From: Tahibacter amnicola
GTDB taxonomy: Bacteria > Pseudomonadota > Gammaproteobacteria > Xanthomonadales > Rhodanobacteraceae
Direction: 5' to 3'
Assembly (NCBI RefSeq): GCF_025398735.1
Contig: NZ_CP104694.1
Span: 3,373,001 to 3,437,000 of the forward strand
DNA length: 64,000 nucleotides
The notes under the pieces are model-generated. The model was given only the letters and a program-made list of their open reading frames with translations, did no database searches and was not told the origin of the DNA. Positions within the stretch are counted from its first letter, which is position 1; each line of letters opens with the position of its first letter. Below, piece by piece: positions 1 to 64,000 of the stretch. The position numbers were made by a program, and so were the translations under genes.

Positions 1-829
1 GCATCGACGCAAGGGCAGTACGACTCCAGACGCCATTTCTGCGGTCGTACACGACCGCGGTATCCCTCGCCGGGCCTCCATCCGTGGCAATGACAGCGCC
101 CACGACCACCATGTCGCCATAGACGGCAACCTGGCGACCGAACCCGGAGTTCGTCCAGCCGTCGTCGGGCAGGAGGACGCCCTGTTCGGTCCACGTGTCA
201 CCACTTTGGGTGAACACGACGGCACCCTTGCCCTTGCTCCCGACGACTAAGGTGTCTTCGAACAGCGCCAGGGACGTTCCGAATTCGGCGTCGCAGGGCA
301 GGCTTGTGGATACGATCCTGGCCTTCTGGGACCACACCTCCTGGCCGCTTTCGAAGACATAGACCGCGCCACAGCCATCGCCCGGGGCGCCGGCAATGGC
401 AATCGGCTGGGGAAATGGCAAGCTCCGGGCGGCGACCGAGGTCCCGAAACGGGCGTGCTTGCGTTGCGTTGATGGAATGAGCTTGGCGAAGGGGCGCCCG
501 AGCAACCCGGGGCGCATCAGATAGACGGAACCGGCATTTTCTGGTCCACCTGCGCTGTCGCCCGGCAGGCCGACAACGACCGCATCCTGTGATACGGCAA
601 GGCTGGCACCGAACCATTCGCGTGCGCCGCCGTCCCAACCAAGGCTATCGAGGAGGCCGCCGGTAACCAGTTCCAACGGGTTGCCGGATTCACTGCGTTT
701 GATTTCGTTGGCCGACAGGTTGCAGGTCGGTGTACTGCTGCCCAGGATCACCAGTAGCGCAATCGCGCTACCCGATACCCGATGCCGCCAGGACGATCGC
801 TCCTGCGTGTATGAAATGACTTGTCTCAT
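1..829 (-). CDS. FG-GAP repeat secreted protein (3' end beyond window)
   Basis: The reading frame starts at an ATG (829-827) just after an in-frame TGA (838-836) and runs off the left edge, so at least 276 residues are present. The N-terminus has a hydrophobic stretch (about residues 20-31, SAIALLVILGSS) followed by a Cys, which may be a signal peptide or lipobox. The body repeats an FG-GAP_2-like unit: WFGASLAVSQDAVVVGLPGD, FGTSVAARS...AIAGAPGDGCGAVYVF, FGTSLALFEDTLVVGSKG, FGRQVAVYGDMVVVGAV. Such units form beta-propellers in exported bacterial proteins; the specific function is unknown. The C-terminus lies outside the window, so whether it carries the IFANGFQ-like tag seen elsewhere here cannot be told. 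Confidence 0.8.
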   Translation of the reverse strand, partial: MRQVISYTQERSSWRHRVSGSAIALLVILGSSTPTCNLSANEIKRSESGNPLELVTGGLLDSLGWDGGAREWFGASLAVSQDAVVVGLPGDSAGGPENAGSVYLMRPGLLGRPFAKLIPSTQRKHARFGTSVAARSLPFPQPIAIAGAPGDGCGAVYVFESGQEVWSQKARIVSTSLPCDAEFGTSLALFEDTLVVGSKGKGAVVFTQSGDTWTEQGVLLPDDGWTNSGFGRQVAVYGDMVVVGAVIATDGGPARDTAVVYDRRNGVWSRTALASM

Positions 830-1606
830 TTGAGGTCATCCAGAGAATGGGAGGATGACGTGTGTATCGCCCTGCTTCCCGCAAGGTGGGCCCCCGGCGT
901 GACACGCGTCAGGCAGGTACCCGCGACGGGAGGGGAAACATGGTCAGCCGCTAGCAGGGAAGGGTGAAAGATGGGCGTTACGTCACAGTTCCGTACGGCG
1001 TGTCGCCAACGGTGCTACGTCATTGCCAGCACCGGGAATCCACCATTGCTATCACCCACCGGAGTTAGCGGTAGCGACAATCGCTGTCTTGCGGCCGTCG
1101 TTTTTCTGTATGCGAGGAAGCGGCGTAGCGCTGCCGGAACCACGTCGGCTCGGCGAACCGTCTCAAATCCGGCGAACATGCGGCTGATCGGCCGGTTCAA
1201 GGTCAGCATGGTGCTGGTCGACGCTGATGGTGCCCGGCGGATTCGTCGGGCTGTGTGCGCGGACCGGACTCTTGATGGACTCCAGGTCGATCGATCGCTT
1301 CGCTTTGGGTAGCGCCGGGTTATGGCGGGTGGGCACACGTGACGTTGCCCGGCACGCCGACAGGCTCGACCAGTGGCAGGCGGCGAATGGAGAGGGCAGC
1401 GCTGGAGTCCCGAAAAGGGTCCACTCCGATACCGAGCTGGGGTCGCCGACGCCACCGCACAAACCGACCAGCGTTGCCAACACGCCCTCAGACGGGCTGG
1501 CTGTGTTGGGGTTCTATGCTAGTTTCTGCGGGTGTCATGGAGGACGCCAGGTGGGCACCAGGGATGCGTCGAAAATGCTGCACCGCAGAGAGGATGGCCT
1601 GACACG
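830..1606. other. Gene-free stretch of about 780 bp
   Basis: It lies between the divergent starts of the FG-GAP gene and the DUF2625 gene. Several overlapping open frames exist on both strands, but none has a recognisable domain or a good ribosome binding site. It presumably holds both promoters. Nothing else was recognised. Confidence 0.4.
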
Positions 1607-2254
1607 ATGCGTACCCTGTACGAACTCATCGACCTCCACGAGCCAGCGTTTCCCCTGGTGCGCCAATGGGCTGCTTCCGCTGTCAGGTCGGTGGAGATCC
1701 TGCCTCCGTCGGCCCAACGCGATGCGGCCCTGCTCAAGGTGCAGGTCACCACCCGATCGCCAATGGGAGCGATCATCCATGATACCGGCGGTATCTTGGT
1801 CGATGGAGGATGGCTGCGCATTCTAGGCTCCGGCCACCCCCGGCTGACACGAACGCTGCCGGGCTGGAACGTCGGGCGCGGCGAAGGCTTCCTGCTCGTC
1901 GCCGACGACGCCGTCGGGGGGTTCTTCGCCATCAACGGCGGCGCGCTCGGCGGCGATCCGGGTGGCATGTACTACTTCGCACCCGACTCGCTGGCGTGGG
2001 AACCGCTGCACGTGGGCTACTCCGAATTCCTGCAGTGGTCCTTTTCGGAGGGGCTTGGCGCCTTTTACGACTGGATCCGCTGGCAGGGTTGGGAGGACGA
2101 CGTGCGCACCTTGCAGGGCGACCGCAGCTTCAGCTTCTATCCCTTCCTCTTCACTGCGGAAGGCGAGGGAGGGCGCGGGTCACGAAGCGATGTCGATGTC
2201 GCCGAAAGCTGGACGCTGAGCCTCAATTTTGCGAGCCAGCTTGGCGCCCGGTGA
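1607..2254 (+). CDS. DUF2625 family protein
   Basis: A 215-residue soluble protein that matches the DUF2625 family along its whole length. It contains the block VQVTTRSPMGAIIHDTGG, then WLRILGSGHPRLTR, LLVADDAVGGFFAINGGALG and GGMYYFAPDSLAWEPL. No biochemical function is established for the family. The ATG at 1607 was chosen over the frame's earlier start (1532) because MRTLYELIDLHEP is where family members begin and GAGAGGA lies upstream (1588-1594). It is convergent with the methyltransferase gene that follows, about 45 bp apart. Confidence 0.85.
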   Translation: MRTLYELIDLHEPAFPLVRQWAASAVRSVEILPPSAQRDAALLKVQVTTRSPMGAIIHDTGGILVDGGWLRILGSGHPRLTRTLPGWNVGRGEGFLLVADDAVGGFFAINGGALGGDPGGMYYFAPDSLAWEPLHVGYSEFLQWSFSEGLGAFYDWIRWQGWEDDVRTLQGDRSFSFYPFLFTAEGEGGRGSRSDVDVAESWTLSLNFASQLGAR

Positions 2255-2298
2255 GCCGCGTAGCCGGGTATTTCCGGCGCGATCCCGAATAGACGACC

Positions 2299-2970
2299 CT
2301 AGCCGGGTTCTTTCGCAACGAACAGCGCCACCTTGCCCTGCACGCGAATGTCGACTTTCCGGAAATGCCGGTTCAGGGCATCGGAGAGTGAATCGACGGT
2401 GTCGAACCGATTTCCGAAGATGCCTTTGCGATTGTAGACGCGCATCAGCGTGCGCCCGAAGGCGTTGTGGCTGGCGCAATCGCCGAGGATCGTCGCGCCG
2501 TACAGCACGCCGGTGGCCGCCAGATGTGGCTTGAGATGGGCGAAGACATCCGCTTTCTCCGTCATCGTGCCTGGAAGGCAATGGAGCAGGTAGAACAGCG
2601 AGATCGAGTCGAACGGTGCGGCGCCATCGAGTGCGATGGGGCGCATCACGTCCCTTGCGTACAGACCGGCGTTGGGACGTCCCATGCGCCTGGCGGCTGT
2701 GCGCAGGCTGGTCTCGTTGAGATCGAGCAAGGCGACGGCACGGTTGTCCGGTGAGCCAGCGTGCGCGAGGTAGTAGCCGGTCCCGACGCCGACATCGAGG
2801 TGACGGGCTCCCAGGTGTTCGCGATAGAACGGCAGCAGCACCTGCGTCGTGGAGCATTGCCAGGCCCACCGGTTGGATACGCCGAGCACCCACGCGTCGT
2901 ACGCCTTGAGTACGAAGGGCGAGTAGACCGCTGCACCGGCCTGGGTGTCGAGGGAAGAGGCGTTCTGCAT
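2299..2970 (-). CDS. Class I SAM-dependent methyltransferase
   Basis: A 223-residue protein with a Rossmann methyltransferase core. Motif I is LDVGVGTGYYL (SAM binding), the acidic residue ending strand 2 is in ALLDLNE, and motif IV-V is in FDSISLFYLLHCLPG. The segment after that (GVLYGATILGD) fits strand 5. The substrate is not apparent; small cytosolic enzymes of this type methylate metabolites or lipids. The ATG at 2970 is preferred because AAGGA sits 8 bases upstream; in-frame ATGs at 2979 and 3000 are less well placed. It is read against the DUF2625 gene. Confidence 0.85.
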   Translation of the reverse strand: MQNASSLDTQAGAAVYSPFVLKAYDAWVLGVSNRWAWQCSTTQVLLPFYREHLGARHLDVGVGTGYYLAHAGSPDNRAVALLDLNETSLRTAARRMGRPNAGLYARDVMRPIALDGAAPFDSISLFYLLHCLPGTMTEKADVFAHLKPHLAATGVLYGATILGDCASHNAFGRTLMRVYNRKGIFGNRFDTVDSLSDALNRHFRKVDIRVQGKVALFVAKEPG

Positions 2971-3153
2971 GGTGATCATCCTTGATGGGGACGGAAACAA
3001 TGTGAGGTATGGGCTAGGTGCGCCGCTGGATGACCGATCGTGTGTAGCGGGTGAGGATACTTACCCGGGCGCGCTGAATTTGAAAGCCTTTGGCGGCTCG
3101 ACGCCGGGAATTCCGCTCCGGAACCGCCGACCTGTCCGGCAGGCCACTGGACG

Positions 3154-3576
3154 CTACGGCTTGCCGTACCGTTTCTTCACGTGGGCGATCGACCCGGCGA
3201 CCAGCTGCTCCAGCACCTTGATATCGATGTCGGCAAGTCGTTTGAAGTACAGGCACGACTTGCCCATCTTGTGCTTGCCTAGCCTGGCGAGCAATGCGGC
3301 TTGCTCCGCATCGTCACAGCCCAGGTAGACGACCAGGTCGCGACCGCGTATGGCAAAGCCGGCCATACACATCTCACCGGAGTGCCCACTGGGATAGGTA
3401 TACGTGTACGAACCGTACCCGACGATGCTCGGCCCCCACATTCTCGGCGGCTGTTTGGTGAGCTTGCCGAGCATTGTCATCAGCGTCTTGCAGTCAGCCG
3501 TCTGTTCCTCGCTCGCTCGCGATGCAATGTAGTCCTCGATGCCGGCGTCGGTGGGTCTGGTCTTGATCGGGGCCAT
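3154..3576 (-). CDS. DUF1801 domain protein
   Basis: A 140-residue cytosolic protein of the DUF1801 (YdhG-like) family, shown by PPRMWGPSIVGYGSYTYTYP in the middle and KMGKSCLYFKRLADID, then LVAGSIAHVKKRYG, at the end. Function of the family is not established. The open frame continues far upstream, but the family's length and GGAAG 8 bases before the ATG at 3576 set the start there; an ATG at 3585 is the alternative. The divergent alkylmercury-lyase homologue begins about 150 bp away. Confidence 0.85.
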   Translation of the reverse strand: MAPIKTRPTDAGIEDYIASRASEEQTADCKTLMTMLGKLTKQPPRMWGPSIVGYGSYTYTYPSGHSGEMCMAGFAIRGRDLVVYLGCDDAEQAALLARLGKHKMGKSCLYFKRLADIDIKVLEQLVAGSIAHVKKRYGKP

Positions 3577-3724
3577 TGCGTGCATCTTCCGTCGGTGAGG
3601 GGCGAATCGGTATCGGTTCATACGGAGACGGAGGCGTTCCGTTCCGCGGTGGACGCGCCTACTGTAACCTGCCACGACCGCTGGGCAGCGGGCACCGGAT
3701 GCAGCCTTTGACGAGAATTCGGCC

Positions 3725-4405
3725 GTGACGAATCTTTCCACATTGCACGAAGCCATCATCTGCGGGTTTCTCCGGAACCAGCGGGCACCGACGATCAGCG
3801 AGATCGCCGCACGGTTCCGTTGTGATGAAACGACGGTGCGAAGCGGCTTGCAAGCCTTGGCGGAGTACCACGGCGTGGTGCTCCATCCACATTCGGGTGA
3901 GGTCTGGGTGGCCCATCCATTCTCTGCCGCACCGACGACCTGCGTGGTCAGATCGGGGGCATGTGCCTGGTGGGGCAATTGCGCCTGGTGTTCCCTGGGC
4001 GTGGCGCACCTTGCCGGAGGTACGGCGACGATCGAGACGCGCCTGGGCGCGATGGATGCGCCGGCCACGATCCGGATCGAGGACGGCAACCTGCTGGATA
4101 AGGACTACGTCGTCCACTTCCCGATTCCCATGCGCAAGGCCTGGGAGAATGTCATCTACACCTGCTCTGTCATGCTGGTGTTCCGCACCGGGGCGGAGGT
4201 CGACCACTGGTGTGCGACGCGCGGCATCCCCAAGGGCGATGTCCGCCCGATCGAGCAGATCTGGCGGTTCGCGGCAGAGTGGTACTCCCGTCACGCGGAC
4301 GCCGACTGGAAGAAGTGGTCCGTCAGCGAGGCCACTGATCTCTTTCGCCGGCACGGGTTGGACGGGCCGGTCTGGACGCTGCCGGATCAATCCGGGCGTT
4401 TCTGA
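3725..4405 (+). CDS. Alkylmercury lyase (MerB) family protein with N-terminal winged helix
   Basis: A 226-residue protein with the organomercurial-lyase layout: an N-terminal HTH-like helical part (TISEIAARFRCDETTVRSGL, residues 23-42) then the lyase core. MerB enzymes cleave the C-Hg bond with Cys96, Asp99 and Cys159. Here WCSLG (residues 88-92) supplies Cys89 and YTC supplies Cys147, aligning by motif with Cys96 and Cys159, but Gly92 stands at the Asp99 position. CxxC residues (C86, C89) are also present. Loss of the Asp and the absence of merA/merT/merP nearby mean organomercurial lyase activity is uncertain. It starts at a GTG. No other mer gene is within 30 kb; a MerR/P-type ATPase operon lies at 38.3 kb. 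Confidence 0.8.
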   Translation: MTNLSTLHEAIICGFLRNQRAPTISEIAARFRCDETTVRSGLQALAEYHGVVLHPHSGEVWVAHPFSAAPTTCVVRSGACAWWGNCAWCSLGVAHLAGGTATIETRLGAMDAPATIRIEDGNLLDKDYVVHFPIPMRKAWENVIYTCSVMLVFRTGAEVDHWCATRGIPKGDVRPIEQIWRFAAEWYSRHADADWKKWSVSEATDLFRRHGLDGPVWTLPDQSGRF

Positions 4406-4488
4406 AGTCCCCCGGCAAGCTTTCGGGGCGACCTGTTGGTCACGCCGATTTGCATTCGTCCGCCCGCCACCTCGGTTAGGATGGCGCC

Positions 4489-7400
4489 GTGCCCAGCGCA
4501 GCGTCCTCCGCAGACTCCTCCGGTCGGCTCGACTACCGGCCGGTGGTATCCATTTGGCGCTTCCTGCGCATTTGTTTGTTGATCAGCGGTGCCCAGGCCT
4601 GTTTCAGTGCCGGGGCACGTGCTGCCGAGCTGCCAGATCCGCCGCCGGGACACTATGTCTTCCGCAGCTACGGCCCCGAGCAGGGGCTGACCAATACCAG
4701 TGTCGTCCGCCTGCTGCAGGACCGGGTCGGCTTCCTCTGGGTCGGCACCGAGGACGGCTTGTACCGCTACGACGGCTACCGTTTCGACGAATTCGGCCTG
4801 GCAGCAGGGCTGCCGTCGACGCATATCTATGCGATCCACGAGGACCCGGATGGCCAGCTCTGGGTTGGCACGCTGGCGGGGCTTTGCCGACGCCAGGGGC
4901 GCCACTTCGTCGCAGTTGCGCCGGACGTGGGGTTGCCGCGGGAAGCCATCAACGGGATTGCCGACGGGCCGTCCGGCCTGTGGATCGCCACGCCCCAGGG
5001 GCCATTTGCCCGCACGGCCGATGGTCGGTTCACGACGGTCGCCGACTGGCCGGCCGGCGAAGCGACGGCGCTGTGGCGGCGCCGCCAGGCACAGCGTGTG
5101 TGGCTGGCACACTGGAACGGGCAGGGCAGCGTGCTCAGTTGGAACGGCGGTCACTGGACCCGTTTCGAGCTCCACGCGCACCAGCGTATCGACGCCATCG
5201 TGGAAGACGGTGGCGGCCGCGTCTGGGCCCGTACGCCCACACGCCTGTGGGTGCTGGAACCGGGCGCCACTGGTTTCGTCGAGGCGGCCACGCCGCTGCC
5301 GCTGGTAAGCAACCGGAGTTACCTGGCCGTGGACCGTCGCGGCGAGCTGTGGGTGTCCAATGACCGGGGACTGATGCATCGCGGTGAAACGGGCTGGAAC
5401 ATCATCGGTCCCCGGCAGGGGCTGCCCGGAGGGCCCTGGCCGTTCCTGGAAGATCGCGAAGGTTCCATCTGGGTCGGCACGGTCGGCCTGCACCGGTTGC
5501 TTGGGCGAGGTGCGGTGCACGCCTACACCACCTCGGAAGGGCTGCCCTACAACGTCGTCTGGTGCATTCATCGTGATCGCAGGCAACGGCTGTGGGTGGG
5601 CACCAGTCATGGTCTTGCAGTGCTGGAAGGCGATGCGTTCCGAACCATTGCCGGCACCGAGTCAAATACGATCCGCTCGATTGTGGAGAGCCCGGACGGT
5701 CGCCTGTACATGAGCGGTGTACCGGGCAATGACGTGTTGATCTACGACCCGGCCAGTGAACGGATTCAACGGGTCGAAATCGGTGCAGCCGATCCCAAGC
5801 GCACCTTCCGACTGCTGCTCGATGGCGAGGGGCTGCTCTGGGCCAGCACCGACCGGGCAGGTCTGTTCCACGCGGATACGCGGGCTGACACGCTGCGCTT
5901 CGAACCGGTGACATTGCCCGGAGGCAGTGCGCAGGAGTCGGTCAGTGACGTCCGCGCAGATGCCGCCGGTCGGATCTGGGCGGCGGGCCGGAATGGCCTG
6001 GCGCTGCGCGAGAACGGGCACTGGCGACGTTTCACGGCGCAGGATGGACTGCGCCAGGACAGCGTGGCCTATGTGTTTCCACGCCGCAACGGCGAACTGC
6101 TGGTGCCGTACGTCGAACCGTACGGTATTGCGAGGCTCCGGTACGAAGGCGGCAAGCTGCGCATCGTGGGACATCTGGACAATGCCACAACGCAATCCGC
6201 CGACAAGGCGTATCTGGTGGGTGAAGACCGCGACGAGCAGATCTGGATCGGCGGCGGCAAAGGCGTCGACGTCGTCGGCAGCGGCGGCACCGTGCATTTT
6301 GGCTATACCGAAGGGTTGGTGGGGGAAGACACGGCCAGCATGTCGTTCCTGGCCGAAGCCAGCGGGAATGTATGGATCGGCACCACGCAGGGCCTGGTGC
6401 GCGTGGATACCCAGGCGCTGCACACCCTCGCCGACCCGGTGCCGCCAACGGTCGCGCTGATTGATATCACCCTTGGCAAACAATCGCTCCTGCCCACCGA
6501 CACCACCGTGCAGACGCCCTATGGCGACAACACCTTCGCGGTGCGGTTTGCCGGCTTGAGTTTTCTCGGCGAAGGGAAAATCGAATACCGCGAGCGCCTG
6601 GCCGGTCGGGAATCCGAATTCAATACGAGCACAACGCGCGAGGCGCGCTATTCCGCCCTGGCGCCTGGCCGCTACCGCTACGAAGTGGCGGCGCGTGTCG
6701 TTCCCTATGGCGCGTGGGGGCCTGCCACCACGTTCGAGTTCGAGGTGCTGCCGGCGTGGTGGCAATCCTGGTGGACACGCGGACTGGTCATCGTGTGGAT
6801 ACTGGGGCTGGCTGTCCTGGTGTTCCGTTGGCGCACGGCCGCCTTGCTCCGGCGCAACCGCGTACTGGAAGCGCAAGTCGCCGAACGCACGGTGGCGCTG
6901 CGCGAGGCAAACCTGGACCTGAGCCGCGCGAATCTGCAGCTGCACGTGGAAATCGACGAGCGCGTCGCCGCGCAGACGGCGTTGACCCAGCAAAACAGCG
7001 CACTGGAAGCACTCAACCAGCGTCTGGTGGGTACCCAGAACCAGTTGCTGCAGTCGGAGAAAATGGCCTCGGTGGGCCAGCTCGCCGCCGGCGTCGCTCA
7101 CGAGATCAATACACCGATTGCGTACGTGCGTTCCAACCTGGGCAGCCTGGAGCACTACTGGCAGTCCGTGGTATCGCTGCTCGACGCGTACGCGCGGCTC
7201 GAACCGCGCGTGGATCCGACGTTGCCGGAATTGGTGCAGGCCCAATCGCTCAAGGCATCGATCGAGCTGGACTACCTGCGCGACGACACCGTGCAGTTGC
7301 TGGGCGAAGCCAAGGACGGGGTCGACAAGGTCAAGAAGATTGTCTCGGACCTGCGGGACTTTTCCCATCTGGATGGCGCCGAATGGCAGTCGGTTGACGT

Positions 7401-7938
7401 GCACGAGGGGCTAGCCAGTACGCTCAACCTGATGGCATCGCCACTGCGCGACAAAGAGATCGAAGTGGTCACGCAGTATGCGGACCTGGCGCCGATCGAT
7501 TGCCAGCCATTCCAGCTCAACCAGGTATTCCTGAATGTCCTGACGAACGCGGTGCAATCCATCAGCGGAAAGGGACGCATCATTCTGAGCACCGGACAGG
7601 ACGACACGAGCGTCTGGATTCGCATCACGGACACCGGTTGCGGCATCGCACCGGAGCATCTGCCCCACGTGTGCGAACCCTTCTTCACCACCAAGCCGGT
7701 CGGATCCGGCACCGGCCTGGGCCTGTCGGTGGCCTACGGAATCGTGCAGGCGCATGGCGGGCATCTGGAAATTGCCAGCGAGCCGGGGCAGGGCACCCAG
7801 GTGACGATCCGCTTGCCGCGGCGCAGCGTGCGTCCTCTGGACGCGGGCGTCGGCGCGGTGTCGAAGCCGGCGGCGACAACCATCACTGCAGCCCGGCCGG
7901 CGCAGCCGACCGGAAACGGCAGCAATGGCCTACACTGA
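4489..7938 (+). CDS. Two-component sensor histidine kinase with periplasmic propeller
   Basis: A 1149-residue membrane sensor. After a signal or anchor segment (about residues 23-45) come Reg_prop repeats forming a periplasmic beta-propeller (FLWVGTEDGLYRYDGYRF, LWVGTLAGL, LWVGTSHGLAVLE and others, to about residue 650), then a Y_Y_Y domain (about 660-750) and one transmembrane helix (RGLVIVWILGLAVLVF). A coiled coil follows, then HisKA with His871 in VAHEINTP, and an HATPase_c domain with the N box (FLNVLTNAVQS), G1 (DTGCGI) and G2 (GTGLGLSVAYG). There is no receiver domain, unlike many hybrid two-component system proteins, so the partner regulator must be elsewhere. It starts at a GTG with TAGGA upstream. 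The ligand is unknown. Confidence 0.92.
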   Translation: MPSAASSADSSGRLDYRPVVSIWRFLRICLLISGAQACFSAGARAAELPDPPPGHYVFRSYGPEQGLTNTSVVRLLQDRVGFLWVGTEDGLYRYDGYRFDEFGLAAGLPSTHIYAIHEDPDGQLWVGTLAGLCRRQGRHFVAVAPDVGLPREAINGIADGPSGLWIATPQGPFARTADGRFTTVADWPAGEATALWRRRQAQRVWLAHWNGQGSVLSWNGGHWTRFELHAHQRIDAIVEDGGGRVWARTPTRLWVLEPGATGFVEAATPLPLVSNRSYLAVDRRGELWVSNDRGLMHRGETGWNIIGPRQGLPGGPWPFLEDREGSIWVGTVGLHRLLGRGAVHAYTTSEGLPYNVVWCIHRDRRQRLWVGTSHGLAVLEGDAFRTIAGTESNTIRSIVESPDGRLYMSGVPGNDVLIYDPASERIQRVEIGAADPKRTFRLLLDGEGLLWASTDRAGLFHADTRADTLRFEPVTLPGGSAQESVSDVRADAAGRIWAAGRNGLALRENGHWRRFTAQDGLRQDSVAYVFPRRNGELLVPYVEPYGIARLRYEGGKLRIVGHLDNATTQSADKAYLVGEDRDEQIWIGGGKGVDVVGSGGTVHFGYTEGLVGEDTASMSFLAEASGNVWIGTTQGLVRVDTQALHTLADPVPPTVALIDITLGKQSLLPTDTTVQTPYGDNTFAVRFAGLSFLGEGKIEYRERLAGRESEFNTSTTREARYSALAPGRYRYEVAARVVPYGAWGPATTFEFEVLPAWWQSWWTRGLVIVWILGLAVLVFRWRTAALLRRNRVLEAQVAERTVALREANLDLSRANLQLHVEIDERVAAQTALTQQNSALEALNQRLVGTQNQLLQSEKMASVGQLAAGVAHEINTPIAYVRSNLGSLEHYWQSVVSLLDAYARLEPRVDPTLPELVQAQSLKASIELDYLRDDTVQLLGEAKDGVDKVKKIVSDLRDFSHLDGAEWQSVDVHEGLASTLNLMASPLRDKEIEVVTQYADLAPIDCQPFQLNQVFLNVLTNAVQSISGKGRIILSTGQDDTSVWIRITDTGCGIAPEHLPHVCEPFFTTKPVGSGTGLGLSVAYGIVQAHGGHLEIASEPGQGTQVTIRLPRRSVRPLDAGVGAVSKPAATTITAARPAQPTGNGSNGLH

Positions 7939-7988
7939 AAATCAGGCAACGGTGCCCGTTGCTCAACGGCACTCCCGGAGTACCCCTG

Positions 7989-8549
7989 ATGGCCATTCGC
8001 AGCACTGCCGTTGCACTTTTCATGGCCTCGGGCGCGATCGGAACCGCATGGCCTTCGGCTGCGGGCGCCTGCAGAATCATGCAACACCATCCCGGTCCGT
8101 CCTACGTCCAGCCGACCCCGGAAGAAGCGGCACGGCGGGTCGCGGAGACGATCGCGACGAAGACCAGGAGAATGATGGAGATTCTCGGCAAAGGCGACAC
8201 GGTATTCGTGGGAATCGCGGAAAGGACCGAGGAAGGAGAAGGCGATGCGCGGAAAACCCGTTTCCGGATTGTCGAGCGGATAGCCGGACGTCTATGGGGC
8301 CGATTTGCCACGATCCACTGGACGGAATACGTCATGGACGACGGCTGTGAGTCGCACTGGAACGGCTACCAGATGCAAATGACCTATTTGATCGTCACCA
8401 GCAAGGGCAGGCCGATCCTGGGACGGCCGCTGGATAATCCGGATTTGCCCGAGCTTTTCACCTTCGAGGCCGCGGTGGATGTGGCCAGGAAGGCGGCAAA
8501 GGCCGGCCTGGTCGGTGAATCGAAAAACAAGAATGGTACCTCGCGCTAG
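7989..8549 (+). CDS. Small secreted protein of unknown function
   Basis: A 186-residue protein starting at the ATG at 7989, 50 bp after the histidine kinase gene and possibly co-transcribed with it. Residues 1-27 look like a signal peptide (MAIRSTAVALFMASG..., cleavage after AAGA). The mature part is charged, with a conserved-looking central block (GDTVFVGIAERTEEGEGD, then TRFRIVERIAGRLWG) and a few Cys and Trp residues, suggesting a compact periplasmic domain. No family is recognised. The frame is open far upstream inside the kinase gene, but the signal peptide fixes the start. Confidence 0.7.
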   Translation: MAIRSTAVALFMASGAIGTAWPSAAGACRIMQHHPGPSYVQPTPEEAARRVAETIATKTRRMMEILGKGDTVFVGIAERTEEGEGDARKTRFRIVERIAGRLWGRFATIHWTEYVMDDGCESHWNGYQMQMTYLIVTSKGRPILGRPLDNPDLPELFTFEAAVDVARKAAKAGLVGESKNKNGTSR

Positions 8550-8870
8550 AGCGCCGGCGACCCCATCCTCGCCCCGCGTCCGCCCGCATCACCAGCCATC
8601 GGCGGGGCGAGTATCGCCAGTTGGCATCCCGTGACGCTTTTCACCGCCCGGCCGCGTTCTCAGCTACGAGTTCGACAAAGCGGCGGGCGTTTGCAATGGG
8701 CAAAGGGTTCAGGTCGCTGGCGTCTTCCGGAATCGCCTGCAGGGGGGCGGGAGGGGCCGCTGTCCACGGGCGATTTTCGCGGGAGCAGGGACGGCCCGCC
8801 CCGGGCTGTGACATGTATTTGCGCGGTATTACGTTCTCTGGACGTAACTCCTCTCTGGACGCAGGCCGTC
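8550..8870. other. Intergenic region with a small inverted repeat
   Basis: About 320 bp without a convincing gene. At 8829-8847 there is an inverted repeat, TTACGT-N7-ACGTAA, about 25 bp upstream of the small basic ORF. It could be an operator for the 8871-9451 gene pair; this rests on symmetry alone. Confidence 0.3.
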
Positions 8871-9008
8871 ATGATGCGGTTTCTCAAGACACTCCTTCAG
8901 CCCTGGATTCGCCGGCGCCAGGCACGTCAATTGGCCGAACACGCCATGGCCTGCCTGGACAAGGCGCGAACAATCCGTCCGGTTCGTCGACGACCGGTGC
9001 GCGAATGA
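8871..9008 (+). CDS. Putative small basic protein, translationally coupled to FHA gene
   Basis: A possible 45-residue protein starting MMRFLKTLLQPWIRRRQ and ending RPVRRRPVRE, strongly basic with an amphipathic N-terminus. Its stop overlaps the start of the FHA gene in an ATGA arrangement (9005-9008), the usual sign of translational coupling. An ATG at 8874 is equally possible. No family is recognised; the case rests on the overlap and codon pattern. Confidence 0.4.
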   Translation: MMRFLKTLLQPWIRRRQARQLAEHAMACLDKARTIRPVRRRPVRE

Positions 9009-9451
9009 GCCATCCGACGCCGCTGCCCGACGGCGCAAATTCCGTGTCCGACTCAGGTGCGGACGACAATCGCGCCACTCCGCTGGCAAACCGGTTCGAT
9101 CATCGACGGGTGGCCGCTGACGGGGCTCGCCACGGGGTCGCCGATTCCGCGGCCGAAGCGCCGGCTGCCTCCTACACCCTCGTCATCATGAGCGGGCCGC
9201 GGATGGGCCTGCAGGCGCGGATTGGCGACGACCCTCTCATTATCGGCCGAGGCGCCGAGAGCGGCATCCGTCTGGATGATGTGCGCATCTCGCGCCGTCA
9301 TTGTGAACTGTGGCGCAGCGAAGGGGCCGTGTGGGTGCGCGACCTCGGTTCGAAAAACCGGACGATTCTCAATGGGCGCTTTGTCTACTTCGCCGAGGTA
9401 TGGCGGGGCGACTGCCTGACGATCGGCGATACGGTGATCGAAATCGTGTGA
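9005..9451 (+). CDS. FHA domain protein
   Basis: A 148-residue protein. Residues 1-55 are low-complexity and polar. Residues about 58-148 form a forkhead-associated domain with the core motifs in order: IIGRGAES (GR), ISRRHCEL (S..H) and GSKNRTILNG (N). FHA domains bind phosphothreonine peptides, so a link to the Ser/Thr kinase about 1 kb away is plausible. The ATG at 9005 lies in the ATGA overlap with the upstream small ORF; the frame is open to 8621, but the extra N-terminus has no family features. The sigma-factor gene follows on the same strand after 110 bp. Confidence 0.85.
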   Translation: MSHPTPLPDGANSVSDSGADDNRATPLANRFDHRRVAADGARHGVADSAAEAPAASYTLVIMSGPRMGLQARIGDDPLIIGRGAESGIRLDDVRISRRHCELWRSEGAVWVRDLGSKNRTILNGRFVYFAEVWRGDCLTIGDTVIEIV

Positions 9452-9561
9452 CGGGCCGCGGGGCCGTCGCATGGCGCGTCGGGAGGCGGTTTTTCGTTTG
9501 GCGCCGAGGCAGGCGCCGGGGCCGGATACTCATGCGCGGTATCAGAAGAGGGTATGACACA

Positions 9562-10140
9562 ATGATCGCCAGTCACCCCGATGCTTCGCCAATGCCGCAG
9601 ACCCCTCCGGATTCACTGGCCGCCAACGCGCTGTTTGCCGGCGTATACCAACGCTTGAAGGCAATGGCTGGCCGCCAGCGCTACAACGCCGGTTCGCCCG
9701 CGACCTACAGCACGACGGAAATCGTGCATGAGCTGTATCTGCGGGTCTTTAACGAGCGTGATCTGATCTTTGAGCGGGAACTGGAGTTCTTCGGGTATGC
9801 CGCGAAAGCGATGCGGCACCTGCTGATCGACCTGGCGCGCAAACGCATGTCGCTGAAAGACGGCGGGGATATCGTGAGAATTGCACTCACCGATCCGCTC
9901 GCCAGCGGCGTGTCGGTCGATCCCTCGCTCGCGCTGGAGCTCGACGCTGCACTGGCCGTGCTCGCCGCCGACTCGCCCCGTGCCGCCCAGGTGATGGAAC
10001 TGCACTATTTCGCGGGGCTGCCGCTCGCGCGTGTGGCGGAACTCATGGCGCTTTCACCGCGAACGGTGGACCGCGACTGGCAGTACGCGCGTGCCTTCCT
10101 GATGGCGCAGCTGTCGGAGCAACGCGGACAGCCGTCGTAG
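9562..10140 (+). CDS. ECF-type RNA polymerase sigma factor (TIGR02999-like)
   Basis: A 192-residue sigma factor of the ECF-like group often found with Ser/Thr kinases. Region 2 is recognisable in STTEIVHELYLRVFN and FFGYAAKAMRHLLIDLARKR; region 4 in AAQVMELHYFAGLPLARVAE with the HTH MALSPRTVDRDWQYARAFL. It would direct RNA polymerase to a specific promoter set. The ATG at 9562 is used; an in-frame ATG at 9532 is possible. It ends 10 bp before the convergent kinase gene, an arrangement (sigma, FHA, kinase) suggesting one signalling unit. No anti-sigma factor gene is visible. Confidence 0.85.
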   Translation: MIASHPDASPMPQTPPDSLAANALFAGVYQRLKAMAGRQRYNAGSPATYSTTEIVHELYLRVFNERDLIFERELEFFGYAAKAMRHLLIDLARKRMSLKDGGDIVRIALTDPLASGVSVDPSLALELDAALAVLAADSPRAAQVMELHYFAGLPLARVAELMALSPRTVDRDWQYARAFLMAQLSEQRGQPS

Positions 10141-10150
10141 CGGCGGCGTT

Positions 10151-12898
10151 CTACTCCTCGCCCCTCAGGCGGCTGAGCCGGCGTTGCGTTGCGTGCGGAA
10201 GTTCCAGGAGGGGAACCTGCATCGTCGCGAACTCGTCCATGGCTTTCCGAGACGCGCTGGTCTGGCCCAGGCGCTGAAGAATATCGGCGCGCAGCACGAG
10301 AACGGTGGCGCGGCGGGCCTGGTCTTTCGGGTCCGTGCGGGCCAGCAGGGCGAGCGCGGCATCCGTCTGTTCCAGGGCTTCCTCGTGGCGATCGGCGTGG
10401 GCGAGGGCGTTGGCATAGGCCGCTGTCGCCAGCGCCGCGTTGCGCGACTGCCCGTGGCCTGAGCGCGCTAAACTGGCAAGCGCGCCCACGGCCAGCGAGA
10501 GGGACTCGGCGGTTTTTCCGAGATCCGCCGTGATAGTGGAAAGACCGGTCATGGACGCTGCCACCGACGGGTGATCCGCGCCAAGGGACCGGCGACGGAC
10601 CTCCAGTGCCGTGCGCATCTGCGTTTCCGCCTCGGCCAGGCGCCCGGCGCGGTAGTAGCCACTGGCCAGATTGTGGCGGGCGCGTGGACACACGTCGTCC
10701 TGCACCCGTGTGCGCTCGCAGTGGGCAGCCACTTCCAGGAACTGGGTCGCAGCCGCTTCCAGTTTTCCCTGTTGCATCAGTACGTACCCGCTGGCCTCGA
10801 TCGTCTTGGCGACCTCGATGTGGTCTGCTCCCAGCGATTGGCGTTGCATCCGAAGCGCGTCGGCCAGCGCGTCCGTCGCACCGGCGAAGTCGCCGCGTCG
10901 GACAAGCAGGTGCGCCAGATCGCGTTGCGTCTTGGCGATGGATTCGTGTGCCGCAGGATAGATTCGTCGTTTGAGCGCCAGCAGTTCCCGCGCCCGGGAT
11001 TCTGCGTCGGCGGAACGGCCAAGGGCGTCGTTTGCCACTACCAGGTTCGCGACACCCTGCACGTAGCGGATATCCTCTGGCAAACCGCCGTCGCGCCAGC
11101 GTTGCAGCTGCGGTTCGATGGCGGCGATCGCTTCCACGTTGCGGCCCAATACCGCGAGTGTGTTGCCGACTTCCAATCGTGCCGCAACGGCATCCTGGCT
11201 CGACTCGCCCAGCAGCTGCGCCGATACCGCCGCCGCCTCGCGGACGTGTTCCAGGCTGCGTTGTCGTTCGCCCGAATCCATCTCCGCGCGAGCCAGCACG
11301 TGAAGGGCGCGGACCAAGGGCCGCGCCGGTGCGTTTCGCATCCGCTCCACGATCGGCAGCAGTGCCTGTACCGCCTCCGTGGCGCGACCGCTGCGCTGCC
11401 AGCCATCTGCGCGCAGGATGGATATCGCCATCAGCGCGGCGGTGTCGCGCGACGCCGCGGCGTAGGTCGCGGCCTGCTGCAGCGCCTTGTCCGCGGCTTC
11501 GTAGCTGCCCAGCGACAACCACACTTCGCCGATCGCCCGGGTCAGCTCCGAGCGGGTCGCGTTGTCCAGGTTTGTGGTGCCTTCCAGTCGAAGCGCGGCC
11601 TGCGTGACTAATGCCTCCGGCGTAGGGCGTTGCTCCCGCGGCAGGTTTGCCTTGGCCGAATCGAAGACATCGAGTACGAAGTCCCGGACTGTGTTCGCCC
11701 TCACAGCCTCCTGCTGGGCCAGGCGCCGCTGGTACAGCGCCGTCGCCAGGCTAGACAAGATGGCCAGGAGAGTCAGAAGCGAAAGGGCCGTAGCGAGCCG
11801 ATGCCGCCCGACCAACTTCTTCAGGCGATAGGACAGGCTTGGGGTGCGTGCGCTGACCGGTTGCCCGGCGAGCACGCGATCGATGTCGGCGGCGAGCGCC
11901 TCGGCAGACCGGTATCGCTGCGCCGGATCCGTGTCTGTCGCCTTGAGCGCGATGGCATCGAGGTCGCCGCGAAGCCGGCGCGCAAGCAGGTGCCGGGCCG
12001 GGAGTCCTGCTGGCAGCGCGTGCGTTCCGCGCGCGACGGCCGCACTGAGTACCGCTTGCCGCAACCGGTCGCCGGTCAACAGTTCGCCCAGCATGACGCC
12101 CAGCGCAAACACGTCAACGGCGACCGTGGGATGGTCGCGATAGAACTGCTCCGGTGCGGCGTACTCCGGCGTCAGCGAGATCGTCTGGGTCAGCTCTGTA
12201 TTCTGATCACCGGTCTGCAGTTTCGCGATGCCGAAATCCAGCACTTTCAATTGACCGTGCGTATCGACCAGCGCATTCGATGGCTTCAGGTCGCGATGGA
12301 CGACGAGCATGGCGTGTGCCGCGTCGATCGTTCGGCACAGTTGTGCGAACAGGGCAAGGCGTTCCTCGATCGAAAGTCCGCGTTGATCGGCGTGGCGGGT
12401 TATCGGCGCGCCTTCGACCAGCTCCATGGCGATATAGGGGATGCCATTGTCGCTGACGCCGCCTTCAATCAGGCGCGCGATGTTTGGATGATTCAGTTGC
12501 GCGAGGATCGCGTGCTCGCGGCGAAAGCGGCGGTCGGCGCTGCTGGAAAACAGTCCGGCCCGGAGCATCTTCAGCGCGACGAACTGCGTGCCACTGCCGG
12601 CTGCGCGTTCCGCGCGGAACACCACGGACGACCCGCCTTCGCCGATTCGCTCGTGGATCACGAACGTGCCGATGGTCTTGCCGAGCAGGTGCTCATCCCA
12701 TTCGCGGGGACCGCGCAGCTCGTCCAGCACCTCGCCGATGGAGACATCCAGCCAGCCCCGCTCGTCGGCATGCGCGGCCAGCATGTGGCGGAGCGTTCGA
12801 ATCTGGTCGGCGCTCAACGGCAGGGTCGTCAGGCGCGCCTCCTGCTCGTGTCGTGGCAAGTCGATCAATGCTTCGAACGCCTGGCGCAGCGGGGCCAT
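10151..12898 (-). CDS. Serine/threonine protein kinase with transmembrane helix and TPR repeats
   Basis: A 915-residue PknB-type kinase. Residues about 70-330 hold the catalytic domain: glycine loop IGEGGSSVVF, the Lys in VALKMLR, the catalytic loop HRDLKPSN (His201, Asp203) and DFG in VLDFGIAKL, then APEQF. A hydrophobic helix (LSLLTLLAILSSLATALY) follows, with the rest a long array of TPR-like helical repeats, so the kinase is cytosolic and the repeats probably periplasmic. The start ATG at 12898 has GGAGAG upstream; the frame remains open to 13249 but without family features. It lies convergent to the sigma factor, and its likely partners are that sigma factor and the FHA protein. Confidence 0.92.
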   Translation of the reverse strand: MAPLRQAFEALIDLPRHEQEARLTTLPLSADQIRTLRHMLAAHADERGWLDVSIGEVLDELRGPREWDEHLLGKTIGTFVIHERIGEGGSSVVFRAERAAGSGTQFVALKMLRAGLFSSSADRRFRREHAILAQLNHPNIARLIEGGVSDNGIPYIAMELVEGAPITRHADQRGLSIEERLALFAQLCRTIDAAHAMLVVHRDLKPSNALVDTHGQLKVLDFGIAKLQTGDQNTELTQTISLTPEYAAPEQFYRDHPTVAVDVFALGVMLGELLTGDRLRQAVLSAAVARGTHALPAGLPARHLLARRLRGDLDAIALKATDTDPAQRYRSAEALAADIDRVLAGQPVSARTPSLSYRLKKLVGRHRLATALSLLTLLAILSSLATALYQRRLAQQEAVRANTVRDFVLDVFDSAKANLPREQRPTPEALVTQAALRLEGTTNLDNATRSELTRAIGEVWLSLGSYEAADKALQQAATYAAASRDTAALMAISILRADGWQRSGRATEAVQALLPIVERMRNAPARPLVRALHVLARAEMDSGERQRSLEHVREAAAVSAQLLGESSQDAVAARLEVGNTLAVLGRNVEAIAAIEPQLQRWRDGGLPEDIRYVQGVANLVVANDALGRSADAESRARELLALKRRIYPAAHESIAKTQRDLAHLLVRRGDFAGATDALADALRMQRQSLGADHIEVAKTIEASGYVLMQQGKLEAAATQFLEVAAHCERTRVQDDVCPRARHNLASGYYRAGRLAEAETQMRTALEVRRRSLGADHPSVAASMTGLSTITADLGKTAESLSLAVGALASLARSGHGQSRNAALATAAYANALAHADRHEEALEQTDAALALLARTDPKDQARRATVLVLRADILQRLGQTSASRKAMDEFATMQVPLLELPHATQRRLSRLRGEE

Positions 12899-13326
12899 CG
12901 CACTCTCCACCGGAAGTATCGAGCGTAAACGGAATCGAGGGGCGCAGTGCGCCGTCCGTCGCCATCGAAGTGGGGGACGAGGATGCCATCGTGTTCTCGG
13001 CGTCGGCAACCGTTGTCGCCCTTCCGGGCCGGGTTCGCTCTTTAGCCCATGCAGGCGCGACGTGGCGGCCGCTACTGCCGCGAACGCAATTCCCTCGCAA
13101 AACACGCCATGGCATCGCCGCGTCGTCGGATGGTGGATTTGCAAATTTGCATGGCGTGGTTCTTCCCGAGCCTGCGTTCTTCGGTTGGCACGACGGGGGA
13201 CGAGCACCGATGAGCCGTACCGCGTCGCCGGAATCCGCGGCCCAGGCACCGCGCGCGGATCCGTCTGGCGTGATCAACGTGGCGGTGTTCCTGAAATCAC
13301 ACTGTGAAAGAGGTTGGGAGTTTCGA
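12899..13326. promoter_or_regulatory. Divergent promoter region with 12-bp palindrome
   Basis: About 430 bp between the divergent kinase and metallophosphoesterase genes. It contains a perfect 12-bp palindrome, TGCAAATTTGCA, at 13140-13151, in an AT-richer pocket. This could be an operator serving either gene. No protein gene is convincing here. Confidence 0.35.
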
Positions 13327-16191
13327 ATGTCCATAAGTAGTTTCAAGCTGAGTACGCTGGCAGCGACGGTCGTCCTTGCCACTGGCATGACCAGCCTGCC
13401 GGACGCCGCCTATGCGACGACGGCCGACAAGACCACGCTCGGTACGGTCATCACGGGTTCGCCGCAGCATTCCCTGCACGGCTACAACAAACTGGTAGCG
13501 CAGCCGGGCACCTACGCACGCGTGGTGCGTACGCTCGATGGCAGTCCGATACCGCAGAACCTGGTCAATACACAGCAATTGCTGGCGTTCGGGCACATGT
13601 CCGATACGCAGATCTGTGACGATCAATCCCCGGCGCGCGTGCCGTTTCTGGACAAGCGCAATGACGTCGATCCCTCGTGGGATACGGGTTCCGCCTATCG
13701 TCCGCAGGAGCGGTTGCTCGCCCAGATGGGCGCCGCGATGGTGAGCTCGCTGCGCAATCTCGGCGCCGGCCCGGCAACGAACCTGCCGCTGGCGTTTACC
13801 CTCATCACCGGCGACATGGTGGATAACGCCCAGTACAACGAGACGCGCACTTACATCGACATGATGGACGGCGGTTGGATCTACCCGAACAACTGGGCCA
13901 ATCCCACTGTTGAAGAAGGCCCGGGGTACGGCCGCAACGACACCGGCCACAAATACAACATGCCGGACTGGTCGTGGTACAGCACGCTACCCAGTGCCTA
14001 CTACCATCCCAATGGCGCAAAGCCCTATCCGAACAGCCCACCCGACTGGTACCGCCAGCACGATTTCCCGGTCATTCCCTATCTGCTGGGCGCCTCGCGC
14101 CGCAACTTCGTATCGCCAGGACTGGGCATGCCGTGGTACGCCGCGTTTGGCAATCACGACATGTCGATCCAGGGCAATCTGCCGCCCACTGGTCGCGTGG
14201 GCGGTTGGGCCAAGAACCAGGCGACAAAGGCCGAGCGCATCCGCGAGATCGACGCCCCGTGGATCATGCCGGACGGCTTCCTGGATTACGCCTCGGCGAT
14301 TGCCGACGCGCTGTTCAATCCCACCTACGAGGTACCGGCGACGGCCGACCCTAATCGCCGAATCCTGAGCAAGAGCCAGTTCATTACCGAGCACTTCGCA
14401 ACCGCCGGTTGGCCCGCGGGTCACGGATTCAATGCCTCCGGCAAGCCGTACTACGTCATGCCTTCCTCCGGTCCTGACGATCGCTTCAAGTTCATCGCGC
14501 TGGATACGACCAACAGCAACGGTTTCGGTGCAGGTGGCTCGATCGATCCTGAGCAGTGGACCTGGCTCATCAACGAACTGAAAGCCGCCAGCACCAGGTA
14601 CTGGGCTGCCGACGGTTCGGGCTGGGTGGTAAATCCGAACGGCAAGGACAAATTGATCGTCTTGTATGGTCATCACACGATCGACAGCATGGACAAGATC
14701 ACCACGGACGATGGCATTCCGCAGGTCTATTCGGGCGCAGAACTCGAAGCGCTGCTACTGCGCTTTCCAAACGTCGTGATGTTGGTGAACGGGCACACGC
14801 ACCGGAACGCGATCAAGGGGCATTGGGCCACCAATCGCCCGGGGCGCTACGCGAACTACAACGGGTTCTGGGAGGTCACTTCGCCGGCGGCGTCCGATTT
14901 CCCGGTACAGAGCCGCGTCATCGAAATGGGCCTGAACTCGAACTTCGTCGCCAACGGCGTGCGTGAGAACAACTACCTGTCGATCTATACCACCATGCTC
15001 GACATTGATGCGCCCGTCACTTTCGATCCGAACGGATCCATGGGTGATTTCCGGCAGTTGGCGAGCGTCGGTCGTGAACTTTCCTACAACGACCCGGGCG
15101 ACCGTCACGGGGCCCAGGTGAAAGGCTGGCGTTCCGGTGAGGCCTCGGACCGCAATGCGCAGTTGATCGTGCCGGCGCCGTTCGGCATGAATGATTATCC
15201 GGTGCAGGGGGAACGTGGCACGCACATCGTCACGCAGAAGGACGACACGAAAGATGTTCGCATTCTGAAGGTGGGTATCAACAGCACCGTGCTTTCGACG
15301 AAAGAACTGCCCGCGGCGACGGTGCAGAACTCCGATGTCATCGGCACGGGACAGTTCACCCAGGGCCTGAAAATGGGACAGGATCTGGTGCTGCGCGACG
15401 CGGACGGCAAAATCCGCATCAAGCTGCTTGACTGGCATCTCAACGAAGCGTCGTACCCGGGCTTCGGGGAATCGGTGCGCGGCACGGTGGCGGCGACCAC
15501 GGCGCTGGCCGGTATCGGTGATTTCGATGGCGACGGGCGTTCCGACCTCGCGTGGCGGCGTGCCGATGGTTTGTCGGAAATCTGGTTCGGCGGAAGCGCC
15601 GCTGATCGGAAGTCCATCGACTATGGCAACAACAATGACTTGACCGAACCGCCCCCGGGTGCGGCGGACTGGAACATCGCCGCCGTCGGTGATTTCAACG
15701 CAGACGGCTACTCGGATCTGATGTTCGAGAACGTGCTGAACCACGTCGTGGCAATCTGGTACATGAAGGGCGCGACTCGCGTTGGCGACAGCTATCCGTC
15801 GAACTGGCCGCACACCCAGGGCTACGAACGCGTGCCCGGTGCGGCGGGGGATGTGCTGTACGCCGCCGGCGACGACCTGATCTATCGCAAGACCGCCGGC
15901 GACAAGCTCGGCGAGTTGCGGACCGTCGACGCCCACTCGGAATGGTCGCGCGCCATCACCTACCAGAACGTCCCCGGTGCCAACGCCGGTTTTGAGTGGA
16001 CCACGCTTGCGCTGGGCGATTTCAATGTGGATGGCCGGAACGACATTTTGTGGCGCCACGCCGGTGGCAGCTTTGCGATCTGGCACCTGGATCGCGAGAA
16101 GTACAAGTATGACGCGCTGCTCAACGTCGCGCCTACTACTGACTGGAAGTACCGCGGGCTGCTGAAGAACACGATGACAGTGATCTACTGA
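13327..16191 (+). CDS. Secreted metallophosphoesterase (TIGR03767 type) with FG-GAP tail
   Basis: A 954-residue exported protein. A signal peptide (about residues 1-30, AATVVLATGMTSLPDAAYA) precedes a calcineurin-like metallophosphoesterase domain. The metal-binding motifs are in order: FGHMSDTQICD, ITGDMVDNAQ, AFGNHDMS, VLYGHHTIDSM and LVNGHTHRNA. Overall it resembles the TIGR03767 family of actinobacterial and proteobacterial phosphoesterases. The C-terminal part (about residues 720-950) carries VCBS/FG-GAP repeats (GIGDFDGDGRSDLAWRRADG, AVGDFNADGYSDLMF, ALGDFNVDGRNDILWRHAGG), likely Ca-binding propeller blades. The substrate is unknown. The start ATG has GGGAG 6 bases upstream. A stem-loop follows the stop. 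Confidence 0.9.
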   Translation: MSISSFKLSTLAATVVLATGMTSLPDAAYATTADKTTLGTVITGSPQHSLHGYNKLVAQPGTYARVVRTLDGSPIPQNLVNTQQLLAFGHMSDTQICDDQSPARVPFLDKRNDVDPSWDTGSAYRPQERLLAQMGAAMVSSLRNLGAGPATNLPLAFTLITGDMVDNAQYNETRTYIDMMDGGWIYPNNWANPTVEEGPGYGRNDTGHKYNMPDWSWYSTLPSAYYHPNGAKPYPNSPPDWYRQHDFPVIPYLLGASRRNFVSPGLGMPWYAAFGNHDMSIQGNLPPTGRVGGWAKNQATKAERIREIDAPWIMPDGFLDYASAIADALFNPTYEVPATADPNRRILSKSQFITEHFATAGWPAGHGFNASGKPYYVMPSSGPDDRFKFIALDTTNSNGFGAGGSIDPEQWTWLINELKAASTRYWAADGSGWVVNPNGKDKLIVLYGHHTIDSMDKITTDDGIPQVYSGAELEALLLRFPNVVMLVNGHTHRNAIKGHWATNRPGRYANYNGFWEVTSPAASDFPVQSRVIEMGLNSNFVANGVRENNYLSIYTTMLDIDAPVTFDPNGSMGDFRQLASVGRELSYNDPGDRHGAQVKGWRSGEASDRNAQLIVPAPFGMNDYPVQGERGTHIVTQKDDTKDVRILKVGINSTVLSTKELPAATVQNSDVIGTGQFTQGLKMGQDLVLRDADGKIRIKLLDWHLNEASYPGFGESVRGTVAATTALAGIGDFDGDGRSDLAWRRADGLSEIWFGGSAADRKSIDYGNNNDLTEPPPGAADWNIAAVGDFNADGYSDLMFENVLNHVVAIWYMKGATRVGDSYPSNWPHTQGYERVPGAAGDVLYAAGDDLIYRKTAGDKLGELRTVDAHSEWSRAITYQNVPGANAGFEWTTLALGDFNVDGRNDILWRHAGGSFAIWHLDREKYKYDALLNVAPTTDWKYRGLLKNTMTVIY

Positions 16192-16206
16192 CGCCAGAAG
16201 ATCGCG

Positions 16207-16230
16207 GCGGCCGCCGGTAAAGGCGGCCGC
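16207..16230 (+). terminator. Stem-loop after the metallophosphoesterase gene
   Basis: A perfect 9-bp G+C stem (GCGGCCGCC/GGCGGCCGC) with a 6-base loop, 15 bp after the stop. No long T run follows, so the call is structural only. Confidence 0.55.
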
Positions 16231-16421
16231 TGTACTTCCAGCTTCAATGACGGACCCGGCAAGCGGATGCGGGCGCCGGTGCCCCGCCGACTTTTCTCCA
16301 GAACAGGGATGGTGGGCGGCCACGTCGGCGCTTGCAGCGCCATGCGACATCGACATTTCTGTCTCCTGCGCGTACCGACATACACTCGGCGTCCTTCGCA
16401 TCAGAACGGACCAATGAATAG

Positions 16422-17327
16422 ATGAGGGCGTGGCTGCAGCGGTTGATGGGACGTCCAAAGACGGCCCGGCACGAGGATGAAGTGCCGACCATGCCCTGGG
16501 ATTCAGGGCGCCCGGGTCTGTACGCTTTTCTCACCGGCTTTGAACGGGATGCTGACGGTGCGCTGCCTGCGGCTGATGCGTTGCTTGTCGGCGCCGGCGA
16601 AATCTTCGAGAAGCTGATTCACGGCGGTCCGGCGCAGGACATGAGTGACTATGCCGACGGTGTCGATGAGGTCCAGGCATGGTTGGCTCATCTGCGGCGC
16701 GGGTGCCCCTCTGACCTGCAGGTTCTGCTCTCTGTCGACCGCCTGCGCCATTGGGTCCGTGACGAAGGTGGTGCCGTCGCCCTGCCTGCTGACCGCGGCT
16801 GGACTGCTGAGGTACGCGCCGCGGTCGCCAGTGCGTGCGACGGCGTTGTCGCAAGCGGTCGCTGGTTGCCGATCGTCGAGCAGGGCTTTGCCGAGGAGCA
16901 GCGCTTCCCGTTCTGGCGCGCCTGTCGCGCAGCGGAGATTCTCGGACTGGATCCCTGGGAGCGCCGCTACGAACGCCAGGAAAAGGACGGTTCCGACGAG
17001 TGGTATGACCTGATGCGGACGGACGACCCACAGCGTGTGCAGCGTGTCGTAGCCCTTGCGCAGCGCCAGATCGACTTTGCCGCCATCGCGACAGGCCCTG
17101 CCTGCGATCCGGGTCTGGGCGAGCGCTTCCGCGAACACCAGGCCATGGAGTTCATCGTGACGCCACTGGCGTCCTTTCCGGGCATGGGCTGGCCCGTGGT
17201 CGAGGCTGCGCTACGCAGTCCGGTCATCCGCTCCCGCAATGCCGCGCTAGGTGTATTAGCTGCGTGGGGTGAAGCGCGCTGGCCGCAGTCCGCGCGCCAT
17301 GTGTTGTTGCAGGCGCAGGCTGAGTAG
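16422..17327 (+). CDS. Hypothetical protein, 301 aa
   Basis: The protein is soluble, leucine- and tryptophan-rich and mostly helical by composition, with no signal peptide. A readable segment is EFIVTPLASFPGMGWPVVEA, then VIRSRNAALGVLAAWGEARWP, which resembles a HEAT-like helical repeat ending. I do not recognise the family. It is flanked by the metallophosphoesterase gene and convergent with the reductase gene. The ATG at 16422 starts a basic segment (RAWLQRLMGRPK); later starts cannot be excluded. Confidence 0.7.
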   Translation: MRAWLQRLMGRPKTARHEDEVPTMPWDSGRPGLYAFLTGFERDADGALPAADALLVGAGEIFEKLIHGGPAQDMSDYADGVDEVQAWLAHLRRGCPSDLQVLLSVDRLRHWVRDEGGAVALPADRGWTAEVRAAVASACDGVVASGRWLPIVEQGFAEEQRFPFWRACRAAEILGLDPWERRYERQEKDGSDEWYDLMRTDDPQRVQRVVALAQRQIDFAAIATGPACDPGLGERFREHQAMEFIVTPLASFPGMGWPVVEAALRSPVIRSRNAALGVLAAWGEARWPQSARHVLLQAQAE

Positions 17328-17410
17328 CCGGATGCCGCCGTCGCCGCCCGCATAGCAAATGTGCTTTCCGGTAGATCGCTGGCGGAAAGAGAGGAATGAT
17401 GCGGAGCGCA

Positions 17411-17941
17411 CTAGACTGGAACGTAGCGCAACCGAATCACATCCCCGCCGATCCGGTCAGAGCTCAACAGGCGCAATGGCGGTCGGGGCGCAGCGAAATA
17501 GGGCTTGCCCTGTCCCAGCACGACCGGATGCAGGTAGATGCGATATTCGTCGATCAGGCCATGTTCGGTAAGGCTTCGCGCCAGATCCGGGCCAGCCACT
17601 TCGATCTCTCCGTCGTGTGCGGCCTTCAGGGTTCGGATCGCCGTCTCAAGATCGCCCTCGACAATCCGGGCGTTGGGACCCACCGACTGCAACGTTCGTG
17701 AGACCACCCATTTCGGCTGCTTCCGCCAGGCCGCGGCGAATGCGCGCTCGTCGGAGTCCCATTCCGGGCGATCCTCGTCCCAGTAACGCATGATCTCGTA
17801 GATGCGCCGGCCGTAGAGGCTGCCCACCTGATTCCGGGCTTCCTCGACGAAGTGGCGGAAGAGCGTGCGATCAGGTGCAAACGCCAGGTGATCCACGTAG
17901 CCGTCCAGGGACTGGTTCATGCCGAAAACAAGTGTGGCCAT
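17411..17941 (-). CDS. Dihydrofolate reductase family protein (RibD C-terminal domain)
   Basis: A 176-residue single-domain reductase of the RibD_C/YyaP-YwjB group. The start MATLVFGMNQSLDGYVD and the middle GSLYGRRIYEIMRYW are typical, as is the end segment with LTEHGLIDEYRIYLHPVVLGQGKPYF. These cytosolic enzymes use NAD(P)H on pteridine- or flavin-like substrates, but the substrate here is unknown. The start ATG at 17941 matches the family length. It is probably not in an operon with the phosphatase gene upstream on the same strand (74 bp gap), though co-transcription is possible. Confidence 0.85.
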   Translation of the reverse strand: MATLVFGMNQSLDGYVDHLAFAPDRTLFRHFVEEARNQVGSLYGRRIYEIMRYWDEDRPEWDSDERAFAAAWRKQPKWVVSRTLQSVGPNARIVEGDLETAIRTLKAAHDGEIEVAGPDLARSLTEHGLIDEYRIYLHPVVLGQGKPYFAAPRPPLRLLSSDRIGGDVIRLRYVPV

Positions 17942-18014
17942 GTGAGCAATTCACCTCATGTCGAAGACGATGGCGTCGGCAGGAGTTCAATCTGGCAGCG
18001 TGTTCCCACCTTCC

Positions 18015-18811
18015 TTAGAGCGTGCCCAGCAGCTCATCATGCAGGGATCGATCGCAGGATGTCAGCAGGCTGCCCCCGAAGAGGATGCCATGGCGCTGGC
18101 CCGAAAGTGATGTGGCAACGCCGCCGGCTTCTTCCACGCACGGGACGAGTGCGGCGATGTCCCAGGGTTGCATGACGGTATCGATAGCTGCGTGCAGGTT
18201 GCCGCGGCAGACCAGCGCATGCTGGAGGCAATCGCCGCAGAAACGGAATTTGCGCGCCTGGCGTTGCACGCCGCTCAGGTGATACGGCCTGCCGGGTTCT
18301 TCCCGCAGGAAATCAGAACGGTGGATGCCGGATGCGGAAATCGCGGCGTCGCGCAGCCGCACGGCGTCACTGACGCGAACGCGCACCGGCGCGCCGGTGC
18401 GTGGTTGGAACCAGCAGCCGAGCCCCTTGGCGGCGTAGACCGTCTCGCCCAATGCCGGGAAGTGAATCACGCCGACGACGGGCTCCTGTTCCTTGAGGTA
18501 CGCGATCAGCGTGCCGAATACGGGCATACCCAGCGAGAACCAGGTCGTGCCGTCGATCGGATCGATCACCCAGAGATCCGGATCGTCGGTAGCGGATCCG
18601 CCGAATTCCTCGCCAAGAATGGCATGGCGTGGATAGTGCTGCGCGAGCAGATCCCTGATCACGGTCTCTGCTGCGCGGTCCGCTTCCGTGACTTCGGTGC
18701 CATCGGCTTTGATGCTGACGGAGCACCGCTGGTAGTGGGGAGGATGGCTGCTTCTGCCGATCGTGCGAGCGTCAGCGCGAACTGCTGCAAGGAGGCGTAG
18801 TCGTTCGTCAT
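18015..18811 (-). CDS. Inositol monophosphatase / histidinol-phosphatase family enzyme, frameshifted
   Basis: An enzyme of the IMPase superfamily, which removes phosphate from inositol phosphates, histidinol phosphate or PAP using Mg ions. Reading starts at ATG 18811 (MTNDYASLQQFALTLARSAE), reaches ...AILP, then changes frame at a G4 run (18737-18740). One extra base there would give ...AILPHYQRCSVSIKADGTEV-TEADRAAETVIRDLL and so on, a single protein of about 265 residues. The rest has the metal site: GEEFGG, the signature WVIDPIDGTTWF, and MQPWDIAALVPCVEEAGG. The N-terminal part with DGTEVTEAD is also typical. Family resemblance is closest to HisN-like proteins, but no his genes are nearby. 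The break may be a sequence error. Confidence 0.75.
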
Positions 18812-18914
18812 CGTCCCGCTCGTTCGTGGCGCAATCACGGCAGCCACACTAGCAGCTCTGCGCGGCTGTGTGCAGACAGCTGTTGCAGCCGGGCACATGC
18901 TGCTGAAAGAAGAA

Positions 18915-18945
18915 CGGCTCCCGATCCATGGCGGATCGGGAGCCG
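18915..18945 (-). terminator. Rho-independent terminator of the Kelch/PKD gene
   Basis: A perfect 13-bp stem (CGGCTCCCGATCC and its complement) with a 5-base loop, followed on the minus strand by TTCTTCTTT. It lies 43 bp after the stop of the Kelch/PKD gene, and is the best-looking terminator in the window. Confidence 0.85.
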
Positions 18946-18988
18946 TCGATTCTGGTGCGCGGCACCCGCATGGTGCCGTCGCTACCGG

Positions 18989-21184
18989 TCAGGGATTGGT
19001 ATAGCTGCCGGTCAGCGAGACGCCGTTGAACGGGTTGTACGCACGCAAGGTGACGTAGTACGTGCCGGCCTGGACGTTCGTGATGGTGCACGTTTCCGCG
19101 TTGCCATACTGGTAGGGGCGGCAATCGTAACTGGACACCGTCGGGGCGGAACCGAACTTGACGTAGAGGTCAGCGTCACCGACGCCGCCGCTGATCGTGA
19201 ACTTCAGGTTCTTCGCGCCCGCCGGGACGACCAGCGTATACATTGCCGTTGTCGATCCCGTGGTGGCGGACAGACCGGTGACGGGGACGCCGTTGCACAG
19301 CACTGTGCTACCGCAGCCGGTGATGCCCAGCACGACCTGCGTCGTCCGCGTGTAGGTTGCACCGCGGTTGTCAGTCACAGTCAGCGCCACCAGATACGTA
19401 CCGGCCGCCGCGTAGGTCTTGACCGGATTGGTCGCCGTCGATGTCGTACCGTCGCCGAAGCTCCAGTAACGCGACACGATCGTGCCGTCGCTGTCGGTGG
19501 AGCTGTCCGTCAAGGTGATGGTGAGGCCATTGATCGCAACGCTGAAGTTCGCCACCGGCGGGACGTTCGGCGTGACAACGGCCACGGTGACGGACTTGGT
19601 GACGGTATGCGTCGCACCCTTGTTGTCGGTCACGGTCAGCTGGACGCTGTACGTGCCGGCGGCGGCGTAGGTCTTGCTCGGGTTCGTCGCAGTCGACGTC
19701 GTGCCGTCGCCGAAGCTCCAGCTGCGTGACGCAATGGTGCCATCACTGTCGGTCGATCCGTCCGTGAAGGTGGCCGTGAGGCCATTCGTCACGAAACTGT
19801 AGTTTGCGGTCGGCGGGAAGTTTGTCGCCGTCACGGTAACGGGCTTCGTGATCGTGTGGGTGGAACCGATGTTGTCCGTGACCATCAGCGTGACGTTGTA
19901 CGTGCCGCTGCTGGCATAGGTTTTCACCGGGCTTGCCGTGGTGGAGGTGGTGCCGTCGCCGAAGTTCCAGGAACGCGCGGCGACCGCGCCGTCGGGGTCG
20001 CTCGATGCGTCGAGGAACGACACCGTCAGGTTCGACGCCGAGTGCGAGAAGTTCGCGACCGGCGGCAGGTTGGCAGGACCCGTACCGCCCGTGTAGAGCT
20101 CCGCGGAGGTCATGGCGTTGGGGCCGCCGGCAAACAGCACGTTGCCATTGTCGAGCAGCGTCGAGGAGAAGAAGCGCGTACGCGACGAGGCCAGGGAACC
20201 GGCGCTCGACCAGGTGCCGGCCACCGGGTCATAGCGTTCCATCGTGCTGGTGACCGAGGCGTTCGTGTAGCCGCCGCTGACCAGCACGCCGCCATCGGCC
20301 AAGGCGATGGCCGTGTGGCCCGAACGCGGGATGGCGAGCGAACCGGTTGCCGAGAACGTCAGAGTGGCCGGATCGAACACTTCCACGCCACCCTGCTTGC
20401 CGGCGCTGTTGTGGCCACCGGCCACGAGGATGCGGCCGTCAGCCAGGCGCGTGGCGCTGCCGCCGGTGCGGGCCGTTGCCATCGCGCCGGTGGGTGTCCA
20501 TGTGTTGGTGGCCGGATCCCAGATATCGGCGCTCGGCACGATCACGTTGGATGTGGTCTGACCGCCCGCCATCAGCACACGGCCGTCCGGCAGCAGCGCA
20601 ATGGCCGGACTCGACCGCTGCGTCGGCAGGCTGATGCGCTGGCCGAAGGTGCTGGTGGTCGGATCGAAAACCTGGGAATACCTGCCGTCGACGAGGAGCA
20701 CCTTGCCATCGAGCAATGTGACGGTCGTCGGGTACATGGCGCTGACATTCCCCAGCGGCGAACCTGCTGTCAGGCTCCAGCTTCCGGTCGAGGGGTCGTA
20801 GATTTCGGCGCTGCTCGGGCTCATGCCGCCCGACGGGGTCCATCGAACGCCGCCAACCATGAGAACACGCCCGTCGGCGAGAGTTGCGAAGCCCGCCGCG
20901 CTGCGGGGTTCCAGGAGTGAGGACGCCGGCGTAAAGGTGCCGGTCGAAGGATCGTAGATTTCAGCTGACGCCACGCTGTAGCCGCCGGTGGAATCGCCGC
21001 CCGCGATGAGGACGCGCCCATCGGGCAGCTTCGCGGCCATGTGCTCGTCACGGCCCACCGACAGGGAGCCAGTGGGGTCTGCGTGCACAGTTGCGCCGCT
21101 GGCTAGCAGTAATAGCGCCGCCGAGGAAAACTGAAAGAGAAACGTGCGTGTGTAACCGAGAATATGAGGCATGGGTGCTGTCAT
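18989..21184 (-). CDS. Secreted Kelch / PKD / PPC repeat protein
   Basis: A 731-residue exported protein. A signal peptide covers about residues 1-36 (FSSAALLLLASGATVHA). Residues about 40-370 hold six or so Kelch-like blades of the form LPDGRVLIAGGDS, AEIYDPSTGTFTPASSL, forming a propeller of the galactose-oxidase kind. Three PKD domains follow (about 375-640; NLPPVANFS, RSWNFGDGTTST, KTYASSGTYNVTLMVTDN and repeats). The C-terminus (about 650-731) is a bacterial pre-peptidase PPC domain (DADLYVKFG, QAGTYYVTLRAYNPFNGVSL). It looks like a surface or secreted binding protein with no catalytic residues visible. The start at 21184 or 21172 is uncertain. A strong terminator follows. Confidence 0.88.
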   Translation of the reverse strand: MTAPMPHILGYTRTFLFQFSSAALLLLASGATVHADPTGSLSVGRDEHMAAKLPDGRVLIAGGDSTGGYSVASAEIYDPSTGTFTPASSLLEPRSAAGFATLADGRVLMVGGVRWTPSGGMSPSSAEIYDPSTGSWSLTAGSPLGNVSAMYPTTVTLLDGKVLLVDGRYSQVFDPTTSTFGQRISLPTQRSSPAIALLPDGRVLMAGGQTTSNVIVPSADIWDPATNTWTPTGAMATARTGGSATRLADGRILVAGGHNSAGKQGGVEVFDPATLTFSATGSLAIPRSGHTAIALADGGVLVSGGYTNASVTSTMERYDPVAGTWSSAGSLASSRTRFFSSTLLDNGNVLFAGGPNAMTSAELYTGGTGPANLPPVANFSHSASNLTVSFLDASSDPDGAVAARSWNFGDGTTSTTASPVKTYASSGTYNVTLMVTDNIGSTHTITKPVTVTATNFPPTANYSFVTNGLTATFTDGSTDSDGTIASRSWSFGDGTTSTATNPSKTYAAAGTYSVQLTVTDNKGATHTVTKSVTVAVVTPNVPPVANFSVAINGLTITLTDSSTDSDGTIVSRYWSFGDGTTSTATNPVKTYAAAGTYLVALTVTDNRGATYTRTTQVVLGITGCGSTVLCNGVPVTGLSATTGSTTAMYTLVVPAGAKNLKFTISGGVGDADLYVKFGSAPTVSSYDCRPYQYGNAETCTITNVQAGTYYVTLRAYNPFNGVSLTGSYTNP

Positions 21185-21966
21185 GGTTTGTTGTCTTTAT
21201 GGTTCGTGTGTTGTTTTGAGTCGATAGAACGGCAACACGCATCATTGAAATACAAGCTGGTCGTCACCCCCTGAAGGTGTCTGCACTTTGATTGCGTAAT
21301 CGGTTCTGCTTGCGGCAGGGCTGGCAAAGATTGCTGCCGCCTCCATAGCGCCATCCACCGACGGCCATGGCGCGATGGTCACACAGTCTATTCTCAGCGC
21401 ACGAGACAATCCCCTTGCAACGACGATCACCGGGACGCGGGGTGAGTCGACACAATCGTTGACACGCCGGCAGCGCGCACTCGCTGGCATCGGTCCGTCG
21501 CAGGCGGGAATCCTTGACTCTGGACCGGGCAGCGTCCTGCCGGACAAATGTCAGGATTCGGGCAGCTGCCCGCACGAGTGCGGCTCGTCGTGGATCCTGT
21601 GCCGCTCGAATGGCCACAGTGTGCGTCTACGTGCCGGGGATCTTTCGAACCCGGGCAGGTGGTCGCCTGCAGGTGTTCGCTGGGCAGTCGAATACTCCAA
21701 TGGCCGTCACGGCCTGCAGTGGTGGCTGGGCCAGCGTGATCCATGGAACGCTGTGCGTCGCGCTGTCACTGCAGAGTGCAACGGCGTCGTCGTTGGCACA
21801 ACCCGCTGCGGCGGACCGCCAGCGCCCTGACGCCGTGGGTATCACTATCTGATACCGCGTGATTGGAGGGGATAGCGCGTCAATTGTTGCAAGCCGTGTG
21901 ATGGATGCAGTCACGCGCCGCATACGCCGCTATCATGCAAACCCCGACGATGCCCTGGAGCCCCGC
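21185..21966. other. Gene-poor divergent region of about 780 bp
   Basis: It lies between the divergent starts of the Kelch/PKD gene and the HTH regulator. Open frames on both strands overlap each other and have no domain. The best of them, on the minus strand at 21242-21547, has low GC at third codon positions, unlike genes of this genome. It could hold long leaders or eroded genes, but nothing is supported. Confidence 0.35.
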
Positions 21967-22706
21967 ATGTCCGGTTCGCGACTTCTGATTCAGTCCCTGC
22001 GAGGCCTCCTGCGTGAACGGGGCATTACCTATCGCGAGCTGGCCGCCCGCCTCGGCGTGAGCGAACCGACCGTCAAGCGCGATTTCAGTCGGGGGATTTC
22101 TCTCTCGGCCGTCTCGATCAGATCTGCGCCGTGCTGGAGATTTCCCTGCAGGATCTGGTGAAGGGCGACCGTTCCGCCAGCAAGGTATTGACCGAGCTGA
22201 CAGAGAAGCAGGAGCTGGCCCTGGTCTCCGATCCCAAGCTGCTTCTGACAACCTACCTCATCGTCAACGAGTGGAAATTCCCGGAGATTCTCGCCACGTT
22301 CCGTATCGAGGAGAATGACCTGGTCAACCTGCTGCTCAAACTCGACCGGCTCGGCGTCATCGATTACCGGCCGCCGCGGCGCATCAAGAAGCTCACTGCG
22401 CGCAATTTCTCCTGGCGCAGCAATGGCCCCGTGCACACATTCCTGCTGTCGCGGGTGTTGCCCGAGTTCTTCAACGACGCGTTTGAACAACCCGGTGATG
22501 AATTCCACTTCGTCGGAGGCACCCTTTCCGTGGCATCGCGTGCGCGGATGAAAGCGGCCATTGATCACTTCACCCGCGAGTTTGAAGAACTGGCGCGCCT
22601 GGATTCGCGCCTCCCGCTCGCCGATCGCGATGGCTGCAGCGCCGTCATCGCCCTGCGCAAGTGGGAGTTCTCGGAATTCACCCGCTTGCGGCGCAAGAAG
22701 GTGTAG
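21967..22706 (+). CDS. HTH (XRE-type) transcriptional regulator, frameshifted
   Basis: The 5' part reads MSGSRLLIQSLRGLLRERGI-TYRELAARLGVSEPTVKRDF, a typical helix-turn-helix. After the G5 run at 22091-22095 the frame is lost; adding one G restores RGDFSLGRLDQICAVLEI-SLQDLV, matching the downstream open frame that ends at 22706. The joined protein would be about 246 residues. The C-terminal part is helical, with a hydrophobic block (LLTTYLIVNEWKFPEILATF, then NDLVNLLLKLDRLGVIDY). Residues such as FSWRSNGPVHTFLLSRVLPE are typical of a proteobacterial HTH family with an unknown effector domain. The single missing G may be a sequence error. Confidence 0.75.
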
Positions 22707-22806
22707 CCGACAGGCCCGCATGCGGTACCCTGCACGGGCTCGACAGGCGACGCATCGGCGGCGCCCTGGTGTACATCCATCACGAACCGGCAAAGGAAGC
22801 GTTGCA

Positions 22807-23202
22807 ATGTCAATCGATGCAGTCGATCTGGGCGCAGGGGCAAAATCCGTGGCATTCGTCTATGTGAGCGACCGGGAACGTGCGCTGGGCTTCTACCGCG
22901 ATACGCTGGGCTTCGCCGTTCACAGCTCCGACAACTACGGTGACTACCTTTCGATTCCCGGCAGCCTCTTGCGGCTGACCGTGATACCGGACATGAAACC
23001 GCATCCCCACCCGGTGGTGGGGTTTGAGGTCAGCGATGTGGTATCGGTGGTCAAGGCTTTCCGCGAGCGAGGTGTCGTCATGGATACCTTCGAAGGAATG
23101 GACCAGGACGACCTGGGCATCTGGCACGCGCCGGATGGTCGCAGCAAGCTCGCCTTCTTCAAGGACGCTGACGGCAATGCCCTGATGCTGACCCAGGCGT
23201 GA
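22807..23202 (+). CDS. VOC (glyoxalase/bleomycin resistance) family protein
   Basis: A 131-residue protein with the paired beta-alpha-beta-beta-beta fold of the VOC superfamily: AFVYVSDRERALGFYRDTLG in the first half, and GFEVSDVVSVVKAFRERGV and LAFFKDADGNALMLTQ in the second. Family members are glyoxalases, dioxygenases or antibiotic-binding proteins; the activity cannot be read here. The ATG at 22807 has AAAGGA 8 bases upstream. It follows the HTH regulator by 100 bp on the same strand and might be co-regulated by it. Confidence 0.88.
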   Translation: MSIDAVDLGAGAKSVAFVYVSDRERALGFYRDTLGFAVHSSDNYGDYLSIPGSLLRLTVIPDMKPHPHPVVGFEVSDVVSVVKAFRERGVVMDTFEGMDQDDLGIWHAPDGRSKLAFFKDADGNALMLTQA

Positions 23203-23516
23203 GCATCGCGGGCAGGACGCGGCGTCGCCGTCGGGGTGCGAAACTCATCAGGTTGGATAGCACGGGTTGTCGTAGGGGATAGCCAGTCACTTTGCAACAG
23301 ACGCCGCAACCTCCGGATGACGGCGTTGTGCAGAACGGGATGTCAACGCAAATTCCAGGATTGCGTTGGCAGGGGAGGGCATGAGTCGTCGCTCGCGCTA
23401 CCGCTGCCCTGCGGATAGCACGAAAGCCGATGACGTCAGCCTGATGGTAGCGTGTCGCAGCCTCAGGTTCGCGACGCATGCCATGACCCCAACCCTTCTC
23501 TGGAATCCCTGAGTCC
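23203..23516. other. Intergenic region
   Basis: About 310 bp between two plus-strand genes with no recognisable gene, terminator or repeat. It presumably contains the promoter of the small secreted protein that follows. Confidence 0.35.
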
Positions 23517-24401
23517 ATGAAAACGCGAGCTGCTCTCACCGTTATCGCCGCCGCCCTCCTGCTGCCGACCGCAGCGATGGCGGGCGGCGGTGGCGTACCC
23601 ACCAAGGTCGTCGTATCCGCCCGTTTCACACCCAGCACCATTGCTGCAGGCCAGTCCACCACGTTGTCGTGGCAGGCTCGCGGTGGCGATATCACCGGCT
23701 GCCGCATTACCGGTCTTCCGGGTGGTTTGCAGTGGGGCGGCGAATCGGGCGCAATTCCCGTGCGGCCGACGCAGACCACGACGGCCCGGGTCCTGTGCAG
23801 CGAGGAGAACGGTGCATACGCCGTTGCCACTCCCACTGTCACCGTGGCGCAGGCGAAGGTGGTCCCGGAATCGGCACCACGCATCACTGCAGCGGCCAAG
23901 CCGACGTTCCTGCTGTCGCCAGGCACGGCGACAGTGTCGTACTCGTCGATTTACGCGACAGGTTGCAACAAGGGTCCCACCTCCGGCTCGTACTCGCGCT
24001 TCTTCATGCGCACCACATTGGAGGTGATTTCCTGCTGGGGCCCCGGCGGTACCACGTCCGTTGTCGTGAAAATTCCCGTGCTCGAAGACTATCTGGCCGC
24101 TGGCACCGAGTCGGACCAGGCCAGGAAGGTGGCGTCGAGCCCCACTATCGGTGATCTCGGCTCCGCTGTGGAAGAAGGCAACCTTCAGTACGCCGACGGC
24201 GACTTCAACAACGATGGCAACGCAGATTCCATTGTGGTCGACGTCAACGACCAGATGGCCTACGTCATCCTGGGTGAACGTGATGGCGGCTCGCGCATCG
24301 TCAAATCGATTGCCGGTGTGGCCGATCTGGAGCAGATCCAGAGCATCGACGTGCCAGCTGGTGCTGCGGCGGAGAATATTGTCGTCACCGTGGCGCAGTA
24401 A
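23517..24401 (+). CDS. Secreted protein with Ig-like region and Ca-binding-like loop
   Basis: A 294-residue exported protein. Residues 1-22 form a clear signal peptide (MKTRAALTVIAAALLLPTAA). The next part (FTPSTIAAGQSTTLSWQARG, GCRITGLPGG) resembles a bacterial Ig-like/PKD-like domain, repeated once more after residue about 115. The C-terminal third contains DGDFNNDGNADSIVVDV, an FG-GAP or EF-hand-like Asp-rich loop. No enzyme motif is seen; a surface or periplasmic binding role is a guess. A terminator lies downstream. Confidence 0.7.
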   Translation: MKTRAALTVIAAALLLPTAAMAGGGGVPTKVVVSARFTPSTIAAGQSTTLSWQARGGDITGCRITGLPGGLQWGGESGAIPVRPTQTTTARVLCSEENGAYAVATPTVTVAQAKVVPESAPRITAAAKPTFLLSPGTATVSYSSIYATGCNKGPTSGSYSRFFMRTTLEVISCWGPGGTTSVVVKIPVLEDYLAAGTESDQARKVASSPTIGDLGSAVEEGNLQYADGDFNNDGNADSIVVDVNDQMAYVILGERDGGSRIVKSIAGVADLEQIQSIDVPAGAAAENIVVTVAQ

Positions 24402-24439
24402 GCGCTGATGTTGCGGCCTTTGCATTGACCGCTACGTGA

Positions 24440-24470
24440 GCGTCGCCCCCGACTCGTTCGGGGGCGACGC
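24440..24470. terminator. Bidirectional stem-loop between convergent genes
   Basis: A perfect 11-bp stem (GCGTCGCCCCC and complement) with a 9-base loop, placed between the convergent ends at 24401 and 24483. It could serve both strands; no clear T run is present. Confidence 0.65.
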
Positions 24471-24482
24471 ATTCGTACTTGC

Positions 24483-24785
24483 TCAGGGCCGAATCAGCAG
24501 CTGGGAATGCATGGTCGAGTCAAACTGCACGCGGCGTACCTCCACGCGCATCGTTTCACAGTGCTCATACCGTTCAATGTTGGCCCATATTTCGTCGATC
24601 GGCGCGTCAGGCGACACGCTGACTATCGAAAAGTAGGGGCTGTAGTCGTCAAGTTCACCGTCAAACGGGTTGTCCAGAAGCCATCGGAGACCGCCAGGAC
24701 TGCGAATGATGACGATGCGGGGAAGATCCCAGAACCCTCTGTAGGATTCGATCTGGTGCCAGACGTCGGTCTCGATGGGGTTCAC
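24483..24785 (-). CDS. Small hypothetical protein, 100 aa
   Basis: The sequence is acidic and soluble, starting at GTG 24785 with CGGAG upstream (a TTG at 24818 is the alternative). It contains IETDVWHQIESYRGFWDLPR followed by IVIIRSPGGLRWLLDNPFDGE, and a block YFSIVSVSPDAP. I do not recognise the family. It lies 57 bp downstream of another small hypothetical gene on the same strand and probably forms an operon with it. Confidence 0.65.
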   Translation of the reverse strand: MNPIETDVWHQIESYRGFWDLPRIVIIRSPGGLRWLLDNPFDGELDDYSPYFSIVSVSPDAPIDEIWANIERYEHCETMRVEVRRVQFDSTMHSQLLIRP

Positions 24786-24842
24786 TGAGGTACTCCGCAA
24801 CTGATGGGCTATTGCCAAATCGTGTGCCGGTGGCCCGATTGA

Positions 24843-25083
24843 CTACTGCGCTGAGAACTCCACGCTCCATCGTTTCCCGTTTTCACGCAGGATGCTGCCG
24901 TCTGCAGTGACGCACAGGAGCGGTACGTCCTGCACCACGCGCAGAGGCCCGCAGTTGAAGGTGCCGTGGATACCTCGCTCCAGTTGTCTTTCCCGCATCG
25001 TAACGGTAGATCTCCCAGTCGACCGAGAATGCGTTCGTGTTCATCCGGATCGCAAATCCCTGCTCCGGCGAGGCCATCTGCAC
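24843..25083 (-). CDS. Small hypothetical protein, about 79 aa, frameshifted
   Basis: The reading begins at GTG 25083 (MQMASPEQGFAIRMNTNAFS...WEIYRYDAG) and is broken at a T3 run on the plus strand (24989-24991). Removing one base gives DAGRQLERGIHGTFNCGPLR-VVQDVPLLCVTADGSILREN, ending GKRWSVEFSAQ at 24843, a compact beta-rich protein. No family is recognised. The gene length is 80 codons plus one base, consistent with one inserted base. Function unknown. Confidence 0.5.
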
Positions 25084-25173
25084 ATCGTGGCGTCACATCC
25101 CCTGGATTCAAGCCGAGAGCGCCGGCACCAGCCAGCGCAATATCCCCGGCGATGCGCTTCCGCCCGGGGCGAG

Positions 25174-25884
25174 CTATCCCGCCGCCAGGCGCATCAAGGA
25201 TTCCGCATAGCCTGGCGCCGTCGGTTCATGCATGAAGTAGGCGTGGATCGATTGCCACTTCGTACCGAGCAGGCGCTCGCTCCAGCGTGCAAGGTCCGCA
25301 TCGGTATACGTTTCCAGCCGTAGGCGCACATATCCCCACGACGTTGTTTCGACGATGGGCGGTGCCGTGCTGTCCTCCCGCTCCGACACGCACAGCGCGG
25401 CCCCCACGGACGCAAGCGCCGCATAGACCGCGTCATCGAACCAGCTGTCGTGGCGGAATTCAAACGTGGCGCGATGGTCCGGCGGCAGCACCTGCAGAAA
25501 TTCGGTGAGCCTTTGGAGGTCCTTTTTCTGAAACGGTGGCAACTGGAACAGCACCGGTCCTCGCTTGTCGCCCAGGGAGTCGAGCACCCGGTAGAGGTAG
25601 GCGACAGGCTCGGCTGCCGCGTCCGCCTTCAGACGGGCCTCGTGGGTGATGCGCTTGGATCCTTTGATCGCAAAATCGAACCCGTCGGGCGTTGCGGAGG
25701 CCCAGGCGGTCAGAACCGCCGGCTTTGGCATCTGGTAGAACGAGTTGTTGATCTCGACGGTTGGCAGGCGCTGCGCGTAGAAGGCCAGCATCGCATCGGG
25801 TTTGATATTGTCCGGATAGAAGGAGCCCTGCCATTCCTTGTAGGAGTAGCCGCTGGCTCCGGCGCGCAGGCGATGGCTTTTCAT
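25174..25884 (-). CDS. DUF72 family protein (YecE-like)
   Basis: A 236-residue DUF72 protein with a TIM-barrel-like fold. Its start has GASGYSYKEWQGSFYP, typical of the family, then TVEINNSFYQMP, FAIKGSKRITH, GPVLFQLPP and ATFEFRHDSWF, all in order. The family's biochemical role is not established, though the barrel carries conserved acidic and Arg residues. It sits divergent from ligD, with the two starts only about 20 bp apart, so promoters of the two genes overlap. Cytosolic. Confidence 0.9.
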   Translation of the reverse strand: MKSHRLRAGASGYSYKEWQGSFYPDNIKPDAMLAFYAQRLPTVEINNSFYQMPKPAVLTAWASATPDGFDFAIKGSKRITHEARLKADAAAEPVAYLYRVLDSLGDKRGPVLFQLPPFQKKDLQRLTEFLQVLPPDHRATFEFRHDSWFDDAVYAALASVGAALCVSEREDSTAPPIVETTSWGYVRLRLETYTDADLARWSERLLGTKWQSIHAYFMHEPTAPGYAESLMRLAAG

Positions 25885-25907
25885 GTCCAGCCCCGTAGGA
25901 TGTGCCG

Positions 25908-28643
25908 ATGGCGAAGCTCAGCGAATATTCTGCCAAGCGACGCTTTGAAGCCACCCCCGAGCCGGCGCCGCAGGTGCCTGCGGAAGGTTCCGGACCCTTG
26001 CTGTTCGTGGTGCAGCAACATGCGGCGAGCCGGCTGCACTACGATTTTCGCCTGGAATGCGACGGAATCCTGAAGTCATGGGCGGTGCCCAAGGGGCCGT
26101 CACTCAACCCGGATGACAAACGCCTCGCCGTGCACGTCGAGGACCATCCCTACGACTACGCCTCGTTCGAGGGCGTGATTCCGCCCCGGCAGTACGGCGC
26201 CGGCGAGGTCATCGTGTGGGACTGTGGCGTGTACAGCCCTGACGAGGGCGGTACCGTGTTCAACGACCGGGACGAGGCCATGCGGCGCGTCCGTGCAGGG
26301 TTGGCGGCCGGAAAGCTCAGCATCCAGTTGCGTGGCGAGAAACTGAAGGGCTCGTTCGCATTGGTACGCACCAAGGACGAGAAGACCTGGCTGCTCATCA
26401 AGCACCGCGATCGTTTCGTCAGTGCGGCGGACATCACCATGCGCGAAGCATCGGTACTCTCGGGCGTCGCCGTGCGAGACCTGCGACGTGCACCGGTACA
26501 CCGCCTTGCGGCCGGCCAGTTGGCCCCACGGGGCACGACATCCGCGATGCCGACGCGCCTGGCGCCGATGCTGGCGGAGTCCGCCGACGAGCCGTTCGAG
26601 CATGAGGACTGGCTATGGGAGCCCAAGCTCGACGGGTATCGCGTGCTCGCTTTTATTGACGACGCCGGCGTGCGCTTGCGTTCACGCGGCGGGTTGGAAC
26701 TGGCGCCGGCATTCCCCCGGCTGGTCGCCGAACTCCGGCAGCAGGCGGAGCGGGGCATGATTCTCGACGGCGAAATCGTCGCGTTCGACGCCACGGGCAG
26801 GCCCTCTTTCGCCACGCTGCAGAACCGTGCCCAGCTCAAGAGCGACCGGGACATCGCGGCGGCGGATCGCACCTCGCCGACGCTGTTCTTCGCGTTCGAT
26901 CTGCTCTATTTCGAAGGCGTGGATTTGCGTAGCCGGCTGTACCGGGACCGCCGTCGCTATCTGGTGCAATGCCTTCTGCCGACGCCACTGGTGCAGCTCG
27001 TGCACGCGCAGGAGGACGGTGTTGCGTTGCACGCGGCGGCGATGGCGAGTGGTTTCGAAGGGGTGATGGGCAAGCGCAAAGACTGCCCCTACGTCGCCGG
27101 CAAGCGCTCCCCCGCATGGCTCAAGGTAAAGCCGACGCGGAGCGCCGAATTCGTGATTGGCGGATACACGCAGGGCAGGGGCTCGCGCTCGGCGCTGGGT
27201 GCATTGCTGCTCGGGTACTGGAAACAGGGGGCATTGCACTACGTGTCCCACGTCGGTTCCGGTTTTGATACGCGAAGTCTGAAAGCAGTTCAGGCACGTC
27301 TGGCGCCGCTCGTCACGCGCCGTTGCCCGTTCCCGGAAAAGCCCGAGGTGAATGCACCGGTGACCTGGGTCAAACCCGAACTGGTGGCCGAGGTGACGTT
27401 TCAGCGCTGGACCGAGGATGACTCACTGCGGTCGCCGATTTTCCACCGCTTGCGCGACGACATAGACGCGGCGTCCGTGCGCCGTCCGAAGGATCCTGGG
27501 ACAAAGGCGCCGTCGTCCAGAACCACGCCGGCTTCCGTCCGTTCGCGGCGGGCGCGACCGGATGCCGCCGGAGGGGAGCAGAGCGAGCTCCTTGCCCAGC
27601 TCGACAGCACCCGGAACAATGTCGTGCTGCACGTCGGCGAGCACCGCATCAAGCTCACCCACCTGGACCGCGTGTACTGGCCGGCCGATGCGGCTACCCG
27701 GCAAGCCGCGCTGACCAAGCGCGATCTCCTGCGCTATTTCGTGCACGTGGCCGACTGCATCCTGCCGCACCTGGCGGATCGCCCGCTCACCCTGATTCGC
27801 ATGCCCGACGGGATCGAGGGCACGCGCTTCTTCCAGAAGCACTGGACGCAGGCCAAGCCGGACTTCGCCGACACTGTTACCGTGTTTTCCGAGCACAAGG
27901 ACGAGGACCACGAGTACCTGGTGTGCAACAACCTGGCGACCTTGCTGTGGCTGGCCCAATCCGGCGCGCTGGAATTCCACGTATGGCATTCGCGTTCCAC
28001 ACGTGGCGCGGACACCCGCGTGACATCCACCGATTTCTCCAGCTCGCTGGAAGCGCTCGAGGCGTCGGTGCTGAATTTCCCCGACTATGTCGTCTTCGAT
28101 ATCGACCCGTACATCTATTCCGGCAAGGAAGCGAAGGGCGCCGAGCCTGAACTGAACACCGTCGCCTTTGAAAAGGGTAAGGAAATTGCCTTCCGCCTGC
28201 GCGAGTTGCTGGAGGAAATGCGGCTTGAGCCCATCGTGAAGACCTCCGGCAAGACGGGCCTGCACGTGTTCGTGCCGATCCGGCGCACGCTCGATTTCGA
28301 CGCGGCGCGGCAGGTATCGGAGCTGGTGAGTCGTCACCTGCTGCGCCGCTACCCCAAGGACATCACCATGGAGTGGGCGGTGAACAAGCGGACTGGCAAG
28401 ATCTTCATGGACCACAACATGAACGTGCGCGGCAAGACCTTGAACGTGGCCTGGTCGCCGCGCGGAGTGCCGGGTGCGCCGGTTTCCATGCCCATCAGCT
28501 GGGAAGACCTGGTACGTGCCCATCCGCTCGACTTTACCCTAACAAGTGTGGTAAAGGGCTTGATTTACAGGGAAGATCGTTGGCGAAATGCGCTCACGCG
28601 CAAGGCCGACATGGAGAAGATTCTGAAGCAGGCAAAGAAGTAG
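25908..28643 (+). CDS. ligD: ATP-dependent DNA ligase D (NHEJ)
   Basis: A 911-residue three-domain LigD in the Pseudomonas order: 3'-phosphoesterase, ligase, polymerase. The phosphoesterase (about residues 25-165) shows SRLHYDFRLE and HVEDHPYDYASFEG. The ligase part has the nucleotidyl-transfer motif with catalytic Lys240 in EPKLDGYR, then DGEIVAFD and FVIGGYTQG. The polymerase (about 600-890) has the AEP-type motif FDIDPY and the HVFVPI block. Together with Ku it repairs double-strand breaks by non-homologous end joining. The ATG at 25908 follows TAGGA by 7 bases. The ku gene starts 72 bp downstream, in an operon. Confidence 0.95.
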   Translation: MAKLSEYSAKRRFEATPEPAPQVPAEGSGPLLFVVQQHAASRLHYDFRLECDGILKSWAVPKGPSLNPDDKRLAVHVEDHPYDYASFEGVIPPRQYGAGEVIVWDCGVYSPDEGGTVFNDRDEAMRRVRAGLAAGKLSIQLRGEKLKGSFALVRTKDEKTWLLIKHRDRFVSAADITMREASVLSGVAVRDLRRAPVHRLAAGQLAPRGTTSAMPTRLAPMLAESADEPFEHEDWLWEPKLDGYRVLAFIDDAGVRLRSRGGLELAPAFPRLVAELRQQAERGMILDGEIVAFDATGRPSFATLQNRAQLKSDRDIAAADRTSPTLFFAFDLLYFEGVDLRSRLYRDRRRYLVQCLLPTPLVQLVHAQEDGVALHAAAMASGFEGVMGKRKDCPYVAGKRSPAWLKVKPTRSAEFVIGGYTQGRGSRSALGALLLGYWKQGALHYVSHVGSGFDTRSLKAVQARLAPLVTRRCPFPEKPEVNAPVTWVKPELVAEVTFQRWTEDDSLRSPIFHRLRDDIDAASVRRPKDPGTKAPSSRTTPASVRSRRARPDAAGGEQSELLAQLDSTRNNVVLHVGEHRIKLTHLDRVYWPADAATRQAALTKRDLLRYFVHVADCILPHLADRPLTLIRMPDGIEGTRFFQKHWTQAKPDFADTVTVFSEHKDEDHEYLVCNNLATLLWLAQSGALEFHVWHSRSTRGADTRVTSTDFSSSLEALEASVLNFPDYVVFDIDPYIYSGKEAKGAEPELNTVAFEKGKEIAFRLRELLEEMRLEPIVKTSGKTGLHVFVPIRRTLDFDAARQVSELVSRHLLRRYPKDITMEWAVNKRTGKIFMDHNMNVRGKTLNVAWSPRGVPGAPVSMPISWEDLVRAHPLDFTLTSVVKGLIYREDRWRNALTRKADMEKILKQAKK

Positions 28644-28715
28644 GCCGCCCGCAGTCTTCTCGGCTCGCGCGGGATCCAGGCACTGGGCAGGGCCGACAGC
28701 ATGGTGGGGAACGTC

Positions 28716-29606
28716 ATGGCTGCACGTTCGATCGCGTCGCTGACCGTATCCTTCGGCCTCGTGGCCATTCCGGTGAAGCTGTATACCGCCACCGAATCGC
28801 GCAGCGGCATTTCATTCAATCTCCTGCACAAGGCCCCGTGTGGTGCCCGTGTCAAGCAGCAGTACCTGTGCGCACGCGAGAACATCCCGATTTCCCGGGA
28901 CGAGATGGTCAAGGGCTACGAGTTCGCCAAGGACCAGTACGTGATGTTCACGGCCGACGAGCTGAAGGCGCTGGAGGAGGCGGGTACTCATAGCGCGGAC
29001 ATCACCGAGTTCGTGCCGATCAGCGCGGTCGACCCGGTGTATTACGACAAGGCCTACTACCTTGCGCCGGACAAGGGCGGTGCAAAACCCTATGCGCTGC
29101 TCGCCCAGGCCTTGCGCGAATCCGACCGCTGCGCGATTGGTCATTGGGCAACGCGTGGCAAGAGCTACATCGTCATGATCCGTCCGGTGGAGGACGGCCT
29201 CGTCATGCAGCAACTCCTGTATGCGACCGAAGTGCGCGCGATCAGCGATCTCGACATCCCGAGGACGGAAGTGAGGGCGCAGGAATTGAAACTGGCGCAG
29301 CAGCTGATCGACGCCCAGAGCAGCGAACGTTTTGATCCCACGCAATACAAGGACGAGGTCGCCGAGCGCGTCGCCGCCGCCGTGCAGAAGAAGGTGGAGG
29401 GCGAGCAGATCACCCTGGCCGAGGAGCCCGAGGGCGGTGCACAGATCATCGACCTGATGGAAGCCCTTCGGGCGAGCCTGGAAAAAAAGGGCGCCCGCAA
29501 GGCGGAGCCGGCCGCGAAAGAGAAGCCGGCGCGCAAACCGGCCAAGCAGGTGCCGACCGTTGACGTCGAAGCGCCTAGGCGCAAGGGCGTGAAGAAGGCC
29601 AGGTGA
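28716..29606 (+). CDS. ku: Ku protein (NHEJ)
   Basis: A 296-residue bacterial Ku, the DNA-end binder that recruits LigD. The start MAARSIASLTVSFGLVAIPV is typical and fixes the ATG at 28716, with GGGGA upstream; an ATG at 28701 is less likely. The Ku core runs from there through FAKDQYVMFTADELKALEE, then DPVYYDKAYYLAPDKGGAKP and FDPTQYKDEVAERVAAAV. The C-terminus is Lys/Arg- and Pro-rich (KPARKPAKQVPTVD), typical of the extension that binds DNA or LigD. It follows ligD and is followed by a MerR-like/TPR gene 46 bp away. Confidence 0.95.
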   Translation: MAARSIASLTVSFGLVAIPVKLYTATESRSGISFNLLHKAPCGARVKQQYLCARENIPISRDEMVKGYEFAKDQYVMFTADELKALEEAGTHSADITEFVPISAVDPVYYDKAYYLAPDKGGAKPYALLAQALRESDRCAIGHWATRGKSYIVMIRPVEDGLVMQQLLYATEVRAISDLDIPRTEVRAQELKLAQQLIDAQSSERFDPTQYKDEVAERVAAAVQKKVEGEQITLAEEPEGGAQIIDLMEALRASLEKKGARKAEPAAKEKPARKPAKQVPTVDVEAPRRKGVKKAR

Positions 29607-29652
29607 TCGCGCGCCGCTTCGTTCATCCGTTGGCGAAGAGGACACGACAGGC

Positions 29653-30522
29653 ATGGGAATGGACGTGCAGGTCATGATGAAACCGGAGCCGTCCACCCAT
29701 CCCTACGGCGTGCCCGATGTGGAACGATTGCTGCGACTGCCGCGCAGCACGTTGCGCGCATTGATCGCTGCGGGATTTGTGACGCCGGCACGCGGGCCAC
29801 GCAATGCGTACCTGTTCTCGTTTCAGGATCTGATCGTGCTGCGTACGGCGCAGGCGCTGTCCAACGCAAAAGTGCCGCAGCGCCGCATCATGCGCGCACT
29901 GAAACTGCTGCGTGCACGACTGCCTGATCATCTGCCGCTCTCGCAATTGTCGCTGCAGGCGCTGGCGGATCATGTGGTCGTGCGCGAAGGTGGCGCACGC
30001 TGGCACGCCGAATCGGGCCAGTACGTCTTTTCCTTCGAAGGCGAGGCCGCTCCGGTTGCCGTGCATACTCTTCAATCGCCTGCAATGCGGAGTGCCGACG
30101 CGGCGATCATTGCTGACACGAGCTATGCCGAAGGCATCGCCCTGGAGGAAGGCGCCACCGACGCCGCCGAGCGCGCCTATCGCCGCGCCATTGCCGCCGA
30201 TCCGACGCGCCTGGATGCACGCATCAATCTCGGCCACCTGCTGCACGCAAACGGTCGCACCGAAGAGGCGGAAGCCACTTACCGCGATGCCCTGTCAGCC
30301 TGCGGCAACGAGGCGACGCTGCTGTACAACCTCGCCGTGCTGCTGGATGACCTGGGCCGCAAACCCGAGGCCATGCGCACTTACGAGGCTGCGCTGCGCG
30401 AAGACGCGCAGCTGGCCGATGGTCACTACAATCTTGCGCTGCTGTACGAAGAACTTGGTCAGCCTACGCGCGCGTTGCGGCATATGGCGCACTATCGACG
30501 GCTGGTGCAGGGTGCTGAGTAG
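29653..30522 (+). CDS. MerR-like HTH protein with TPR repeats
   Basis: A 289-residue protein. The N-terminal part (residues about 15-90) is a MerR-like DNA-binding domain: YGVPDVERLLRLPRSTLRAL, then FVTPARGPRNAYLFSFQDLI, and IVLRTAQALSNAKVPQRRIM. The second half has about three TPR repeats (AYRRAIAADPTRLDARINLG, HLLHANGRTEEAEATYRDAL, HYNLALLYEELGQPTRALRH). Its position 46 bp after ku suggests a role in regulating or assembling the NHEJ pathway, but this is only inferred from context. No effector domain other than the TPRs is visible. Cytosolic. Confidence 0.75.
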   Translation: MGMDVQVMMKPEPSTHPYGVPDVERLLRLPRSTLRALIAAGFVTPARGPRNAYLFSFQDLIVLRTAQALSNAKVPQRRIMRALKLLRARLPDHLPLSQLSLQALADHVVVREGGARWHAESGQYVFSFEGEAAPVAVHTLQSPAMRSADAAIIADTSYAEGIALEEGATDAAERAYRRAIAADPTRLDARINLGHLLHANGRTEEAEATYRDALSACGNEATLLYNLAVLLDDLGRKPEAMRTYEAALREDAQLADGHYNLALLYEELGQPTRALRHMAHYRRLVQGAE

Positions 30523-30531
30523 AGCGCCGGT

Positions 30532-32034
30532 TCAGCGTGGCAGAAACAGATCGCGTCGCCTCAGTCCGCCCTGCCAGGAGGTGTCGCAGGAGCAGGTGTT
30601 CTTGATACCGCCGCGGAGCCGGCAGGAATTGTTCACGCCTTCCCGGTAACCGCCTTCCTGTGTAGCGCGCACACGCGTGCGGAACTGGTCGGTGCCCACG
30701 ACGCGGGCGCCCTGGTCGAGGCAACTGGCGCCATGGCAATAGCAGGCGCCGAAGACGCCGCCAATGCGGCAGTCCAGATTGGAGCGGCACCCGGTGCGCT
30801 CCGCGAAACAGCCGTAGGTCACCATGCCCTGGGTGTTCGGGTCACCGGTGGGCGCAACGGTCTGATAGACCGAGCCGTTGCCGTCCTCCTCCCGCGGACA
30901 GCCAATCGCCAGCAGGCCCTCGTAGGCGGTTTTCAGGTTGTAGGCGCGCTGCAGGTTCTCGCAGTCTTTCGAGCCCTTCGTCGTGCACAGGGGCGAATAG
31001 ATCTGCATCCACAGCTCCCAGACCGGCTTGAAGCCGAAGCGAATCGGCTGGTCGCCCTGCGAGCCGCTGGCGATAAAGGCGTCGATGCTCTCTTTCGTGA
31101 CTTCCTGCGTGATTGCCACGCGGGTCGCCTCGGTGCCGCCCATGGCAATCTGGCGCGACTCCGAATGTGTGCTCGACGCCTTCTCGCGTTGTTCGCGCGA
31201 ATAGTCGGCGCAGCTGTCGACGCTCCAGCCCTTCTTTGCGGTTTCCTTACCCTCGACCGCAGCGCACGCCTTGGCCTTCAGCACATTCAGGAGGTCGGTG
31301 GTGGTCGCGCTGGAACTCTCCCACCGCTGGAAACGACTGCCGAGCTGCTGGCGGATCATGATGTGCGAGCCAAGCCGCTCCAGATACAACTGGTACGGAT
31401 CCCATTCGCTCTGCTGGCCAGCCCGCTCCGGCGATATCGGCGGCAGAGCCTCGAACTGCTTCACGTCTTCCGGATCGACATTGGACTTTGCGAAGCAATC
31501 GCGGCCGCGTACCTTGAAGTCCACATTGCGCGTCGGTGTGGTGATGTCGAGGTGGGTGCTGGTCATGCGCTCGGTGGTCGTCGAATCGGCCCCCGTCATG
31601 GCTGATACCGACGCCCGCGCAGTCAGGCGTGCTGTCGAATAGCGGGCATCCAGCTCGAAGCTTGCGACTGTCTTGACCGTGAGCTCGCGCATGTTTTCCG
31701 CGCTCTGGAACTGGCGTGTCGCGCGTTCGGTTGGCGGGGACAGCGTCGCGCAGCTGCCCAGGCGCGTGTCCAGGAAGAAGTCGTTGCCTACGTCGGGCGG
31801 ATCGAATCCATTGACGGCCGGCAGGTAAAACGCATGCCCCAGGCCGCGGCAGATTCCGTCGGGGCAGGCGTCCGTGCGCATCGCTTCCACGGTGTCGTTT
31901 TCCACCGTCATCGCCGGCTTTCCCGCGGCAAAGCCGAGGACCACGATCAGGCAAGCAACCCACCGCACATCGCGTAGAGCAAGACGGGCGTGGCGAGAAC
32001 GATCCGGCCGGGCGGGGAGTGCGTTTCGCTTCAT
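30532..32034 (-). CDS. Secreted MACPF (perforin-like) candidate protein
   Basis: A 500-residue exported protein with an uncleaved-looking N-terminal hydrophobic segment (about 23-38, VRWVACLIVVLGFAAG). Residues 214-225, YQLYLERLGSHI, fit the spacing of the MACPF signature (Y-x6-[FY]-G-T-H-[FY]) with Leu, Ser and Ile at the three variable places; His224 is the key residue. The following IRQQLGSRFQRWESSS and the preceding long polar stretch fit pore-forming MACPF domains. The C-terminal part (about 380-500) is Cys-rich (GCFAERTGCRSNLDCRIGG, then CYCHGASCLDQ) and lacks a known name. MACPF proteins form pores in target membranes. The start has AGGAGA at 8 bases. Family membership is motif-based. 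Confidence 0.6.
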   Translation of the reverse strand: MKRNALPARPDRSRHARLALRDVRWVACLIVVLGFAAGKPAMTVENDTVEAMRTDACPDGICRGLGHAFYLPAVNGFDPPDVGNDFFLDTRLGSCATLSPPTERATRQFQSAENMRELTVKTVASFELDARYSTARLTARASVSAMTGADSTTTERMTSTHLDITTPTRNVDFKVRGRDCFAKSNVDPEDVKQFEALPPISPERAGQQSEWDPYQLYLERLGSHIMIRQQLGSRFQRWESSSATTTDLLNVLKAKACAAVEGKETAKKGWSVDSCADYSREQREKASSTHSESRQIAMGGTEATRVAITQEVTKESIDAFIASGSQGDQPIRFGFKPVWELWMQIYSPLCTTKGSKDCENLQRAYNLKTAYEGLLAIGCPREEDGNGSVYQTVAPTGDPNTQGMVTYGCFAERTGCRSNLDCRIGGVFGACYCHGASCLDQGARVVGTDQFRTRVRATQEGGYREGVNNSCRLRGGIKNTCSCDTSWQGGLRRRDLFLPR

Positions 32035-32345
32035 GTCCCAGTCTCCTGTCGAAGTGCGGGCGAATCGAGTCCCTTACCGACCGAAAGCGTACATTTTTTC
32101 CAATTCCTATCAACGGCAACTTGTTCGGCACGAAAAGGCTGTGCCCTGGCCCAGGAAACCGCGCTTGCCGGCCTATCGTGGCCTATTGGCTACGGCTCGC
32201 TGAAAGCCCAGGCACCGCGGCGGTGGGCAAATGCGACCAGATGCGGCATGGTCGACGTAGCCACATCCCGCCATACGCCGATGACATCCGGGACGCCGCT
32301 GGCTTCCACGTGTGTTGACTTGTATACGTGTTCGGCCGGCCCGTT
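32035..32345. other. Intergenic region
   Basis: About 310 bp between the minus-strand TetR gene and the MACPF-like gene; it must hold the MACPF gene's promoter. No clear ORF or repeat was recognised. Confidence 0.35.
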
Positions 32346-32975
32346 TCATGCGCCTTCTTGTGCAGGACCCCCGGCCCCTTTGCACAGCGCACGTACAGAA
32401 GCCAGGAGAACATCCGTTGCCTCCTCGGGTGTGAGCAGCCCGGCACTGACGAATGCGCCGTTGATCAGTAACGCCAGCTGCGCGGCGAGCTGCTGTGGAT
32501 GAGGCACCTTCAGCTTGCGCGCCAGGTCGTGCAGGCGCGCGCGCAGCGCCTGCATATGAGCACGGGCGACGTGGCGCGCGGGATGGTCGGGTTCGGCGAA
32601 TTCCGCAGCGACGTTGATCTGCGGGCAGCCCCGGTAATTGGGGCGGGCAAGCCGTTCACCGATCCAGTGCATGTGCGCTTCCAGTTCGCTCATCGGGGCA
32701 TCGGCATGCTGCTCGGCCACTTGGTCCCAGACGGACCAGAAGTCCGCGTCTTCTCGTTCCAGGAAAGCAACGATCAGGTCATCTTTCGTCGGGAAGTGGC
32801 GATAAAGACTGGTCTTTGCGACGCCCGCCTCCTGAATGACGAGGTCCACGCCGACGGCACGCACGCCCCGTGTGTAGAACAGGCGGGAAGCCGTTTGCAG
32901 GATGTGGTCGCGCAACGCCTGAGGTTGCGCCGCCGCGGTGGGGCGGGAGGATCGAGCGGGAGAGCGGGTGGCCAT
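32346..32975 (-). CDS. TetR/AcrR family transcriptional regulator
   Basis: A 209-residue repressor. The N-terminal HTH is clear: ILQTASRLFYTRGVRAVGVD, then LVIQEAGVAKTSLYRHFPTK. The C-terminal ligand-binding part is Ala/Leu-rich (GCPQINVAAEFAEP, LALLINGAFVSAGLL), like the C-terminus of regulators controlling oxidoreductase genes. The start at ATG 32975 is preferred, since the frame to 33077 would read through the operator region. It is divergent from the saccharopine-dehydrogenase-like gene, across a double palindromic operator at 33009-33054 that probably controls both. Confidence 0.88.
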   Translation of the reverse strand: MATRSPARSSRPTAAAQPQALRDHILQTASRLFYTRGVRAVGVDLVIQEAGVAKTSLYRHFPTKDDLIVAFLEREDADFWSVWDQVAEQHADAPMSELEAHMHWIGERLARPNYRGCPQINVAAEFAEPDHPARHVARAHMQALRARLHDLARKLKVPHPQQLAAQLALLINGAFVSAGLLTPEEATDVLLASVRALCKGAGGPAQEGA

Positions 32976-33008
32976 GGGATTGACGGCTACTGGGGTCAGG
33001 GTTGACAG

Positions 33009-33054
33009 GATACAGACCTGTCTGTACTTTGTGTGAAACAGACAGGTCTGTATC
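33009..33054. promoter_or_regulatory. Double palindromic operator for the TetR regulator
   Basis: Two 14-bp palindromes, ACAGACCTGTCTGT (33012-33025) and ACAGACAGGTCTGT (33038-33051), lie with centres 26 bp apart. The two boxes are themselves mirror images: the outer 16 bases (33009-33024 and 33039-33054) form a perfect inverted repeat. They sit between the divergent TetR and saccharopine-dehydrogenase-like genes, the usual place for autoregulating TetR operators. Binding is inferred. Confidence 0.75.
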
Positions 33055-33075
33055 GTCATCTGCGGAGAGGAATCC

Positions 33076-34080
33076 ATGACTAATCAATGCGCTACTGTCG
33101 CGGTTTACGGAGCCGGCGGCCACACCGGACGTTTCGTCGTCGCTGAACTATTACGTCGCACGATCCCGGTTATCGCGGTCGGGCGGGACCTTTCCCGGCT
33201 GCCTTCCGACGTGCCGGGCAAGGTCGCGGCCATCGACGATCCGGCGGCCCTGGACCGTGCCTTTGCCGGATGCGCCGTCGTCATCAATTGCGCAGGACCG
33301 TTTCTTGACTCCGCGGACCCCGTCGTCCGTGCCGCGCTGCGCGCCGGATGCGCGTACCTGGATATCAACGCGGAGCAGGCGAGCACGCAGGCCACGCTGG
33401 AAACGTTCGACCAGCCGGCGCGCGAAGCGGGACTGGCCGTGATCCCTGCGGCCGGCTTCTACGGTGGGCTGGCAGACCTGCTCGCCTCCGTGCTCGCCAA
33501 AGGTGACACCGTCGACGAGCTCACGACCGCGGTCGCCCTCGATCACTGGTGGCCCACCGAAGGAACGCGCAAGACCGGCGAGCGGAATCGCGTAGCGCGC
33601 GTGAACGTCGACGACGGAAAGCGCGTACCGATGGCCCTGCCTGCGGCCAGCATCGAGTGGTCTTTCGCCGCGCCGCATGGTGCGCAGTCGGTGGTCGAAA
33701 TGCCGTTTAGTGAGATCATCACGATCTCGCGGCACTTGCCGGTGCGTCAACTTCGCAGCTACCTGGGAGCCAATGCGCTGGGTGATGTCCGCCATGCGGG
33801 CACCCCCGCACCGACCGCTGTCGACCAACTCGGTCGTTCCGCGCAGCAATTTGCTATGGATGTCGTAGCGGTTGGCGCGAACGGAACGCGTCGGGCGAGT
33901 GCGCGCGGCCAGGACATCTACGCCGTATCCGCCCCCCTCGTCGCCGAGGCGGCCGCGCGCATTCTCGACCCATCCTTCGCTCGCTCCGGCGCACTCACGC
34001 TGGGTGAAGCCTTCGATGCGCGCGACTTCCTGGACGCCTTGATGCCAGACCATCTGACCGTTGCATTCACTCCCGTCTGA
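33076..34080 (+). CDS. Saccharopine dehydrogenase-like NAD(P)-binding protein
   Basis: A 334-residue protein with an N-terminal Rossmann motif VAVYGAGGHTGRFVVAELL and the family pattern VVINCAGPFLDSADPVVRAA, then GCAYLDINAE. The rest (PAAGFYGGLADLLASVLAKG) matches the trans-acting enoyl reductase/saccharopine dehydrogenase-like group. The substrate is unknown. It is divergent from the TetR gene and directly after the double operator (33009-33054), so it is the likely target of that repressor. The PEP-mutase-like gene follows 43 bp later on the same strand. Confidence 0.85.
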   Translation: MTNQCATVAVYGAGGHTGRFVVAELLRRTIPVIAVGRDLSRLPSDVPGKVAAIDDPAALDRAFAGCAVVINCAGPFLDSADPVVRAALRAGCAYLDINAEQASTQATLETFDQPAREAGLAVIPAAGFYGGLADLLASVLAKGDTVDELTTAVALDHWWPTEGTRKTGERNRVARVNVDDGKRVPMALPAASIEWSFAAPHGAQSVVEMPFSEIITISRHLPVRQLRSYLGANALGDVRHAGTPAPTAVDQLGRSAQQFAMDVVAVGANGTRRASARGQDIYAVSAPLVAEAAARILDPSFARSGALTLGEAFDARDFLDALMPDHLTVAFTPV

Positions 34081-34123
34081 CCCGATCTGCTCGTCCCTTC
34101 TTTTCCCCCAAGGAGCTCGCACC

Positions 34124-34900
34124 ATGCATCAGAATGATCTCGCCCGGCGTTTCGCCGCACTGCACGTCAAGGGAAACCCGCTCGCGCTCTACAACGCCTG
34201 GGACGTGGGCAGTGCCAAGGCGATAGCCCGGGCCGGGGCGCCCGCCGTTGCAACCAGCAGTTGGGCAGTCGCGGCGGCGCAGGGGTACGATGACGGAGAG
34301 TCGATGCCGCTATCCCTCGTGGAGCAACTGGCCAAGCGTATCGTCGACGCGGTCGATGTCCCGGTGACGGTGGATTTTGAAGGCGCCTATAGCGAGGACC
34401 CGCGGGTCTGTGCCGCCAACGTCGGGCGACTGCTGGACGTGGGCGTCGTCGGTATCAACTTTGAAGATCGCATCGTCTCCGGAACGGGCCTGTACAGCAT
34501 CCAGGCCCAATGCGACCGCATTGCCGCCATTCGGGCGATGGCCGATGCCCGTGGGGTAGCGCTCTTCATCAACGCGCGGACGGACCTGTTCTTCAATCCC
34601 CAGCTTGCGCCGACAGACGGTATGCCGGAGGCCCGCGCGCGCGCCGAAGCGTATGCCAAGGCGGGTGCCTCCGGACTCTTCGTCCCCGGACTCGTCGACC
34701 TGCAGGCCATCGCCGCGCTGTGCGCCGACGTTGCCTTGCCGGTGAATGTGATGCTGGGCGCGGGATTGCCTGATCTGCACACGTTGGCCGAGGCTGGCGT
34801 CGCACGGGTCAGCCAGGGGCCGCACGCCTATCTGGCAGCGATGGAAGCCGTACGCGTTGCCGCGCAGGATTTCCAGGCGCAGTCCGCCCCGGTGGCGTAG
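34124..34900 (+). CDS. Isocitrate lyase / phosphoenolpyruvate mutase family protein
   Basis: A 258-residue TIM-barrel enzyme of the PEP mutase/isocitrate lyase superfamily. The family pattern is clear: NPLALYNAWDVGSAKAIARA, AVATSSWAVAAAQGY, VTVDFEGAYS, GVVGINFEDRI, and ARAEAYAKAGASGLFVPGL. The superfamily breaks C-C or C-P bonds of oxalacetate- or methylisocitrate-like molecules using a Mg ion; which one is unknown, and the KKCGH motif of isocitrate lyase is absent. The ATG at 34124 has AAGGAG upstream. It is co-transcribed with the preceding oxidoreductase gene behind the TetR operator. Confidence 0.88.
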   Translation: MHQNDLARRFAALHVKGNPLALYNAWDVGSAKAIARAGAPAVATSSWAVAAAQGYDDGESMPLSLVEQLAKRIVDAVDVPVTVDFEGAYSEDPRVCAANVGRLLDVGVVGINFEDRIVSGTGLYSIQAQCDRIAAIRAMADARGVALFINARTDLFFNPQLAPTDGMPEARARAEAYAKAGASGLFVPGLVDLQAIAALCADVALPVNVMLGAGLPDLHTLAEAGVARVSQGPHAYLAAMEAVRVAAQDFQAQSAPVA

Positions 34901-34913
34901 GAAGGCAATAGTA

Positions 34914-34940
34914 CTGAAGCCCCGCGCGACGGGGCTTCAG
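34914..34940. terminator. Bidirectional stem-loop between convergent genes
   Basis: A perfect 11-bp stem (CTGAAGCCCCG and complement) with a 5-base loop, between the gene ends at 34900 and 34945. It probably serves both directions. Confidence 0.7.
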
Positions 34941-34944
34941 GCGC

Positions 34945-35337
34945 TCAAGCCGCCTGCGCGGGGTTTCGCCAGGAGCGCCACAGGCCGTGCAGGGTGAGGA
35001 TCAGCGAAATGCCGCCGGTGACGCCGAGCCCGTACAAGATCCAGATAAAGAAATAGCCGCCGTCGGATTGGGCGATTTTTCCACCGACGCCAGCGCCCGA
35101 CAGATGCAGGGCGGGGACCACGGCGGCGAACAGCGAACCCAGCAAGAGAAGGGTGTAGCCCAATCGTGTGCCAACCAGCACCAGTGCCGCATACAGCCAG
35201 ACGGCGAGGATCAGCATGCCACGCAGGTTGCCGAGCCCTCCCGGTTCGAAGCCACGCAGGATGTCGTCCGTCAGGTGCAGTGACATGAGCACCACGGCAA
35301 TGGCGGAGCAAATCGACAGCAGGTGATCGGATTTCAT
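34945..35337 (-). CDS. Small integral membrane protein
   Basis: A 130-residue protein with four predicted transmembrane segments (ICSAIAVVLMSLHL; LRGMLILAVWLYAALVLVG; GYTLLLLGSLFAAVVPALHL; FIWILYGLGVTGGISLILTL). It starts at ATG 35337, 2 bp after the upstream gene's stop, so the two form a tight operon. No family is recognised beyond being a polytopic membrane protein. It would be regulated together with its partner by the double inverted repeat at 35858-35896. Confidence 0.75.
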   Translation of the reverse strand: MKSDHLLSICSAIAVVLMSLHLTDDILRGFEPGGLGNLRGMLILAVWLYAALVLVGTRLGYTLLLLGSLFAAVVPALHLSGAGVGGKIAQSDGGYFFIWILYGLGVTGGISLILTLHGLWRSWRNPAQAA

Positions 35338-35339
35338 GG

Positions 35340-35804
35340 TCACGCCTCCCGGGGAGCGCGCGCTGATGCCGGCCGTGCCCCCATGACATACGTGCGCCAG
35401 GCGTAACCCCAGGGAATGAAGAGCGCCAGCAGGGGCAGGGCGAGGAAGGATTCCGCAATCGGCTGCGCCGGCGAACCCTCCAGTGATCCGGCCAGCCACA
35501 GCGGTGCCGCCACGAAACCGAGCCAGATAGCCTTGTAGCCGAGGGCGAAAAACAGGATCGGCAACCAGCGCAGCGGCTGGAACAGTCCGAACACGGCCAG
35601 GCAGGGATAAGTGGCCCACACGGCCCACGCGATGGCGGACAACGGCGCCTTCCATTCGCCCTGGTGGGTCAGCAGCACGCTCCAGGCCGTGGGCGCGACG
35701 AATACCAGCATCAGCAGGTAGAACAGGCGCAGCCCCCAGATCTGGATGGGGCGGACGCCGTCGTGTCGCTGCGGATCGGAACGGAAGGGGCGGGCGAAGT
35801 CCAT
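35340..35804 (-). CDS. Membrane protein, first gene of two-gene operon
   Basis: A 154-residue protein with three or four transmembrane segments (LRLFYLLMLVFVAPTAWSVL; AIAWAVWATYPCLAVFGLF; WLPILFFALGYKAIWLGF; FLALPLLALFIPWGYAW). The start at ATG 35804 has GAGGTG 6 bases upstream; a GTG at 35810 is the alternative. It is followed by a second small membrane-protein gene. No family is recognised. Upstream is a pair of operator-like repeats (35858-35896). Confidence 0.75.
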   Translation of the reverse strand: MDFARPFRSDPQRHDGVRPIQIWGLRLFYLLMLVFVAPTAWSVLLTHQGEWKAPLSAIAWAVWATYPCLAVFGLFQPLRWLPILFFALGYKAIWLGFVAAPLWLAGSLEGSPAQPIAESFLALPLLALFIPWGYAWRTYVMGARPASARAPREA

Positions 35805-35857
35805 GGTCACACCTCGTCAAGGTAAGGACGGTTGGGGACGACGAAACGGACGGTTCT

Positions 35858-35896
35858 ATATCGTGATTCGATATTAGGTATATCGATAAACGATAC
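35858..35896 (-). promoter_or_regulatory. Tandem operator-like inverted repeats upstream of membrane protein pair
   Basis: Two copies of a TATCG-N5-CGATA inverted repeat: ATATCG-N5-CGATAT at 35858-35874, and ATATCG-N5-CGATAC at 35880-35896. Their centres are 22 bp apart, about two helical turns. They lie about 55-90 bp upstream of the membrane-protein start in an AT-rich island. The shape recalls PadR- or similar regulators, but no such regulator gene is adjacent, so the binding protein is unknown. Confidence 0.55.
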
Positions 35897-36193
35897 GCAA
35901 CCCTGCCGGACGTCATCCGTCGGGTGCATCGGCGTCCGGCCTCCCGTGCGGGCGCGGCACACCCGGGCGCACCGCACGGCGGGCCAGAGTTCCGGATTCG
36001 CGCTGACGTGCACCACTGGTTCGGTACAGCCGCGGTGCGCGCTTCTTTGCCAAGTCGATGTACCGGTCCAAACGGGTGCTACGAATTGCGTGGCAGGGGT
36101 GCGAATGGATCGCCCATGCGCGCTGTGGCACGACCTCCACAGCCACCGCGTCACGAGCTATGCTCGGTGATCGGGTCCAAAGTGGGAGGAGTC

Positions 36194-37893
36194 GTGAGAA
36201 TCAATTTCGCCGCATTGTTGTTACTGTGCCCTGCAATCGTTGCCGCGAAAGCGGGGCCACCATCCACGTCCATGCCGGCCGGTGAGGGGCCGTGGGTGGT
36301 CGAAGCGCATTTTTCGTCAACGACCGTTCTCAATCGTCTGCTGCAGCGCAGCGCGCCGTGGAAGGTGAATCGCCAGGCGGGCGTGCTGACGATTGAAGTG
36401 GAAAATCGTGCGGACTACCGCCGGTTGCTGGATGACGGATTCACGGTCGCGGTCGATCCCGAGCTTACGGCCGAGACCTATGCTCCGGTTGCGCACGACG
36501 CCAGGCAACCCGAGGGTATTCCCGGATTCCTGTGCTATCGCACGGTGGAGGAAACCTACACCAGGGCCGATCAGCTGGTGGCTCAGGCACCCGGCATTGT
36601 CGAGCTGGTGGATATCGGCGACAGCTGGCGCAAAACGCAAAATGCCGCGCAGGGCTACGATCTCAAAGTACTGCGCCTGACCAACCGCAGCATTGCCGGT
36701 CCCAAGCCGGCGCACTATCTGCAAGGGGGCCTTCACGCCCGCGAATATGTCACCTCGGAAACGGTGACCCGCTACGCCGAGTTCCTGGTCTCGCGCTACG
36801 GCATTGATCCGGATGTCACCTGGCTGCTCGATTCGCACGAAATTCATATTCTGCTGCATGCCAATCCCGACGGCCGCAAGATTGCCGAAGCGTCGTCCAC
36901 ACGCATGCAGCGCAAGAATCGCAACGAAAATTTCTGTCCAACGGGCGGAACGACAGTCGGCGTCGACCTGAACCGCAATTTTCCGTTCGACTGGGGCGGG
37001 GCAGGCAGCTCGAGCACGGCGTGCAGTGACACCTATCGGGGTCCCACTGCGGATTCGGAAGTCGAGGCGCAGGCCATCATTGACTACCTGCGGCAGATCT
37101 TCCCCGACCAGCGCGACGAGCAACCGGGCGTGGACCTCACCACGCCCATATCGCTGGACGCCCAAGGCGTGTACATGGACGTCCACAGTAACGCCGCGCG
37201 TACCTGGTGGCCCTGGGGCAACGTGGATGACACGCTGGCTCCCAACGCCAACCAGCTGCAGACGTTCGGGCGGAAAATCTCCTACTACAACCAGTATCGG
37301 CCGGAGCAGTCCAACGCCGGCGGTGCGATCGGCGGTGCAACCGATGATTTCACCTTCGGTACCCTGGGCGTGCCGGCTTTCACGATCGAGCTGGGCGGTT
37401 CGTCGTTCTTCCCCGACTGCATGACCTACGAAACAACGATTGCGCAACGCAACATCGATGGCTTCTATTTCGCCTCGAAGGTGGCGCGGCGTCCGTACCG
37501 CTTGCCGGGCGGCCCGGAACTGGTGGGTGCGACGGCTTCACCGGCGGTGATCACCTCACCGGTGGCCACGACCCGCCTGACGGTGCGTGCCGACGATACG
37601 CGCTACAACAATTCCGCCGGCACCGAGCCGTCGCAGGCAATTACCCGGGTCGATGTGTTCCTGACACCCCCTGGGCCGACGGCGCCACGCCTGTCGGCAC
37701 GATGGCAGCGCAGGACGGCAGCTTCAATTCGTCCAACGAAATGGCCCAGTGGGATATGCCCGTCGATCTGCTCGCCCCGGGCAAGCAATTGGTCTACTTC
37801 CAGGCGGTCGATGCCAGCGGACAAGCAGGGCCCGTCGGAGCCGTGTTCGTGACGCGGTCCGACGACACCATCTTCGCCAACGGGTTCCAGTGA
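36194..37893 (+). CDS. Secreted M14 zinc carboxypeptidase, frameshifted near 3' end
   Basis: A metallocarboxypeptidase that removes C-terminal residues from peptides. Start GTG 36194 (GGAGGA upstream); residues 1-20 (MRINFAALLLLCPAIVAAKA) are a signal peptide. The active site is intact: HARE (His181, Glu184), VDLNRNF, VHSNA (His331) and TIELGG (catalytic Glu399). Around 37663 the frame changes: restoring one G after VDVFL gives DTPWADGATPVGT and then MAAQDGSFNSSNEMAQWDMP, an Ig-like C-terminal domain ending DDTIFANGFQ at 37893. Without the base the frame runs to a stop at 37852 in a meaningless tail. Either a recent mutation or a base-call error. The C-terminal tag matches two other secreted proteins here. 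Confidence 0.85.
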
Positions 37894-37907
37894 CGGGCTG
37901 ACAGTAA

Positions 37908-37943
37908 CCCCGTCCGTTGCCGCTGATGCGGCAACGGACGGGG
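37908..37943 (+). terminator. Long stem-loop after the carboxypeptidase gene
   Basis: A perfect 16-bp stem (CCCCGTCCGTTGCCGC and complement) with a 4-base loop, 14 bp after the carboxypeptidase stop at 37893. Its place right after that stop supports the joined (frameshift-corrected) gene. Confidence 0.75.
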
Positions 37944-38213
37944 CGGAAGCACTTCGTGCGATTCGCGATGGACTCGGCACCGGCCATGCCGGGCCGTGCG
38001 AGCCTCCGGAACGCGCGTTCGAATTTCAGACGAGGCGTGGGCAACACACTGCTCGCGCACCCGCCGCAACGGCGGAGTGGGCGATTTCCGTATCGCCGTG
38101 TTCTCCAGGGAAGCCTTGGTGTGAGCGGGCGCCGAGTCTTCGCCATACCTGTTCCAGGGTAGCGAACGCGACCACCGCGGCGGCACGTCCGGTCCGCTCA
38201 TTCACACCGGGGC
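37944..38213. other. Intergenic region
   Basis: About 270 bp between the carboxypeptidase terminator and the MerR promoter, with no gene recognised. Confidence 0.35.
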
Positions 38214-38245
38214 TTGACTCTGGACCTGGGTCCAAGGTGCAGACT
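38214..38245 (+). promoter_or_regulatory. MerR-type promoter with 20-bp spacer
   Basis: A -35 box TTGACT (38214-38219) and a -10-like CAGACT (38240-38245) are separated by 20 bp, longer than the usual 17 and typical of MerR-controlled promoters. A dyad, TGGACC-TG-GGTCCA (38221-38234), sits in the spacer, the usual MerR binding place. It lies directly upstream of the MerR gene and the ATPase, which it presumably controls on metal sensing. Confidence 0.75.
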
Positions 38246-38267
38246 TCCGCTCAAAGGAGGTGTTCCC

Positions 38268-38672
38268 ATGCCTGAACTGAGCATCGGACAGCTGGCGAAG
38301 CGCGCTGGCGTCCCCATCGATACCGTGCGCTATTACGAGCGCAACGGACTTCTGACTCCGGCGCATCGAACTGCTGCCGGCTACCGCCACTACGGGGACC
38401 GGCAGCTCAAGCGCCTGCGCTTTATCCGCCGCGCCAAGGCGCTGGGCTTCACCCTGGATGACATCCGCGGCCTGCTCACGCTCAGCGACGAGCAGGACGT
38501 GGCCACCGTGAAGCAGGCCGCACAGCGCAAAGTGGACGACATCGCGCAGCGCATCGCCGAACTCGAACGCATCCGCGCGGGCTTGCTGGCATTGATTGCC
38601 GCCTGTCCCGGTCACGGCCGGGCCGAGGCCTGCCCGATTCTCAATGCGCTCAGTGGTGAGCCTGCGCCATGA
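38268..38672 (+). CDS. MerR family metal-responsive regulator (CueR-like)
   Basis: A 134-residue regulator. The start [20 protein letters not shown] and the [20 protein letters not shown] motif are typical of MerR DNA-binding domains, followed by the dimerisation helix ([20 protein letters not shown]). The C-terminus has a Cys pair [13 protein letters not shown], the usual place of metal-binding residues in CueR/CadR-like sensors. The ATG at 38268 has AAAGGAGG; the frame's earlier start at 38214 lies in the promoter. Its stop overlaps the ATPase start (ATGA at 38669). It likely activates its own operon from the elongated-spacer promoter when Cu or another metal binds. Confidence 0.9.
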
Positions 38673-41125
38673 AAACGCCCCCCAAGCCCCCGCATACCTG
38701 CTGCCCGGCCCCGAAGGCGACGCCGGAAAATGGCGGCAAACCGACCTCCGATGCACCTGCCCACGACCCGGCACACCACGACGGACATCACCACCATCGT
38801 GCGCGCAGTCATGCAACGCCGGACGCACCGGGCGCGATGCTGCCCGTCGAGCGGGACCCCGTGTGCGGCATGGCGGTTTCGGCTGACTCGCCCCATCGGG
38901 CCGAACATGCCGGCAAGGTCTATCACTTCTGTTCGCCCGGTTGCCAGGCCAAGTTCGTTGCTGATCCGGCGCGCTATGGCTCGCAAACCGTTCCCGCGAC
39001 TGCGAAATCTCTGGCACCCGTCGCTCCCGGGACCACCTACACCTGCCCGATGCACCCGGAAATCGTGCAGGACCATCCCGGCACCTGTCCAAAATGCGGC
39101 ATGGCGCTTGAGCCTGTGATGCCCAGTCTGGAGGAGGGTGAGAGTCCCGAACTCACGGATTTCCGCCACCGGTTCTGGTGGACCTTTCCGCTGTCGATTG
39201 CCGTGCTGGTCCTCGCGATGGGCGGTCATCGACTGCCTGGTCTGTCGGTAGCGGCGCGCACATGGCTGGAACTGGCGCTGTCGGCGCCGGTGGTGCTGTG
39301 GGCCGGCTGGCCGTTCTTCCAGCGCGGCGTGCAATCGGTTGCCAACCGCAGCCCGAATATGTGGACGTTGATCAGTACCGGCGTCGGTGCCGCGTTTGGC
39401 TACAGCGTTGTGGCGACATTGTTTCCCGATCTGTTTCCGGCCGCATTTCGCGAGCACGGCCGTGTCGGCGTGTATTTCGAGGCGGCCGCCATCATCGTCT
39501 CGCTGACGTTGCTGGGCCAATTGCTGGAACTCAAGGCGCGCTCCAGCACCTCCGCCGCGATCCGGGCCTTGCTGGGGCTTGCTCCCAAGACGGCCCGGCG
39601 TTTGCGCGATGACGGCACCGAGGAGGACATACCGCTCACCCACGTGCACGTCGGGGATCGGTTGCGCGTGCGCCCCGGCGAGAAAGTCCCGGTTGACGCG
39701 GAAGTGGTCGAGGGGCGTTCTGCGGTCGACGAATCCATGCTCACCGGCGAACCAATACCGGTGGAGAAATCGCCGGGCACCAAAGTGATCGGCGCGACGC
39801 TCAACGGTACAGGCAGCCTCGTTATTCGTGCCGATCGCGTCGGTGCCGACACGGTGCTCGCGCAGATCGTGCAATTGGTAGCGCAGGCGCAGCGGTCACG
39901 TGCACCGATGCAGCGCCTGGCGGATACGGTGAGCTACTGGTTCGTGCTCACGGTGTTGGCGATTGCGACGGCGACATTTTTCGCCTGGGGCCTGTTCGGG
40001 CCGGAACCGTCCTGGACCTACGCGATCGTCAACGCCGTGGCGGTACTCATCATCGCCTGTCCATGTGCATTGGGGCTCGCCACACCGATGTCGATCATGG
40101 TAGCCACCGGACGTGCCGCGCAGGGTGGTGTCTTGTTCCGCGATGCGGAAGCCATCGAGCGTCTGCGCACCGTCGATACCGTAATCGTGGACAAGACCGG
40201 CACGCTGACGGAAGGCAAGCCGGCTTTCCGCCAGGCCATCGCCACCAGTGCCTCGACAGAAGCTGAGGTACTCCGGCTGGCAGCCAGTCTCGACCAGGGC
40301 AGCGAACATCCGCTCGCCGAAGCGATCGTGGCCGAGGCCCGGCGTCGTGCGCTGGCGCTCGAAGCCGCCACGTCATTCGAATCGGTCACCGGCATCGGCG
40401 TGCGGGGGCAGGTGGGTGCGTACGCATTGGCGCTGGGCAATACGACACTCATGCAGTCGATGGGCGTCAGCACGCAGCCGCTGGACGCCGACGCGGAGCG
40501 CCTGCGCACCGATGGCGCCAGCGTGATGTTCCTTGCCGTCAACGGCGCGCTTGCCGGGCTGGTGGCCGTCGCAGATCCGATCAAGGTGAGTACGCCCGAA
40601 GCCATCGCTGCGCTGCATGCGGCCGGCCTGCGTGTCGTCATGGCCACGGGCGATGGCCACACCACGGCCCGGGCCGTGGCGCGCCAGTTGGGTATCGATG
40701 ACGTCCATGGCGAAGTCTGCCCTGCGGACAAGGCCAAACTGGTGGCGAATCTGCAGGCCCAGGGACACCGAGTCGCCATGGCGGGAGACGGCATCAACGA
40801 TGCTCCCGCACTGGCGGCGGCCGACGTGGGCATCGCGATGGGAACCGGGACAGATGTGGCCATGTCGAGTGCACAGATCACCCTCGTCAAGGGCGACCTG
40901 CGCGGCATTGTGCGCGCCCGGCAGATCTCACAGTCCACTGTACGCAACATGCGCCAGAACCTGGCCTTCGCCTTCGCCTATAACGCGCTGGGCGTGCCGA
41001 TCGCCGCCGGCGTGCTGTATCCCGCGCTGGGCTGGTTGCTCAGCCCCATGCTCGCTGCACTGGCAATGAGCCTGTCGTCCGTGTCCGTCGTGGCGAATGC
41101 CTTACGCCTGCGTACGGCGCGCTGA
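38669..41125 (+). CDS. Copper/heavy-metal P1B-type ATPase with YHS and metal-binding N-terminus
   Basis: An 818-residue inner-membrane metal exporter. The N-terminus is His-rich ([13 protein letters not shown]), followed by a YHS domain (RDPVCGMAV...[11 protein letters not shown]) and a CPMHPEI...[10 protein letters not shown] metal-binding domain, the arrangement of bacterial copper/silver pumps. The transmembrane metal site is CPC (Cys464-Pro-Cys466, in [11 protein letters not shown]); the phosphorylated Asp508 is in [23 protein letters not shown] and [12 protein letters not shown] are typical. It exports monovalent Cu or Ag. It is translationally coupled with the MerR gene. No copper chaperone or oxidase is adjacent. 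Confidence 0.93.
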
Positions 41126-41398
41126 AGGCGCGGTCGCTCGCGAATCGCACGCTGCCGAAGAGAGGTCGTGGTCAACTTTCAGCAGCGTGCGACTCACCGT
41201 TCCAGCCGTTCGGCTGGAAGGCGGTCGTCTCCGCGCGCAGGTGCCTGAACATCATAGGTGCCCTCCGCAGCCGGGAAAGTTGTTCCAAATTGTTACGTTG
41301 CGATTGGGGGCGCGGAATTCGGCGATTTTCCTTTTCCGCCTTCGGGTTCGGGCGTAAGGTCGCCCGGCAGGCTCGGATCGCCTCAGGGGGGAAGATCT

Positions 41399-44300
41399 AT
41401 GAAGCGCCGCATTCGCGCAGGCATTCCTGCGTTGCGGGCCGCGCCGATGCGCCCGGCCGTCGTCTCCACGGCACACCGTCACGGGTTGGGTCTGCGAACA
41501 GCCCGCATTTTCGTTTATGCGCTGGTCGCTCTGGCCGTCGTATCGATGCTGGGCGGGAGTCGGCGGCCCGCGGCGGACGCCACGCCTTCAGCAGCTGCAA
41601 AGGGATCTGCCAGCGTGCAGGCGGCGGGCCGCGGCTGGCCCGGCGTGGTCCTTCGCGATGGCTACGCGATGCAGCGGAATTACCGCGGTGATCGCGATGC
41701 CGTGGCCGCGTTGCGAGCCGGCGACGCACATCCTTTGGCGCTTGCCTCTGCGGACGTCGATCACAATGGCACGCCCGATCTGCTTGCCAGCTACGCCGTC
41801 GGCAGTACTGGCGTTGTCACGCTGCAGCGAGGGAATACCGACGCGTTTGCGCCGGCTGACGAGTCCATCTATCCGCGCATCCAGCAGGGCTACGATCCCG
41901 ATTCGCTGCTACCGGAGACGCAAAGCTTTGCCGTTCCCGTGGCACCGCATTTCCTGGTCAGCGGCCGCTTCAGCGATGGTGCAGGCGTCGACATCCTGGT
42001 CGCCGCAAAAGGCGGTGGACTGTACCTGCTTAAGGGAGACGGCGCCGGAACATTCGGCGTAGCGCAGGAGATTCCCTTGCCCGGGACGGTGACGTCCTTG
42101 GCCGCCGGCGAATTTCGCGCGCATGATGGTTACACCGACCTGGCCGTCGGGGTATCGATGGCCGACGGGAATGCCCTGCTGGTTTTCGACGATGCTGTCG
42201 CGGGATTTGCAAAACCCGTGTTGGCCTTGCCAATGACAGAACCGGTGAGCGCCATCGAGTTCGGTGGAATGGACGATGATCCGTTCACCGACGTCATCGC
42301 CGCCAGCGGCAGCGAAGTGGTGGTCGTGCACGGATGGAGCCGCAAGGAGCCAGCTGATCCGGCCTCGCGCGTCGAACGGATCGAAGTGGCGCAGACGGTG
42401 AGCGGCCTGGCCGTTGGCGAATTTACCTGGGATCGCGCGGGACGCACCGAGATAGCCGCACTCACGGCAGATGGCACCGTCCACCTCGTGCACGGATCGG
42501 ACCTCGACTCACGTCCTTTCACCGCTGCCGAGACGGCTGCGCGCAACCGCGGAATGCTGCTGCCGCAAGGCAACCGGGCAGGGGATGTGGAAACCTTCCC
42601 CAGCTGGCAGCCGGCGCGTGCTGCGGGTTGGACCCTGTCGCAGCAGATCACTGCACGCAGCTTCTCCGGCGTCAGCACCGTCGCCGGCAAACCACTGCTT
42701 CGCAGCAACCTGTCGTACCGCGAATCGGATGATCTGCTGCTTCTGGGCGAGAGCCGATCCACGCTTGAGTTCGTCCAGCAGGTTTCCGCGATGACCTGGT
42801 CTGCCAGGAACGCGTCTGCAGAAGGCATGCTCGAACGCACCACGCTGGACGTGGCCAGCGCTCCCGTTGCGGTGCTGTCGCTACCGAAAAAGGTCAATGG
42901 TGTTCGCGATTTCGTCGTCCTTGCGGCGGGCAGCGCGGCGCCGGTCATCGTGCCGCACGCTCCCAATACGACCATCACGGTCGATCGCACCGACGATCCA
43001 TCGGGCGCCGGCTTGACGGCTGCCTCCGCGTGCACCGCGGCGGGTAACGACTGCAGCCTGCGCGGTGCATTCCAGTTTGCGAACAATGGCGCCAACAACA
43101 ACACCACGATCAGCCTTCCCGCAAACACCTACATCCTGAGCATCAATGGCACCAACGCGGGCGGGTGCGACGGCAATGCCCAGGGTGACCTCGGCGCTAA
43201 CCTGACCATGTCGCTGGTCGGCGCAGGTGCCGCGACCACCATCATCCGGCAAACGGGAACGGGCCCGGCGAACGACGGCGATCGCGTCATGTGCATGAAC
43301 GAGCCGTTTACGTTGAGCCTCATTTACACCTTCTCCGGTGTGACGTTTGTCGGTGGACGCGACGGCACGGCAGCTGGTACCGGTGCTGCGCTCGGTGGCG
43401 GCGGCATCATTGGCGGCGAAAAAAGCAATGTGCTCACGATGACGAACGTCGTGATGGCGAACAATCAGGTCACGGTGCTGGGCAGCGCCAATCTCGGCGG
43501 CGGCGGGCTTCAGATCACCGGCGGTGATCTGAATATCACCAATTCCACGTTTGGTGGTGCCAGCGCGCCGGGCGCCTATACCGACCGAACCAGCACCAAT
43601 ACCGCCAATCTGCAAGCTGGCAGCGGGGGTGGCGTGACATTCACCCCATCGGCGCCGCAACACACGGCGGGGACCGGAAACCTCACCGTCACCGGATCGA
43701 CCTTTCAGCGCAATACCGCTGCAGGTATTGGAGGTGGCGGCGCTGACCTGCTGATATTTGCCTTTGCTGCGCCCGGAGGTATCGGCACCGGTGCGGCCAC
43801 CATCGGCACGTCCACGTTCGCCAACAACCAGGGGCTGGGGACGGCCAGCGGTGGCGGCGTCATCGTGGAATCGTTGCCAACCACAGTCGCGACGACGGCC
43901 TTTACGACCAATTCCGCCGGCAATCGCGGCGGTGCCATTTTTGTCGGCGGTTCGAGCCTGCTGCTCAACGGCGCGACGCCCTCCGTCACGCTCTCCGGCA
44001 ATACAGCGACCCTCGGCGGCAGCAGCATCAGCACCTCCAGCGCCGTCAATGTGGCGGGCACCAATACGACCATCGGTGGCGACATCGAAATCGGTACGGG
44101 CGCAACCTGGACCAACAATGCCGGCAGCACGCTCGCGCCGACGAATGTGTTGCTGACCGGTGGTACGTTCAACATGAACAACAGCACGATGAATGTCGGC
44201 GGCAACCTGACCATTCAGCCGGGGTCAGTGGTCGGTTCCACCTTCAACGGTAACACCGGCACGGTCAACATCCTTGGCAACTTCGTGCTCAACGCCGGCG

Positions 44301-47128
44301 GAGCACCCGCCACGACACTCAACGCCGGCACCGGCACGTTCAACTTCAATGGCACCAGTGCCCAGAGCATCACCAACGGCACCAGCATTACCTTCTTTAA
44401 TCTCACCGACTCGAACGTCACCCAGCCACTGACGCTCAACAACAGTTTGGCGATCAGCGGTACCCTCAACGTCAACGGTGCCAATGCCATTCTGTCGCCG
44501 GTGGCGGGAGCGATCATCAGCGGCAGCGGAACCCTGACCGGAACTGGCACTGCGCGCGCTTCACGCACCGCGCCGACAGCGGATTTCCTGTCGCAATACA
44601 CGCTTACCAACAAGACGCTGACGTCCCTCAATATCGACTACAGCGGCGCGAACAACCAGACCATCAACAACACGCCGGCCTACAGCCGCCTGACCGTTTC
44701 CGGCACCGGTACCAAGACCCTGCAAGGCAATACGGTCATCACCGGCAGCCTGACCATCGCCGCGGCCACCATGGCCAGCGGCAACCACACTTTCAGCCTC
44801 GGCGGCAACTGGACCAACAACGCCACATTCACGCCGGGTACGGGCACCGTCCTGTTCAACGGCAGCAGTGGCACGCAACTGCTGACCGGCAACACCACGT
44901 TCTTCAACCTGACGCTCAACAATACTGGCGCCATCACCCACTTCGGCAACACGACCACCACCGTCGGAAACGATCTGGTCGCTGCAGCGGGCACTATGGA
45001 CGGCGGAACGTCCACCGTGACCTTTACCGGCATCACGGACAACGTCGGCGCCATCAGCGGAGCCGCGGCGAAGAATTTCCACAATCTGCAGATCAGCGGC
45101 CCTGCCGCTATCACGCACAACACGGGCGCGAACATCACGATTGAAGGCAACTACACCAACGGCGGCACGTTCAACCAGGGCGCAGGGCTGACGACCATCT
45201 TCGACGTCGACAACAGCGCGGATGGTGCGCACACGCTGGCCGGCGGCGGAACCACCACATTCGGCAACGTGACGATCAACGGCTCCAACACGGTGAATGC
45301 CGGCACGCACAGCTTCAACGTGGGGGGCGCGGGTTTCGCCGTGGCCGGCACTTTCACCGGCAATGCCAGTACGGCGGCCTTCAATGGGGCTGTGGCCCAG
45401 TCAATCACCGGTGACGGCAGCAAGAACTTCAGTGGCCTGTTGATCAACAACGCGAACGGCGTACAGGTCACCAATAGCGCAGCCCCCGTGGATGCCACCG
45501 TCGGTGGTTTGCTGACGCTGTCGACGGACCTGACGGTAGCCACGGACGCGATCCTGCAGCAAAGCGGCACTTCCGACGGCATTGCCGACGTTCTGGGTAC
45601 CGTGCGGCGCTCGGACCTGGGAACCACGCCCCGGCACTTTGGTAATCCGGGCAACGCGGTCACTATCAATACGGGAACACCGCCCTCGCAACTGGACTTC
45701 CACCTCGCGAAAGCGGCGCCTTCGCCCTTTGCGGCGGGCGTCAAAGTCGTCCCCCGGCAGATCACGCTCACGCCGGTCGGCGGCGCGAGCATGTCCGCCA
45801 CTGTGGCGCTGCGATACACCGACCCCGGCGAGTTGAGCGCGGCGGGGATCACCGAATCGCGGCTGGGATTGTGGAAGAACATCGCCAGTGCCTGGACCGT
45901 TCAGGGCGGAACCGTGGATGCCGCCAACAACACCGTCAGTCACAGCGGCATCACGTCGTTTTCCCAATGGGCCATTGCCGAAATGGCAGACCTCACCCTG
46001 GCGAAGTCCAACAGCGTCAGCGGCACGGCCGTCGTCGGCCAAGGCTGGAATTGGACCCTTTCCGCGAGTAACGCGGGCTCGCCGGCGACTTTCAGCACCG
46101 GGCAGACCATCCTGTCCGACGCCTTGCCCAACAGTGGCCTGATTTACGGTACGCCGACGGTTCAGAACGTGTCGAACGTAACCGGTGCCGGAAACATCAG
46201 CTGCGCCATTGCCAGTAACGACCTGACCTGCACCGCCACCGGCGCGGTGACTTTCAATTCGGATGTGGGCGTCAGCAGTTTTGACGTCGTCCTCCCGGCG
46301 ACACCGCAATCCGCCGGCACCTATGTGAACCCGCGCAGCGCCAGCGGCGCACGCATCGATCCCCTCACCGTCGTCGTCGAAAGCAGCGAGGGCAACAACG
46401 CGCCGGCGGATAACACGGTCACGGTCACCAAGGCCAGCACCACGACCACCATCAGCTCCGCCGCACCCGACCCCTCGCAGGTCGGCGCTGCGGTCACCGT
46501 GCAGTGGGCCGTGGCAGTGAGCGTGCCAGGTGCCGTAGGCACCGCATTGTCCGGCAACGTCACCGTCAGTGACGGAACCGACAGCTGCAGCGCCGCTGTT
46601 TCAGCCGGGCAATGCGCCGTCACGCTCACCACAGCCGGCACGAGGAGCCTCACGGCGACCTACGCCGGCGACGGCAACTACAACGGCAGCACGTCGGGCT
46701 CCGAGTCGCACCTCGTGATGGCCTCGCCAACCCTTACCAAGGGGTTCGCGCCCGCATCCATTCCGTTCGGTGCCAATGCCGTGGTCACGCTGACGCTGAG
46801 CAACAGCAATAGCACTGCGCTGACCAATGCCGCCTTCGGCGATGTGCTCTCCAACATGAGCGCCACCGGCGGGGCGGTTACCGGCACCTGCGCCGGCATC
46901 GCGCCAGTCACCCTGGCGCCCGGCGCCACTGTGCTCGCGTTTACGGGAGCGACAATCCCGGCATCGGGGAGCTGCACTGTCGTCTTCTCCGTAACCAGCA
47001 GCACCGCCGGCAACCATCCCAACACGACGTCCGGCATCACCACGACCGAAACGCCCACGGCCGGTCCACCCAGCAATACCGCCACCCTCACCGTAGGTGA
47101 CGTCATATTCGCCAATGGGTTCCAATAA
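41399..47128 (+). CDS. Giant secreted FG-GAP / CSLREA / beta-helix adhesin-like protein
   Basis: A 1909-residue exported protein. The start ATG at 41399 has a GGGGGG purine run upstream; a hydrophobic segment (IFVYALVALAVVSMLGG, about 35-51) serves as signal or anchor. Residues about 110-480 hold FG-GAP-like repeats (ADVDHNGTPDLLASYAVGS, YTDLAVGVSMADGNALLVFD, DVIAASGSEVVVV). A CSLREA-like domain (CTAAGNDCSLRGAFQFAN, about 545-562) leads into a right-handed beta-helix (about 560-1450) with Ser/Thr/Asn/Gly-rich rungs. Then DUF11-like and Ig-like (Big_3) domains follow, and the C-terminus ends GDVIFANGFQ. It reads as a surface adhesin. No catalytic motif. The next gene starts within its stop codon (TAATG). 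Confidence 0.88.
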   Translation: MKRRIRAGIPALRAAPMRPAVVSTAHRHGLGLRTARIFVYALVALAVVSMLGGSRRPAADATPSAAAKGSASVQAAGRGWPGVVLRDGYAMQRNYRGDRDAVAALRAGDAHPLALASADVDHNGTPDLLASYAVGSTGVVTLQRGNTDAFAPADESIYPRIQQGYDPDSLLPETQSFAVPVAPHFLVSGRFSDGAGVDILVAAKGGGLYLLKGDGAGTFGVAQEIPLPGTVTSLAAGEFRAHDGYTDLAVGVSMADGNALLVFDDAVAGFAKPVLALPMTEPVSAIEFGGMDDDPFTDVIAASGSEVVVVHGWSRKEPADPASRVERIEVAQTVSGLAVGEFTWDRAGRTEIAALTADGTVHLVHGSDLDSRPFTAAETAARNRGMLLPQGNRAGDVETFPSWQPARAAGWTLSQQITARSFSGVSTVAGKPLLRSNLSYRESDDLLLLGESRSTLEFVQQVSAMTWSARNASAEGMLERTTLDVASAPVAVLSLPKKVNGVRDFVVLAAGSAAPVIVPHAPNTTITVDRTDDPSGAGLTAASACTAAGNDCSLRGAFQFANNGANNNTTISLPANTYILSINGTNAGGCDGNAQGDLGANLTMSLVGAGAATTIIRQTGTGPANDGDRVMCMNEPFTLSLIYTFSGVTFVGGRDGTAAGTGAALGGGGIIGGEKSNVLTMTNVVMANNQVTVLGSANLGGGGLQITGGDLNITNSTFGGASAPGAYTDRTSTNTANLQAGSGGGVTFTPSAPQHTAGTGNLTVTGSTFQRNTAAGIGGGGADLLIFAFAAPGGIGTGAATIGTSTFANNQGLGTASGGGVIVESLPTTVATTAFTTNSAGNRGGAIFVGGSSLLLNGATPSVTLSGNTATLGGSSISTSSAVNVAGTNTTIGGDIEIGTGATWTNNAGSTLAPTNVLLTGGTFNMNNSTMNVGGNLTIQPGSVVGSTFNGNTGTVNILGNFVLNAGGAPATTLNAGTGTFNFNGTSAQSITNGTSITFFNLTDSNVTQPLTLNNSLAISGTLNVNGANAILSPVAGAIISGSGTLTGTGTARASRTAPTADFLSQYTLTNKTLTSLNIDYSGANNQTINNTPAYSRLTVSGTGTKTLQGNTVITGSLTIAAATMASGNHTFSLGGNWTNNATFTPGTGTVLFNGSSGTQLLTGNTTFFNLTLNNTGAITHFGNTTTTVGNDLVAAAGTMDGGTSTVTFTGITDNVGAISGAAAKNFHNLQISGPAAITHNTGANITIEGNYTNGGTFNQGAGLTTIFDVDNSADGAHTLAGGGTTTFGNVTINGSNTVNAGTHSFNVGGAGFAVAGTFTGNASTAAFNGAVAQSITGDGSKNFSGLLINNANGVQVTNSAAPVDATVGGLLTLSTDLTVATDAILQQSGTSDGIADVLGTVRRSDLGTTPRHFGNPGNAVTINTGTPPSQLDFHLAKAAPSPFAAGVKVVPRQITLTPVGGASMSATVALRYTDPGELSAAGITESRLGLWKNIASAWTVQGGTVDAANNTVSHSGITSFSQWAIAEMADLTLAKSNSVSGTAVVGQGWNWTLSASNAGSPATFSTGQTILSDALPNSGLIYGTPTVQNVSNVTGAGNISCAIASNDLTCTATGAVTFNSDVGVSSFDVVLPATPQSAGTYVNPRSASGARIDPLTVVVESSEGNNAPADNTVTVTKASTTTTISSAAPDPSQVGAAVTVQWAVAVSVPGAVGTALSGNVTVSDGTDSCSAAVSAGQCAVTLTTAGTRSLTATYAGDGNYNGSTSGSESHLVMASPTLTKGFAPASIPFGANAVVTLTLSNSNSTALTNAAFGDVLSNMSATGGAVTGTCAGIAPVTLAPGATVLAFTGATIPASGSCTVVFSVTSSTAGNHPNTTSGITTTETPTAGPPSNTATLTVGDVIFANGFQ

Positions 47129-50100
47129 TGGACAGCGAACCGGCACCCTCCCGAATACGCCGCCCCGCGTGCCTTGCAGCAGCATGGTTCGGCCTGTCGT
47201 GCAGCTTTGCGCAGGCGCAGCTGGTTCCCGTCGACTGGTATCGCATGGGCGATAACGACGATGCGCCGGTTGGTCAGACGCTGGCCACGACGGCGGATCT
47301 CATCGGTACCAAGCCGCTGACGATCAACGGCAACAGCGTGCAGGTCACGGCGGACGTCAGCGACGCGGCGGCGACCAAGGTCGGCAGCGGGCGCTCCCTG
47401 CAGTTCACTACGCGCGATAGCGACTACGCATCCGGCCCGTTGCTGACCACGGCCACCGACAACTTCGGACTCGAAGCCTGGGTCAAGCCGCTCAGCGGCA
47501 TTCCCGGCGACCAGGTCATCGCCTACAACGGCTATTTCGGGCTCAACGGCTTCGGCATCGTGCTCAAGCCCGATAACAAGTATTACGGCCAGATCGGCGC
47601 AGCCACATTCGGTGGCTCATCCGCGACGTTGGGCAGCTGGACGCACCTGGCCCTCGTTCGTAGCGACGGTCTCGCGCGGTTGTATGTCAATGGCGTGGCA
47701 GTCGGCTTTGTGGAAACCACGCCGCCTGCCACGCCGACCCTGGGTTTCAGCATCGGCAGCGGTTTGCCGGCGGGTGCGAGCGGCCTGCAGGGGTTGGTCG
47801 ACGAAGTACGCTACTTCACTTTTCCACCCGGCAACTTCGTGGCGAGCCAGCTGCTGACGGGTGCCAAGATGGTCCCGACGATCGCCGACGACGGCTCGGA
47901 TTCCCTGCGTGTTGCCCTGGCCACGGCGACTCCGGGCCAGACGATCGTGATTTCCGCCACGGGCACGATACGGTTGGACAGTCCCCTCATGATCTGGCAG
48001 GGCGTGAACCTGGCGGGTCCGGGCGCGCAGCATCTGAGCATCAGCGGCTCCAATACGCAGCGCGTGATCTGGGTCGATGAACTCTCCGCGGTACCGGTAC
48101 CGCTGCACATCGCCGCGGTGTCCATCACCAACGGGCTCGCCAAAGGTGGCGCGGGCGGGTTCGGCAAGTCCGGTGGCGGTGGCGGCATGGGCGCCGGTGC
48201 CGGTCTTTTCGTCAACCGGGGCGACGTCACGCTGAATCACGTGAGCTTCAGCGGAAACGTCGCACAGGGCGGCAACGGTGGTTACGGCGGCGCAGGCGCG
48301 TATTGCGCAGGCGGCGGTGGCGGACTCGGGGGCGACGGAGGCTCCGCGTCCTCCTATTCGAGCAGCGCGGGTGGCGGCGGATGGCTCGGCGCAGGTGGTT
48401 CCAGCGTCGTGTCCGCATATCCCCATTATTTCGGCGGCGCCGGAGGCGGCGGCATCACCGGCGCCGGTGGAACGCCTGGTCCGCGTTCCGGCGGCGGAGG
48501 CGGGGCCTATGACGCCGGGGGCAACGGCATTGACACCTACGGCGGCGCAGGAGCCAACAGCATCGGCGGCGACGGTGGCTCCAGCGCGGGTCCCAACGGC
48601 ACCAACTATCAGCAAGGCAAGCCGGGCCTGGAATTTGGCGGTGGTGGCGGGTCGGCCTTTCAGTCAGGCGGCGACGGCGGTCGCTACGGCGGCGGCGGCG
48701 GTGGCAGTGGCGGCCTGGGACGCGGCGGTGCCGGCGGCGACTTCGGGGGCAGCGGTGGCGGCAACGGTATGGGGGCACCTGGCTTTGGCGGCGGCAGCGG
48801 CGGAAATATCTCGACCACGCCCCATAGCGCGATCTTTGGCGGCGGCTGCGGTGGCTCCACCGGAGCTGGGCAGGTGTGCACGCCAGCCCCGTTCGGCGGG
48901 CCTAACGCCAATCGATTCGGTGACGGCTACGGCGGCGGCGGCGGTGCCCTTGGCGCCGCCGTCTTCGTGCGCGCCAACAATGGGGCGAGCCTCACCTGGA
49001 ACGACAGCTCGACCGATGCCGGGTCGCTGACTCCCGGCAATTCCAACGATCCCGCACGTCGAGGCCAGACGTCAGGTAGCGGACTGTTCCTCCTTGGCGG
49101 CTCCACTACGCTGAATGTCGGCGCCGGTACCCGCACAATCGCCGGTTCCATCGGCGGTTGGAGCGGCGATCCGCCAATGCTCACCAAGACCGGAACCGGC
49201 ACGCTGGTGCTCTCCGGCGGCGGCAGTGCGCTGGGCACCGTTTCCGCCACCAGAGGCGAATTGCGCATCATCGGAAGCGCTGTGGCTCTGGCGGCCGGTC
49301 GTTCGCTCACGGTCCTCAACCCGGCGACCTTGAGCGGTACGGCGGGCGTGAGCGGCCCCGTGATCCTGGCCAATGGCGGCTCTATTTCGCCGGGCGATCC
49401 GACCGTCGCGGCGGGCATCGGCACCCTGGCGCTCGGCGGACTGGGCTGGAGCTCCACCGGCGTCATCGTGATGCAGCTGGGGCAGGACAGCGGTGCAGCC
49501 TCCGACCACCTGACCGTCAATGGCGACCTGACCATGGCAGGCACCGGAATCCACCGGTTCACCATCGCCGATGGCACTGCCGCGCGGATCTGTGGCACGA
49601 CGTACACTCTGATCAATTTCACCGGCAATACGAACTTCACGCCGGCGGACCTGGGCTACACCTACAGCGGCGCGCTGTCGCCGATCTCTCCTGCGAGTTT
49701 CTTCAGCGTGGGCGACAACACGATCCGATTCACCGTCTACTGCCTCGACAACCAGGCCATCACGAACTTCGCCGCGACGCCGGCGAATCCACCTTACGCC
49801 AGCGGCGGCACCTTCAGTATCTCGGCCACCCCGGGCGCATCGAGCAGCCCGCTGGTGTTTGGTTCAGACACGCCGCCGGTGTGCAGCGTCAGCGGCACGA
49901 CCGTGACCATGCACAGCCGCGGCGTGTGCACGCTCACTGCCAATCAGGCCGCAGACACCACCTACAATCCCGCGCCGACAGAATCGCTGACGCTGCACTT
50001 CGAACAGTTCACGGTGAATGCGAGCGCGGAAGACGCGTTCGGCACGATCAACCCGCCCACACAGTCCGTGGACTACGACGGCACCGCGACCTTCACGGTC

Positions 50101-50253
50101 GTACCACAAGCGGGGCATGCCGCAATGGTCAGCGGCGACACCTGCACGGTGACCCAGGGCAGCGGCGACACCTGGATGGCGAGCCACATCACGGCCAACT
50201 GCAACGTCACCGCGAACTTCACCGATCGGATATTTGCTTCCGGGTTCCAATAG
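47128..50253 (+). CDS. Secreted LamG / glycine-rich protein
   Basis: A 1041-residue exported protein whose ATG shares the last base of the previous gene's TAA, so translation is coupled. A signal peptide (about residues 1-30, ACLAAAWFGLSCSFAQAQ) precedes a LamG/concanavalin-like domain (about 32-235, with FGLEAWVKPLSG, GSWTHLALVRSDGLARLYVN, GLVDEVRYF). Residues about 340-630 are extremely Gly-rich (GGGGGGLGGDGG-like runs), then autotransporter-like beta-repeats (TKTGTGTLVLSGG, NGDLTMAGTG) and an Ig-like end (AATPANPPYASGG). It ends TDRIFASGFQ, the same tag as two other proteins here. Probably a surface protein; no transmembrane beta-barrel is visible. Confidence 0.85.
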   Translation: MDSEPAPSRIRRPACLAAAWFGLSCSFAQAQLVPVDWYRMGDNDDAPVGQTLATTADLIGTKPLTINGNSVQVTADVSDAAATKVGSGRSLQFTTRDSDYASGPLLTTATDNFGLEAWVKPLSGIPGDQVIAYNGYFGLNGFGIVLKPDNKYYGQIGAATFGGSSATLGSWTHLALVRSDGLARLYVNGVAVGFVETTPPATPTLGFSIGSGLPAGASGLQGLVDEVRYFTFPPGNFVASQLLTGAKMVPTIADDGSDSLRVALATATPGQTIVISATGTIRLDSPLMIWQGVNLAGPGAQHLSISGSNTQRVIWVDELSAVPVPLHIAAVSITNGLAKGGAGGFGKSGGGGGMGAGAGLFVNRGDVTLNHVSFSGNVAQGGNGGYGGAGAYCAGGGGGLGGDGGSASSYSSSAGGGGWLGAGGSSVVSAYPHYFGGAGGGGITGAGGTPGPRSGGGGGAYDAGGNGIDTYGGAGANSIGGDGGSSAGPNGTNYQQGKPGLEFGGGGGSAFQSGGDGGRYGGGGGGSGGLGRGGAGGDFGGSGGGNGMGAPGFGGGSGGNISTTPHSAIFGGGCGGSTGAGQVCTPAPFGGPNANRFGDGYGGGGGALGAAVFVRANNGASLTWNDSSTDAGSLTPGNSNDPARRGQTSGSGLFLLGGSTTLNVGAGTRTIAGSIGGWSGDPPMLTKTGTGTLVLSGGGSALGTVSATRGELRIIGSAVALAAGRSLTVLNPATLSGTAGVSGPVILANGGSISPGDPTVAAGIGTLALGGLGWSSTGVIVMQLGQDSGAASDHLTVNGDLTMAGTGIHRFTIADGTAARICGTTYTLINFTGNTNFTPADLGYTYSGALSPISPASFFSVGDNTIRFTVYCLDNQAITNFAATPANPPYASGGTFSISATPGASSSPLVFGSDTPPVCSVSGTTVTMHSRGVCTLTANQAADTTYNPAPTESLTLHFEQFTVNASAEDAFGTINPPTQSVDYDGTATFTVVPQAGHAAMVSGDTCTVTQGSGDTWMASHITANCNVTANFTDRIFASGFQ

Positions 50254-50294
50254 CAGCGAGTATTCGGCATTCTGCGCTGCCTGCAACAGGAACG

Positions 50295-51035
50295 ATGAAA
50301 GAGTCGTCTCGCCGACCCTGTCCCCATTCAGTGCGCGCAGTGTGCGCCGCGGCCATTCTTGCCCTGCCGGCATTCGCGCGGGCGCAGCTCTGCTCGGACA
50401 AGGCAGAGGCCACGCTCCTGGCAACGATCGGTGCCGAGCGCGTCGCGGAAGTAGCCAGTGTCGCGTGCAAACCGATGAACAAGAACCAGACGATCGCCGC
50501 GATGGCGTTCAAGCCGCCGGGGTACCAGGAGTTCGACAATATCCCACTTGTCATAACGCTGCTGGAGAACGAGCAACGTGTGGTTGCCAAGCTCGTCTCC
50601 GAAATCAGCGTCGATGCGACGGTTTACGTTACCTCCGGATCGCTCACCATTGATACCGCCCGCTACCATCTTGCGGAAGGCATTCGCGCCTTCGGCCTGC
50701 GTATCAACGCGACCAGAATTCCTCGCTGCGCCGATGCGGGAACGGGTGAGGAGCTCGCGCTGTACGTGCGGGATGGCGCTACCCTGCGAAATGTTTTCGG
50801 GCCTACGCCCACGTACTACATTGCCGCGCGGCAGGGTGGGCTGTGTGCCGACGTCCCTGTCGTTGACGAGTGGCGAATGCATGTGCTTGTCGACAAAAAG
50901 GCGACGCGTGGCTATCACGACCTGATCATCCGCTTCCGCAGCGATTCAGCGGAAAATGTCGAATGCCGCTTTGCGTACGATGGCCGCCGCTACAGCTCGG
51001 ATGCCTGTTCTGTAGCGGATATTCCCGTGCGATAA
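50295..51035 (+). CDS. Secreted hypothetical protein, 246 aa
   Basis: Follows the two large surface-protein genes by 42 bp and is probably the third member of the operon. Residues 1-30 form a signal peptide (VCAAAILALPAFARAQ). The mature part is mixed alpha/beta with a few Cys (CSDKAEATLLAT, VASVACKPMN, IPRCADAGTG, CSVADI) and no known domain. The start ATG 50295 is preferred because it opens the signal peptide. Its function may be linked to secretion or anchoring of the upstream proteins, which is only a guess from position. Confidence 0.7.
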   Translation: MKESSRRPCPHSVRAVCAAAILALPAFARAQLCSDKAEATLLATIGAERVAEVASVACKPMNKNQTIAAMAFKPPGYQEFDNIPLVITLLENEQRVVAKLVSEISVDATVYVTSGSLTIDTARYHLAEGIRAFGLRINATRIPRCADAGTGEELALYVRDGATLRNVFGPTPTYYIAARQGGLCADVPVVDEWRMHVLVDKKATRGYHDLIIRFRSDSAENVECRFAYDGRRYSSDACSVADIPVR

Positions 51036-51129
51036 GGGACGGTGTCACGCGGGGACCGCCATGGGTGATCGTTCTGCCGGGATCGTCGGGCTTCGGCGTC
51101 GCCCCGACGTGCACGAAGGTCGCGCTTTG

Positions 51130-51597
51130 ATGACAGTACTTCAGGCTATAGTTCGGGCCTGGAGTAGCGCGGTTTCGAGGTGCCTTTTGCCAGATCACCA
51201 TCTACCCAGACAGGTTTCCAGCAACGTCCGGCGCGTGCTCTGGCTGGCGTTGGCCATCGTGTCCCTCGCGCTGGGCGTCATTGGTATCGTCCTGCCCATA
51301 CTGCCCACGACCCCTTTCATCCTGCTCGCCGCCTTTGCCGCGGCACGCGGTTCGACCCGCCTGCATGCGTGGATGCGCAATCACCCGCGCTTTGGCCCGA
51401 TGCTGCGTGACTGGGAGCGCGAAGGCGCCGTCAGCCGCCGCGCAAAGTACTTCGCCACGGCGATGATGTTCAGCAGCGCCGTGGTCCTGTTCCTGATCAG
51501 TCCGCGCTGGTGGATCGCTGCGATCGGTATCGCGACGATGCTGGTCGTGGCCATCTGGTTATGGATGCGGCCGGAGCCCGGGCTACGTTCCGAATAG
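51130..51597 (+). CDS. DUF454 family inner membrane protein (YbaN-like)
   Basis: A 155-residue protein of the YbaN/DUF454 family, recognised from ALGVIGIVLPILPTTPFILL and the WMRNHPRFGPMLRDWEREGA motif, which every member shares. Three transmembrane segments are visible (WLALAIVSLALGVIGIVLPI; YFATAMMFSSAVVLFLI; WWIAAIGIATMLVVAIWLWM). The function is not established. The frame is open from 51061; the ATG at 51130 is close to family length, but the extra N-terminus means a later start cannot be ruled out. Confidence 0.85.
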   Translation: MTVLQAIVRAWSSAVSRCLLPDHHLPRQVSSNVRRVLWLALAIVSLALGVIGIVLPILPTTPFILLAAFAAARGSTRLHAWMRNHPRFGPMLRDWEREGAVSRRAKYFATAMMFSSAVVLFLISPRWWIAAIGIATMLVVAIWLWMRPEPGLRSE

Positions 51598-51647
51598 AAT
51601 AGGACGCACGATCCCGCGCCACTGCGCATCCCACCGAGGAACCGTCC

Positions 51648-52313
51648 ATGTCCTGGCACACGCTGCTCGCCGTCCACGCCATTCCTGCGTCATTCCTGGA
51701 GGGGTTCTACGGACGGCCGGTGGATTCGATTTTCGCGACCAGGGAAGTCGCGCTCCGTGCATTCCTATACCGTGACGATCGGCAGGAGACATTTCGTCGC
51801 TACCCGATTTCCTGGGAACGCCGCATCGAAGCCGCGTCGCGATCCAACTGGTTCGGCCGGCAGATGACAGGCATCCTTGATGCGTCGGGCTACGAAAGCC
51901 TGCGTTTTCTGTCACGACAGGCGCACACGCACGTCGAAACCGCGGTCGATCCGAACGGATTGCCGGACGAATCCGACTGTCACTGGGGCCAGCCATTCGA
52001 GTACACGGTGTTTCCGGCCGACGCCAGCGCCGTCATCGCTGACGTCGATGGCCTGCTTGCCTGGTGCCTGGACGACCTCGACCGCCTCGCCGACGCAATG
52101 GACGGCGACCTGATCGGCTCCGACCATGAAGAACTCGCGTTCGCCGCCCAGAATGTGTACTACGATCCGCGCCCGGGCGAAGGCACGCCCCACACCGAAG
52201 ACGGCGAGGGCCCAGGCCTGATCTTCTGCGTACTGCGTTCGCTATCCGACCTGCTGCGCTATTCCCGCGTAAACCGAAACGTCTGTGTGTGGGTTAATGA
52301 GCCTGAGCTCTAG
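51648..52313 (+). CDS. Hypothetical protein ending at an IS insertion
   Basis: A 221-residue soluble protein with no recognised family. Acidic, Asp/Glu-rich in the middle (ADVDGLLAWCLDDLDRLADA), then an ordered block (FAAQNVYYDPRPGEGTPHTE). The stop codon TAG (52311-52313) uses the TA target duplicated by the IS630-type element plus its first base. The empty-site sequence would also place TAG here, so the end is natural and the protein is probably complete. Confidence 0.7.
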   Translation: MSWHTLLAVHAIPASFLEGFYGRPVDSIFATREVALRAFLYRDDRQETFRRYPISWERRIEAASRSNWFGRQMTGILDASGYESLRFLSRQAHTHVETAVDPNGLPDESDCHWGQPFEYTVFPADASAVIADVDGLLAWCLDDLDRLADAMDGDLIGSDHEELAFAAQNVYYDPRPGEGTPHTEDGEGPGLIFCVLRSLSDLLRYSRVNRNVCVWVNEPEL

Positions 52314-53491
52314 TGTGGTGTTCCATTAATACGCTTAACTAATTGCGCGCCCCAGCCGACCGACACTCGCGATGATCTGGTCGGCAGTGCGTCGCCAAGT
52401 GAAAGGCTTTGGATCTTGGTTGTGTTGGTGCAGGTATTCGCGAATGGATCGTTCGAGGTCGGCGACGCTCACGTGTGCGCCACGCTTGAGCCAGCGCGTG
52501 GTCAACGTGGAGAAGAAGCGCTCCACGAGGTTGAGCCATGAAGCCGATGTCGGGGTGAAGTGCAGGTGGTAGCGCGGACGCTGAGCGAACCAGCTACGCA
52601 CCGCCTCGGTCTTGTGCGTGCCGTAGTTGTCGAGGATGAGATGGATGTCGAGACCTTTCGGCGCATCGCGGTCGATGGCATTGAGGAACTCGAGAAACTC
52701 GGCACTGCGATGGCGGCGCTTGAGGCGGCCAATCACCTTGCCGGTAGCCACATCCAGGGCAGCGAAGAGCGAAGTGGTGCCGTGGCGCTGGTAGTCATGC
52801 GTATGCGTTGCCGGCTTGCCGAAAGTCATCGGCAGGCCAGGCTGCGTGCGGTTGAGCGCCTGAATCTGGCTCTTCTCATCCACACACAGCACCAAAGCCC
52901 GGTCAGGTGGCGCCAGATACAAACCCACAATGTCACGCACCTTGGCCACGAAGTGCGGATCGGTCGACAGCTTGAAGGTCTTGGTCAGATGTGGCTTCAA
53001 GCCGAACGCACGCCAGATCCGATGCACGGAAGTCGCCGATACGCCGCTGGCCTGGCTCATCGAACGCACGCTCCAATGCGTGGCTTTCGTGGGTTTGGCT
53101 TTGCGGGTGCGTTCGATCACTGCCTGCACGCACTCATCGTCGACCGAACGCGGACGACCAGGACGCGGGGCATCGGTAAGCCCGGCAAAACGATACGCCG
53201 CGTAGCGACGGCGCCACTTCGATACCGTCTGCTCCGAGACAGCGTACTTCTTCGCAATCGCTTCCCCACCAAGCCCATCTGCGCACGCCAGCACGATTCG
53301 AATCCGAAGCTTTTCGTCTTCGGGCGCTTTGCGTACTGCCAGCTGCGCCAGCAATTCGCGCCGCTCATCGGCAGAGATCTCGAGCTTGCTGATCGGTCGA
53401 CCCATGCGCGCCATCTTCGCAGTCTCCGTCGGGGACTACGAGAGATTACTCCTTTGGCCAATTAATTCAATCTATTAACGGAACACCACAC
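52313..53491 (-). mobile_element. IS630-family insertion sequence
   Basis: A 1179-bp element with one transposase gene, bounded by inverted repeats GTGTGGTGTTCCNTTAATA (19 bp, one mismatch) and flanked by a TA duplication (52311-52312 and 53492-53493), as expected for IS630. It abuts the IS5-type element, sharing one TA. Confidence 0.9.
52335..53414 (-). CDS. IS630-family transposase
   Basis: A 359-residue transposase. The N-terminus has a HTH ([20 protein letters not shown]) and the catalytic DDE core is intact: D in [17 protein letters not shown] in [12 protein letters not shown], and E in [13 protein letters not shown]. It cuts and pastes the element at TA sites. Full length and with all catalytic residues, so it may be active. 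It fills almost the entire IS. Confidence 0.93.
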
Positions 53492-53493
53492 TA

Positions 53494-54733
53494 GCAGGCT
53501 GTTGAGAAAGCCCCATTCAGTGCAAAATGCAGCATTCCGCCATTGACTGAAGCCACTCAGCATGCGAACACCGGACGTTCAGCAACTCGGATTGTTCTCC
53601 TACGTATCGGTCGAGGCACGCGTTCCGCCGGATCATCCCATTCGTCAGTTGCGGGAATTGGTTGACGGAATCTTGGCAAATATGGACGAACTATTCGAGT
53701 CGCGTTATGCCAGGATCGGGCGGCCGTCCATTCCGCCGGAACGGTTGCTTCGTGCATCGCTGTTGCAGGTCGTGTACAGCGTACGCAGCGAGCGACTGCT
53801 GATGGAACAGCTGGACTACAACCTTCTGTTTCGCTGGTTTGTTGGCCTGAATATCGACGATCGAGTATGGGACCATTCCACCTTCTCGTTCAATCGAGAT
53901 CGGTTGTTCGATGAAGAGATCGCCCAACGATTTTTCGATCACACCGTGTTGGTGGCGCAGCTCAAACAGCTGGTGAGTAACGAGCACTTTTCGGTGGACG
54001 GAACACTGTTGGAGGCTTGGGCCTCTCACAAAAGCTTTCGCCCGAAGGACGGCGACGGTAGCGATGACAGCGGAAACTTTCACGGTCAAAAGCGCAGTAA
54101 CGAAACACACGAATCTACGACGGATCCCGACGCACGCTTGATGCGCAAAGGTGCTGGCAAGGAAGCCAAGCTGTGCTACCAAGCCAGCACATTGATGGAG
54201 AACCGGAACGGTCTGCTGGTGGGAGTTGATGTACGCCATGCGACTGGGACATCCGAGCGAGAAAGCGGCCTGTTGCTGGTCGACGAAATGCTCCTGGGCG
54301 CCGGATGCACATTGGGTGCAGACAAAGCCTATGACACTCATGCTTTCGTAGCCGCGTTGAAGGAGCGTGGTATCAAGCCTCACGTTGCCCAGAACAATAG
54401 CCACCGTCGAAGTGCAGTTGACGGACGCACCGCATCAAGCAAGGGATACGCGATCAGCCAGCGGGTTCGAAAGAAGATCGAGCAAGGATTTGGTTGGGTC
54501 AAGACCATCGGTGAACTTCGAAAGCTGACTCGCGTGGGACTTCCGGCTGTGCGCGCATGGGTTACTTGGACATTCGCCGCCTACAACTTGATCCGCATCG
54601 GTGGCATCCAAGGATGGTGGAATCCTTCGCCGACGTAGCTCGCAAGTCCCACACTATCGATCAGCTACTGCACCACGAACGAACACTTGGCCAGCTTGAT
54701 CTGGGCGGAAATTGGGTTTTCTCAACGGCCTGC
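53494..54733 (+). mobile_element. IS5-family insertion sequence
   Basis: A 1240-bp element with imperfect terminal inverted repeats GCAGGCYGTTGAGAAARCCC (18 of 20 match). TA flanks both ends (53492-53493 and 54734-54735). Outside both IS elements the flanks rejoin to GAGCTCTAGCTC, a CTAG site. Confidence 0.85.
53562..54638 (+). CDS. IS5-family transposase
   Basis: A 358-residue transposase with the N-terminal DUF772-type region (LFSYVSVEARVPPDHPIRQL, then SLLQVVYSVRSERLLMEQL) and a DDE core: D in HFSVDGTLLEAWAS, D in TLGADKAYDTHAFV, and E in RKKIEQGFGWVKT. Both ends are intact. It starts 68 bp inside the left repeat and could still be active; no frameshift is seen. Confidence 0.93.
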   Translation: MRTPDVQQLGLFSYVSVEARVPPDHPIRQLRELVDGILANMDELFESRYARIGRPSIPPERLLRASLLQVVYSVRSERLLMEQLDYNLLFRWFVGLNIDDRVWDHSTFSFNRDRLFDEEIAQRFFDHTVLVAQLKQLVSNEHFSVDGTLLEAWASHKSFRPKDGDGSDDSGNFHGQKRSNETHESTTDPDARLMRKGAGKEAKLCYQASTLMENRNGLLVGVDVRHATGTSERESGLLLVDEMLLGAGCTLGADKAYDTHAFVAALKERGIKPHVAQNNSHRRSAVDGRTASSKGYAISQRVRKKIEQGFGWVKTIGELRKLTRVGLPAVRAWVTWTFAAYNLIRIGGIQGWWNPSPT

Positions 54734-54735
54734 TA

Positions 54736-55012
54736 GCTCTCAAGACATGCCAAGTCCAATCGATAGAGTGCCCTGTGTAATGGATGAGTCCGCAAGGACT
54801 CTACTGTCCAGCCCGATCGCGCTACCACCCTGAGAAACTTGAAGTAAACTTAGCCGCCGCCGTACCGAGTCGGTAGCGACCGCCAGTTCCGCGCGGACGG
54901 TTCATCCGGCAGCACGCCGGACCGGCAAGTACCGACAGGAGCGATCAGCTCGACGAACGTGTGTCATTCGACAATTTGCTGCGTCCAATCACTGTACTGG
55001 AGGGAAGCATCA
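54736..55012. other. Intergenic region with GNRA-loop hairpin
   Basis: About 280 bp between the IS5 element and the next gene. It holds a small hairpin GAGTCC-GCAA-GGACTC (54786-54801), with a GNRA tetraloop. No gene was seen; it presumably holds the promoter of the downstream secreted protein. Confidence 0.35.
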
Positions 55013-55675
55013 ATGCACATGCATAACGTTCTTGGCTTCGGTTTTCTCGCTTTCGCCTTCGCCAGCACCGCCTCGGCACAGAATCTGGTCAGCAACGGCG
55101 ACTTCACCTCAGACATCACGACATCGTGGACCGCCGAGAATGCCGGCGGAACCGGCGTAACCGGATCCGGCGTGTACGACGACGATTCGGGTTCAGCCAC
55201 CGTCGGCAGTGCGCGCCTCAACCTGGCTGAGAGCGGCCCCGGCAGCACCGGCGTTGTACAGGGACTCAATCAATGCATTGCCGCGCCCGGATCGCCGCCC
55301 TGGGATTTTGGCGGCCGCATCCGCTTCACGCTCGATAACCCCGGTGCCGGCGGGCCAAACCTCGCATTCATCGCCGTCCAGTTCTACGCCGGGGCCAACT
55401 GCACTGGCTCGCAAACCTCGCAGCTGCTTTTTACGGGCAGCGGCACTTCCGTCAACGGTTTCGTCGACGGTGTCGCCGTCGCCAACTGGGAGCGTGTATC
55501 ACAGACCGGCTTCGCCGACCCCATGCCGGGTGGATCCGCCACTGCTTCCGTACGCATCGCCGCACGCGTGCAAACCGACGGCACCGGCGACAGCCTCAGC
55601 GCCCTGTTCGACGGCATGTTCTTCGGCCCCGCCGGCACCACGCCGGTTTCGCTGCAGAGCTTCAGCGTCGAGTAG
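55013..55675 (+). CDS. Secreted protein with carbohydrate-binding-like fold
   Basis: A 220-residue exported protein. The signal peptide (residues 1-21, LGFGFLAFAFASTASA) is preceded by a good site, GGAGGGA, before ATG 55013. The mature part starts with QNLVSNGDFTSDITTSWTAE, typical of CBM4/9-like or beta-sandwich binding modules (a NGDF...W pattern), and continues with a jelly-roll-like arrangement. No enzyme domain is present. It probably binds sugars or the cell surface; the family is inferred from pattern only. Confidence 0.75.
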   Translation: MHMHNVLGFGFLAFAFASTASAQNLVSNGDFTSDITTSWTAENAGGTGVTGSGVYDDDSGSATVGSARLNLAESGPGSTGVVQGLNQCIAAPGSPPWDFGGRIRFTLDNPGAGGPNLAFIAVQFYAGANCTGSQTSQLLFTGSGTSVNGFVDGVAVANWERVSQTGFADPMPGGSATASVRIAARVQTDGTGDSLSALFDGMFFGPAGTTPVSLQSFSVE

Positions 55676-56342
55676 CGTCAAGTGCATCGATAGCGGACCG
55701 TAGCCCGGGTGAACCCGCGGGGTTTGCCCGGTGCAAGACCGCGCGATGCCACCAGACCTTTCGCTGGCTTTCGTAGGTTGGGGCATTGATGTTGGCTCGC
55801 GAGCAGTGTGCGTACTGCACAGACTTGGTGTATCAGGGAACGGGCACGATCGAGAATCTCGCGGCGTCGGTTTGAGCGGCTGCGATGCCGGTTCTCACTT
55901 CGACGCTGAACCTTCAAGTGGAACCGCTGGAGGTCAACCCTCCGACGGCGGCGCGCAAAGCGTCGGCGACGCCGCTCAAAGCGCATCCGGAGCAGGTAAT
56001 AGCGCCGACGCGCCCGGTTTTCAGCGGAAATGATCACGTGAGGAGCACCACCGCTGCCGCTTGCTTCGGCGGTCACGCCGCTTTTTCCCGCACGCGAGCC
56101 GCTCAGAGCTGCAACGCAGCAGGTTTGCGGGCGACGGCCTGTCCAGGAAACCTGCACGGTTGGCGCATTTTTGCCCTGCGGCGCAACGAAGACGTGTACC
56201 AGCGCGGCTCCTACCTGGACGTGCGCTGGGTTGCCCTGCGTGGACCGCACTATTCGGAGGAAGCGCTGGACTTCGCGACGGGCCGGTGAGCGTGACGCGG
56301 TCACGTCGCTCCGCGAACGCGTTCGCGGCGCGACACCCTCAC
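55676..56342. other. Intergenic region of about 670 bp with REP-like palindrome
   Basis: No convincing gene, although a few ORFs cross it. A REP-like hairpin is at 55705-55731. It lies between the convergent ends of the CBM-like and hemerythrin/KGG genes and may hold their terminators. Confidence 0.35.
55705..55731. repeat. REP-like imperfect palindrome
   Basis: An imperfect 12-bp stem (CCGGGTGAACCC against GGGTTTGCCCGG) with a 3-base loop, preceded by GTAGC. This resembles repetitive extragenic palindromes in proteobacteria. Copies elsewhere in the genome cannot be checked here. Confidence 0.4.
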
Positions 56343-57030
56343 TTACCGATTCTGCCACCCGCGCCGTGCGGCTTCGGAGTGACCCCTCGAATCGCCGAAC
56401 CAACCGCCGCGGCCGTCGCTACGGTCGTCGCCGCGCTCGTCGTCCCTCGAACGGGAAGAGCGGGACTGGCGGTCATCGTCTCCGCGGGAGCGCTGGCTGC
56501 GATCGTCGTCATCGCGGTTGCGCCAGCCTTCGCGGGCGGCTTCGGAATGTCCGCGCGAATCGCCGAACCAGCCGCGGCCCTGGCCGCGACCATCGTCATC
56601 GTCGTCGCGCGAACGCGAACGGCGGCTGTCGTCGTCGCGGGACTGTGAGCGACGATTATCGTCGTCGTTGCGCGATCGTGAGCTGCGACTGTCGTCATCG
56701 CTGCGGGAGCGCGAGCTGCGATCGTCATCGTCGCGGTTGCGCCAGCCTTCGCGCGCGGCTTCCGAGTGGCCGCGTGAATCGCCGAACCAGCCGCCGCGAC
56801 CATGGCCACGGCCATCGTCGTCATCGTCGCGCGAGCGCGAACGGCGGTTGTCATCGTCGTCGCGTGACTGGGAGCGACGGTTATCGTCGTCGCTGCGCGA
56901 GCGCGAGCTGCGATCGTCGTCATCGCGGTTGCGCCAGCCTTCGCGGGCGGCTTCGGAATGTCCGCGCGAATCGCCGAACCAGCCACCGCGGCCATGTCCG
57001 CGGCCGTCATCGTCGTCGTCGCGGGAGCGG
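56343..57030 (-). repeat. Four tandem ~200-bp repeats encoding KGG-like units
   Basis: The unit coding for WFGDSRGHSEAAREGWRNRD occurs four times (the plus-strand copies lie near 56345, 56519, 56739 and 56932), separated by RD/DS-rich coding runs. The repeats are almost identical and probably change in number by recombination. Confidence 0.75.
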
Positions 57031-57947
57031 GAACTGCGGGAATCATCATCGTTGCGCGAACGGCTGGAACGGCTCGAACCGCGGTCATCGCTTTCGAAAC
57101 GTCCGGATTCGTCGCGGCCGCGGCCGCGTGAGCGGTCGTCATCGTCGTCGCGTGAGCGGCTGTAGCGGTCGGATCCGCGGTCGTCGCTCTCAAAACGGCC
57201 CTGTTCATCGCGGCCTTGCCCGCGCCCGCGTGAACCGTTGCGATCATCGTCGTTGCGGCCACGCTCATCCCTGCCTCGATATTGTGATGCCATCGTCTTC
57301 TCCTGGTTGTTGTCGCCTGCAGCAAATTGGAGCGATACCGGTTGCGGCACGCGCATGCTGCCGCCAGTGGTCATCAGCTCCTGTTTTCGAGCCTGCACCT
57401 TCTGGCCGAGCTCATTCATGTCGACGCCTGCGACCGCCGCCTTCGCGAGAATGCCCTTGCTGGACTGTTCTTCCTCGCGGACGTGGTGCTGAACCTGTTC
57501 CTTGAGCACCGCAACCTTCGCATCGTAGTACGGGGTGTCGGGTTCGGAGAGCATCAGCTCCGTGATCAGCACTTTGGCGGAATCGTGCTCTACCTGTGCC
57601 TGGTCGAGGCGTTCGTCTTCCACACCGTTCTCGCGACACGCTGGATAGAAGATCTCCTCTTCCAGGCGGGCGTGGATGATCAGCTCGGTGCAGATCTCGC
57701 GGACCGCGTCCGCCTTTTCCTGCGTGGATTGCAATGTGGCGTATCGTTCGAAGAGCGCTTCGACTTTCCGGTGGTCCTTTTTAAGCAGCGTGGCGACGCT
57801 GATCTGGCCGCCATTCGCTGTGGCGCCTGCCTCTCCGGATTTGCTGGCTGACTTCTTCGCATTCCGCGTCTGTTTCGACGCGGTCGATCGGGTATTTGAT
57901 GCTGCTTTCCTGGCGTTTGTCGCTGAAGTTTGCTTTCGTGCTGGCAT
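56343..57947 (-). CDS. Hemerythrin-domain protein with RD-rich and KGG-like repeats
   Basis: A 534-residue protein with ATG 57947 (GAGGAG upstream). Residues 1-40 are Ala/Lys/Ser-rich. Residues about 50-200 form a HHE hemerythrin domain (LLKKDHRKVEALFERYA, IIHARLEEEIFYPACR, QAQVEHDSAKVLI, HHVREEEQSSKGI) with the His/Glu metal residues of a di-iron, O2- or NO-linked carrier. The second part (about 219-534) is mostly Arg/Asp/Ser disorder with four copies of GWFGDSRGHSEAAREGW-like units, resembling KGG stress repeats. A strong internal SD (AGGAG, 57300-57304) precedes an in-frame ATG at 57293, so a separate 316-residue product is possible. Confidence 0.8.
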   Translation of the reverse strand: MPARKQTSATNARKAASNTRSTASKQTRNAKKSASKSGEAGATANGGQISVATLLKKDHRKVEALFERYATLQSTQEKADAVREICTELIIHARLEEEIFYPACRENGVEDERLDQAQVEHDSAKVLITELMLSEPDTPYYDAKVAVLKEQVQHHVREEEQSSKGILAKAAVAGVDMNELGQKVQARKQELMTTGGSMRVPQPVSLQFAAGDNNQEKTMASQYRGRDERGRNDDDRNGSRGRGQGRDEQGRFESDDRGSDRYSRSRDDDDDRSRGRGRDESGRFESDDRGSSRSSRSRNDDDSRSSRSRDDDDDGRGHGRGGWFGDSRGHSEAAREGWRNRDDDDRSSRSRSDDDNRRSQSRDDDDNRRSRSRDDDDDGRGHGRGGWFGDSRGHSEAAREGWRNRDDDDRSSRSRSDDDSRSSRSRNDDDNRRSQSRDDDSRRSRSRDDDDDGRGQGRGWFGDSRGHSEAAREGWRNRDDDDRSQRSRGDDDRQSRSSRSRDDERGDDRSDGRGGWFGDSRGHSEAARRGWQNR

Positions 57948-58562
57948 GGAGAGCTCCTCTGTGAGCGGTTCGCTACAGCAACATGCGTGCCTGGAGTCGC
58001 GACACGCCAAACCACCTCGGCTGAACGCTTCCAGCCGCTGCAGCCCGGCGCGATTGCTGCAATCCTTGCTCCGGAATGCAGAGCGCGCTGCAGAACCCGT
58101 CGCGACAGTCACATGGCGGTGCGAAATACGCGCCTCAAACAGGCCGCTTAGCGTATGCAGTGGAGCAAATGCGAGTGCATCAGGAGCGAGGGCAGCAGCC
58201 GAAAATGCACGGCGAACGCTTCGGTACGTCTTGCAACAGCGGCGTCAGCGATCCGAAAGGCGTACACATTTCTGTAAAACGTACATTCGACGCGACTCCC
58301 CAAGTCCGCGTGAAGTAAGGCTCGGAGGCGCCCCATGTGCTGGCACGCAACTTGGATCGCTGCTCGTCGTCGGAACCACGGAGCTGGTTGGCCAGGAAGG
58401 CAACGGACGATCCGAAGGCGGATCGCAGCTGGCTCCAGCGCGTGCACGGAAGCGCCGCGCATGCTGAGGGCGGGAGATGCCAGGGAGGGGCCCGCCGCGG
58501 CGGAAAGCAAGGTTTCACGCTGCACGTCTTCAATGACATCGCAGCCCAACCCAGGGTGAATC

Positions 58563-58585
58563 CTTCGTTGACCCGGGTCACGAAG
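58563..58585. repeat. Imperfect palindrome
   Basis: CTTCGT-T-GACCC followed at once by GGGTC-ACGAAG: an 11-bp stem with one bulged T. The surrounding bases (GCCCAACCC, then AGCCCAACAT) look like extragenic repeats but cannot be confirmed from one copy. Confidence 0.35.
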
Positions 58586-58768
58586 AGCCCGGCGGCTCAT
58601 TCTCTCGGTTGGGGTAATCGCCAGCGAAGCCCAACATCGCGACAACGTCCGAATAGTGGACGTCAGGCGACCACGCGTCATTTCCTACATTATCGCAGAT
58701 CCGCCCCGGTCAACCTTGCGGGTTGGCACGCGCTACAGAAGCAGCAGCGATTCCGAGTCCCAGATGCG

Positions 58769-58797
58769 GGAACCCCCAGCCGACGGATGGGGGTTCC
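58769..58797 (-). terminator. Stem-loop after the duplicated secreted-protein gene
   Basis: A 9-bp stem, GGAACCCCC with GGGGGTTCC, 18 bp beyond the stop of the gene at 58815 on the minus strand. Confidence 0.6.
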
Positions 58798-58814
58798 GTC
58801 ATGCAGCCGCCGGC

Positions 58815-59519
58815 TCAGCAGGGTGGGCAGGGGTTTGAGAAGTTCACCGATTCGCCGAAGGCCGAGCCGTCCTTGTCGATGGCGCGCAGCAGCAGCGTGT
58901 CTTTGCCGCTTTTCGGATCCAGCGTGTAGTGCACGCTTAATCCCGCCGCCCCCGGCTGACTGAGCAGGCGCACGTAGGTCCAGGCCGGAAAGCTGGCGGA
59001 GCTGACGGTTGCGGAGCGGCCGACGCGCGCTGATTTCCGGGCGCCGGCGGCGAAGTACTGCTGCACCTCGTCGGCGCTCAGGACCTTTCCGGCCGATTGC
59101 AGCTCTTCAGCGGTCGGGGCAATGAGCGGGGATTTGTTGTTCGTGGTCGCGACGTCCTGCTTGGGGCAGTAGGGCGGGCAGGGGAGGCCGTTGTCGATGG
59201 AGTCGCCAAACGCCTGGCCGATGCCGTCCACGGCCTGCAGCATCAGGGTGTCGCGGCCGGTAGCGGGGTTGACTACGTAGTGCGCAACGATGCCGGCAGC
59301 CTTCGGTTGCGAGAGCAGGTGCAGATAGGTCGATGCGGGGAAGCTGACCGCGCGGACGCCGCCGGCACCCTGCATCGCGAGGCGGGCGTCGCTGGCCGCG
59401 GAATAAGCGGCAATTTCCTCGCTATTCAGTACTTTGCCAAATTCATGCAGGTGTGCGGCCTGTGCACCGACGACCGGCATGGCAAGCAACATCACGATCG
59501 ACCACAGTGACGATGGCAT
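58815..59519 (-). CDS. Secreted protein with internal tandem duplication
   Basis: A 234-residue exported protein, signal peptide residues 1-21 (SIVMLLAMPVVGAQA), start ATG 59519 with AGGGAGAA upstream. It has two copies of a module of about 90 residues: GKVLNSEEIAAYSAASDARL...FPASTYLHLLSQPKAAGIV and GKVLSADEVQQYFAAGARKS...FPAWTYVRLLSQPGAAGLS, each with a DTLML/DTLLL block and a Pro/Cys-rich end (NGLPCPPYC, NPCPPC). No family is recognised. The Cys may form a disulfide or bind metal. It may be a repeat-built periplasmic or surface protein. Confidence 0.7.
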   Translation of the reverse strand: MPSSLWSIVMLLAMPVVGAQAAHLHEFGKVLNSEEIAAYSAASDARLAMQGAGGVRAVSFPASTYLHLLSQPKAAGIVAHYVVNPATGRDTLMLQAVDGIGQAFGDSIDNGLPCPPYCPKQDVATTNNKSPLIAPTAEELQSAGKVLSADEVQQYFAAGARKSARVGRSATVSSASFPAWTYVRLLSQPGAAGLSVHYTLDPKSGKDTLLLRAIDKDGSAFGESVNFSNPCPPC

Positions 59520-59781
59520 GGGGTTCTCCCTGAGGGTAGCGCGCAGGCCTGCGGGCGGCCGTCATTCGGACGAGGGCTGAGCAAGCCCGAATGGACTTGT
59601 TCAGAGATCCCTTAGTGCCTGTTTGCGCACGCAAGCACTCGGCAAGGGTATCAGCGAAACCGGCGGGGTATGCAACCGGGCGCTGGGTGCGATTGAAAGC
59701 GAGGTGGGGTTGGCGCGGCGGGAAAGGTCGATAGGGCTGCGGGCTTGGAGTTATTGCAGGCCCTTGCGTCAAGGAAGCGGC

Positions 59782-59806
59782 CAAACGCTGGCAGAGCCAG
59801 CGTTTG
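59782..59806 (-). terminator. Stem-loop after the kbp-like gene
   Basis: A perfect 11-bp stem (CAAACGCTGGC with its complement) with a 3-base loop, beginning 12 bp after the gene's stop. No T run is obvious. Confidence 0.55.
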
Positions 59807-59817
59807 ACGGATTAACC

Positions 59818-60246
59818 TTACGGAATACGCAGCACCTGCCCCGGATAGATCTTGTCAGGATCCTTCAGCTGCGGCTTGTTTGCCTCGAAGATCTGCGGGT
59901 ATTTCGACGCATCGCCGTAGTGCTCCTTCGCGATCTTTCCCAGGGTGTCGCCGGCCTTCACCGTATACATGCGCGAGGCGGCGCCCGGAGCGGCGACGGT
60001 GATCGCATCGTCCACCGCTTTCACGCCCTGGATATTGCCGGCCGCCAGGATCAGGCGTTCCTTGTCGGCCTGGGTCTTTGCGTTGCCGCTGACCTTGACC
60101 GTGCCTTCGATCCACTGCACATCCACATCCGAAACGCCGATTTCCTTCTCGATATGCGATCGGATCTGGCGTCCGGCGTCGGCCGGATTGGCGACGGCAT
60201 CGAGCACCTTCGCTCCGGCGTCTTTGACGAATTCCAGCAGGCTCAT
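59818..60246 (-). CDS. kbp: BON-LysM protein (Kbp / YgaU)
   Basis: A 142-residue protein matching E. coli Kbp (YgaU), the K+-binding BON-LysM protein. An N-terminal BON-like part (ADAGRQIRSHIEKEIGVSDV, VKVSGNAKTQADKERLILAA) is followed by a LysM domain (YTVKAGDTLGKIAKEHYGDA, then YPQIFEANKPQLKDPDKIYP, and GQVLRIP). In E. coli Kbp senses K+ in the cytosol. No signal peptide is present. Length and order match the family closely. A stem-loop follows. Confidence 0.93.
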   Translation of the reverse strand: MSLLEFVKDAGAKVLDAVANPADAGRQIRSHIEKEIGVSDVDVQWIEGTVKVSGNAKTQADKERLILAAGNIQGVKAVDDAITVAAPGAASRMYTVKAGDTLGKIAKEHYGDASKYPQIFEANKPQLKDPDKIYPGQVLRIP

Positions 60247-61108
60247 GTCGAATCCCTCGCGTTGTGAACGGGCGATGCCGCCAGGCGGCGCAGCGACGAT
60301 ACACCTTTCCGCCTTGGAAGGGCGTCAAGTGCGGGCCGTGGATGGAGCTGCCGGAAGGTCCGGGCGGGCCCGGGCACACGGTCAGTTCACAAGACTGCGT
60401 AGAACACAGTTCTCTAGGAGCGCAACGAAACCGACAATGCGCGGCCCGGGAATACGCCCCGGTTTGCTGACGCGCACCCGGACGGCATCCTGATGAGCCG
60501 ACACTCCGAGCCTGCTACATCGTGCCAGTCCGATTCTGTCTTCGTTCCAGCACGTCCGCGTTCCAGCACGTCCGCGTTCCAGCACGTCCGCGTTCCAGCA
60601 CGTTAGACATGCTACGCGCTTCGTAGCTGTGGTTAACCCGAAGGGTGACCCGGGACGAATCACGCCGCACCGTTCAATCGGGCCAATGGGCATAGGATGG
60701 GTGGAGCCTGCAGGCTGGGCAACGCGCGTCGAGACCCGGGTTGGCAATAGGAATTTCAGCGCAGGGAAACGCGCGGCTCAGGACGCCGGCAGCCTCAAGC
60801 AATAATCAAGGGGATTCAAGAAGTAAACGCTGAATCTTCCAACCGTCGCCTCACGGCGATGCTGCGCTGAGCCGCGTAACGTAGCCGTGGCCTCGCGGGT
60901 TCGTCAAGGCCTGACACTGCCCGCAGTGATCGCGGCGCGCGAAGAACTTTTGCTCCGGCTGATGGCACAACGTGTACCGCCGAAGAGTCGACCTCGGCGA
61001 TCGCACGCATCGCGACCACGGCCCGGATCGCGGGCCAGCCTGCGCGGCGGTGTCGTTGTTGGATGTGGGGTGCAGTGGACATGTGCGTAAGCAACACTCC
61101 ACCGCGGC
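60247..61108. other. Gene-poor region of about 860 bp with tandem repeats
   Basis: No real gene. A 4 x 16-bp tandem repeat is at 60543-60606. A minus-strand ORF across it is built from the repeat and does not look coding. Confidence 0.4.
60543..60606. repeat. Four tandem copies of a 16-bp unit
   Basis: The unit CGTTCCAGCACGTCCG occurs three times exactly and a fourth time with a changed end (CGTTCCAGCACGTTAG). It has no obvious dyad. Not in a coding region and of unknown role. Confidence 0.85.
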
Positions 61109-62748
61109 TCACCAATCCGTCGGCCGGTAATCCTTCAGAAACTGCCCCCATACGTGTTCGCCGGTGTTGATGCCGGCGATGATCGGATCGACGATGCGCG
61201 CGGCGCCGTCGACGATATCCAGCGGTGGGTGGAAGCGTTCTTCGATGGTCTTGCGGGCGGCGATTTCGACGGGATCTTCGTCGGTCACCCAGCCGGTATC
61301 CACGCTGTTCATGTGGATGCCGTCGTTGTGGTAATCCGTTGCCGAGGTGCGCGTCATCATGTTGAGCGCGGCCTTGGCCATGTTGGTGTGCGGATGGCGG
61401 GTGGTCTTGAAGTTGCGGTAGAACTGGCCTTCCATCGCCGACACATTGACGATGTGCTTTTCGCGGCCGGGTGTGCGCAACATCAATGGCTTGAGCCGTG
61501 CATTGATGATGAACGGCGCGATGGCATTGATCAGTTGCACCTCGAGCAGTTCCACCGACGGCACTTCATCCATCTGCATGCGCCAGGAATTGCGTCCGCG
61601 CAGGTCGATCTGCTGCAGATCCTGGTCCAGGCGGCCTTCGGGGAAGAGGTGCGACTGGGCCACAAATTCATCCGGCAGCAGGGGCACCTGGGACAGTCGC
61701 GCGGAATCGAGCACGCGCGATTGTGCGTTCTGCAGCGAAGGATTCAGGCCGGCCAGTGCGGCGATGGCGGTGTCACTTGAGGCTGTGCTGGAATCCGGCA
61801 GGATGTCGTAGCTGCGCACGCCGGTATAGCTGCCGAGGATCTTCTGCACGCTTTCCGGTGCGTCGTGCAAGGCCGAGGTTTCGCTCGCCATCATGTGCGC
61901 GTAGAAGTCCGGCGGACGGCGCACGGTCTGGCAGGCATTGTTGATGATGAAGTCCAGGCGTTGGCGCGTGGCGAGCACGTGCTGGCAGAACGCTTCAACG
62001 CTGGGCGTATGGCGCAGGTCGAGGCCGAAGATTTCCAGCCGATGGCCCCACTCGGCGAAATCCGGCTCCTGCGCGTAGCGGGCGGCCGAGTCGCGCGGAA
62101 AACGCGTGGTGACAATCAGCTCGGCGCCAGCACGCAGCAGCTTCAGGCCAGCCTGGTAGCCGATCTTCACGCGGCCGCCGGTCAACAGGGCCACGCGGCC
62201 GCGCAGGTCGGCGAGCTCGGTGCGCTTGGTGAAATTGAATGCAGCGCAGGTCGGGCAGAGTTGGTCGTAGAAATGGTGGATCAGCGAATACTTCTGCTTG
62301 CAGACGTAGCAGTGCTGCGGCTGGATCGACTCGCGTGGTTCCTCAACCTCGCCGAGCGAATCCTGCGGGTCGAAGTTCTCGGGGGGAACACGTTCGGCGT
62401 GGTGAAGACCGGCTTGCGCCGCAGCACGCGAATGCCGGTTTCGTGCAGGACAGCGTCGTCGCTGCGAATCTGCGCCTTGCTGCGTTCCTTGGCGGCCGCC
62501 TTGCGGCGTTGCCGGCGGGCAACCGGGTCGGGGATGAAGATCTGTCCCGCCATCTCGTGCAGACGCTGGCGATCTTCGGCCGGCAATTTCTCCAGCAGGG
62601 CGTGGTTGTTTGCCAGTAGTTCCAGCACAGACACGGCCCCGCGCACGCGTTCCAGCAAGTCGCGGTCGTCGATTGCGGCGGCGGGGGATGGTGCAGTCGT
62701 ATTCACAGCAGGAAATCCGTAATGGGTGAGCGGCAGGCCGTCGGTCAT
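61109..62748 (-). CDS. Atypical SDR family oxidoreductase with CxxC pairs, frameshifted
   Basis: A single protein of about 546 residues if one C is added at the run at 62381-62386. The 5' part (ATG 62748) has MTDGLPLTHYGFP...LLERVRGAVSVLELLANN and KAQIRSDDAVLHETGIRVLR. It changes frame at VFTTPNVFPP; the other frame continues with ENFDPQDSLGEV, a zinc-ribbon-like CYVCKQKY...LCPTCAAFNF, and an SDR domain with LLTGGRVKIGYQAGLKLL and IINNACQT. The usual YxxxK is TNMAK (Thr where Tyr is expected), so catalysis may be lost or changed. Proteobacterial homologues with this layout exist, but I know of no function. The break is likely a sequence error. Confidence 0.7.
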
Positions 62749-62937
62749 CGCAGGCGGGGGGCGGTTTCACCAGCCTGTCCTGCCGGACCGGCGGCCGAGG
62801 GGCGAACCCGATAGTGTGAGGCATTTTCACCCGAAAGGGGCGATGGCGCAGCAACGCCGCCCGCCGGATTGCAACCCGTAACCATCGGCGCCAGAGGCTG
62901 GCGCCGCGTCACGCCAAAGGGAGAATCTCACGAGTAT

Positions 62938-63609
62938 TCAATAATTTGCCGGGAATTGTTGATCATCGGGCTGTTGCACTTCAGGTGTGGCGCCCTTCCC
63001 TGGGGGCAGTGTCACGACGCGCGGAAATGGCTCGCGGCTGTACTCCATCACCCAGTTGGTTTCCCAGGTCTTGCCGCCATCGCCGGAGAAGGCTTGCTCC
63101 CACCGGGCGCTGGCTGCGGTGATGTCCTTCCAGGTGTAGCGCGTCAGGATGGCGCGGCCATCGAGCTGGTCCGGGCCTTCGAATACGCCGACGCCATCGC
63201 TGAAGCGGCCGAGCAGCGGGGGAGTCATGGCGCCTTGCCGGTACCAGTAGGCGCGCCACTGGCGGTGGTCAGGGTCGTAGATCTGCAGGGCAAGGCCGAG
63301 GAAATCCGGCCGGCCCTCGATCCGATAGTCGTCGGCAACGCCCAGCCCGCCGGGTAGCAGGACACCATCGTGAACGGAGTAGAACGCCTCCCACTGGTCA
63401 GACTGCTGCAGGGGGCGTACCAAGCGGCGGGTATGCGCGTACCAGCGGCCGACCAGGAAATCGAAATCATGACGTCCGTCGGCGTGGACTGTGCCGGGCG
63501 GCCCGGCGTTGGCGGCGTGAACGGGCTCCGGTGCGGCCGCAGCCAGAGGCGATGCCAGTCCAACGGCGAACAGCGATTTCACAAAGCGAGTGTGGAGCAG
63601 CGGACGCAT
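62938..63609 (-). CDS. Secreted DUF1579-like (lipocalin-like) protein
   Basis: A 223-residue exported protein. The signal peptide covers about residues 1-32 (FVKSLFAVGLASPLAAAAPE). The mature part begins DFDFLVGRWYAHTRRLVRPL, typical of DUF1579-like beta-barrel domains, and has FYSVHDGVLLPGGLG and GRAILTRYTWKDITAASARW and ends QPDDQQFPANY. No enzyme motif. The start at ATG 63609 has AAGGAAG upstream. Its role is unknown. Confidence 0.75.
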   Translation of the reverse strand: MRPLLHTRFVKSLFAVGLASPLAAAAPEPVHAANAGPPGTVHADGRHDFDFLVGRWYAHTRRLVRPLQQSDQWEAFYSVHDGVLLPGGLGVADDYRIEGRPDFLGLALQIYDPDHRQWRAYWYRQGAMTPPLLGRFSDGVGVFEGPDQLDGRAILTRYTWKDITAASARWEQAFSGDGGKTWETNWVMEYSREPFPRVVTLPPGKGATPEVQQPDDQQFPANY

Positions 63610-63964
63610 AGCACTTCCTTCGAGGTGAGATGTGCGCACGCTAGGTCGCATTCCGGTCGGTATCCGCCCTGTTTGCAGGAGGCGCTCGACAGTACCCGTG
63701 AGGACGCGCATTTCCGCACAGTGCGATAGCCGCCCACTGGTACCGACGGGCTGACCGTCCGTGAACGCGATTCTCCCGATTCCGGGGCTAGCACCGTATG
63801 ACAACCCCTCACACGCGGTACCGATGGTCGGATACGTCCGCACGTTGATCGCGTCATCACCGACGGACCGAGAGATCGACGCTAGCCTCGCCGCTAGCCT
63901 CGCCCACGCGGCAAACCGCGTGGCGGTACTTCGTTTGCTATCGATGACTGACAAGGAGCGTTCC
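63610..63964. other. Intergenic region upstream of truncated gene
   Basis: About 355 bp between the divergent starts of the DUF1579-like gene and the last gene. A short direct repeat (CGCTAGCCTCGC twice, near 63880-63905) is present. Nothing else was seen. Confidence 0.35.
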
Positions 63965-64000
63965 ATGAGCAAAGCCGACGACGAAGGCCGTCGCCGTTTT
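63965..64000 (+). CDS. Start of a gene truncated by the window end
   Basis: Only the first 12 codons are inside, MSKADDEGRRRF. The ATG at 63965 follows a good ribosome binding site (AAGGAG) by about 7 bases, so this is a genuine start, but the family cannot be told. Confidence 0.5.
   Translation, partial: MSKADDEGRRRF

Follow-up and report, generated by a model that had tools for sequence, protein, structure and literature searches.

A candidate divergent MACPF protein, probably secreted, from a Lysobacterales bacterium

Introduction

Among bacterial members of the pore-forming perforin/complement (MACPF) proteins with solved structures, those nearest to the protein described here are 2qp2, which we take to be Plu-MACPF, Mpf2Ba1 (8b6u, 8b6v) and 6fbm, a Gram-negative insecticidal protein. 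This proximity is by proxy, through a comparison protein, L017, that matches all four of these PDB chains, which represent three proteins, with E values from 5e-16 to 1e-19. A second group, the Bacteroidales secreted antimicrobial proteins (BSAPs), is described as carrying, after the MACPF domain, a variable C-terminal domain, which in BSAP-1 decides receptor binding, and as consisting typically of Bacteroidota lipoproteins (PMC12853789). The consensus of the MACPF signature is given as Y/W-G-T/S-H-F/Y-x6-GG, from which Bth-MACPF (BT_3439), a predicted lipoprotein, is reported to depart (YGEFV), while keeping its hinge glycines, with both glycine pairs present (PMC2954219).

The protein analysed here, P0001, resembles the BSAPs in the order of its MACPF and C-terminal domains, but lacks their lipobox by inspection, and comes from the Lysobacterales rather than the Bacteroidota. 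It differs from Bth-MACPF in having G-S at the first glycine pair, and from the solved bacterial MACPFs in lacking a detectable PDB sequence match, while having an N terminus that resembles a signal peptide, and a C-terminal domain rich in Cys. In the literature, no MACPF paper was found for Lysobacter or the Xanthomonadaceae, nor any perforin paper for Tahibacter, and the papers on MACPF proteins in the Gammaproteobacteria, going by their titles and the starts of their abstracts, include none on such a protein in this group.

A preliminary description of this DNA had proposed a candidate bacterial MACPF protein. This work supports that proposal in a modified form, namely a divergent member outside PF01823 that is recognised through a profile match over the C-terminal half of the domain. 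We consider it probable that P0001 belongs to the MACPF superfamily as a divergent member, and that its Lysobacterales host exports it, most likely to form pores in another cell. Profile comparison provides the case for homology of residues 212-383; the activity and target are inferred.

Gene and domain organisation

The window, meaning the whole stretch of 64,000 nucleotides that was analysed, comes from a genome consisting of one 6.46 Mb contig. The gene and the parts of its product are as follows.

30532..32034, minus strand: P0001 gene, encoding a MACPF-like, presumed secreted protein of 500 aa (stop codon included; from homologues and purifying selection)
31906..32034, minus strand: export signal, about residues 1-43, with a basic stretch and the hydrophobic core VACLIVVLGFAAG (by inspection)
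31420..31905, minus strand: presumed MACPF N-terminal half, about residues 44-205, where strands 1-2 and the first membrane hairpin would lie (by position only)
30886..31401, minus strand: MACPF C-terminal half, residues 212-383 (HMMER over 214-366, hhalign over 212-383)
31360..31395, minus strand: degenerate MACPF signature Y214-x6-L-G-S-H-I225, then x6 and G232-S233 (from the sequence)
31159..31308, minus strand: presumed TMH2, the second transmembrane-hairpin region, which contains C257 and C275 and covers about residues 243-292 (between the signature and GG, boundaries inferred)
31135..31140, minus strand: G299-G300, the second pair of hinge glycines, which aligns with the GG that MACPF domains carry at the bend of strand 4
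31009..31032, minus strand: FKPVWELW, residues 335-342, corresponding to L-R-P-I/L-x-E-L in MACPF proteins (HMMER, hhalign and pairwise alignments)
30535..30900, minus strand: Cys-rich C-terminal domain, residues 379-500, presumed target-binding (10 conserved Cys)

The 500-residue reading frame on which the preliminary description relied proved to be a real gene. A ribosome-binding site rated as good, AGGAGA, lies at 32047-32042, 5' of the ATG. Third codon positions were the most-changed class in all four homologue pairs (209 of 407, 93 of 175, 56 of 76 and 76 of 170 differences), and the gene is under purifying selection, with a dN/dS of 0.11 for the closest pair, P0004 and P0005; the window copy gave 0.27 with P0004 and 0.23 with P0006. 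A 290-aa ORF on the plus strand that overlaps the gene (30733-31605) was ruled out as coding, because the minus-strand third positions that change most are the first positions of the plus-strand frame.

By inspection, the homologues have AHA or TQA ahead of the likely signal cleavage site; P0001 has no lipobox, and none of the four homologues has a Cys at the likely cleavage site. The protein is probably secreted. Three full-length copies could be compared, two of them near-identical, with the truncated P0006 ending before the region that matches MACPF. Across these three, 18 Cys are conserved, of which 10 fall in residues 379-483. The preliminary description had reported a Cys-rich C-terminal half without a family: the lack of a family held, and residues 378-500 gave no sequence match in the PDB, but the part rich in Cys amounts to the last quarter of the protein (379-483) rather than half of it.

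Comparison with the MACPF superfamily

Standard libraries were uninformative on P0001. Its only Pfam match was to a phosphoprotein family at E 0.1, far under that family's cut-off; neither NCBIfam nor PADLOC returned a match; the single PHROGs match, at E 0.25, was to a family of unknown function; and sequence searches of the PDB with P0001 and with its family profile were both negative. The better match to an unrelated family that the preliminary description named as grounds for abandoning its proposal was not found in any of these five libraries. In the four carrier genomes, a search with the MACPF family PF01823 itself matched neither P0001 nor anything else, even at a threshold of E 10. 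As P0001 scores below the gathering cut-off of PF01823, it lies outside this family as modelled. No thiol-activated cytolysin family, representing the cholesterol-dependent cytolysins, appeared among the Pfam matches of P0001 up to E 10, a search in which the HMMER filters drop most weak matches.

Because the libraries were uninformative, a separate MACPF profile was built from the aligned domains of 16 bacterial proteins recognised by PF01823 and taken from other genomes. These comprised eight matches in two of 274 genomes from the class, two matches in two of 299 genomes from the phylum, one new protein among 89 and five new among 87. That PF01823 matches occur in just two genomes of each of the class and phylum samples should be read as a lower bound, as Pfam would here miss a member altogether, and secreted pore-formers may hide among the hypothetical proteins of environmental Gammaproteobacteria. 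One gammaproteobacterial genome, G646 (about 2.0 Mb, 88% complete), holds seven MACPF genes (L009 and L011-L016), including two close pairs, and by eye their products repeat C-x3-Y-x4-G-G-C-like units past the MACPF domain.

The HMMER test set contained the four homologues, 2000 shuffles and 445 ORFs. These six-frame ORFs, each 200 aa or longer and not all of them genes, came from 20 stretches of the P0001 genome. Against this background, the 16-protein HMM matched P0001 over residues 214-366 (E 9e-6, 22.2 bits), ranking it first, above all ORFs and shuffles. The best unrelated ORF, which carries a Y-G-T-H of its own, scored 9.3 bits, about level with the homologues P0005 (rank 3, 9.2 bits) and P0004 (rank 4, 8.3 bits); the truncated P0006 ranked 40th. 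When the four-sequence family was compared with the 16-protein alignment using hhalign, the score was 49.6 (probability 85%) over residues 212-383, a value that none of 300 column shuffles reached, the highest being 22.9. As single sequences in hhalign, P0001 (48.5) and P0004 (40.1) ranked first and second of 447, with the next ORF at 31.0. In end-free global pairwise alignments of the C-terminal half, P0001 aligned at p < 0.05 with 13 of the 16 MACPF proteins, and P0004 with nine of the 16; the best partner of P0001 was L017 (z 6.9). The HMM search that the preliminary description had put forward as a check was therefore negative with PF01823, but positive with the 16-protein profile, which placed P0001 first by both HMMER and hhalign, with nulls.

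The match is colinear, running from the signature through the presumed second-hairpin region and the GG to P-I-x4-KPVWEL. Firstly, Y214-x6-L221-G-S-H-I225 is present as originally described, and the spacing from the signature to the first hinge glycine, which that description missed, is also right (x6, then G232-S233). The signature is nevertheless degenerate: hydrophobic residues occupy the two aromatic positions and G232-S233 replaces the consensus G-G, such that L-G-S-H-I-x6-G-S differs from the consensus at three of seven specified positions. Nor does P0001 match another strict form of the signature, Y-x6-[FY]GTH[FY]. This is not decisive, as Bth-MACPF, a solved MACPF, breaks the consensus too. 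The G-S-H is a normal variant, also found in L017 and L018, and the relaxed form of the signature occurred in none of the 445 six-frame ORFs or 2000 shuffles of P0001.

Secondly, some 60 residues come next that would accommodate the second membrane-inserting region, the presumed TMH2; they contain C257 and C275, both conserved in all three full-length copies. L017 is alone among the 16 comparison proteins in having any Cys 12-85 residues past the signature, and its two adjoin the GG rather than lying mid-region. Of the two helical regions, TMH2 is placed by alignment, whereas TMH1 would fall in the half of the domain without detectable similarity. Thirdly, every one of the three full-length copies retains G299-G300, which is followed in P0001 by a Phe (IDAF) where L017 has a Trp (DTW) in the pairwise alignment, at the conserved-Trp helix of MACPF. 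Fourthly, P330-I-R-F-G-F-K-P-V-W-E-L341 is the counterpart of LRPI/L-x-EL, with further residues aligning to the next helix. P0001 and L017 share the order of a G-S-H signature, GG, an aromatic-containing helix and a P-V/I-W stretch.

Proposed mode of action

If P0001 acts as other pore-forming members of the superfamily do, it would first be exported by Sec, using the signal seen by inspection, and might then form disulfides in the periplasm before release by type II secretion. GspD is over its curated cut-off in all four carrier genomes, a finding on the genomes and not on P0001 itself. The 18 conserved Cys fit an oxidising, extracellular setting. By analogy with BSAP-1, the Cys-rich C-terminal domain may bind the target surface, upon which the protein would be expected to oligomerise, with its glycine hinges (232 and 299-300) letting the bent sheet open while the two helical regions unfurl into a beta-barrel pore. 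The target could be a competing bacterium or a protist grazer, with neither favoured.

Some MACPF proteins are non-lytic, with hairpins that never insert. Hence P0001 might have the MACPF fold but serve as a surface- or matrix-associated adhesin or a developmental factor, which we regard as unlikely, though deserving of consideration. Such a role would suit the degraded signature and first glycine pair (G-S for G-G), as well as the scarcity of strongly alternating ten-residue windows over the cut-off in the presumed TMH2 (four, versus 18 in the presumed TMH1), and several tested Bacteroides MACPF proteins are reported to have no antimicrobial activity (PMC4999547). However, the second GG is retained in every full-length copy, and Bth-MACPF, which is a MACPF by structure, is likewise described as degraded in its motif (PMC2954219), a comparison of motifs rather than of activities.

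Pore formation in another cell remains the preferred reading of P0001. In pleurotolysin, engineered disulfides tying the membrane hairpins are reported to block lysis until they are reduced (PMC4318580), and the C257/C275 pair deserves a look in the light of these engineered locks. It is conceivable, but very improbable, that P0001 represents a MACPF lineage whose second hairpin is stapled by a natural C257-C275 disulfide, such that the oxidation state at the target gates the pore in the manner of the pleurotolysin locks, and where recognition depends on a new Cys-rich fold. Were P0001 lytic, a Cys-rich targeting domain, and possibly a stapled hairpin, would be added to the known designs.

Robustness of the homology

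The similarity to MACPF proteins is confined to one half of the domain. For the N-terminal half, neither P0001 nor P0004 aligned pairwise at p < 0.05 with any of the 16 MACPF proteins, and the profile comparison was within its null, with 19 of 100 shuffles scoring as high. A reverse search, using the narrow profile of the P0001 family itself, placed no MACPF domain above the shuffles, the best domain ranking 26th.

The outcome also varied with the training set, of which six were used: all 16 proteins; 15 without L017; one per cluster; nine without the G646 paralogues; the seven G646 paralogues; and eight without both G646 and L017. In HMMER, P0001 still ranked first in two of the other sets, at E 0.003 when L017 was left out and at E 0.001 when each cluster contributed one protein. 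It came third with the nine-protein set, 12th with the seven G646 paralogues and 96th with the eight-protein set. In hhalign, none of 100 column shuffles reached the observed score without L017, with one protein per cluster (an alignment spanning just 28 columns, residues 213-240) or with the nine-protein set, but three of 100 did so with the eight-protein set, and 43 of 100 with the G646 paralogues. Hence two of the six sets, the seven G646 paralogues and the eight proteins without G646 and L017, failed by both methods, and the nine-protein set was above its null in hhalign but not in HMMER. In an initial comparison with the G646 paralogues alone, the probability was 0.2%, and the signature was nonetheless in register.

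That P0001 is an unrelated secreted Cys-rich protein, resembling MACPF over residues 212-383 by chance or convergence, would fit the absence of a real library match, the silent N-terminal half, the negative reverse search and the dependence on the training set, but is quite improbable given that P0001 ranked first by two methods over all the ORFs and shuffles tested, that none of 300 column shuffles scored as high, and that the landmarks of the C-terminal half occur in colinear order. In the MACPF domain, the N-terminal half tends to be less conserved. A real but distant homology is supported by these sequence comparisons for one half of the domain, residues 212-383.

Distribution and genomic context

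Homologues of P0001 were found in four of eight genomes of its genus (counting its own, and including one copy cut by a contig end), in three of 398 genomes sampled from the order and in two of 369 sampled from the class, with all of these order and class matches coming from the same genus. In the phylum sample, four of 398 genomes matched at E 0.01, of which two were of the genus. The two weak matches outside it, L007 and L008, were rejected as homologues and taken as chance from their frame positions: the former sits in the coding frame of what we take, from its sequence, to be an ABC-transporter-like ATPase, and the latter is antisense to the frame of what is presumably a Lon-like protease. 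No homologue was present in the plasmids, phages and viral contigs searched. Among named records that carry a homologue, the closest is the MAG Lysobacteraceae bacterium SCN 69-320, at 68% identity over residues 1-498. Within the genomes searched, the family is confined to its genus. As no neighbour is conserved in the loci seen, and four of the eight genus genomes have no match, the gene behaves like an accessory trait; this would be in keeping with a weapon without proving one.

In the window, the gene has a MerR-TPR gene on one side and a TetR gene on the other. The former (29653-30522, plus strand) fuses a MerR-type DNA-binding domain to TPR repeats, and is convergent with the P0001 gene, 9 bases from its stop codon. 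None of nine neighbouring window genes occurs in the stretches available from the three other loci (6.3, 9.7 and 20 kb). The copy in genome G005 is flanked by a DUF4132 gene and a trypsin-like gene (L005:8145-9422, minus strand), the product of which has a signal-like N terminus and weak Pfam matches under cut-off. The trypsin-like gene is divergent from the P0001 homologue in both G005 and G002, where the contig ends soon on the other side; in G006, the neighbour of the cut copy is a divergent subtilase gene (L045:992-2581). No operon partner is conserved in the loci seen; a protease gene adjoins the gene in two of the three settings, which are too few to build on.

No RNA family was detected in the window at gathering thresholds. 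Near the P0001 gene, at 25902-29606 (plus strand), a 913-aa LigD-like protein, presumably a LigD-type DNA ligase, is followed by a Ku gene (Pfam PF02735), and the two would form a bacterial end-joining repair pair. Further along, at 41258-50253 (plus strand), are two very large adjoining ORFs (1956 and 1041 aa), in which Pfam at E 0.001 sees only the end of the first (Big_3_5, DUF7933) and one Laminin_G_3 in the second, the greater part of both being without a family.
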